Virus record (IMG/VR): IMGVR_UViG_3300030430_000208
Coordinates: 22,869-48,705 of that record
Length of the DNA: 25,837 nt
Strand: one strand, 5' to 3'
From: a virus
Shown: positions 1-25,837 of the stretch, one piece after another
How positions within the stretch are numbered: position 1 is the first letter of the stretch
Layout: every line of letters starts with the position of its first letter
Translations under genes and position numbers: made by a program
The notes under the pieces: model-generated
What the model saw: the letters and a program-made list of their open reading frames with translations, nothing else
The model's database searches: none
Told to the model about the DNA's origin: nothing

Positions 1-78
1 ATAATTCAACCTAGACTTACAAAATCTGAAATAATTCATGTTGGTTGTATGCCAATTAGAAAGGAGCAAATACAATGA
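1..78 (+). CDS. 3' end of an unknown gene (partial)
   Basis: Frame 1 is open from the left edge and stops at TGA 76-78, giving a 25-residue C-terminal tail (it includes HVGCMPIRKEQIQ). The stop overlaps the next gene's start as ATGA (75-78), the same coupling used all along this arm, which is the main reason to believe it. No family can be recognised from so short a tail; the start is outside the window. Confidence 0.5.
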   Translation: MIQPRLTKSEIIHVGCMPIRKEQIQ

Positions 79-1256
79 AAGTATTAAATTTTTGTGGTGG
101 CTTAGAGTCAGGAAGACTTGCTATGGACAGAGCCAATGTATCTGTAGATAAATATTATTCTGCAGAGATTGACCCTTATGCCATCAAAATAGCAAACAAA
201 AATCATCCTGACATAATACAGTTGGGAGATGTAACTAAAATAAATACTCAGGATTTACCTGAGATAGATTTACTTATGGGTGGTAGTCCATGTCAGGGGT
301 TCTCCTTTGCAGGAAAGCAGTTGGCATTTGATGACCCACGTAGTAGATTATTCTTTGAGTTCGTAAGAATTATGAATGAACTAAAACCAAGATATGTATT
401 GCTTGAGAATGTACGAATGAAAAAACAGTTTGAGGATGTGATTACAGAACACATGGGTTTCCCACCACAGTTAATAAACTCAAGTAAAGTTTCTGCACAA
501 AACAGATGGAGAAACTATTGGTTTGGCACATACATCAATGGCAAGTATGAACAGATAATGATTCCACCTTTGGAAGATAAAGGCTTGGTACTCAAGGATA
601 TATTACAGACTGACCATGACGAACCACCTGTTCCTATCAATGAACGTAATGCTAGGCATCACAAGAACCCTAATCAAAAGGCATTGTGTACGACTGCTAC
701 TATGTACAAAGGTGCAGGTAACAATGGCATGACATTGGTTGATAGACTTATGCCTGTAGGAGAAGCAGAAGAATATGCACACTACAACTACAGGGCAACT
801 AAAGAAGTGTATCACATGGATGGTAAAGCACCTACATTACTTACCATGCAAGGTGGTAACAGAGAACCAAAGGTTGCAACCTATTCACCCAAAGGTGGTA
901 GGATTGTTAATCGTAGGCTAGATGCCAATGGTGTACGTAAAGACTATCAAATGGATTTACCTTTAGAACCACAAGTAGAGGTACGTAGTGATGACAAAAC
1001 TAATTGTTTAACTACTGTACAAAAAGATAATGTTGTGGTACAAGGTATGACATGGAGAAAGCTAACTCCTGTAGAGTGTGAGAGATTACAGACTCTGCCT
1101 GACAATTATACAGAAGGTGTGTCAAAGACACAAAGATATAAAATGATTGGCAATGCGTGGACAGTAGATGTGATTGCACATATACTAGGAGAAATGTTAT
1201 TGCCTAAAAAAATTAAATCAATTAACTACGAGAAAGGATATTTTGTTTATGCCTAA
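75..1256 (+). CDS. DNA (cytosine-5) methyltransferase
   Basis: Transfers a methyl group from S-adenosylmethionine to C5 of cytosine in DNA. The C5-methylase motifs appear in order: an AdoMet-binding motif I variant (NFCGGLESGRLA, residues 5-16), the PCQ catalytic loop with nucleophile Cys73 (GGSPCQGFSFAG), ENV (111-113), QNRWRNYW (142-149, motif VIII), a target-recognition region about 170-325, motif IX (RKLTPVECERLQ) and motif X with GNAWT (359-363). All catalytic motifs are present, so it should be active. The start is supported by AAGGAG at 61-66, 8 nt before ATG. No restriction enzyme is encoded nearby, so it is an orphan phage methylase. Protection from host restriction is the usual role of such genes; the target sequence cannot be read from the protein. 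Its end overlaps the next small ORF by 8 nt. Confidence 0.93.
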   Translation: MKVLNFCGGLESGRLAMDRANVSVDKYYSAEIDPYAIKIANKNHPDIIQLGDVTKINTQDLPEIDLLMGGSPCQGFSFAGKQLAFDDPRSRLFFEFVRIMNELKPRYVLLENVRMKKQFEDVITEHMGFPPQLINSSKVSAQNRWRNYWFGTYINGKYEQIMIPPLEDKGLVLKDILQTDHDEPPVPINERNARHHKNPNQKALCTTATMYKGAGNNGMTLVDRLMPVGEAEEYAHYNYRATKEVYHMDGKAPTLLTMQGGNREPKVATYSPKGGRIVNRRLDANGVRKDYQMDLPLEPQVEVRSDDKTNCLTTVQKDNVVVQGMTWRKLTPVECERLQTLPDNYTEGVSKTQRYKMIGNAWTVDVIAHILGEMLLPKKIKSINYEKGYFVYA

Positions 1257-1377
1257 AAAAGTTAGACCCCATTGGGAAGTTATGTCTGATGATTCATTCA
1301 ACAAGACATTAAAATTAATAATAATAATATTGTATGCGTATGCAATATTTGAAGTAGCAAAGGAGTTATTATCATGA
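1249..1377 (+). CDS. 42-aa single-span membrane microprotein
   Basis: This short ORF fills the gap between the methylase and the 1374 gene. ATG 1249 is preceded by AGAAAGGA (1231-1238) at a good distance, and its TGA overlaps the next ATG as ATGA (1374-1377). The protein has a basic N-terminus (MPKKVRPHWEV) and one predicted membrane helix (about residues 21-41, LKLIIIILYAYAIFEV). Function is unknown. The ribosome site, exact tiling with both neighbours and clean hydrophobic segment make it likely to be real despite its size. Confidence 0.6.
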   Translation: MPKKVRPHWEVMSDDSFNKTLKLIIIILYAYAIFEVAKELLS

Positions 1378-1613
1378 CAATGTATAGATTAGAAATGAAA
1401 CCTTGTGTTGAGACAGATTCTCAAAGTGAATCATCAACAAGTCAAAGAAACTTGGATTACATACAAAGAAAAATAAATGCGTTTAAGGATGGTGCAATAG
1501 ATGGGTTTATTCAAGGTATGAGAATACCTAATCACAGAGAGATGCATTATTATAATCAAGGCTATGACTTTGGTGTTGTGTTATACAATAAACAACAGGA
1601 GGATAGTGAATGA
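1374..1613 (+). CDS. Small protein, possibly RMF-like
   Basis: A 79-aa soluble protein with AAAGGAG at 1359-1365, 8 nt before the ATG. The N-terminal 25 residues are polar and Ser/Gln-rich. Residues about 35-70 (INAFKDGAIDGFIQG, then HREMHYYNQGYDFG) follow the glycine-spaced two-helix pattern of ribosome modulation factor (RMF)-like proteins, but the Cys/Ser-Pro-Tyr turn is absent. The same INAF...HRE...QGY/RGY pattern occurs in the protein at 12907-13182. Both links are pattern recognition by eye, so the function is tentative. Stop and next start overlap as ATGA (1610-1613). Confidence 0.8.
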   Translation: MTMYRLEMKPCVETDSQSESSTSQRNLDYIQRKINAFKDGAIDGFIQGMRIPNHREMHYYNQGYDFGVVLYNKQQEDSE

Positions 1614-1966
1614 GAAAGTTAATTTATAACATATGGGATTCCATCATGAACTATGAACGCAATCCCTTGCGACATATACCTGACCTAAATACTAGGCACA
1701 TGATTATGCAAGTGTTGGCATGGATGTGGTGCATTGCATTCTCCATGTACTTTGGTAGTATGTGGATGTTTGGGATAACTGCGATTGCCCATGTGTTTAT
1801 ATTAGGTGCTATTGTTCTAACTGTAGCTACATTTGAAACTGCTAAAAGAAAGCCTACATTCTTTTTGAAGAAAGGTTATCACACACCTAGCAGAAGTAGA
1901 TACATGTACTACAATGGCAAAAGATTTAAGTATGACCCAAATGATGTAGGAGGTGAACATGAATAA
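1610..1966 (+). CDS. Two-span membrane protein, unknown function
   Basis: A 118-aa protein with a perfect AGGAGG (1597-1602) before ATG 1610. After a polar N-terminus (about residues 1-30, with NPLRHIPDLNTRH) come two Trp/Met-rich membrane segments, roughly residues 32-50 (MIMQVLAWMWCIAFSMYFG) and 53-75. The C-terminal tail is basic and Tyr-rich (HTPSRSRYMYYNGKRFKY). The short loop and basic tail predict an inner-membrane hairpin with both ends in the cytoplasm. It resembles conserved hypothetical proteins of marine phages, but no function is known to me. It overlaps the next microprotein by 8 nt. Confidence 0.85.
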   Translation: MRKLIYNIWDSIMNYERNPLRHIPDLNTRHMIMQVLAWMWCIAFSMYFGSMWMFGITAIAHVFILGAIVLTVATFETAKRKPTFFLKKGYHTPSRSRYMYYNGKRFKYDPNDVGGEHE

Positions 1967-2042
1967 TGACGATTTAATATGGTTAATATTAGGTGCTAGT
2001 TCAGTAGCATTTATATTTGGATATTTTGGTATAGGCTTATGA
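1959..2042 (+). CDS. 27-aa single-span membrane microprotein
   Basis: A very short ORF bridges the 1610 gene and the integrase. AGGAGGTG (1948-1955) lies just before ATG 1959, a strong but closely spaced ribosome site. The product is almost entirely one membrane helix after an acidic start (MNNDDLIWLILGASSVAF). Its TGA overlaps the integrase ATG as ATGA (2039-2042). It could be a real membrane microprotein, or a leader that mainly couples translation into the integrase, whose own ribosome site is weak. Confidence 0.5.
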   Translation: MNNDDLIWLILGASSVAFIFGYFGIGL

Positions 2043-2989
2043 AAGTTAATGACTTATTAAAAGAATACTATTTATCGTTTGAATACAATAACTTACGAGA
2101 AGAAACTAAAGCACAGTATAAATACTTTTTAGGCATAGTTTGTTCTACAAGTGTGGTTGATGGCAAGAGTTTAGGAACGTATAAACTCTCTAGTCTAACA
2201 ACTAAACTTGCCAAGTTGTCTTATAACAAATGGTGTGAGAGAGGTGTATCATTAGCTAATCATCTCATGTCTGTAATCAGAGTATTGCTTAATTACGGAA
2301 TAAACATGGAGCATTGTAATATGAATCCATTTAGTAATATTAAGAAACGTGTCGTTGCACATAGAAAAGTTGTTTGGACAAAAGATGACGTTATCAGGTT
2401 TCTTGATATTGCATACTCTGACTTCAAGACTAGAAGTTTAGGACTGATTGCACAGATGGCATACGAATGGTGTCAAAGAATAGGGGATATGAGACTTTTA
2501 GAGTGGTCTAATCTTGATTTAGACGAACAACGTATGCAAATTGAGCAGTCTAAGAGAAGAGCAGAAGTATTTTTACCCATATCAGACGAGTTAAATGAAA
2601 TGTTATTACAACAAAAGAATGATTATGGGTTTCAAAAGTATGTAGCACCTCGCCCAAGACCATTTAAGGGGTCATACAAGCCTTATTCACTAACAAAGCT
2701 ACCAATCCTAGCTAGAAAGGTTATGACCTCTGCAGGACTCTCTAATGAGCTACGATTAAGTGACTTACGTAGAACAGGAACAGTTGAAATGGTTGATGCA
2801 GGTGTATCTATGGGTAATATTATGTCAGTTACAGGACATGCTAACCCACAATCTGTTAAACCTTACATGAAGAATACCTTTGCTAGTGCTAATTTAGCAT
2901 TGCAAACACGTAGAGGGTTGACAGAATCTGAAAGTCATGATAAAAGCATATTAAATGCCAACAAGAAGGATGTAATATATAATATATGA
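2039..2989 (+). CDS. int: Tyrosine recombinase / phage integrase
   Basis: A 316-aa site-specific recombinase. The N-terminal core-binding part is residues 1 to about 105; the catalytic part is about 112-295. Visible active-site residues are Arg147 (CQRIGDMRLLEW), beta-hairpin Lys172 (QSKRRAEVFLP), box II LSDLRRTG with Arg244, His267 (VTGHANPQS) and the nucleophile Tyr276 (KPYMKN). The box II position that is His in the common H-x-x-R motif is Ser241 here. The enzyme suggests a temperate lifestyle or a temperate ancestor. The gene is sandwiched between coding sequence on both sides (ATGA overlaps at each end), so no attP region sits beside it. Its ribosome site is weak and coupled translation from the preceding ORF is likely. 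Confidence 0.93.
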   Translation: MKVNDLLKEYYLSFEYNNLREETKAQYKYFLGIVCSTSVVDGKSLGTYKLSSLTTKLAKLSYNKWCERGVSLANHLMSVIRVLLNYGINMEHCNMNPFSNIKKRVVAHRKVVWTKDDVIRFLDIAYSDFKTRSLGLIAQMAYEWCQRIGDMRLLEWSNLDLDEQRMQIEQSKRRAEVFLPISDELNEMLLQQKNDYGFQKYVAPRPRPFKGSYKPYSLTKLPILARKVMTSAGLSNELRLSDLRRTGTVEMVDAGVSMGNIMSVTGHANPQSVKPYMKNTFASANLALQTRRGLTESESHDKSILNANKKDVIYNI

Positions 2990-3762
2990 TTAATATATAT
3001 GAATATGTTAAACAGTTAAATGTAGAGAATGGCACATCACAAAGGATGACATGTCCTATGTGCAAGTCATACAAAACATTTACTGTTACAAACAACATGG
3101 GTTCTTTACTTTGGAACTGTTATAAGGCATCTTGTAATGTCAAAGGTAAAAGTCGTGTTCATTTATCTGCAGAGGATATTCGTAACATGAGAGAAGTGTC
3201 CCAAGTTGGGACATCGTTTGAAATGCCTGAGTACATTACACCACGTAACCAAGACATAATGGATTGGTGTAACAAGTGGGGTCTAGATGTAGACGCTTTA
3301 GAGTTACAGTACGATGTCAAAGAACACAGAGTTGTTTTTCCTATCAAAGAAAATGGCAGAATTGTGGATGCTACAGGTAGGTCTATCCTAAACAAACTTC
3401 CTAAGTGGAAGAGGTATGGTTCTTCGGACTTGCCTTTTTCATTTGGTTGTGGTAGTATCGCAATAGTGGTTGAGGATTGCATTAGTGCAGGAGTGATTGG
3501 TAGTGATGTATATGTTGGGGTAGCTGTGTTGGGTACATCATTATTAGATTCTCACAAAACATTCCTGTCGCAATTCTCAACTGCAATAATAGCACTTGAC
3601 CCTGATGCACTACCCAAGTCTTTTGCTTTTGCTAAAGAGTTACGTTCACATGTCAAGGATGTAAAGATACTAAGATTAAAAGATGATTTAAAATATAGGA
3701 GACAAGAAGACTTAAATAATTTGAAACTATTAACCCCAAAGGAGACACAGTTATGGAATTAG
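2986..3762 (+). CDS. DNA primase (zinc finger + TOPRIM)
   Basis: Makes RNA primers for replication. Residues 20-52 form a zinc-binding domain with Cys23, Cys26, Cys45 and Cys50 (CPMC, then CYKASC), as at the N-terminus of T7 gp4. The TOPRIM domain follows, with the conserved glutamate Glu163 (VVEDCISAG) and the D-x-D pair Asp205/Asp207 (IIALDPDALPKS). At 258 aa it ends where T7 gp4 would continue into helicase; here the helicase is a separate gene overlapping by 10 nt (3753-3762). The start overlaps the integrase stop as ATGA (2986-2989). AAGAAGGA at about 2962-2969 is somewhat far from the ATG, so coupling to integrase translation is likely. Confidence 0.92.
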   Translation: MINIYEYVKQLNVENGTSQRMTCPMCKSYKTFTVTNNMGSLLWNCYKASCNVKGKSRVHLSAEDIRNMREVSQVGTSFEMPEYITPRNQDIMDWCNKWGLDVDALELQYDVKEHRVVFPIKENGRIVDATGRSILNKLPKWKRYGSSDLPFSFGCGSIAIVVEDCISAGVIGSDVYVGVAVLGTSLLDSHKTFLSQFSTAIIALDPDALPKSFAFAKELRSHVKDVKILRLKDDLKYRRQEDLNNLKLLTPKETQLWN

Positions 3763-4976
3763 CATTACTAAGAAGTTTGATGGAGAAATCATTTTATGAT
3801 GACCATCGTGGAGCAAAATGTCCTGATAGACTATTTGCCAAAGACAATAGAAAGATTAAGCAGTCTATTGACAAAGCCATGAGCACTTATGAAAGGAGTG
3901 TTACACCTGATGAGATTGAGGCTTTGTTCATGTCTAACAATCCGACACTTACGACTGCACAGAAACAAGCCTATTCTAGTTTGTTTAGACAGATTAGAAT
4001 GGAACAACCTTTAGGAGAAGACATTGCACAAGAAGTATTATCAAAATTATTTCAACAAGTTGTGGGTGAGGACATTGCCAATATTGGCTTTGATTATGTT
4101 AATGGTTCTCATTCCTCTTTAGAACCTATACGTCAGATACTAGAGCAGTATGGAGATGACTTTACACCTAACCTAAATGTGGAGTGGGATGATATTGAGA
4201 TAGATACCTTACTAGCCAAGAATGATTTAGAAGCACGTTGGACTTTCAATGTCCCTACTTTAACGAGACAAGTTGATGGTATAAACTCAGGTCACTTGAT
4301 AGAGATAGGTGCTAGACCAAACACAGGTAAGACTAGCTTTCATGCAAGTTTGTTAGCAGGTCAAGATGGTTTAGCACAACAAGGTGCATCGTGTATTATA
4401 CTTTGTAATGAAGAGGGTAGCCACAGAGTAGGTGCTAGATATCTTACTGCATCAACAGGTATGACTATGAGAGAGATAAAGGAGAATCCTAGTCGTGCTA
4501 GAGATTTGTATGCACCTATTAAAGATAATATAAAGATTAAAGATGCAACAGGTCGTGACATGTCATGGGTTGAAAGTGTATGTAAATCGTACAAGCCTGA
4601 CATAGTTGTTCTTGATATGGGAGATAAGTTTGCACGTACAGGTGGCTTTGCTCGTACTGATGAAGCATTGAAAGCTAATGCAGTTCATGCTCGTATGATT
4701 GCCAAAGAACACAAGTGTGCAGTATTTTATATGTCACAGTTATCTGCAGATGCAGAGGGTAAAGTATTACTTAATCAGTCAATGATGGAAGGTAGTAGAA
4801 CAGGTAAAGCAGCAGAAGCAGATTTGATGATACTCATTGCAAAGAATCCACCACAACAAGGTGCAGAAGAGGAAGACCTGCAAAGACATCTCAACGTGGT
4901 TAAGAATAAACTTACAGGATGGCATGGTGTTGTTCATTGTAACCTTAATTATAAAATAGGTAGATACGAAGTATGA
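3753..4976 (+). CDS. Replicative DNA helicase, DnaB-like
   Basis: A RecA-fold hexameric helicase expected to unwind DNA 5'-3' at the fork with the adjacent primase. Residues 1-115 are helical and resemble a DnaB-type N-terminal domain. The ATPase core shows Walker A GARPNTGKTS (186-195), a catalytic-type Glu (CNEE, 219-221), Walker B PDIVVLD (282-288), the sensor Gln in FYMSQLS (Q329), and a C-terminal KNKLTGWHG...YKIGRYEV strand as in gp4/DnaB helicases. AAAGGAG (3738-3744) sits 8 nt before ATG 3753. Stop overlaps the endonuclease VII start as ATGA (4973-4976). Confidence 0.93.
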   Translation: MELALLRSLMEKSFYDDHRGAKCPDRLFAKDNRKIKQSIDKAMSTYERSVTPDEIEALFMSNNPTLTTAQKQAYSSLFRQIRMEQPLGEDIAQEVLSKLFQQVVGEDIANIGFDYVNGSHSSLEPIRQILEQYGDDFTPNLNVEWDDIEIDTLLAKNDLEARWTFNVPTLTRQVDGINSGHLIEIGARPNTGKTSFHASLLAGQDGLAQQGASCIILCNEEGSHRVGARYLTASTGMTMREIKENPSRARDLYAPIKDNIKIKDATGRDMSWVESVCKSYKPDIVVLDMGDKFARTGGFARTDEALKANAVHARMIAKEHKCAVFYMSQLSADAEGKVLLNQSMMEGSRTGKAAEADLMILIAKNPPQQGAEEEDLQRHLNVVKNKLTGWHGVVHCNLNYKIGRYEV

Positions 4977-5425
4977 TTGAACAGTTTGAACTCTTTAGTG
5001 TAGTAGAGGAGATATGTGAAGATGGGTTGGTCTGCATCAAGTGTGATATAAGACAACCTATTGAAAACTTTCAACAGATGTCCTACACGAAGTCAGGAGA
5101 AGCAGAAATAAAAAGGACATGTAGGTCATGTCAAAAAGGACATAGGCAAGTTATTGCTACGTTAAGAAAACAAAACGTGTATCCTGACAAGAATTATTGT
5201 TGTCCTATTTGTAAAAGAAGTATAGAAGAGGTTAATAAGTATAATCAAAAGTTGTTAGGCACATGGGTTCTTGACCATTGTCACGATACAAATACTTTTC
5301 GTGGTTACATATGTAAACATTGTAATGATGGATTGGGTGGATTTAGAGATGACTTGACAACAATAGAAAGAGCAGTTATATATCTAAAAGAACATAAGGA
5401 AAGATTAAATGAAGTTAACGATTGA
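4973..5425 (+). CDS. Recombination endonuclease VII-like nuclease
   Basis: A 150-aa HNH/beta-beta-alpha-metal nuclease of the T4 endonuclease VII family, which cuts Holliday junctions and other branched DNA before packaging. It has an N-terminal zinc knuckle (CIKC at 21-24 with CRSC at 50-53) and a second Cys set (CPIC with CKHC). The catalytic block is WVLDHCHDTNTFRGYICKHC followed by NDGLGGFRDD, matching the family pattern LDHDH...RG.LC..CN.GLG.F.DD. The next gene starts 17 nt before its stop. The same phage also carries a T7-type endonuclease I (9313). Confidence 0.9.
   Translation: MIEQFELFSVVEEICEDGLVCIKCDIRQPIENFQQMSYTKSGEAEIKRTCRSCQKGHRQVIATLRKQNVYPDKNYCCPICKRSIEEVNKYNQKLLGTWVLDHCHDTNTFRGYICKHCNDGLGGFRDDLTTIERAVIYLKEHKERLNEVND
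5354..5382 (+). promoter_or_regulatory. Possible sigma70-like promoter before DNA polymerase
   Basis: TTGACA (5354-5359), a 17-nt spacer and TATATA (5377-5382) lie inside the endonuclease VII gene, 27 nt before the polymerase start. The -35 is perfect but the -10 matches TATAAT at only 4 of 6 positions. In an AT-rich genome this can be chance; position is the main support. Confidence 0.3.
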
Positions 5426-7424
5426 TATAGAAAATACAGTAACTAAAAGAGATGGCAAGATGTATCTTGACCCATATGAACCAACTAATAAATTAGTTAT
5501 GGTGGGTTGTCGTGATGACAATGGAAATGAAACTATATATGATATGGATAGTGGGTTTGTTGATATACAAGACATGTTAGATAAAGCTACAGTTCTTATA
5601 GGACACAACATAACATATGATTTGATGTGGTTGTGGGAGTGTGGTTTCAAATATGATGGTGTTATATTTGATACTATGTTAGCAGAGTATGTTTTAAGTA
5701 GGGGTAATCCTGAGAAGTATTCTTTGTCATTAGAAGCCTGTGCAGAAAGACATGATTTGAATACAAAGAAGCAAGATACATTAAAAGAATATTTTGCTAA
5801 AGGCATGGGTGTGGATGAGATACCAAAGGATGAGTTAACAGAATATTTAAGAGCAGACTTGAGAGCAACGCAAGAGTTATGTGATAGCCAATACAAACAA
5901 TTAATTAGCACATCCCTTATGGATACAGTAATACTTACAAACAAAGTTGCTATGACTCTAGCTAGAACACATAGGAATGGTTTTAAGGTAAACCAAGATG
6001 TCCTAGAATCTGTAAGAAAAGAGTTTGAGTCTGAAAAGATAGACATAGAAAAAAGATTGAAGAAACAAGTTCAAGACTTGATGGGTGACACACCTATAAA
6101 TTTAAATAGTCCTGAACAAATGTCTTGGGTTATATATAGTAGAAAGCCTAAAGATAAAGCACTATGGGCAAACGAGTTTACACCTTACATGGATAAGGAT
6201 AAGTATAGAGAGTGTGTATTAGAGCATTCCAATCTTGTTTACAAAACAAAAGCTATAAAATGTAAAGACTGTTTAGGTGCAGGATATGTTAGGAAGACAA
6301 AGAAATCAGGAGCACCTTACGCAAAGCCAAGCAGATGCCACACGTGTAATACACAAGGATATTTATTTGAACCAACTAATAAAGTTGCAGGTTTAAAGTT
6401 CTCTGCACCTACTGCTAAATGGGTTAGTGCAAATGGATTTACTATAAATAAACTTTATCTTGATACATTAAGAAATGTAGCTAAAAGAAATAATATGAAA
6501 GATGCAGAAAACTTTTTATCTGACTTACAGAGATTGTCTGCATTGGATACTTATCTCTCTTCTTTTGTTGATGGTATCAAATCACATATAAAGCAGGATG
6601 GCATGTTACATGTCAGATTGTTACAACACAGAACTGCAACAGGCAGATTTAGTGGAGCAGACCCTAACATGCAGAACATGCCTAGAGGTGGTACGTTCCC
6701 TGTAAAGAAGGTATTTGTTTCACGTTGGAAAGGTGGCAAGATTCTAGAAGCAGACTTTGCACAGTTAGAGTTTAGGACTGCAGCCTATTTATCACAAGAC
6801 GAGGTGGCAATAGATGAAATTAAAACAGGCTTTGACGTTCATGCTTATACGGCTTCAGTTATTTCAGCTTCGGGTCAGAGTACAACTAGACAAGAAGCTA
6901 AAGCACATACCTTTGCTCCGTTATATGGTGCGACTGGGTTTGGAAGAACAGAAGCAGAAGCGAAATACTACCAAGACTTCACGAAAAAATACAAAGGCAT
7001 CGCACTTTGGCATTCCAGATTGGCTAAAGAAGCTCTAGAGAAACGTAGTATTACAACACCATCAGGCAGACAGTTTAGTTTTCCTGATGTTGAAAGGAGA
7101 AGAAGTGGTTCTGTATCACATTTTACACAGATAAAAAATTATCCTGTACAAAGTTTTGCAACTGCAGATATAGTTCCCCTTATTCTTGTTCACATGGAAC
7201 AGAGATTAAAATCACTAAACTCTTGTATTGTGAATACAGTACATGATTCTATCGTGATTGATGTTCATCCTGATGAAATAAATAAAGTTGTATTTATAAT
7301 TAAAAGTATTAATCAGGATATTACTAATATTGTGAATACACAATTTGGTATTGATTTTAATGTGCCTCTTTTGTTAGAGTCAAAGATAGGAGACAACTGG
7401 CTTGACACAAAAGATATTGCATGA
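5409..7424 (+). CDS. Family A DNA polymerase with inserted DnaJ-type zinc ribbon
   Basis: The 671-aa replicative polymerase. The 3'-5' exonuclease part (1 to about 165) has Exo I TIDIE (Asp6, Glu8), Exo II GHNITYD (65-71) and Exo III YLRADLRAT (146-154). A zinc ribbon of the DnaJ central-domain kind follows: CKDCLGAG (285-292) and CHTCNTQG (310-317). The polymerase core has TGRFSGADPNMQNMP (411-425), motif A EADFAQLEFR (Asp449), motif B RQEAKAHTFAPLYG (Arg494, Lys498, Phe502, Tyr506) and motif C VHDSIVID (His612, Asp613; Ser replaces the usual Glu). Phe502 aligns with E. coli Pol I Phe762. The DnaJ-like insert is the hallmark reported for the SAR116 phage HMO-2011. AAGGAAAG (about 5396-5403) precedes ATG 5409. 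Confidence 0.96.
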   Translation: MKLTIDIENTVTKRDGKMYLDPYEPTNKLVMVGCRDDNGNETIYDMDSGFVDIQDMLDKATVLIGHNITYDLMWLWECGFKYDGVIFDTMLAEYVLSRGNPEKYSLSLEACAERHDLNTKKQDTLKEYFAKGMGVDEIPKDELTEYLRADLRATQELCDSQYKQLISTSLMDTVILTNKVAMTLARTHRNGFKVNQDVLESVRKEFESEKIDIEKRLKKQVQDLMGDTPINLNSPEQMSWVIYSRKPKDKALWANEFTPYMDKDKYRECVLEHSNLVYKTKAIKCKDCLGAGYVRKTKKSGAPYAKPSRCHTCNTQGYLFEPTNKVAGLKFSAPTAKWVSANGFTINKLYLDTLRNVAKRNNMKDAENFLSDLQRLSALDTYLSSFVDGIKSHIKQDGMLHVRLLQHRTATGRFSGADPNMQNMPRGGTFPVKKVFVSRWKGGKILEADFAQLEFRTAAYLSQDEVAIDEIKTGFDVHAYTASVISASGQSTTRQEAKAHTFAPLYGATGFGRTEAEAKYYQDFTKKYKGIALWHSRLAKEALEKRSITTPSGRQFSFPDVERRRSGSVSHFTQIKNYPVQSFATADIVPLILVHMEQRLKSLNSCIVNTVHDSIVIDVHPDEINKVVFIIKSINQDITNIVNTQFGIDFNVPLLLESKIGDNWLDTKDIA

Positions 7425-7430
7425 TATAAC
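7402..7430 (+). promoter_or_regulatory. Sigma70-like promoter before the 7460 gene
   Basis: TTGACA (7402-7407), exactly 17 nt, then TATAAC (7425-7430). The -10 begins directly after the polymerase stop codon, in one of the few real gaps of this arm. A start of transcription near 7437 would give a leader of about 23 nt with AAAGGAG (7444-7450) before ATG 7460. The -35 is perfect and the -10 matches 5 of 6. It would let the candidate SSB and downstream genes be expressed independently of the polymerase. Confidence 0.55.
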
Positions 7431-7459
7431 TAAGATTCTTTTGAAAGGAGTATGTAAAT

Positions 7460-8374
7460 ATGAATGAAGTAGTAACGATAAATACAGAGAGTTATGCATC
7501 TATGGCAAAGGCAATGGGTTTGCCTGTCAATAGTGGTGAAAGAAAAGTTAATGTTCTAAATAGATTTAGAATATGGCATGAGCCTACAATGGGCATTGGC
7601 ACTGTGGATGGTAAAGAAGTTAAGATGGAAGTAATAAAAGGTGGATGCTACAGACTTGAAAAAGTTGGAGATGTTCCTATATATTACTTTGCAGAGAAAG
7701 CTAAGTTTAGACCTTTTTTACAGAGATTCATGTATAAGAGATATTATCAAAATGATAAGAAGTATTGTAAGTCTATAATGGCAGACACTTTGAGTATAGA
7801 TTTAAAAGATGACTATGGTACTTTTAACTGTGGAAAACCTACAGGTTATGTTAAAGATTATCAATCTTTACCTGAGTCAACTAAAAATATAATCAAAGCA
7901 GTTGATAGATATAGGGTTGTCTTTGGTATAGTTGAATTAGAAAAGCCTGTAAAGTTAGTTGATGGCAAAGAGGTACAAGAAGATTTACCACCTTTTCCTG
8001 CTATATGGGAAATGAAAGACAAGAATACTTTTAAGTCTATGGGTGAAATATTCTCTAAGTTTTCTAGGATGGAGAGACTACCACTTCAACATAATATTGA
8101 ACTAGATGAATCTGAAGTGTTCTATACTAACAATGCAGGTACAGAGTTTTTTAAACCTACATTTAAAGTTGATTATACTACTAAGATGGATATATCTGAA
8201 GAAGACCATAAAACTTTTGGGGACTTTTTAGATTGGGTCAAAGCTCATAACGATAATATTCTTAAGAAGTGGGATGAGAGAGTTGCAGAGAAACAGGATG
8301 AAGTATCAGAAGAAGATGCAGAAACTGTTGAGCAGTTTATAGATGTTGAACTAGAATCTGATGAGAAGCAATAA
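7460..8374 (+). CDS. Candidate single-stranded DNA-binding protein
   Basis: A 304-aa protein with no motif I can name securely. Most of the chain is mixed and charged with many aromatic residues (CYRLEKVGDVPIYYFAEKAK; RFMYKRYY). The last 25 residues or so are strongly acidic (SEEDAETVEQF...ELESDEKQ). An acidic tail is typical of phage and bacterial SSBs such as T7 gp2.5, and the place between polymerase and exonuclease fits a replication cofactor. SSB is therefore an inference from tail and context, not from a recognised fold. It has its own promoter-like site and a strong ribosome site (AAAGGAG, 7444-7450). Its end overlaps the next gene by 14 nt. Confidence 0.85.
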   Translation: MNEVVTINTESYASMAKAMGLPVNSGERKVNVLNRFRIWHEPTMGIGTVDGKEVKMEVIKGGCYRLEKVGDVPIYYFAEKAKFRPFLQRFMYKRYYQNDKKYCKSIMADTLSIDLKDDYGTFNCGKPTGYVKDYQSLPESTKNIIKAVDRYRVVFGIVELEKPVKLVDGKEVQEDLPPFPAIWEMKDKNTFKSMGEIFSKFSRMERLPLQHNIELDESEVFYTNNAGTEFFKPTFKVDYTTKMDISEEDHKTFGDFLDWVKAHNDNILKKWDERVAEKQDEVSEEDAETVEQFIDVELESDEKQ

Positions 8375-9110
8375 TCCCTTCAAAGCACATGGTATAAATT
8401 ACCTTTCACCTAGCAGTATAAATACCTACATAAGTGATACACCTATGTGGGTGGCTAGGTATTTGTTTAAAGTTAAATCTCCTAGTGGTGCAGGTGCAGT
8501 ACGTGGCATTGCATCAGAGTTTGTTTTAGCTAATAAATATAAAGAAGGTACATTTGATTATGACTTATTAAATATGAAGTTTATGACATTGTGTACTGAG
8601 TCTATGGTTGATTTAGGAGATAAAAAAACAGAGAAAGAAAGAGGTTTGCTAAAAGGTTTTGGAGAAGTTATTGATAAGAACTTTGATTATGATAATCTTG
8701 AGGACTATCAAGAAAAGGTTGAGGTACAGTTAGAAGATTTGCCTGTACCCATCATGGGTTACATAGACTTTAGATTTAAAGATAAAATAGTTGATTTAAA
8801 AACATCAACTAGAATGCCATCACAACCAACAGAAGCACAGAAAAGACAGATGGCACTTTATTCTATGGCATACCCTAATAATAGTGTAGATTTATTTTTT
8901 GCTACTCCAAAGGAGCATAAAAAGTTTACACTTAAAAACTTAACTTCGTATAAAAAACAACTTGAAAAAGTTGCCTATGGTATACAGAAGTTTTTGTCTA
9001 TCAGTGATGATAAGCATGAGTTAGCTTCTTTTGTTTATCCTAACCTTGACTCTTGGATGTGGAATGGTAAGATGAAAGAAGAAGCAAAGAAAATATGGAG
9101 TGTAAAGTAA
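8361..9110 (+). CDS. PD-(D/E)XK exonuclease, RecB/Cas4-like
   Basis: A 249-aa nuclease. The N-terminal YLSPSSINTYI...P..W..RY (14-34) and RGIASEFVL (48-56) are the opening motifs of RecB/Cas4-type nucleases. The catalytic core is GYIDFRF (Asp136), IVDLKTST (Asp145, Lys147) and QKRQMALYSMAY with Gln163 and Tyr167. It probably degrades DNA ends for recombination or host-DNA breakdown, the job done by gp6 exonuclease in T7. The start must be at or near ATG 8361 because the conserved opening motif begins at residue 14. The ribosome site is weak and the gene overlaps the upstream one, so coupling is likely. Its TAA overlaps the next ATG as TAATG (9108-9112). Confidence 0.88.
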   Translation: MRSNNPFKAHGINYLSPSSINTYISDTPMWVARYLFKVKSPSGAGAVRGIASEFVLANKYKEGTFDYDLLNMKFMTLCTESMVDLGDKKTEKERGLLKGFGEVIDKNFDYDNLEDYQEKVEVQLEDLPVPIMGYIDFRFKDKIVDLKTSTRMPSQPTEAQKRQMALYSMAYPNNSVDLFFATPKEHKKFTLKNLTSYKKQLEKVAYGIQKFLSISDDKHELASFVYPNLDSWMWNGKMKEEAKKIWSVK

Positions 9111-9349
9111 TGTCAGAAAAAAAACTTGACGAACTGAAAGCTAACATTGAGAATATGGAAAAAGAGTTAGCCGAAGCTAAAACTGCCTATCGTGAAATGA
9201 GAACGAAAGGTTTAAAAGATGCTATGGAAGCTAAGAAATTAGCAGACGAAGCAGTAAAAGAAGAGCTAAAAGCATTGGGTTATACCTATAATACTAGCTC
9301 ATCTTATAAAGAATGGAGTCCATTTACAGGTTGGAGAACCTTCCTGTAG
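9110..9349 (+). CDS. 79-aa coiled-coil protein
   Basis: The start is placed at ATG 9110 (MSEKKLDELK) instead of the in-frame ATG 9095, because 9110 forms a TAATG overlap with the upstream stop and has GGAG (9096-9099) at a fitting distance. Residues 3-60 are a Lys/Glu/Ala-rich helix with heptad-like spacing (LDELKANIENMEKELAEAK), probably a coiled coil. The C-terminus is short and aromatic (YKEWSPFTGWRTFL). Function is unknown; its place between two nucleases hints at DNA metabolism. It overlaps the endonuclease I frame by up to 37 nt. Confidence 0.75.
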   Translation: MSEKKLDELKANIENMEKELAEAKTAYREMRTKGLKDAMEAKKLADEAVKEELKALGYTYNTSSSYKEWSPFTGWRTFL

Positions 9350-9801
9350 TGACACCACATAAAGCATATCGTAATGCTTTGAAGCATGGGTATAGGAGTG
9401 GATTAGAACATAAGTTATCTGTCTATCTTAAAGAACGCAAGTTCAAATTCTCCTATGAAACTATAAAGATAGAATGGGAAGACTTATCTTATCGCACCTA
9501 TACCCCTGACTTTATATTAGACAATGGTATAATAATAGAAACCAAAGGTAGATTTCTAGCCTCTGACAGACGTAAACATTTAGCAATACAAAAGCAACAT
9601 CCTAAACTTGACATTAGATTTATTTTCACTAATAGTAAAGTTAAGTTATATAAAGGAGCAAAGTCAACGTATGCTCAATGGTGTTTAAAATATAATTTTA
9701 GATATTATGACAGAATAATACCTGAGTGTTGGCTAAAAGAAAAAGGAAAAAACAAACATCCTATATTCATAAAATTTATAGGCAAGAAAGTGAGGAGATA
9801 A
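9313..9801 (+). CDS. Endonuclease I, T7 gp3-like Holliday junction resolvase
   Basis: A junction-resolving nuclease close in motif content to T7 endonuclease I: YRSGLEHKLSVYL (27-39), YTPDFIL (63-69), GIIIETKGRF (72-81), RRKHLAIQKQHPKLDIRFIF and KLYKG. Likely metal-binding and catalytic residues are Glu32, Asp66, Glu76 and Lys78. It cuts branched DNA and, in T7, helps break down host DNA. The true start is uncertain: ATG 9313 has only a weak ribosome site, while TTG 9331 and GTG 9349 (overlapping the upstream TAG) are in frame, and the conserved part begins about residue 27. Length (162 aa) is close to T7 gp3 (149 aa). Confidence 0.92.
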   Translation: MESIYRLENLPVVTPHKAYRNALKHGYRSGLEHKLSVYLKERKFKFSYETIKIEWEDLSYRTYTPDFILDNGIIIETKGRFLASDRRKHLAIQKQHPKLDIRFIFTNSKVKLYKGAKSTYAQWCLKYNFRYYDRIIPECWLKEKGKNKHPIFIKFIGKKVRR

Positions 9802-9803
9802 GT

Positions 9804-10139
9804 ATGGCAAAACAATTTAATAACAGAGGTAATCATTTTTTCATAGAGGTAATACCTAACATAGATGAAAAAGGAAAATGGGAAGGACAATATCAATTAG
9901 CTATTCAAGCTAGAAGATTAAATATAGATGATGATAGCTTTTTTGCATTAGAAAATGTTTGTCAGTTGGCATGTGCATCATTAGCACTCATGGAAGATGA
10001 CCCTCACTATAGAACTAAAGTAGATGAATTTTTACATAAGCCTGATGATAGTAGTGCAGTTGATGATAAGAAAAAGAGAACTGTTGACAAAATAAAGGAT
10101 AATGTTATAACTATAAACTTTACTAAAGGAGATACTTAG
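9804..10139 (+). CDS. Hypothetical 111-aa protein
   Basis: The open frame reaches back to 9726, but ATG 9804 is preferred: GAGGAGA (9793-9799) lies just before it, and a start here avoids a long overlap with endonuclease I. The protein begins MAKQFNNRGNHFFIEV and has a middle helical part (ALENVCQLACASLALMEDD) and a charged C-terminal third rich in Asp and Lys. I do not recognise a family. Its TAG overlaps the next GTG start as TAGTG (10137-10141). A promoter-like site lies inside its 3' end. Confidence 0.75.
   Translation: MAKQFNNRGNHFFIEVIPNIDEKGKWEGQYQLAIQARRLNIDDDSFFALENVCQLACASLALMEDDPHYRTKVDEFLHKPDDSSAVDDKKKRTVDKIKDNVITINFTKGDT
10084..10111 (+). promoter_or_regulatory. Possible sigma70-like promoter before the DUF3310 gene
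   Basis: TTGACA (10084-10089), 16 nt, TATAAC (10106-10111), 27 nt before the GTG start of the next gene. Perfect -35 and 5 of 6 in the -10. It lies within the upstream coding sequence. A transcript from here would cover DUF3310, the 10440 small gene and the ribonucleotide reductase. Confidence 0.4.
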
Positions 10140-10456
10140 TGGGAGAATATAGAGAATCATTAAGAAAAAAATTTAAAGAGGTAGGAGATATGATAAGAAA
10201 ACAAGCACAAGAACAGTCAGACCACAAACAAACTTTGGACATGGTTAATAGTCCACCACACTATAATAAAGCAGGTATAGAAACTATAGATGCTATAAAA
10301 GCTATGACAGATAAAGGCTACGAATATTATTTACAAGGAAACATCATGAAATATTTATGGAGATACAGATATAAGAATGGTGTAGAAGATTTAAAAAAAG
10401 CACAATGGTATCTCAACGAATTGATTGATGAGTTAGAAGATGACGATAAAACTTAA
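10139..10456 (+). CDS. DUF3310 family protein
   Basis: The C-terminal two thirds match the DUF3310 (SaV-like) family common in phages: VNSPPHYNKAGIETIDAI, then YLQGNIMKYLWRYRYKNG and EDLKKAQWYLNEL. The family is often labelled nucleotide kinase, but it shows no P-loop here and the biochemical role is not established. GTG 10139 has AAAGGAG about 8 nt upstream and overlaps the previous stop (TAGTG). ATG 10190 also has a good site (GTAGGAG) and would still give the whole conserved domain, so either start is possible. It lies just upstream of ribonucleotide reductase, which suits a nucleotide-metabolism context. Confidence 0.85.
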   Translation: MGEYRESLRKKFKEVGDMIRKQAQEQSDHKQTLDMVNSPPHYNKAGIETIDAIKAMTDKGYEYYLQGNIMKYLWRYRYKNGVEDLKKAQWYLNELIDELEDDDKT

Positions 10457-10619
10457 AATTATGATGACAATACATGTTGACGAAGAAGAATATCATGTTC
10501 CTTCAGATAACAGAGTAGATGAAGAATTTGAAGACCACATAAAAGATTTTATACATGAGATTGATGGTGTCATTATTAGACACATGAAAGTAATACAGGA
10601 GAACAAAGATGAAGAGTAA
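10440..10619 (+). CDS. 59-aa acidic small protein
   Basis: This ORF fills the apparent gap between DUF3310 and the reductase. ATG 10440 lies in the 3' end of DUF3310 and TAA 10617-10619 lies 11 nt into the reductase gene; ATG 10461 and 10464 are alternative starts. The protein (MTIKLKIMMTIHVDEEEYHV, then an acidic helix and HEIDGVIIRHMKVIQE) shows a beta-alpha-beta-like pattern with an IDG turn. It looks like small conserved proteins of marine phages, from memory. Function unknown. No strong ribosome site, so coupling is likely. Confidence 0.6.
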   Translation: MTIKLKIMMTIHVDEEEYHVPSDNRVDEEFEDHIKDFIHEIDGVIIRHMKVIQENKDEE

Positions 10620-12543
10620 CTATTTACCAACAGACTATCAAAATTTTATAGCTCTATCTAGATATGCTAGATGGAAAGACGATGAGCAAAGAAGAGAAAC
10701 TTGGAGTGAAACTGCAGATAGATATATTGATTACATGAGTAATCATTTAAAAACTAAACATGGTTATACATTAACTAAAGCATTAAAAGAAAAAATAACT
10801 GATGGTATAATATCATTAGGAGTTATGCCAAGCATGAGAGCATTGATGACTGCAGGTATAGCTTTAGACAGATGCCATGTAGCAGGATATAATTGTAGTT
10901 ACATACCTGTAGATAGTCCACGTTCATTTGATGAATGTATGTATATACTTATGTGTGGCACAGGTGTAGGCTTCTCTGTTGAAAGAGAAAATGTAGATAA
11001 GTTACCCATAGTTAATGAGCACTTTGAAAAAAGCACTACAGTAATTACTGTTGCAGATAGCAGACCCGGATGGGCAAGAGCATTACGTGAATTGATTGCT
11101 ATGTTATATGTAGGACAAATACCATCTCTTGATGTATCACAGGTTAGACCTGCAGGTGCAAGATTAAAAACATTTGGTGGTAGAGCATCAGGTCCTCAAC
11201 CTTTAATTGACCTATATAATTTTTGCATAACTATATTTAAAAAAGCATCAGGCAGAAGATTATATCCTATTGAATGTCACGACATTATGTGTAAGATAGG
11301 AGAAGTTGTAGTTGTAGGTGGTGTTAGACGTTCTGCACTAATTAGTTTATCTAATCTTAATGATGACCAAATGAGACATGCAAAGTCAGGTTCATGGTGG
11401 GAAAATGAAGGACACAGAGCATTAGCTAATAACTCTGTAGCTTACAAAGGTAAGCCTGATATGGGTACATTCATGAGAGAATGGTTAGCCTTGTATGAAT
11501 CTAAGTCAGGAGAACGTGGTATATTTAATCGTAAGTCTGCCAAGAAAAAAGTAGAAGAGAATGGTAGAAGAGATTCTAATTATGCTTTTGGTTGTAATCC
11601 ATGTAGTGAGATTATACTCAGACCCTATCAGTTCTGTAATCTTACCGAAGTTGTTTGTAGAGAAGCAGACCACCTAGATACTTTGAAAGAAAAGGTTAGA
11701 CTTGCTACCATACTAGGTACGTTCCAATCCACTCTTACAGAATTTAAATATCTTAGAAAAGTATGGAAAGAAAATACAGAAGAAGAAAGATTGTTAGGTG
11801 TGTCTCTTACAGGTATATTAGATTGTTATCTTCTTAATAATGGCACTAAAGAAGCTATTCAAAGAATATTATTAGAGTTGAAAGAGGTTGCAGTAGAGAC
11901 TAATAAAAAGATTGCTAATGATTTAGGCATACCACAATCAACTGCAATCACTTGTATCAAGCCATCAGGAACTGTATCACAGTTGGTAGATAGTGCATCA
12001 GGTATTCATGCTAGACATAATGATTATTACATTAGAACTGTACGTGGAGATAATAAAGACCCTCTTACACAGTTTATGAAAGAAGCAGGTATACCTATTG
12101 AGCCTGATATAACAAAACCTGATAGCGTTTCAGTATTTAGTTTTCCAATGAAATCACCTACAGGTGCTATAACTAGAACTGCTATGACTGCAATAGAACA
12201 GTTAGATTATTGGTTAATGTTCCAAAGACATTGGTGTGAGCACAAACCATCTGTTACTGTTTCTGTAAAAGAAGAAGAATGGATGGATGTAGGTGCATGG
12301 GTATTTAAAAACTTTGATGAAGTGTCAGGAATATCCTTTTTACCTTTTAGTGAGCATACTTATAAACAAGCACCTTACCAAGACATAGATGAAAAAGAAT
12401 ATAATAAACTTATGGAGTCTATGCCCAAGTCTATTGATTGGAGTAAACTTCAAGATTTTGAAAAAGAAGATACTACAAATGGTAGCAAAGAACTTGCATG
12501 TACTGCAGGTGTGTGTGAGGTTGTTGACATTGAGGCTAGTTAA
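10609..12543 (+). CDS. nrdJ: Class II (adenosylcobalamin-dependent) ribonucleoside-triphosphate reductase
   Basis: Converts ribonucleoside triphosphates to deoxyribonucleotides using adenosylcobalamin to generate a thiyl radical. The 644-aa chain matches the monomeric Lactobacillus leichmannii type: MPSMRALMTAG (73-83), GYNCSYIPVD (Cys96, first redox Cys), MCGTGVGFSVE (115-125), the radical loop GCNPCSEI (Cys332, Glu334), QFCNLTEVV (Cys343, second redox Cys), GVSLTGILD, KPSGTVSQL (451-459), and a C-terminal C-x4-C pair (Cys631/Cys636) for re-reduction. It is about 100 aa shorter than the Lactobacillus enzyme. No beta subunit is needed or present. AGGAG (10597-10601) precedes ATG 10609. The phage depends on host cobalamin for this step. 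Confidence 0.95.
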   Translation: MKSNYLPTDYQNFIALSRYARWKDDEQRRETWSETADRYIDYMSNHLKTKHGYTLTKALKEKITDGIISLGVMPSMRALMTAGIALDRCHVAGYNCSYIPVDSPRSFDECMYILMCGTGVGFSVERENVDKLPIVNEHFEKSTTVITVADSRPGWARALRELIAMLYVGQIPSLDVSQVRPAGARLKTFGGRASGPQPLIDLYNFCITIFKKASGRRLYPIECHDIMCKIGEVVVVGGVRRSALISLSNLNDDQMRHAKSGSWWENEGHRALANNSVAYKGKPDMGTFMREWLALYESKSGERGIFNRKSAKKKVEENGRRDSNYAFGCNPCSEIILRPYQFCNLTEVVCREADHLDTLKEKVRLATILGTFQSTLTEFKYLRKVWKENTEEERLLGVSLTGILDCYLLNNGTKEAIQRILLELKEVAVETNKKIANDLGIPQSTAITCIKPSGTVSQLVDSASGIHARHNDYYIRTVRGDNKDPLTQFMKEAGIPIEPDITKPDSVSVFSFPMKSPTGAITRTAMTAIEQLDYWLMFQRHWCEHKPSVTVSVKEEEWMDVGAWVFKNFDEVSGISFLPFSEHTYKQAPYQDIDEKEYNKLMESMPKSIDWSKLQDFEKEDTTNGSKELACTAGVCEVVDIEAS

Positions 12544-12552
12544 TGGTATAGT
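12524..12552 (+). promoter_or_regulatory. Strong sigma70-like promoter at the 3' end of nrdJ
   Basis: TTGACA (12524-12529), exactly 17 nt, TATAGT (12547-12552). Perfect -35, 5 of 6 in the -10 including the key first T-A and last T. The expected transcript start is near 12559, right before a possible stem-loop (12561-12627) and about 137 nt ahead of the 12696 gene. It would drive the run of small genes to 13617. Confidence 0.55.
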
Positions 12553-12751
12553 CTTGATACCTATCCTCAGTTATCTGATTACATTAGTGTTCTCAGGTTT
12601 CGTGGGTAGTGAGGCACTTGAGGGTAGCATGATTGAAGAATACTTTATTTGTGTTGCCCTTTTAACTTTAACTTTTATTATAAAGGAGATATTACATGCG
12701 AGATATAATGTTAAATGCATTAAAGTCCTTCTACGTAGGAAACATAAATAG
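12530..12751 (+). CDS. Possible two-span membrane protein with TTG start
   Basis: The frame is open across the reductase-12696 gap and encodes MRLVNGIVLIPILSYLITLV, a polar loop (SEALEGSMIEE), a second hydrophobic stretch (YFICVALLTLTFIIKEIL) and a basic tail. TTG 12530 has GAGG (12517-12520) at a fitting distance; GTG 12515 and TTG 12524 are alternatives. The natural-looking hairpin topology and the fact that all neighbouring gaps are filled support it. Against it are the lack of ATG, a 56-nt overlap with the next gene and the promoter and stem-loop in the same DNA. Function unknown. Confidence 0.4.
   Translation: MRLVNGIVLIPILSYLITLVFSGFVGSEALEGSMIEEYFICVALLTLTFIIKEILHARYNVKCIKVLLRRKHK
12561..12627 (+). 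promoter_or_regulatory. Possible structured RNA leader (stem-loop)
   Basis: CTATCCTCAG (12561-12570) can pair along all 10 bases with TTGAGGGTAG (12618-12627), counting two G-U pairs, enclosing a 47-nt loop that can form a small inner stem (CTCA with TGAG). It begins 2-3 nt after the predicted start of the promoter at 12524-12552. No known riboswitch class is recognised, and no poly-U run follows, so it is not a normal terminator. It may be chance or a trace of the overlapping reading frame. Confidence 0.25.
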
Positions 12752-12947
12752 ACATATAGCAAACGTAGAAGTTTATTTAAGAATGACTGTAGGTATAGGA
12801 GAGCATTCTGATATACAAGAAACTATTGATAAAGAAATAGAAAAGATTGCTCAATTTGATGACAGACTAGCAATGGTAATGAAATATTTTGAAAGGAAAC
12901 AGGAAAATGAATCAGAGAAAGAAGAGAAGAAATCCGAATCTAAGTAA
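12696..12947 (+). CDS. Conserved hypothetical phage protein, 83 aa
   Basis: AAAGGAG (12682-12688) is 7 nt before ATG 12696. The core (INRHIANVEVYLRMTVGIGE, then HSDIQETIDKEIEKIAQFDD) follows a pattern I know from many marine phage hypotheticals: a helix with NVE, then VGIGEH and an acidic D/E-rich helix. The C-terminus is a run of Glu/Lys/Ser. Function unknown. Its last 41 nt overlap the next gene's start, where the acidic tail in this frame becomes a basic head in the other. Confidence 0.82.
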   Translation: MRDIMLNALKSFYVGNINRHIANVEVYLRMTVGIGEHSDIQETIDKEIEKIAQFDDRLAMVMKYFERKQENESEKEEKKSESK

Positions 12948-13182
12948 ATATGATGCACCCTTACGCATTCAATTTGAAAGAGGTATAAATGCTTTTAGAG
13001 GTAAACAATACATTAGAAATGTAAAGGGTAGTAAAGTAATAGCAACAGTTAGTCCTTACAACTTCAACACCATGCAACATAGAGAATGGCAAAGAGGATA
13101 CAACTTTGCTTATGCAAAACAGTTGGAGAAAGTAAAACGTGAAGAGACTAGAAGAAGAAGCAAAGAAGTTTATGGAAGGTAA
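12907..13182 (+). CDS. Ribosome modulation factor (RMF)-like protein
   Basis: ATG 12907 (MNQRKKRRNPNLSKYD) is preferred over the in-frame ATG 12889, because AAAGGAAAC and AGGAA lie before it. The 91-aa product is very basic at both ends. Its middle (FERGINAFRGK, then SPYNFNTMQHREWQRGYNFA) matches the RMF layout: helix with G/A spacing, C/S-P-Y turn, then R..W..G...A helix. RMF binds 16S rRNA and makes inactive ribosome dimers in bacteria; small RMF-like proteins in phages could act on host ribosomes. The match is by eye, so function is tentative, but the gene looks real. The 1374 protein shares the pattern. Confidence 0.8.
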   Translation: MNQRKKRRNPNLSKYDAPLRIQFERGINAFRGKQYIRNVKGSKVIATVSPYNFNTMQHREWQRGYNFAYAKQLEKVKREETRRRSKEVYGR

Positions 13183-13306
13183 AGATAACACTCTTGATAA
13201 GAAACTAGAGGAACTAGTTGAAAATACAAGATTGTTAAAAAGTTTATCTGAAGTAATTTTAAAAAAAGCAAAGGAACTAAATGCAAAAAATAACACCAAC
13301 ACATGA
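13172..13306 (+). CDS. 44-aa coiled-coil small protein
   Basis: ATG 13172 sits in the 3' end of the RMF-like gene and TGA 13304-13306 lies 26 nt into the next gene, so the ORF exactly bridges the gap between them. The product (MEGKDNTLDKKLEELVENTR, then LLKSLSEVILKKAKEL) is a charged amphipathic helix with Leu spacing, likely a short coiled coil. The ribosome site is only a purine run (GAAGAAGAAG). Function unknown. Confidence 0.5.
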   Translation: MEGKDNTLDKKLEELVENTRLLKSLSEVILKKAKELNAKNNTNT

Positions 13307-13529
13307 CCTATCGTGGTATCTAAAATGGTCAGGTTCATTCTTAATCATGTCAGGTATTATATGTAGGTCAGTTGGTGTGTTACCTTTGTATGACCTTATT
13401 GCATCCTGTTTAGGGACAGGATTGTTAGCAGGTATGGCTTACCTGTGGCATGATAGGGCATTACTTATGGTAAATGGGGTAGCATGTGCAGCTTTAGCTA
13501 TGGGTATTCTGAGGCATTTGTTTGGTTAA
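13281..13529 (+). CDS. Small three-span membrane protein
   Basis: AAAGGA (13268-13273) precedes ATG 13281. The 82-aa protein starts HDLSWYLKWSGSFLIMSGI and has three hydrophobic segments, about residues 13-31, 36-55 and 60-78, joined by short loops (CRSVGVLPLYD; WHDRALLM). A W-H-D-R-A motif lies between spans two and three. It resembles small conserved membrane proteins in marine podoviruses, from memory. A holin is conceivable from size and topology, but it lies among early/middle genes with no endolysin near, so I leave the function open. Confidence 0.8.
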   Translation: MQKITPTHDLSWYLKWSGSFLIMSGIICRSVGVLPLYDLIASCLGTGLLAGMAYLWHDRALLMVNGVACAALAMGILRHLFG

Positions 13530-13617
13530 ACTAGCACAGATATTTTGGTATAGTCTGCACATTGTTACTTGTTTATTTATTATTGTAGGCAATGGTAGAT
13601 TGTTAGGATTGTGGTGA
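13522..13617 (+). CDS. Possible 31-aa membrane microprotein, last gene of the left arm
   Basis: TTG 13522 follows GAGG (13511-13514) and overlaps the upstream gene's end by 8 nt; TGA is at 13615-13617, only 6 nt before the convergent gene's stop codon. The product (LVKLAQIFWYSLHIVTCLFI, then IVGNGRLLGLW) is one membrane helix with a G-N-G-R end. Exact tiling to the convergence point supports it; the TTG start and short length weaken it. Confidence 0.4.
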   Translation: MVKLAQIFWYSLHIVTCLFIIVGNGRLLGLW

Positions 13618-13623
13618 ATTATT

Positions 13624-16600
13624 TTACTCTTTAAAAAGTTGTTGTTGTTTTTTTGGTAGAAACTTTCTTTTTAGTTCTCCTTCACCTCTTATCTTAGATG
13701 CCTCTTTAAATATTTGAAATAATTCATTATAATCATAGTAGTCAATTTCATAATCACGAACATTTAATTCTTTTTCTTTTCTAGCTTTATATAATTTTTC
13801 TGCAGACATTCTAGAGGTAGGACTAATTGATTTATACTTTATCAACATGCCTAATAACTCATCTTCATTATTTATTTCTGCTTTAGCCTCTGCTAGAGCT
13901 TGTTTCTTTATACTTTTTATATAAGAATCTACTGCACCAACAGCTTTTCCATAATCAAATTTACCATCAGTTTTATAAGCATCATCTGACTTTAATGTAG
14001 ATAAATAGTATGTCATTTCTTCTTGTAAAAAGAAAGCAGTATTTTTATTAGCTAATCTATTTATAGTTGGCATGGCTGTTTTAGACATAAAAGCATCATA
14101 CCCAAATCCCATTCTACTAAGTTCTAATATATATTTAGGGGGTGTTCTATTTAATGTAGCACCAAACAGAACTTTCATGAATGGTAAAACTCTTTCAGGT
14201 ATATCTGTGATTCTTGGGTCTCTTCCAAAAGGGACATTAGGGTCATCTGTAAAAGCATCTATTCTTCTTTTTATAGGTAAACTAAATTCTTTTAAAAAAG
14301 CATCTAAACTTTTCTCTATATCAAAACCAAAATAGTAGTCAGTGAACTCATCAAGTTTGCCACCAAATCTTTGCTCATATATAGGGTCTTTTTTATAGTC
14401 TCTTCTCCTGTCTGATTCACCTGTTATATCAGAGAATTGTAAAAAGAATTGACCATAACCTGACCATGCCTCACCTAAAGTTCTACCAAGACCACCAAAA
14501 AAACTATCTCTTACTCTAGCATCTCCTGATTGAGCAAGTTTAAGAAATTCACCTATAGTTCTATCTATTGATGTAAATGACCTAAAGTTAGCTCCTGATA
14601 CACCTTGCCAAAAGTCTCTAGCACCTACACTAGGAACACCTCTTTCTGCTCTATGCATCATTTCTCCAAATAAAAGATATGGTGTTATAATAGGACCAAA
14701 CACTCTCATATCCATCTCTGTACCTTTGCCTGTATTTAATGTATACCATTCAGAACCTGCTATACCATTTTCAGGGTCTCTTAGTACATAACCCATTGGC
14801 AATAATATTGTAGTACCAACTATGCCCTCTGCCATTTGTTTGTAAGCACCATCATCTACTTTTTTAAACCCACCTTTTCTAATAGCCTGTGACATAGTTC
14901 TGTAAGCACCTGTCATAGCACCTGTAACGTTATAATTATATGTCATTTCCATTGCTTTAAACATAAATCTAGGGAATGGAGCAAATATTGTAAGGTATTT
15001 AGTCATAAATTGATTAGCATCTTGAAAAAGTCCTAATCTAGGTTGTGCAGCATAAGTAAAATCTAAAGCGTCTTCTACCCCTTTTGCCATCATCTCGTTA
15101 TCAACGTACTTTAAAAAAGTACCTTCTTTCATTACATTAACAAGATTAACGTCTTTTCCATACTTATTTATAAGTTGTCTTTCTATTGATGCATTAAATG
15201 CACCTCTTCTAAAAAGTGATTCTTGGAATCTATTAAATACATTAAAGTGATGTATTAGCATTTCCCATTTATCTAATGTTGAGTCTACTATGTTACCTCT
15301 TTGTGGGTCTAGAGCTTCTGGTGTTTTTGTTTTCTTACTCTTTGCATCAACTCCTGATACTCTTGACAACGCATCTTGATTAGGATTAGCTTTTCTTAAC
15401 TTATGTCCTACTTCACTATAATTGTTCCACATTTTAGCTTTGGCAAAATCAAAATTATCTAATAAAGCATTTGATATTACAGTTGAATCTTCTAAATTTG
15501 TGAAAGTATATTTTAGTTGAGCTAAACTTCCTCTAAGACTAAACTTTTTATTAGGATTTAATACACTCTCTAATGTATAGATAAGACTATCTATAGCCAC
15601 TCTAGGTATCTGTGCCAATGCGTTTCTTTGTGCAGTAGCTATACCTGAAACTAGTGTAGCTCTACGTATATTTTCAAATCTATAATATAACTCTTTAAAT
15701 CTATTATTTACTGCTATTTGTGCCTGTTCCTCTGCAACCTCTTCAGATGTTTTTAATCTGTTAGCTTGTGCTAACTTTCTAGGAAGTTGAGATACTACAC
15801 TTAATTTTTTACCTGCTCTACTAATTTCTGATAACATCATGGCAGAAAAATCTTTATTTGTCACTCCATATTTAGCCAATATTTTTAATGGTAAATCTTT
15901 GTTAACAAATCCTTTTTCATTCATTAGTATTTCAAAAACTCTTTCACTTATTCTTTCATCTTTTCCTAAAGGTCTGAATAAGTTTTTTAATTCTGCAGTT
16001 CCTTCTTTAATGTATTGTGCTTTGTCCATGTTTAAGGTTCTAGCAATACCTTCGTCAATATCTAAAAACTCTTCAACATTAGCTCTGCCTCTTTCAAAAA
16101 GTTCTCCAACACCTGCTAAAACTCTTTCATATGTATTTAAATTCATAGCAGGTTCTACTATTTCTACTTGATAACCTGCTTTATCTAAAGATTCTAATTT
16201 TTCCCTACCTGCTTTTTTAATAACTTCAGTGTTAATACCTACAACATTACCACTAGAATCTCTTTGAACTGCTTTCTTTCCAAATGTATCTTCTATATCT
16301 TTAGCAAATTTGTCTGCATATTCTTTTGCACCACCTAATTCTTTTATTTTTTGTTTAGCAATTTGTTGTTGTTTCTTCTTTACCTTTTTAACTGCTTCCT
16401 CAATGCCCTCTTTGGTTAGACCACTGCCTTTTCTCATAGCTAGTCTTTGTCCAACACCTGATAAAGTTCCTGATATTACAGCAGATGCACCTGCAACTGT
16501 TGCAGTTCTTTCTGCATCATAATCCTCTCTAATACCCATTTCTATTTCAGAGCCTTGAGCTACTACATCAACAACGGCAGCTTGACCTGCATCTATTGGA

Positions 16601-17394
16601 GCAGTAGTCGCAGCAGCTATGAGTATTTGAGATATTTTGCCTATACCTGCCTTTTGAGCCAATTTTTGTGATATAGCTTTACCCACACCTATAGATACTA
16701 TAGATAGAGGAGAAGTTATCTGCGTAGCTATATGCCCACCCACTGTATCAATTACATCAGTTACTTTTTCATAACCTGACATACCTTCATATCTTTTAGA
16801 GTCATATATCTCTGCCAGTCTAGATGTTTTGGAGTACAATTTAGCTGCTCTTGCCCTCATCTCAGAAAACTTTTTAGCTTCTGCCAAGTAAGCATTTTGT
16901 TCATTTTGCACTTTAGCATTTCTAGCATTTGTTAATGCCATCTGTTCTTTTTTCTGTATACTTTTTAGCCAATCTAACTCTTGAATGACATCTATTTCAT
17001 TACCTGTTATAAATCTATAATGGTCTAAATAATCATCAATTATATTTTCTTGGGTTAAATCTTGCTTTAAAAAAGGTATCATTACATAGGCAGCACCAAC
17101 TTTTTTGTCAGTGCCAAATCTATCTTCTCTATACTGAAGTATTTCTTCAAAATAGTCTTTATCTTTTAATAAGTCTTTTTTACTAAGTTTTCCTTGGGAA
17201 GTGTCAAGTGGAGTAACTTGACTAGGGTCGGTGCTTGTAATAGTTTGAAGCTCAGTGCCTTCTATTACATCTTTAGATTCTTCTTTTTGAATAACGTCAC
17301 TACTTTCCTCAAATTCAAAAACATCTTTATTGTCTTCTTCTTGAGCAAATACATCTTGATTTTTATTGGATAGTAAATCTAATCTTGTGGACAT
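13624..17394 (-). CDS. Large internal virion (ejection) protein, putative
   Basis: The last and largest gene of the virion arm, 1256 aa. Residues 12-45 hold four imperfect acidic repeats around DVF/DVI. A helical, charged stretch runs about 70-210. Residues about 216-318 are Ala/Gly-rich and hydrophobic (HIATQITSPLSIVSIGVGKA; ILIAAATTAPIDAGQAAVVD) and could insert in membrane. The rest is long, mostly helical and rich in Lys/Arg/Phe. Huge size, a hydrophobic part and position after other structural genes resemble the gp15/gp16 ejection proteins of T7-like phages, but I see no lytic transglycosylase motif. The role is inferred from size and place. AGGATT lies before the ATG. The gene ends 6 nt from the convergent left arm. 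Confidence 0.88.
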   Translation of the reverse strand: MSTRLDLLSNKNQDVFAQEEDNKDVFEFEESSDVIQKEESKDVIEGTELQTITSTDPSQVTPLDTSQGKLSKKDLLKDKDYFEEILQYREDRFGTDKKVGAAYVMIPFLKQDLTQENIIDDYLDHYRFITGNEIDVIQELDWLKSIQKKEQMALTNARNAKVQNEQNAYLAEAKKFSEMRARAAKLYSKTSRLAEIYDSKRYEGMSGYEKVTDVIDTVGGHIATQITSPLSIVSIGVGKAISQKLAQKAGIGKISQILIAAATTAPIDAGQAAVVDVVAQGSEIEMGIREDYDAERTATVAGASAVISGTLSGVGQRLAMRKGSGLTKEGIEEAVKKVKKKQQQIAKQKIKELGGAKEYADKFAKDIEDTFGKKAVQRDSSGNVVGINTEVIKKAGREKLESLDKAGYQVEIVEPAMNLNTYERVLAGVGELFERGRANVEEFLDIDEGIARTLNMDKAQYIKEGTAELKNLFRPLGKDERISERVFEILMNEKGFVNKDLPLKILAKYGVTNKDFSAMMLSEISRAGKKLSVVSQLPRKLAQANRLKTSEEVAEEQAQIAVNNRFKELYYRFENIRRATLVSGIATAQRNALAQIPRVAIDSLIYTLESVLNPNKKFSLRGSLAQLKYTFTNLEDSTVISNALLDNFDFAKAKMWNNYSEVGHKLRKANPNQDALSRVSGVDAKSKKTKTPEALDPQRGNIVDSTLDKWEMLIHHFNVFNRFQESLFRRGAFNASIERQLINKYGKDVNLVNVMKEGTFLKYVDNEMMAKGVEDALDFTYAAQPRLGLFQDANQFMTKYLTIFAPFPRFMFKAMEMTYNYNVTGAMTGAYRTMSQAIRKGGFKKVDDGAYKQMAEGIVGTTILLPMGYVLRDPENGIAGSEWYTLNTGKGTEMDMRVFGPIITPYLLFGEMMHRAERGVPSVGARDFWQGVSGANFRSFTSIDRTIGEFLKLAQSGDARVRDSFFGGLGRTLGEAWSGYGQFFLQFSDITGESDRRRDYKKDPIYEQRFGGKLDEFTDYYFGFDIEKSLDAFLKEFSLPIKRRIDAFTDDPNVPFGRDPRITDIPERVLPFMKVLFGATLNRTPPKYILELSRMGFGYDAFMSKTAMPTINRLANKNTAFFLQEEMTYYLSTLKSDDAYKTDGKFDYGKAVGAVDSYIKSIKKQALAEAKAEINNEDELLGMLIKYKSISPTSRMSAEKLYKARKEKELNVRDYEIDYYDYNELFQIFKEASKIRGEGELKRKFLPKKQQQLFKE
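17260..17358 (-). repeat. Acidic 9-10-residue repeats at the N-terminus of the 1256-aa protein
   Basis: Residues 13-45 contain four short units: QDVFAQEEDN, KDVFEFEESS, DVIQKEESK and DVIEG. Each begins D-V-F/I and carries E-E. They are protein-level repeats with diverged DNA. Such acidic linear repeats could be a docking tail for another virion protein. Confidence 0.6.
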
Positions 17395-17409
17395 GTTTAT
17401 TAATCCTAA

Positions 17410-18531
17410 TTATGGTATTCTAATTTCAGGAACACCTTCACCTAAATAAATATACTTTTCTTTTTTATTTTGTGATAATTGTCTGACATAAACACCACCT
17501 ATTTCAAATTTATCTGTTTGAGTAATAGGATTTAGTCCTTTTGCTATTGCAATTAAAGTAGATTTTACAGTATCTTGATTTATGTAAGGAGTTGTAGGTT
17601 GTTTAGCGTTTATTATTTGTTGAACTGTAATTTTAAAACCCTCCATTCTTGCTTGTTGGGTCTTTTTACCATAATCCTCTGGGGTTAAGTAACCACCACT
17701 ACCAATCCCTTTTGCAAGACCTGCTTTAGCGTATTGATTACTTTCATTAGTTCTATATAATTTATTTATTTGATTAATATCAAAATCTCCTGTCTCTAAT
17801 GTCTGCAATAATTTCTTTCTATCTAGTTCTCCTTTTTCATATGCTGCTTTTAAATTTCTAAATCTTTGCATTTCCATTTCATCTGACACAGGACCTTTAA
17901 ATTGTGCAGAAGGTCCTTCTGCTAAAACTTCATCCTCTTTATATCCTGTTGCAGCAAGTAAATCAGATTCAATTTTACCTACGTCAGGAGAAGTAAATGC
18001 AGTTTCTTTAAATCTACCTAAACCTTTAGCTTTAGCAGCCAAGTCAAGAACAGGTTTTGGAACTAATTCTTGAGCATTCTTTTTAGCTATTTGTTCTAAT
18101 GTTCTTTCTGATTTTAAATCTTTTGGATTTGTTATGTAAGCGTCAACATAATTAAATGTATTGTCATCTTCACTCTCTGTTAAATTATTCATAAGATGGT
18201 TTCTTTTTCTAGATACAACATCTTTTGTTACATTCTCTAGACTATATCCATGACTAGCATATATAGCATTTGCAACTTCATACATGTTTACATCACTTAT
18301 ATTCGGATTGTCTTTAACATAAGTATTAACAATTTGAGATATATCTTTTTTCATTTTATTTTCTAACAATAATCTTTTTGCACTAGCTTTTTTGATAGCA
18401 CCTACATTGTTATCAATAAAATCATTAAAAGCCTTGTTATACTCTTTAGACCTTCTAACATCGTCTGCTTTTAATATGTCTGCAGCTCTACCACCTGCTA
18501 TCGCTGCAAATTGTACTAAAGATAAAGCCAT
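17410..18531 (-). CDS. Hypothetical virion-arm protein, 373 aa
   Basis: Starts MALSLVQFAAIAGGRAADIL, an Ala-rich hydrophobic N-terminal helix, followed by a long charged helical region (about 20-170) and a mixed C-terminal half with a likely beta part at the end (EIGGVYVRQL...KYIYLGEGVPEIRIP). No enzyme motif is visible. It lies directly before the 1256-aa protein and after the 174-aa protein in the same operon (TAATG overlap at 18529-18533, GAGGTG ribosome site), so a second internal virion protein is the best guess. Not recognised with certainty. Confidence 0.82.
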   Translation of the reverse strand: MALSLVQFAAIAGGRAADILKADDVRRSKEYNKAFNDFIDNNVGAIKKASAKRLLLENKMKKDISQIVNTYVKDNPNISDVNMYEVANAIYASHGYSLENVTKDVVSRKRNHLMNNLTESEDDNTFNYVDAYITNPKDLKSERTLEQIAKKNAQELVPKPVLDLAAKAKGLGRFKETAFTSPDVGKIESDLLAATGYKEDEVLAEGPSAQFKGPVSDEMEMQRFRNLKAAYEKGELDRKKLLQTLETGDFDINQINKLYRTNESNQYAKAGLAKGIGSGGYLTPEDYGKKTQQARMEGFKITVQQIINAKQPTTPYINQDTVKSTLIAIAKGLNPITQTDKFEIGGVYVRQLSQNKKEKYIYLGEGVPEIRIP

Positions 18532-19055
18532 TACACCTCTTCCTCTTCTTTTTCAGGTCTAGACATCAGACCTTTCTTTTCTTCTTTTAAAATGTCCTTG
18601 GATAAATCTGCTATTTCAGTTTGTTGCTCTTCAGTGACCTTTTCTTCCCCTTTTAAGGCTTCTACTGCTTTATCTGCAATAACAGGATTAGCTTCCATGT
18701 CCATATCTTTTCTTTCTAAATTATATGATGTGTTTGTTATATCACCAATACCTTTTAAAAATTCTACTATTATAGGGTTCATTAACACTGCAACATCTAC
18801 ACTGTGTTTACCTTCCATAGCTCCAACTAAAGTCATGGTCTCTGCTATGTTAGGTAAAGGTGTGCCACTTTCAAGTAAACCCAATACTTGATTTATTGTT
18901 GCAGGGTTGCCTATTCTAGGTATATAATAATCTATGGCAGCCTCTACTGTTGGTAGTTCAGGAGGAGTTTGCCAAGGTCTAGCACCTAGTTCGTGTGTTA
19001 GTGACATTCCCGGAATAGGAGCATCTAATTCAGGTTCTAATTCTATTGATGACAT
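18531..19055 (-). CDS. Hypothetical virion-arm protein, 174 aa
   Basis: Begins with a Pro-rich segment (APIPGMSLTHELGARPWQTP, PELPTVEAAIDYYIPRI) that I associate with conserved structural-region proteins of marine phages. A helical middle follows (NPATINQVLGLLESG, NIAETMTLVGAMEG), then a highly charged C-terminus ending EKEEEEV. GAGGAG precedes the start. It overlaps the 373-aa gene by TAATG and is separated by 2 nt from the 70-aa gene upstream. Function unknown; coexpression with internal proteins suggests a virion or assembly role. Confidence 0.82.
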   Translation of the reverse strand: MSSIELEPELDAPIPGMSLTHELGARPWQTPPELPTVEAAIDYYIPRIGNPATINQVLGLLESGTPLPNIAETMTLVGAMEGKHSVDVAVLMNPIIVEFLKGIGDITNTSYNLERKDMDMEANPVIADKAVEALKGEEKVTEEQQTEIADLSKDILKEEKKGLMSRPEKEEEEV

Positions 19056-19057
19056 TA

Positions 19058-19270
19058 TTAAGTCTCCTCTTTTGCTTCCATATTTCTTTTAAAAGCATTT
19101 CTAATTGTAAGTACATATTGTTTCGTATTTAACATATCACTTGATTCTTCTTTTGGTCTTCTTTGAAGTAAACTTGTTTGATTAGTTTTTACAGGTTTAT
19201 CACCCATTCTTTTTAATTCTTCATTAAGAGTAAACCAAGTTCTACGATTGTTTTCTATAAAATTTGCCAT
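19058..19270 (-). CDS. Hypothetical 70-aa basic protein
   Basis: A short basic protein (MANFIENNRRTWFTLNEELK, later RRPKEESSDMLNTKQYVLTI and RNAFKRNMEAKEET). It is held in the operon by a TAATG overlap with the 692-aa gene (stop of that gene and this start at 19268-19272). No family recognised. Its place between two structural genes is the only hint of function. Confidence 0.7.
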   Translation of the reverse strand: MANFIENNRRTWFTLNEELKRMGDKPVKTNQTSLLQRRPKEESSDMLNTKQYVLTIRNAFKRNMEAKEET

Positions 19271-21348
19271 TAACTAAACCATCCACCTATTAATGAGTCT
19301 TTTCCTGCAGTTAATATAGTACCTACCATACTGCCAAGACCTGATGCTGCTTTTGCATCTGCTTCCATTGCTCTTGCTTCTTTTAAAGAGTCTGATTGTA
19401 TATTAGCAACTGCTAATTTTTGTATTCTATCTAGTTCACTCTCTGCACTTGTCCATGCCCATTCCATAGTGTCTGCATAATATGTCCACAAATTATCATA
19501 AGCCTCTTTTGATATACCAAGAAGAGAATTAGCATTTAATTCATTTGCACGATTAACTGCTACAGTATCTGCAGTGGCTATCTGTCTTCTCCACTGTGCA
19601 TTACTTTGACTTATTACAAGTTGATTCTGTGCATTAAATTGGTCTCTTTGATTATTAAGTTCTGCATTAAATCTTTCTACAGTATTAGCTTGACCTGCAT
19701 TAAACTGTGCTTGGGCATTAGCTTGTGTTGCATTAAACTGTGCAACTTGTGTTCCTAGATTTGCAAAGAATTGGTCAACTTGATTCTGTGTCGTAGCATT
19801 AAACTGTCTACTTGCATTCTCTGCAGCTTGGTCTGTAAACAATGCTTGTGTTCTTTGTTGAGCTTTAAATAATTCTGTTTGTTGTTTATTAGTTAAGTTA
19901 GCCATGTCCATTTGTAAAAAGTTTTGAGCATTCTGCACTGCAGATTGTTGTCTGTTACTTAAATTAGCCATATCTAAATTAGCTAAAGCACCTGCTTCTG
20001 CCATAACCATAGCCTGATTATTACTCAAGTTCTGTAAATTCATTGTATTGACAGCACGAGAGTTTTCTAACGCTATCTGTTGCTCTGCATTGAAGTTCAT
20101 GTTAGCTATATCTGCTATTCTTGCAGAGTTTTGTACTCTTGCTTGAAATGCTTGGTCAAACTCTTGACCTATAAATGTTGCTCTTTGTTGAGCAGCTAAC
20201 ATTGCTCTCTGTTGTCTGTTAGATAAATTTTGTGTTTCAAACTGTGCTTGTATACTTGCATCTGCTTGTGCAATAGGTAGTGCAGATTCTATTGATGCTT
20301 GAATTAAGGCTTGTCCTGCCATACTAGATGCACCAATACCTCTTTGTTGCATTGCTGCTTGGACACCTCTAATTGCACCTGCTGCCCATGCAGGTGGATT
20401 GGTAGCGTCAAAGTTTGCTGTTAAAGAAGATAGTTGACCTTGGACAGTGGCTTTTTCGGAAGGAGTTGCAGTCGCTGCATCTATTTGTTCTGCGAACTTA
20501 GCTGCTTTTTCTGCGTTAGCTACACCATCAATAAGTTCCCCATCTTGAATTTGTCTTTGAACAGGATTTTCAAGAATGTGAGCTTTACCTTGTGCAGCCT
20601 CTAAATCACTTACACTTGATTCTGTTTGCTCTGCTGCGATGACTTTAGAACGTGGGTCATCAGGGTCTGTTTGAGCAGCTTGAACTGTATCTAATGCAGT
20701 GTTTACATTATCTGTAACAGTTTGAGCATCCATTAAATTAGCAGTCATATCAGTTGGTTGATTTACCATTGTTGTGTCTGCAGTTGTTGTTGGCACATTA
20801 ACTTGACCTGACACTTGTCCTGTGCCTTCTTGTACTGTTTGCCCTGCAGTTATTTGTGTTCCTACAGGAACTACTGTAGTGCCTTCAGGTAAACCCGGAG
20901 TTGTCATTTGTTGTGCTGCAATATCTCCTATAGAAGAATCTTCTGCTACATTTAATTGAGGAACATTTTGTTGTGGTAAAGCTCTTGGGTCTGCTTGAGC
21001 ATTAGGGTCAATAGTAGGAAAATCAACTATTGGAGTTAAATTAGGAGGAGTTGGTATTCTAGCCTCAGGAGGTGGATTTATTGGGTCACCCGGTTTACCA
21101 TCTGAAGGAAACCCCGGACTGGTTATTTCTCCTGTAGCCAAAATAGGGTCTGGCGAACCACCCTCTTGCATTCTAACAACACCACCACGAGCCATCTCTT
21201 TTGCAGCTTCTTGAAAAACAATCATCTGTCTTTTCTTGTCAGGATTTTGTTCTAAGTAGCTATCAAAGTTTTCCATAGAACCTGTATAACCAAGTCTACC
21301 TGCGATTCTTTGCATTGCTTGTGGTTTAAAACCTCTGAATATTGCCAC
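19270..21348 (-). CDS. Putative internal virion protein with long hendecad-repeat helix
   Basis: A 692-aa protein starting at GTG 21348 (TAGTG overlap with the upstream stop; GGGAG ribosome site). Residues 1-64 are a compact domain ending ARGGVVRMQEGG. Residues 65-130 are Pro-rich and 130-300 are Thr/Gln/Ala-rich and low complexity. Residues 318-360 are Ala-rich helix. Residues 374-505 repeat every 22 residues (NLSNRQQ, NLSNNQ, NLTNKQQ), and 515-591 repeat every 11 (QFNATQANAQA, QFNAGQANTVE). The end is helical with a Gly-rich tail (GLGSMVGTILTAG). The long repeating helix suggests a rod or tube. A role as ejection-channel or tail-interior protein is inferred from context. Confidence 0.87.
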   Translation of the reverse strand: MAIFRGFKPQAMQRIAGRLGYTGSMENFDSYLEQNPDKKRQMIVFQEAAKEMARGGVVRMQEGGSPDPILATGEITSPGFPSDGKPGDPINPPPEARIPTPPNLTPIVDFPTIDPNAQADPRALPQQNVPQLNVAEDSSIGDIAAQQMTTPGLPEGTTVVPVGTQITAGQTVQEGTGQVSGQVNVPTTTADTTMVNQPTDMTANLMDAQTVTDNVNTALDTVQAAQTDPDDPRSKVIAAEQTESSVSDLEAAQGKAHILENPVQRQIQDGELIDGVANAEKAAKFAEQIDAATATPSEKATVQGQLSSLTANFDATNPPAWAAGAIRGVQAAMQQRGIGASSMAGQALIQASIESALPIAQADASIQAQFETQNLSNRQQRAMLAAQQRATFIGQEFDQAFQARVQNSARIADIANMNFNAEQQIALENSRAVNTMNLQNLSNNQAMVMAEAGALANLDMANLSNRQQSAVQNAQNFLQMDMANLTNKQQTELFKAQQRTQALFTDQAAENASRQFNATTQNQVDQFFANLGTQVAQFNATQANAQAQFNAGQANTVERFNAELNNQRDQFNAQNQLVISQSNAQWRRQIATADTVAVNRANELNANSLLGISKEAYDNLWTYYADTMEWAWTSAESELDRIQKLAVANIQSDSLKEARAMEADAKAASGLGSMVGTILTAGKDSLIGGWFS
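19576..19806 (-). repeat. Seven tandem 33-bp (11-residue) coding repeats
   Basis: Residues 515-591 of the 692-aa protein form seven consecutive 11-residue units, five beginning QFNA or RFNA, one QFFA and one QSNA. The register is exact with no gap. An 11-residue period is a hendecad, typical of right-handed or nearly straight coiled coils. The DNA units are clearly diverged, so selection at protein level keeps the pattern. Confidence 0.85.
19834..20229 (-). repeat. Six tandem 66-bp (22-residue) coding repeats
   Basis: Residues 374-505 of the 692-aa protein keep a 22-residue period. The unit starts are N374-L, E396-F, N418-F, N440-L, N462-L and N484-L, commonly followed by SNRQQ or a variant. 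It is twice the 11-residue period of the array that follows, with a 2-residue phase shift between the two arrays. Confidence 0.75.
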
Positions 21349-21581
21349 TATTTAGCTCCCATTAATATCTTATCTAGTTTATCTTCTAATCTTTTGATTG
21401 CATCCATAAGGTCATGCATATCATCTTTTACATCATCTTTACGAGCATACTCTTCACGAGTCTTGTTTAATAATATCTGTATACGTTTTACCTCTTGGAA
21501 CATCTTGTTGAATGCCCAACCAAATGGCACAACGACCATAGTTAGTATAATGTTCCAAAATAACATTGCATCTATTTCCAT
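21348..21581 (-). CDS. Membrane-anchored coiled-coil protein, 77 aa
   Basis: One N-terminal membrane segment (about residues 6-24, MLFWNIILTMVVVPFGWAF) is followed by a long charged helix (FQEVKRIQILLNKTREEYAR, later LMDAIKRLEDKLDKIL) with clear heptads, probably a coiled coil. The layout suggests a bitopic protein with a cytoplasmic or periplasmic helical rod. A lysis role (spanin or holin partner) is possible but unproved; no lipobox and no endolysin are nearby. It sits between tail genes and internal-protein genes, and its TAG overlaps the next GTG. Confidence 0.75.
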   Translation of the reverse strand: MEIDAMLFWNIILTMVVVPFGWAFNKMFQEVKRIQILLNKTREEYARKDDVKDDMHDLMDAIKRLEDKLDKILMGAK

Positions 21582-21583
21582 GT

Positions 21584-21769
21584 TTAGTCTGCTTCTTGTA
21601 TTGTGTTGCCTTTAGACACCCATTCTTGAATTGTTTGATAGTCTGTGTTATCAGTTGCAAGTGGCACATACGAAATTAAGTTACTATTTACTCTAGTCAC
21701 CTTATAACCACATGGCTTGTTTGTTATGGGGTCATTTACGTGTTGTACTGTATCTATTATATCTATCAT
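21584..21769 (-). CDS. Hypothetical 61-aa protein, tail-associated
   Basis: A small soluble protein. The C-terminal half (SYVPLATDNTDYQTIQEWVS, KGNTIQEAD) has the D-Y-x-x-I-Q-E-W...G-N-T-I-x-x-A-D pattern that I associate with phage proteins encoded beside tail fibres. AGGATT lies before the ATG. It may help fibre assembly; this is inference from position and motif. Separated by 2 nt from the downstream gene. Confidence 0.65.
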   Translation of the reverse strand: MIDIIDTVQHVNDPITNKPCGYKVTRVNSNLISYVPLATDNTDYQTIQEWVSKGNTIQEAD

Positions 21770-21778
21770 ATTTTAATC

Positions 21779-22921
21779 CTATAGTTCTGCTGACACTGCA
21801 AAATACGCAGAAGCATCATTAATTCTCATCCAACCTGCAACATTTTGTGAATGACTTAAACTACCATTAGTGCTATTAGCTGCGTAAAGTTCTAATCTAT
21901 CATGTTGACTTCTTACAAGACTAAATGAGTTAAATGGGTCATTAGTTCCAGTTCGTAAAAAAGTATAATAATCAGTTCCTGTTGTGAGGTCTATTGTTGG
22001 GTATGCTCTCATTCTTACTGCTAAATCTAAAACACCAAAAATTGAACTAGTTTGATATGCAGCCATATTAGCGACTGTTTGTGCCGCAGCACTTGAAACT
22101 AAAGATGAATTTGGCTCATCTCCATCGGCAATTTTTTGATAATATCTCATACATAGTGCTTGTTCTTCCCCAAATGACCTATGCTCAAATGGTGTAGCTA
22201 CAGAGCCTACTTCTAGTTGTATTCCAGTAATTTGCCAAGTTGAATTGGCTGTAGTCATAAAATTAGTTGTAGCTGATATATTGTTTGCATTATTTGATGA
22301 TGCCCAAGACGTAGCAAGTGTGCCACTTGTATAGGTTGTCCCACCATCTAACCAAAACTTTAAATCTAAGCTACGAGCATTATCATTATCCAACGCACCT
22401 GTTGTATCACCTGCGAAGGTAATGGTCTTCAATTCCCAAGTATCTGCCACATTTACTGTATAGGTTGAAGCTATTGTTCTAGTGTTGTCGTTGTCAACCA
22501 AATTAACAGAAAAAGTTGTTGCGATGGAGCTTTTTACATAAAAAGATAAAGTTAATTTTTCTGCATCTGATGTACCTTTTTTTAATTGTTGTAAATCTTG
22601 ACCCTCTAATCTGTGCTGTATATTTAACTGGTTGTCTGCATCTAATGATGTCTCTTGAGTTGTGGTTGCAACTTTAAAACTGTGTCCAAAACCTGAAGGA
22701 GAATCAGATGCTTGAGACAAAGTAGCCACATATTGGTCACGATTTCCTGCAAATCTAAATCGGTCTACTGTTTGATAGCCACCCCCTGTTGAATTAAAAG
22801 TTACTGAAGTTGCTCTTTGTGCCACTTGCATTGCACCATTTATAACAATATTTCTTCGCCCACCAATTTGATTATTGGTTAGGACTTCACCCATCTTTGC
22901 TAATTCTGCTGCTTTGGTCAT
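21779..22921 (-). CDS. Tail-fibre-type structural protein, 380 aa
   Basis: Starts with a short helix (MTKAAELAKMGEVLTNNQIG) and then the block RRNIVINGAMQVAQRATSVT...YQTVDRFRF, followed by beta-rich Thr/Ser/Asn sequence and WQITGIQLEVGSVATPFEHR near residue 230-250, a block I know from marine phage tail and receptor-binding proteins. The central beta sheet (LTLSFYVKSS...FSVNLVDNDNTRTIAS) looks like a jelly-roll or carbohydrate-binding module. The last 120 residues are variable. AAAGGGGA precedes the ATG. Likely a distal tail or fibre protein that contacts the host; the exact site is unknown. Confidence 0.82.
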   Translation of the reverse strand: MTKAAELAKMGEVLTNNQIGGRRNIVINGAMQVAQRATSVTFNSTGGGYQTVDRFRFAGNRDQYVATLSQASDSPSGFGHSFKVATTTQETSLDADNQLNIQHRLEGQDLQQLKKGTSDAEKLTLSFYVKSSIATTFSVNLVDNDNTRTIASTYTVNVADTWELKTITFAGDTTGALDNDNARSLDLKFWLDGGTTYTSGTLATSWASSNNANNISATTNFMTTANSTWQITGIQLEVGSVATPFEHRSFGEEQALCMRYYQKIADGDEPNSSLVSSAAAQTVANMAAYQTSSIFGVLDLAVRMRAYPTIDLTTGTDYYTFLRTGTNDPFNSFSLVRSQHDRLELYAANSTNGSLSHSQNVAGWMRINDASAYFAVSAEL

Positions 22922-22924
22922 ATT

Positions 22925-23185
22925 TTATTCCCCTTTAGGTTCTACGTAATCTCCAACAGTTCCATAGTCACCTGCTTTTGCTTTTTCAAATATTTGTCTA
23001 CCATGCTCTTCAACATCATTAGGATTTGCTAAAAAACCATAGTAACCATCATTTTCTGTCATACCTAAAGCAGGATAATGAGAAAACTTACAATCTAAAA
23101 GTATTAATGTTTTATCTTTGTCTGCCCATACTGGATTCTTAGCACCTAGTAATGTTGCACCATTTCCTTTTATCTTAATTGTCAT
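22925..23185 (-). CDS. Hypothetical tail-region protein, 86 aa
   Basis: The start is set at ATG 23185 (MTIKIKGNGATLLGAKNPVW) instead of the in-frame ATG 23203, because it forms a TAATG overlap with the upstream stop and has AGAGG at a fitting distance. The C-terminal part (GFLANPNDVEEHGRQIFEKA, KAGDYGTVGDYVEP) matches a pattern, N-D-x-E-x-H-G-R-x-I/L, that recurs in small phage proteins near tail genes. Function unknown; fibre assembly is possible. Confidence 0.7.
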   Translation of the reverse strand: MTIKIKGNGATLLGAKNPVWADKDKTLILLDCKFSHYPALGMTENDGYYGFLANPNDVEEHGRQIFEKAKAGDYGTVGDYVEPKGE

Positions 23186-23532
23186 TATGATTGCCTCTGC
23201 CAAACACCACCTATGTTTTCACCTATAGATTGATTTTGCATATTTCTCCATGTACCACCTGTATATGCTGTAGCTAAATCCGTAACTCCAGAACCTGAAA
23301 CTCCTGCATATCTTAAAAAATTACTCGTTGTAGAACTTCCTGAAGTAGAGCCAACTATTCGTCTGCAGAAAGCAAGAGAACCTACAACACCTGCAGTTGT
23401 AGTTGGAATACTTGAACCTGAAGGTACATTTGTTAAATTTTCAGCACTTATTGCAGGTAAAGTACCTGATAATTTTGTTGCGTCTAGCACTTGTGTACCT
23501 GTTACTGTAGTTCCACCAACAATCAAAGCCAT
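23185..23532 (-). CDS. Small tail-fibre-related protein, 115 aa
   Basis: The N-terminus (MALIVGGTTVTGTQVLDATK, LSGTLPAISAENLTNVPSG) is a Thr/Ser-rich beta pattern common to marine phage fibre proteins. The C-terminal half (FLRYAGVSGSGVTDLATAYT, WRNMQNQSIGENIGGVWQRQ) may be a small tip domain. AGAGGAGATG precedes the start. It is one of four consecutive fibre-type genes. Small size suggests a fibre tip or connector. Confidence 0.75.
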   Translation of the reverse strand: MALIVGGTTVTGTQVLDATKLSGTLPAISAENLTNVPSGSSIPTTTAGVVGSLAFCRRIVGSTSGSSTTSNFLRYAGVSGSGVTDLATAYTGGTWRNMQNQSIGENIGGVWQRQS

Positions 23533-23533
23533 A

Positions 23534-24301
23534 TTACATCTCCTCTAATTTAAACTTATATTTCTTACCATTTAATCTGTTTAATAAAAACAAATCATCT
23601 GCACCCTCTTGGATTGTCCAAGAACCTCTAGTGCCATCTACCTCGTTATCTCTCGTCTTGGTATTATTTAAATTTATATCACCTGTGTATATGTCTCTCC
23701 ACTGCTTTGAAGAAGACCCTAAATCTACTGCATCATCAGTTGCAGGTAGCACATGAGAATTAAATATTGCTGTTCCTGCATCACTCATATCAAGTGTAAG
23801 TGCAGTTATATCAGATGAACCATCAGTGCCTTTAAATATAATATCTGTATCTGAACCTTGTGCATCAATGGTAATATTCCCTGATGTAGTGGTTAAATTT
23901 ATCGCTGCATCTCCTGCAGTTATGTCATCTGCTGCAGAGGATATCCCTACTACACTACCACTAAATGTTGCAGTACCTGCAAATGTAACATTACCATCAA
24001 ATGTACCACCATCTACTTTACTTACTGTATCTGCTACACCAAATACATCGTATACAATTACAACAATGATATCATTAACTGAAGCTGCTTGAGTTAACAC
24101 GATTGATGTACCACTCGTTGCAGTATAGTCTGCTGTGCCTAATAACACACCATTTTGATACACATCTGTAAATGTGCCATCTGTGTATGATAAAGTTATT
24201 CCTTCATCACCTGCACCACTGAAAGTTGTTTGACTTGCAGTAGCAGTGTAAGTATGTACTTTTCGTACTCCGTTACTTGGGGATACTCCTAAATATGCCA
24301 T
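23534..24301 (-). CDS. Tail fibre protein, 255 aa
   Basis: Three modules are visible. Residues 1-92 (MAYLGVSPSNGVRKVHTYTA; GITLSYTDGTFTDVYQNGVL) form a compact beta domain found at the N-terminus of many marine phage fibres. Residues 97-175 are low-complexity beta repeats (GTFDGNVTFAGTATFSGSVV; SGNITIDAQGSDTDIIF), as in fibre shafts. Residues 185-255 contain HVLPATDDAVDLGSSSKQWR and an end rich in charged residues (LLNRLNGKKYKFKLEE). CGGAG precedes the ATG. The N-terminal module probably joins the tail and the C-terminus the next subunit; this is inferred. Confidence 0.83.
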   Translation of the reverse strand: MAYLGVSPSNGVRKVHTYTATASQTTFSGAGDEGITLSYTDGTFTDVYQNGVLLGTADYTATSGTSIVLTQAASVNDIIVVIVYDVFGVADTVSKVDGGTFDGNVTFAGTATFSGSVVGISSAADDITAGDAAINLTTTSGNITIDAQGSDTDIIFKGTDGSSDITALTLDMSDAGTAIFNSHVLPATDDAVDLGSSSKQWRDIYTGDINLNNTKTRDNEVDGTRGSWTIQEGADDLFLLNRLNGKKYKFKLEEM

Positions 24302-24304
24302 AAT

Positions 24305-24541
24305 TTACTCCGTTGGCTTTGTTGGAAATGTTACGTTAAGTAACGTGCTAGTCTCTCCATCCCATTGAGGATTGGATGTATTAGCAGGTAAATCTCTTAA
24401 AGCCTGTCTGTATGTTTTCATTGAACTAGATAAAGTTACATCAGATAAAGCGTAAAAATCTGTTTCCTTTAATAATTCATTTCTTTTTTTTCTTAGCTCA
24501 TAATAAGCTACTTGATTATTATCTTTAAAAATACTTGCCAT
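24305..24541 (-). CDS. Phage tail assembly chaperone-like protein, 78 aa
   Basis: The core RKKRNELLKETDFYALSD followed by MKTYRQALRDLP and a Pro-rich end (VTFPTKPTE) matches the phage tail assembly chaperone family (Phage_tail_APC type: R..RN.LL..TDW...YRQ.LRD.P). These small proteins help fold or attach fibres and are usually encoded next to them, as here between the glycine-rich adhesin and a fibre gene. Confidence 0.82.
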   Translation of the reverse strand: MASIFKDNNQVAYYELRKKRNELLKETDFYALSDVTLSSSMKTYRQALRDLPANTSNPQWDGETSTLLNVTFPTKPTE

Positions 24542-24543
24542 TA

Positions 24544-25428
24544 TTAACTCACTGCAAATGTACCACTACTTGTAAAAGTGTGATACTTATAGTCACCACT
24601 AGATGTTATAGTTCCACCTGTTGCTAAATTTGTTCCACTTTTATAGCGTATTATAACTATACCACTACCACCTGCTCCACCTGATGATGTACCTGAACCT
24701 GAAGGGTTACCACCTCCACCACCACCACCACCAGTGTTAGCAGTTGCATCAACACCATTTCCAGTGTTATTGCCATTACCACCACCTCCTGATGAAGCAG
24801 TTCCTGCAGTGCCATTGTCATTTGTACCACCTCCACCACCAGAAGCGTAGAATCCACTATCACCTGTAGATGTAGCACTTGCCCAATCAGAAAAAGCATT
24901 AGTACCAGTGCCACCTGCACCACCATTACCATTTCCAGTGTTTACGTTATCTTGACCTGCACCACCTGCACCACCTCCACCTGCAGAACCATTACCTCTG
25001 CCAGTAGAAGCATCTCCACCATCATTTCCTAGTTGAGTGCGACCATGTGAGTTTGTAGCATCAAATCCTGACACTCCGTAACCACCACCACCTCCAGAGC
25101 CACCACTTGCTCCTCCTGTTGAGCTTGAACCTGTATAACTTGCTGCTGCACCTCCACCATCAGCGACAAAATCACCTAAAGAAGAAGCACTTCCATTTGT
25201 AGCAACTGCACCTCCTGCGACTGCACCTGTTCCACCTGCACCTATTGTAACTACAAAAGAGTCTCCTGAAGATAGTAGCATTTGAGCATTAACTACTCCA
25301 CCTGCACCTCCACCTCCTCCATTTCCAACTTGAGAGGATGAAGTGCCACCACCTCCTCCTCCACCTCCTCCAATGAGAAGGACATCGGCAAGACGAATAC
25401 CTTGTGAATTTACTTGAGTTAATGCCAT
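24544..25428 (-). CDS. Glycine-rich tail adhesin, 294 aa
   Basis: After a short lead (MALTQVNSQGIRLADVLLIG) the protein becomes a chain of Gly runs broken by Ser/Thr/Asn and short hydrophobic strands (FVVTIGAGGTGAV; SGIVIIRYKSG), ending in a beta module (SGDYKYHTFTSSGTFAVS). This is the glycine-rich domain layout of phage tail tips and of T-even gp38-like adhesins, where Gly runs pack as polyglycine-II helices and loops bind receptors. It is likely a host-range determinant. GGAG precedes the ATG, which overlaps the upstream TAA (TAATG). Composition is extreme and unlike its neighbours. Confidence 0.88.
   Translation of the reverse strand: MALTQVNSQGIRLADVLLIGGGGGGGGGTSSSQVGNGGGGGAGGVVNAQMLLSSGDSFVVTIGAGGTGAVAGGAVATNGSASSLGDFVADGGGAAASYTGSSSTGGASGGSGGGGGYGVSGFDATNSHGRTQLGNDGGDASTGRGNGSAGGGGAGGAGQDNVNTGNGNGGAGGTGTNAFSDWASATSTGDSGFYASGGGGGTNDNGTAGTASSGGGGNGNNTGNGVDATANTGGGGGGGGNPSGSGTSSGGAGGSGIVIIRYKSGTNLATGGTITSSGDYKYHTFTSSGTFAVS
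24634..25374 (-). repeat. Low-complexity Gly-codon tract in the adhesin gene
   Basis: The + strand reads as runs of CCA, CCT and ACC triplets across this stretch; the longest pure run (25345-25371) encodes nine Gly in a row (residues 20-28). Short near-identical segments recur, giving many chances for slippage or recombination without frameshift. Confidence 0.7.
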
Positions 25429-25837
25429 TATGTATCTCCAAATCTAGTAAAACAAAACCAAGTTTGACTTATATCAGTATCACCTAGTATTTGCGTATTA
25501 GCGTTTCCTGTTGTATCAGTGGTAAATTTTACTTTGTGTGTGGAAGTATTAGTTATGTCAAGATATATTGAAACGTAAACAGAATCTTCTGCTGCCAAAC
25601 TTGTATTATGAGAGTTACCACTTCCTTGAGCTACTTGATTAAAATTACTATTGTCTGTGGTTAATTGTATAGATGTTTTTAATCCTGCATCATTAGAATT
25701 AGCATCAGCTTTGTAGTACACGGAAGTTTCTACTCGCCACAATCCAGTAGTAGGAAAAGAAAAAATGCCACTACTATTTGTCATGGCAGTTCCTAATAAA
25801 GCAACTCCTGTAGTATCATTTCTTTCTATTGTATTTG
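25428..25837 (-). CDS. C-terminal part of a tail protein, jelly-roll-like (partial)
   Basis: The frame stays open through the right edge (it reads NTIERNDTTGVALLGTAMTN before the Met at 25784), so that Met is internal and the gene begins outside the window. The visible 136 residues (FPTTGLWRVETSVYYKADAN; AAEDSVYVSIYLDITNTSTH; ISQTWFCFTRFG) look like a C1q/TNF-type jelly-roll: a F-P-x-x-G-L-W-R-V strand followed by alternating strands. Such domains form trimeric ends of fibres. The stop TAA overlaps the adhesin's ATG (TAATG). Confidence 0.75.
   Translation of the reverse strand, partial: NTIERNDTTGVALLGTAMTNSSGIFSFPTTGLWRVETSVYYKADANSNDAGLKTSIQLTTDNSNFNQVAQGSGNSHNTSLAAEDSVYVSIYLDITNTSTHKVKFTTDTTGNANTQILGDTDISQTWFCFTRFGDT

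Follow-up and report, generated by a model that had tools for sequence, protein, structure and literature searches.

A DnaJ-like ribbon in the predicted H1-H2 thumb loop of an HMO-2011-type phage DNA polymerase: a possible zinc-stabilised arm for gripping DNA

What does a pair of DnaJ-like cysteine knuckles do inside a phage DNA polymerase, and where in the enzyme are they situated? The question is raised by a stretch of viral DNA (the "window", meaning all of the DNA that was analysed) of 25,837 bases, taken from a virus record 55,310 bases long. It encodes a putative integrase, primase, DnaB-type helicase, endonuclease VII and family A DNA polymerase, followed by an unassigned conserved gene, a PD-(D/E)XK nuclease, endonuclease I and ribonucleotide reductase. 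Judging by the gene order and the best matches, the phage is of the HMO-2011 type. Phages of this kind form one of the most widespread groups in the sea, with the polymerase serving as their marker. A "partial DnaJ domain" has been published as diagnostic of their polymerases, with HMO-2011, CRP-1, CRP-2, CRP-3 and HTVC033P as carriers (PMC9038755, PMC6918029) and two CXXCXGXG motifs as the rule of inclusion (PMC9038755). The module itself is not new, and the window represents one more member. In this respect an earlier note on this DNA was right to call the module known from HMO-2011 and unexplained, the published hallmark having been given without a mechanism. The open-access literature (subscription papers were beyond reach) yielded no mapping of the module to the H1-H2 loop, no ligand-switched form and no exchange of alleles.

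The polymerase gene occupies positions 5409-7424 on the plus strand and encodes a protein of 671 amino acids, in which a 3'-5' exonuclease, a thumb and a polymerase domain can be distinguished from the open reading frame and from Pfam. The Pfam scan places PF01612 (3'-5' exonuclease) at residues 53-160 and PF00476 (DNA_pol_A) at residues 365-665 with an E-value of 1.6e-52. The protein is 62% identical to the polymerase of CRP-345 and 61.5% identical to the HMO-2011 DNAP, and it has the composition of an HMO-2011-type enzyme: a family A polymerase with a 3'-5' exonuclease and a two-knuckle DnaJ-like module between the two. An AF2 model built from 47 sequences has a mean pLDDT of 88.4; its best PDB matches are the Pol I enzymes of Bacillus and E. 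coli and the apicoplast polymerase.

Several features of the surrounding region deserve mention. The gene at positions 4973-5425, which resembles endonuclease VII (PF02945, E 2e-13), is situated between the helicase and polymerase genes and overlaps both. It is possibly a mobile HNH-type endonuclease. In HMO-2011 and HTVC033P the helicase gene directly abuts the polymerase gene, with no endonuclease VII-like gene between them. Positions 2039-2989 encode what looks from its sequence like a tyrosine integrase, presumably in the same place as the integrase of other HMO-2011-type phages, and a C5-cytosine DNA methylase (PF00145) is encoded upstream of the replication genes, at 75-1256. The integrase-like gene and the methylase suggest that the phage is possibly temperate. 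Polymerases of the HMO-2011 type were also found on marine MAG or single-cell contigs (L196, L197, L198, L203, L204) assigned to Flavobacteriales, Neomarinimicrobiota and Euryarchaeota. Contigs of the same name and length are listed under two taxa, so that most of them are probably of phage origin and wrongly binned, and they give no host.

The ribbon is encoded by positions 6261-6359 (plus strand), corresponding to residues 285-317, CKDCLGAGYVRKTKKSGAPYAKPSRCHTCNTQG. The putative ligands, C285, C288, C310 and C313, were assigned from conservation, from the linkage of D310 with H321 and from PF00684. The earlier note had described CKDCLGAG and CHTCNTQG at residues 285-317 as the DnaJ repeat. 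The coordinates are exact, and the first motif conforms strictly to CXXCXGXG. However, the second is CXXCXTXG, a looser form than the published rule for the HMO-2011 type asks for, and its glycine is kept in 112 of 162 relatives and lost in about a third.

The alignment contains 162 distinct full-length polymerases, and all of them have the ribbon module (CKDC...CHTC in the window), down to about 37% identity. C285, C288, C313, G292 and G317 are unchanged throughout, whereas columns 286 and 287, next to the ligands, are among the most variable. The ribbon is thus not a chance occurrence, since its ligands and glycines are invariant while such neighbouring columns vary greatly. One of the locus searches relied on a peptide pattern that shares residues with the first knuckle, which is a source of bias; no such pattern was used in the larger searches. 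Position 310 is Cys in 155 sequences, Asp in six and His in one, so that each of the four ligand positions is occupied in every sequence by Cys or by another zinc-capable residue. His321 accompanies Asp310 in 6/6 cases and Cys310 in 0/155. Both Asp and His are zinc-binding residues, and neither can take part in a disulphide. As these are the only replacements of C310, the pattern of substitution points to a metal site rather than a disulphide, and a redox switch based on disulphide formation is disfavoured for the same reason. Zinc is the probable occupant, judging from the ligand pattern. The relatives having Asp or His at position 310 would fall outside the published two-motif rule. A comparison of the ribbon sequence with the PDB gave no match.

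The ribbon can be placed relative to the thumb helices. Helix H comprises residues 196-225 (positions 5994-6083) according to the AF2 secondary structure and a table of helix spacings. It is followed by the NLNSPEQ motif and helix H1 at residues 231-243 (6099-6137), which are equivalent to Klenow residues 579-591. The motif aligns with NLSSTKQ at Klenow 579, as part of an ungapped match at Klenow 577, EFNLSSTKQLQTILF. In the model H1 itself spans residues 235-243. The proximal part of the arm, residues 248-284 (6150-6260), ends in a strand at 278-284 and is among the most variable stretches in close relatives. A return strand at residues 318-326 (6360-6386) flanks the ribbon on the other side, and the thumb continues with helices H2 (348-360) and I (364-393), encoded at 6450-6587. 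All of these features are on the plus strand, and the mean pLDDT of the region is about 79-92.

The T7 polymerase was brought into register by an ungapped alignment of Klenow 577-624 with T7 332-379, which has a score of 39; none of 2000 shuffles reached this value, the best scoring 28. A plain MAFFT alignment misplaces T7 here and was left out of the site placement. The distances from the start of helix H to H1 and from H1 to H2 are 40 and 113 residues in the window polymerase, 40 and 126 in HTVC033P, 104 and 27 in T7, 35 and 28 in Klenow, and 34 and 35 in the polymerase of phage StenR_269. The H-to-H1 loop, which is where T7 has its thioredoxin-binding domain, is thus short in the window. 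The alignment and the helix spacings therefore put the T7 loop, whose basic residues are K268-K304 (PMC5984650), before H1 and the ribbon after it, in the H1-H2 loop of the modelled thumb. The earlier note had placed the ribbon close to the T7 loop. The model and the alignment agree that it leaves from the thumb, but the site is a different one, and an insertion at the T7 thioredoxin site itself is ruled out by the ungapped alignment and the spacings. A search by protein family found no thioredoxin, glutaredoxin or beta clamp in the 55-kb record of the phage.

Two further observations concern StenR_269, a Stenotrophomonas phage. A gene for a thioredoxin-domain protein is located just upstream of its family A polymerase gene (L087, 170-436), and the polymerase has neither the T7 loop nor an arm between H1 and H2.

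The loop between the two knuckles is strongly basic. It contains the turn RKTKK (residues 295-299, positions 6291-6305, plus strand), identified from its conservation and charge. Each of residues 296, 298 and 299 is a basic amino acid in 96% or more of 46 representatives, and the pattern of the turn is KKxGxP. The loop formed by residues 293-309 has a mean net charge of +5.2 among the relatives, with a minimum of +4, whereas the loop between motifs II and III of DnaJ has a charge of +1 in E. coli and, counted from alignments, of 0 to +2 in the other DnaJs aligned. The entire H1-H2 arm, 113 residues long in the window, carries a net charge of +11 there and of +6 to +14 in four phage isolates, so that an enlarged loop is combined with a conserved basic patch. 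Of the 23 columns conserved as basic in the whole protein, 3 fall within the ribbon, which is no significant excess (Fisher p 0.11) and counts against a role in gripping DNA.

On the preferred explanation, to which a probability of roughly 0.45 is assigned, a basic arm in the H1-H2 thumb loop, with the ribbon as its zinc-stabilised tip, holds on to the upstream duplex in cis. The tip of the thumb would hold the primer-template upstream of the active site, with the conserved Lys/Arg turn (residues 295-299, together with 309) following the backbone of the nascent duplex. Zinc, in place of a hydrophobic core, would keep the small hairpin rigid. Affinity for DNA and processivity would thereby be raised in cis, with no need for thioredoxin. 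The contact with DNA and the effect on processivity are inferred. What the computation shows is the presence of the module, the conservation and switching of its ligands, its H1-H2 site, the excess of positive charge, and the lack of a T7-type loop and of any phage-encoded thioredoxin or clamp. The site, the charge and the ligand pattern speak for a cis grip, as do the basic turns of ribbonless phage arms at this site, the processivity loop of Pol theta and the effect of truncating the Pol I thumb, all described below. However, a pure grip on phosphates does not predict the variability of the arm and ribbon or the swapping of the second knuckle.

This variability is considerable. Between close relatives few parts of the enzyme diverge as much as the arm and ribbon, with amino acid differences of 0.15-0.23 as against 0.055 in the polymerase domain. 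Their four-fold silent difference is mildly raised, being 0.31-0.35 as against 0.24. In one subclade, pairwise DNA scans of near-identical relatives delineate an allelic block at residues ~302-325 (positions 6312-6383, plus strand). Within it the DNA identity falls to about 50%, with sharp boundaries, inside replication regions of 4-9 kb that are otherwise about 95% identical. In two pairs (L010/L004 and L023/L018) it is the sole block below 75% in the shared region, and other pairs have a few more. The block comes in two forms, one with Cys and one with Asp plus His, and both occur on several backgrounds. When the ribbon region is left out of the tree, the Asp forms fall on scattered branches, and six changes in all are needed at site 310. 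It appears more likely, from these sequences, that the Asp form was moved by recombination than that it arose repeatedly. Over all 246 close pairs, no other place in the gene drops to low identity as often as this block, which does so in 25 pairs as against at most ten elsewhere. No such hotspot is visible in 56 independent pairs, and the exchange of second-knuckle alleles is therefore claimed for one subclade only. Sharply bounded alleles of the second knuckle within that subclade are what is new here. If the swapping is confirmed, alleles would be exchanged inside a replicase, which is unusual.

Such variability is better explained than by a cis grip if the variable faces of the zinc arm dock onto a partner. 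According to this alternative, the main rival, which is possible but doubtful, the arm would bind a protein, be it a host factor, the candidate SSB of the phage or the primase/helicase, and tether the polymerase in the manner of the T7 loop. The divergence of the arm and ribbon and the exchange of the second knuckle as bounded alleles are in its favour, as is a conserved neighbouring gene whose product has an acidic tail in most members. The partners of the T7 loop are thioredoxin, gp2.5 and gp4. That this loop also binds an SSB (PMC7699545) is a further point for docking. On the other hand, the phage has no thioredoxin, and no phage-encoded partner co-varies with the ribbon, because pairs with different alleles are about 95% identical elsewhere in the replication region and the tails of their candidate SSBs are nearly the same. 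A host-encoded partner would fit best. Docking is compatible with a cis grip if the basic turn touches the DNA and the variable faces touch the partner.

The neighbouring gene is located at positions 7460-8374 (plus strand) and encodes a protein of 304 amino acids. AF2 predicts a beta-rich core and a disordered C-terminal tail that is mostly acidic. Its relatives adjoin the polymerase gene in many loci and are annotated in the records as hypothetical or FliD_C. The AF2 model has a pLDDT of 82.9. Its matches in BFVD include three annotated phage SSBs, at weak E-values of 2e-3 to 2e-2; no sequence family named the protein, and a search of the PDB gave nothing significant. The protein is a candidate ssDNA-binding protein and a possible partner in the replisome. 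Its tail is nearly the same beside the C310 and the D310 forms of the polymerase. This speaks against the candidate SSB as the partner that selects the ribbon alleles, since it does not change with them.

An unlikely extension of these ideas is that the zinc arm serves as an exchangeable module with many variants, the alleles of its second knuckle being recombined between close relatives, among them a form in which Asp replaces Cys and a His compensates. The reason would be that selection on this exposed face of the replicase keeps changing, driven by a partner encoded in the host or by a host defence that senses the replicase.

The same drift would be tolerated if the knuckle were purely structural, stabilising a long surface arm with no part in gripping DNA or in docking. 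The high variability outside the ligands and the basic turn is consistent with this, as is the concentration of the hotspot in one subclade and its absence from the 56 independent pairs. However, the ribbon is kept with its conserved basic turn in all 162 relatives, even though the polymerase of StenR_269 and the Klenow fold do without one, which makes a purely structural role rather improbable.

A role in primer hand-off or lagging-strand synthesis, in which the ribbon, by analogy with the zinc domain of the T7 primase, would touch the primase or the short RNA-DNA duplex, is very improbable. The primase and helicase are separate genes in this phage, the ribbon is situated near the upstream duplex, and the T7 primase zinc domain docks in the polymerase channel (PMC9841435), all of which would suit such a role. 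However, the phage primase (ORF 2986-3762) has Cys pairs of its own close to the N-terminus.

The likeness to DnaJ is limited. PF00684 (DnaJ_CXXCXGXG) matches residues 280-320 with an E-value of 4e-4 and 21.0 bits, below the curated cut-off of 32.7, and it matches 44 of 47 diverse members at E<=0.01. The match spans positions 13-54 of the 65 in the profile, that is, the central pair alone, corresponding to motifs II and III of DnaJ and to one zinc site. A complete domain has four CXXCXGXG motifs and two zinc sites. The ribbon has two motifs, and no J domain (PF00226) is present in the 55-kb record. The two motifs, the sub-threshold score and the missing J domain rule out a full DnaJ domain. 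The published discussion goes no further than a remark on DnaJ in lambda replication (PMC9038755), and a J domain is not always needed for DnaJ-like zinc proteins to act (PMC5818400). Nevertheless, a true DnaJ domain that recruits the host DnaK by analogy with lambda, or a thiol-disulphide oxidoreductase, is scarcely tenable despite the PF00684 matches, given the points just listed, the inability of the C310D/H forms to make a disulphide, a loop far more basic than in the DnaJs sampled, and the case of ZnJ2, which has all four motifs and no J domain and for which no cooperation with DnaK was seen (PMC5818400).

The other HMO-2011-type polymerases share the polymerase family, the module and its place between the exonuclease and polymerase domains. 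Motifs II-III of the E. coli DnaJ cysteine-rich domain (1exk) likewise form two CXXC(X)GXG-like knuckles, spaced 22 residues apart as against 25 in the ribbon. However, the ribbon has one zinc site instead of two, lacks an accompanying J domain, and has a linker charge of +6 as against +1.

The thioredoxin-binding domain of T7 gp5 is, like the ribbon arm, a large insertion with basic residues at the tip of the thumb in a phage family A replicase. It differs in being inserted before H1, in lacking zinc and in requiring host thioredoxin; the two insertions flank helix H1 and are not homologous. The suggestion in the earlier note that the ribbon is a processivity or docking module, a functional analogue of the T7 loop, nevertheless remains reasonable by analogy.

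Arms at the H1-H2 site are also found in ribbonless phage polymerases. Seventeen of these, from phiKMV-like Autographiviridae, Zobellviridae and similar phages, were taken from annotated phage records; scans of IMG/VR for ribbonless relatives gave almost nothing. Their H1-H2 segment is 66-152 residues long where measurable, the H-to-H1 values of MEP402 and Kleb146024 in the spacing table being artefacts of the pattern used. They have no paired CXXC, but all 17 contain a conserved basic glycine turn, [SAGT]G[KRAIP][NKR][KAM]Gxx[KR]. When the profile of this turn was compared with that of the ribbon turn, the hhalign probability was 2%, and 7 of 200 column shuffles were as good. The site is the same and the chemistry appears similar, and the arms are not taken to share a common descent. 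The attractive notion that the zinc arm is an elaboration of the ribbonless arm is unsupported by the profile comparison. Several polymerases of the Zobellviridae type and their relatives (L085, L086, L212, L220) are encoded by two genes, the break falling between thumb and palm active-site motif, sometimes with a small ORF between the halves. The comparison suggests two alternative sites at which the thumb of phage family A replicases is enlarged, before H1 as in T7 or after H1 as in the HMO-2011-type, phiKMV-like and Zobellviridae-type enzymes, of which only the former is well studied.

The importance of the thumb for processivity is known from other family A enzymes. Truncation of the thumb of E. 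coli Pol I lowers processivity and fidelity, as Minnick 1996 is cited in PMC10061031. In LcPol theta, insertion loop 1 (residues 2288-2317) is situated between the H1 contacts T2272 and D2275 and the H2 contact K2322. It was reported to be important for processivity, and deletion of the loop or changes of its Lys/Arg residues lowered the activity (PMC9841435). By helix order alone, this loop resembles the ribbon arm in belonging to the H1-H2 region of a family A thumb; it is also basic and has a role in processivity and DNA binding (PMC9841435). Unlike the ribbon, it contains no zinc, is disordered in the structures and belongs to a eukaryotic repair enzyme. The H1-H2 placement thus exchanges the analogy with a chaperone for a more concrete one, namely a processivity arm at a site that is important in Pol theta.

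Follow-up and report, generated by a model that had tools for sequence, protein, structure and literature searches.

The locus

The window, i.e., the whole stretch of DNA that was analysed, comprises 25,837 nucleotides of a 55,310-base virus record that is kin to HMO-2011-type podoviruses. Phages of this type have been described as dominant in the sea and as widespread there (PMC9038755). The genes considered here are the following.

13624..17394, minus strand: 1256-aa gene, last of the gene block, candidate large ejection protein (from size and gene order only)
18531..19055, minus strand: companion gene, 174 aa, conserved beside the repeat gene
19270..21348, minus strand: repeat protein gene, 692 aa, with a GTG start at 21348; homologue of HMO-2011 phage1322_25 (ADW08438.1) and CRP-1 gp35

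The repeat protein is 59% identical to phage1322_25 of Puniceispirillum phage HMO-2011 at 98% coverage, and 57% identical to gp35 of Roseobacter phage CRP-1 (tblastn; coverage of the two homologues 98-99%), both of which are annotated as hypothetical proteins. By end-to-end homology and shared gene order, it fits the HMO-2011-type phage1322_25 family, whose members occupy the same gene place in HMO-2011, CRP, HTVC, CHOED, MQM1, phiM6, and RHph phages. In the HMO-2011 and CRP-1 gene orders, the repeat gene sits between the tail genes and the gene block, and the genes of its block are annotated without a named function in the records examined. The repeat proteins of CRP-1, CRP-9, and CRP-603 are 1094, 1021, and 1141 aa long (loci L002 10657-13941, L097, and L096, respectively); in CRP-1, 448 residues precede the part that aligns to the window protein.

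Searches with the window repeat protein returned no matches in PHROGs (at E 0.01), in NCBIfam, or among PDB sequences (at E 10). Pfam matches were all below cut-off and included no enzyme domain; the C-terminal Peptidase_S74 domain (PF13884) was absent among them at E 1. A profile of alignment A1 gave a single PDB match, at E 4.8. When 55 members of alignment A2 were searched against PHROGs, ten families were matched, the best being phrog_1958, “minor tail protein” (4 of 55 members, best E 0.0042). No description of a 22/11-residue phage repeat was found in the literature consulted, which included passages of PMC9038755, PMC10410586, and PMC6256558.

Homologues of the 174-aa companion are present at all 16 named distant phage loci (E < 1e-12); none of 30 members matched PHROGs, and there was no PDB match at E 1. 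For the 1256-aa protein, no sequence homologue was found in 16 distant phages, and its 27-sequence alignment yielded no PHROGs match in any member and no match to T7 gp16. Its best PDB match, a radial spoke protein (E 0.005), was not taken as kin. Directly upstream of the repeat gene, a 77-aa protein is encoded on the minus strand (window 21348-21581), and the last base of its gene is also the first of the repeat gene. Its N-terminal segment is apolar and it has a charged helix; by eye, it looks spanin- or holin-like. It matches phrog_12220, of unknown function (E 4.7e-6), and, weakly, phrog_462, “lipoprotein” (E 6e-4).

Layout of the repeat protein

The repeat protein can be divided into the following parts.

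21181..21348, minus strand: N-terminal mini-domain, residues 1-56, three predicted helices (AlphaFold2 pLDDT 75-87 over residues 1-50)
20479..21180, minus strand: free-length linker, residues 57-290, mostly predicted disordered
20230..20478, minus strand: conserved head of the repeat domain, residues 291-373, PPAWAAGA...RGIGASSM...ALPIAQ, with anchor P358
19834..20229, minus strand: six 22-residue units, residues 374-505, N-L-[STDN]-N-x-Q-Q-x-x-[LVMI]-x-N-A...[ML]-x-[ML]-x
19576..19833, minus strand: junction and 11-residue zone, residues 506-591, D506QAAENA, then QFNAxxxNAxx units
19273..19575, minus strand: C-terminal part, residues 592-692, a conserved YDNLWTYYADTMEWAW helix, then a variable end

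How far the parts vary in length was tabulated for 66 distinct complete proteins, the window protein included, after identical copies and ORFs cut at an end had been removed. Residues 291-650 are constant in residue count in all 66, and so, within them, are the conserved head (291-373) and residues 592-650; the part aligned to residues 66-290 ranges from 158 to 541 residues, and length is again variable beyond residue 650. In 59 sequences, the invariant columns of the conserved head are P319, W321, R336, G337, S341, S342, and P358. The linker had pLDDT of 29-53 in 20 of 23 ten-residue blocks of residues 61-290. The C-terminal end of the window protein is Gly-rich by eye and extends 42 residues past residue 650; a longer extension of 98-122 residues past the equivalent point is found in 19 of the 66 proteins (L001, L009, L037, and others), and the three that were scanned (L001, L009, L037) gave no Pfam match there. 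An HMM of the N-terminal mini-domain matched 126 repeat-protein ORFs and two other ORFs. When only ORFs with an intact 5' end were counted, the HMM matched all 90 whose repeat region has the same anchor-to-anchor length as that of the window (228 residues, see below), and none in the 151, 162, 173, 184, 316, and 426 groups.

Two periods in a common register

An earlier note on this DNA had described six 22-residue units at residues 374-505 (window 20229-19834, minus strand), followed, after a 2-residue phase shift, by seven exact 11-residue units at residues 515-591 (19806-19576, minus strand). Both periods are real and were correctly placed: residue-identity autocorrelation is maximal at lag 22 in the first zone (0.236, z 5.1 vs shuffles) and at lag 11 in the second (0.424, z 8.0 vs shuffles). 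Unit 2 of the 22-residue series (EFDQAFQARVQNSARIADIANM) is degenerate. The seven 11-residue units are exact in spacing but not in sequence. At the DNA level, identity between adjacent units of the window is 32-55% for the 66-nt units and 39-67% for the 33-nt units, and Tandem Repeats Finder reported nothing there beyond a weak 15-nt array. The phase shift does not correspond to an insertion, for 517-374 equals 143, or 13 x 11; in the second zone, the note had simply placed the unit edge two residues earlier. Asparagine occupies 15 of the 22 positions 374+11k up to residue 605, and since this one asparagine lane keeps to a single register modulo 11, the two zones are in phase. The apolar lane does shift. 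In 67 representatives chosen from the 224 distinct segments described below, it falls mainly on positions 2, 10, 19, and 21 (with alanine at 13) in the 22-residue zone, and on positions 8 and 11 in the 11-residue zone.

In the same representatives, 91% of the 22-residue units have S, N, D, or T at position 3 (S, D, N, S, S, T in the window), a residue that was taken as a putative helix cap. Position 10 is apolar in 98% of units, and the repeat zones are proline-free. The strongest apolar period in window residues 374-505 is ~2.75 (11/4) on all three scales tried. In residues 515-591, 11/3 is the peak on the large-apolar scale only (p 0.002), the other two scales peaking at 2.73-2.74 (p 0.41 and 0.57). 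Across the representatives, with large apolar residues weighted 1 and alanine 0.4 in the 11/3 stripe test, the 11/3 period reached p<0.05 in 57 of 67 for the 11-residue zone and 38 of 67 for the 22-residue zone, while for the 11/4 period the corresponding numbers were 27 and 64. A period of 3.5 was significant in none of the 67 in either zone. In both zones, the averaged hydropathy moment nevertheless favoured 11/4 over 11/3 (0.67 vs 0.48 and 0.76 vs 0.37). In the window protein, F or W recurs every 11 residues six times (F516-F571), a run that was never reached in 2000 shuffles.

Repeat length changes in whole units

To compare repeat lengths among relatives, two anchors outside the repeats were used, P358 of ALPIAQ and W586 of AQWRR, each modelled (HMM) with a mostly non-repetitive flank. 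ORFs were searched in 295 loci (the window's own record, 18 named phages, and 276 viral contigs), the relatives sampled being the best 80 of 401, the best 80 of 201, and the best 80 of 516. The first anchor was matched by 286 ORFs, the second by 291, and both by 284, from 284 loci; the 11 loci without both anchors, mostly contig ends, were dropped. The 284 ORFs contain 224 distinct anchor-to-anchor segments, and the length of every one of them equals 228 modulo 11. Thirteen lengths occur in the sampled loci: 151, 162, 173, 184, 217, 228, 316, 338, 426, 448, 558, 668, and 778 residues. The spacing is 228 residues in the window as well as in HMO-2011 and CRP-1, 338 in ctYwJ313, and 184 in Aeromonas phage 1233. 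Outside the repeats, length varies freely: as a control, the distance from the first Met to the anchor took 131 distinct values, with all 11 classes modulo 11 occupied. When segments were split at D506, the 22-residue zone differed by whole 22s in 222 of 224 segments (the two at 217 residues differ by 11) and the 11-residue zone by whole 11s in all 224, the split being less certain than the total length because the boundary model sits in 11-periodic sequence.

The whole-11 steps suggest that the repeat is a real folding unit. Unequal crossing-over also yields whole-unit changes without selection on fold, so quantisation alone is no proof of a fold. Expressed in units, the 22-residue zone of the sampled relatives contains 2, 3, 4, 5.5, 6, 9, 11, 14, 16, 21, 26, or 31 units, and from one phage group to another the count changes by whole units only. 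Differences of five units (110 residues) recur in the series 6, 11, 16, 21, 26, 31, and also between 9 and 14. The best 330-nt blocks of six long members share 83, 78, 73, 65, 52, and 51% DNA identity with the block that follows (the 83% value comes from the middle of one 778-residue member), whereas neighbouring 66-nt units of the same six members are 31-47% identical. Growth by five-unit blocks thus looks fairly recent in some long members. A flank-built tree of 68 representatives required 20 length changes by parsimony, with 12 as the floor for 13 lengths; the tree is poorly resolved, 12 of its 65 inner branches being well supported. The neighbouring units of the window, at 32-55% identity, are too different for easy slippage, which can explain the constant length of the 228 group without a ruler. 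Poor slippage of diverged units is also a neutral rival to selection on fold.

Predicted fold

An AlphaFold2 model of the window protein (55 sequences) had a mean pLDDT of 54.8. It contains an unbroken helix over residues 487-669, with pLDDT of 71-85 over residues 531-610. The 22-residue zone of this model is poorly predicted (pLDDT 42-64), with helix breaks at 394-398, 436-442, and 484-486 only, so that three of the six unit starts are unbroken. The model of an 11-unit relative (26 sequences, repeat surroundings only) shows a different picture in the 22-residue zone: eleven short helices, one of them split, at one per 22 residues, with pLDDT of 65-87 there and 31-54 in the 11-residue zone. 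Each zone is thus confident in one of two models; both models are monomeric and come from shallow alignments. The relative's model and the cap residue, taken together, lead us to read the 22-residue unit as a predicted helix plus turn, and the 11-residue zone as a predicted long helix.

The earlier note had proposed that about 220 residues form one hendecad helix of some 30 nm if straight. The common 11-residue register and the predicted long helix of the 11-residue zone are in keeping with it; the solenoid predicted for the 22-residue zone in the relative is not. The repeat region is predicted to be helical and not disordered, with an 11/3 stripe in the 11-residue zone on one scale.

Foldseek returned 33 matches for the window model at E 10, with none at 0.001 and a best E of 1.6; a chain of the cyanophage A4 pre-ejectosome, the seventh match (E 3.4), was not counted. 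For the relative's model, there were 91 PDB matches, none at 0.001 (best E 0.22). VIA-align 2 with the same model gave a best Z of 7.1 (3.9 A over 115 residues), mostly to designed helical repeats and below the tool's meaningful level for helical models. In BFVD, the relative's model had four matches at 0.001, of 26-49% identity and probably kin; beyond those, matches were weak and often to tape measures or minor tail proteins (best tape measure E 8.6e-3, probability 0.60). The PDB and VIA-align searches thus yielded no confident match to a known fold.

Comparison with known systems

Tape measures of siphophages (TP901-1; Clostridium and Staphylococcus prophages) contain 11-residue F/W repeats (PMC3271669, PMC5099701). 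Like the protein studied here, they have aromatic-marked, largely helical 11-residue repeats whose units are duplicated and lost (PMC3271669, PMC5099701). They belong to long-tailed phages, whereas the present group is short-tailed (PMC9038755), its repeats are Asn/Gln-rich, and a 22-residue zone precedes the 11-residue one. The published tape-measure pattern requires seven F/W (PMC3271669); the window protein has six, and none of the 224 segments or 284 ORFs reaches seven. 

Among podophages, the gene run in the late structural block that ends in a large gene resembles the arrangement of P22 gp7/gp20/gp16 and T7 gp14/gp15/gp16, and the Gly-rich end resembles P22 gp7 by eye. Unlike the window protein, T7 gp14, P22 gp7, and P22 gp20 have no 11- or 22-residue array by eye, and hhalign comparison of our profile with single sequences of T7 gp14/gp15 and P22 gp7/gp20 gave no significant match (E 0.14-0.66). 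In alpha/beta coiled coils, which occur in trimeric fibres including phage fibres and whose helices are broken at regular intervals (PMC4786415), 2- or 6-residue insertions are placed in heptads (PMC4786415), whereas the spacing here is 11 and 22. This period, together with the lack of a significant 3.5 period noted above, speaks against that fold.

Unit number and physical length

The suggestion that the number of units could set a physical length found no support from record lengths, from the one tail length available, or from host strains. In 34 records of 52.3-68.2 kb, picked by length, repeat length did not correlate significantly with record length (Spearman -0.11, p 0.53). The correlation was 0.31 (p 0.12) in the 26 records under 60 kb and -0.25 (p 0.14) in 38 records, four more of 50.4-52.0 kb being included; records were used as deposited and may include incomplete genomes. 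In MQM1, the capsid measures 70.6 nm and the tail 9.2 nm (PMC10410586), while its anchor spacing of 184 residues would correspond to 27.6 nm as a helix. Phages of one host strain differ in repeat length: on FZCC0040, CRP-207 has 217 residues, and CRP-212 and CRP-235 have 162; on FZCC0023, phages with 228 and with 217 residues occur. These comparisons, which include a single measured tail, therefore lend no support to a ruler for the capsid, the tail, or the host envelope.

Probable role of the repeat protein

The position of the gene, between tail genes and a block whose 174-aa member recurs in 16 of 16 distant phages, and LysM and Peptidase_S74 domains in a few relatives, lead us to infer that DNA ejection is the most likely role of the repeat protein. 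The earlier note had also raised ejection, as a tube lined by the repeats; our preference has these other grounds. In the CRP-235 relative (L093 2501-5035), LysM is found at the N-terminus (E 8.7e-11) and Peptidase_S74 at the C-terminus (E 3e-9). Peptidase_S74 follows the repeat region in three of nine relatives scanned with Pfam (CRP-738, CRP-235, and CRP-212). The C-terminus of the CRP-738 protein matches phrog_4287, “DNA ejection protein” (2e-13), a match that covers mainly the S74 tail, a domain found in fibres too. The lack of a match to the T7 and P22 ejection proteins speaks against the role. Only 3 of the 224 segments are followed by S74-like motifs. A clearly apolar 19-residue stretch is present in only 41 of 217 complete C-termini, and the window protein is without one. 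Because a Gly-rich apolar tail is thus not general, the ejection reading is slightly less sure. No virion proteomics of the HMO-2011-type group was found in the literature consulted, which included passages of PMC9038755, PMC10410586, and PMC6256558, and the label “virion protein” in the earlier note is an assumption.

The reading we prefer, with confidence a little short of even, is that HMO-2011-type podoviruses have a DNA-ejection protein that crosses the envelope, and that the repeats are a modular helical domain of it, made of two parts in one 11-residue register, with a unit number that is tolerated and does not act as a ruler. The first part would be a solenoid of 22-residue units, each consisting of ~15 residues of helix capped by S, T, D, or N and then a short turn; the second would be a long hendecad helix along which a lane of phenylalanines runs. 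Length would change through in-frame duplication or deletion of whole units, in blocks of five (110 residues) in the longest members. A change by anything other than whole units would break the fold, and we propose that length is quantised because only whole units fold. The number of units would then be a tolerated variable. The protein itself would lie inside the virion, leave it together with the DNA, and contribute to spanning the envelope.

The same region may instead be a single long, possibly trimeric, hendecad coiled coil, i.e., a straight rod. The one register modulo 11 across both zones, the 11/3 stripe in 57 of 67 representatives in the 11-residue zone, the helix at 487-669 with three of six unit starts unbroken in the window model, and, as a hint of a trimer, Peptidase_S74 in three relatives are consistent with it. 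We nevertheless consider a rod unlikely, given that in the 22-residue zone the 11/3 stripe is seen in only 38 of 67 representatives and 11/4 dominates, that 91% of the 22-residue units carry a cap residue at position 3, that turns are predicted every 22 residues in a relative, and that the longest sampled relative (778 residues) would be 117 nm long if it were a straight helix with a rise of 0.15 nm per residue. A tape-measure-like ruler, in which unit number sets a physical length, can draw on the 11-residue F/W repeats of siphophage tape measures (PMC3271669, PMC5099701), on the six phenylalanines at 11-residue spacing in the window protein, and on the frequency of tape measures among the weak BFVD fold matches. 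It is very improbable, however, in view of the short 9.2-nm tail of MQM1, the sole tail length known here (PMC10410586), the lack of a significant correlation with record length, and the variation among phages of one host strain. We also see little chance that the 22-residue unit represents an undescribed class of alpha-solenoid whose five-unit growth step is perhaps one superhelical turn, and which forms or lines an extensible conduit; if true, this would be a podophage with a length-adjustable, tape-measure-like element in its ejection machine rather than in its tail.

Other locations of the protein were considered as well. Peptidase_S74 is a chaperone typical of trimeric fibres, and its presence in three relatives would fit an external fibre or spike stalk on the head or tail, trimeric and with an exchangeable C-terminal domain. 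The long C-terminal extensions in 19 of 66 proteins and the tail-fibre genes that adjoin the repeat gene point the same way, and stalk length poses no problem outside the head. With an S74-like motif in only 3 of 224 segments, no receptor-binding domain among the Pfam matches of nine relatives, and a solenoid predicted in a relative, a fibre is, in our estimate, unlikely, though a serious rival to ejection. We regard as improbable, though again as a rival to be reckoned with, a lysis or cell-wall protein that is not part of the virion: several relatives have genes annotated nearby as lysozyme, endolysin, holin, M15 peptidase, or wall hydrolase, and one relative (CRP-235) has LysM, but other relatives examined have no annotated wall enzyme beside the repeat gene, the 174-aa neighbour is present at 16 of 16 distant loci, and Pfam finds no enzyme domain in the window protein.

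If the preferred reading, a tolerated helical module of an ejection protein, is right, the natural series of 2 to 31 units, quantised and constant within sampled groups, would permit a test of whether it makes a difference how long a component of podoviral ejection is, and of the limits to the growth of such a protein. The comparison also links the 11-residue repeats of siphophage tape measures with a podoviral protein.

Two other genes of the window deserve mention. The family A DNA polymerase (5409-7424, plus strand) has a weak match to a DnaJ-type CxxCxGxG zinc finger inserted at residues 280-320 (E 4e-4, below the Pfam cut-off); such an insertion in a family A DNA polymerase is a feature of HMO-2011. 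A 316-aa protein (2039-2989, plus strand) is tyrosine recombinase-like by eye, with an R...GHAN...Y motif.
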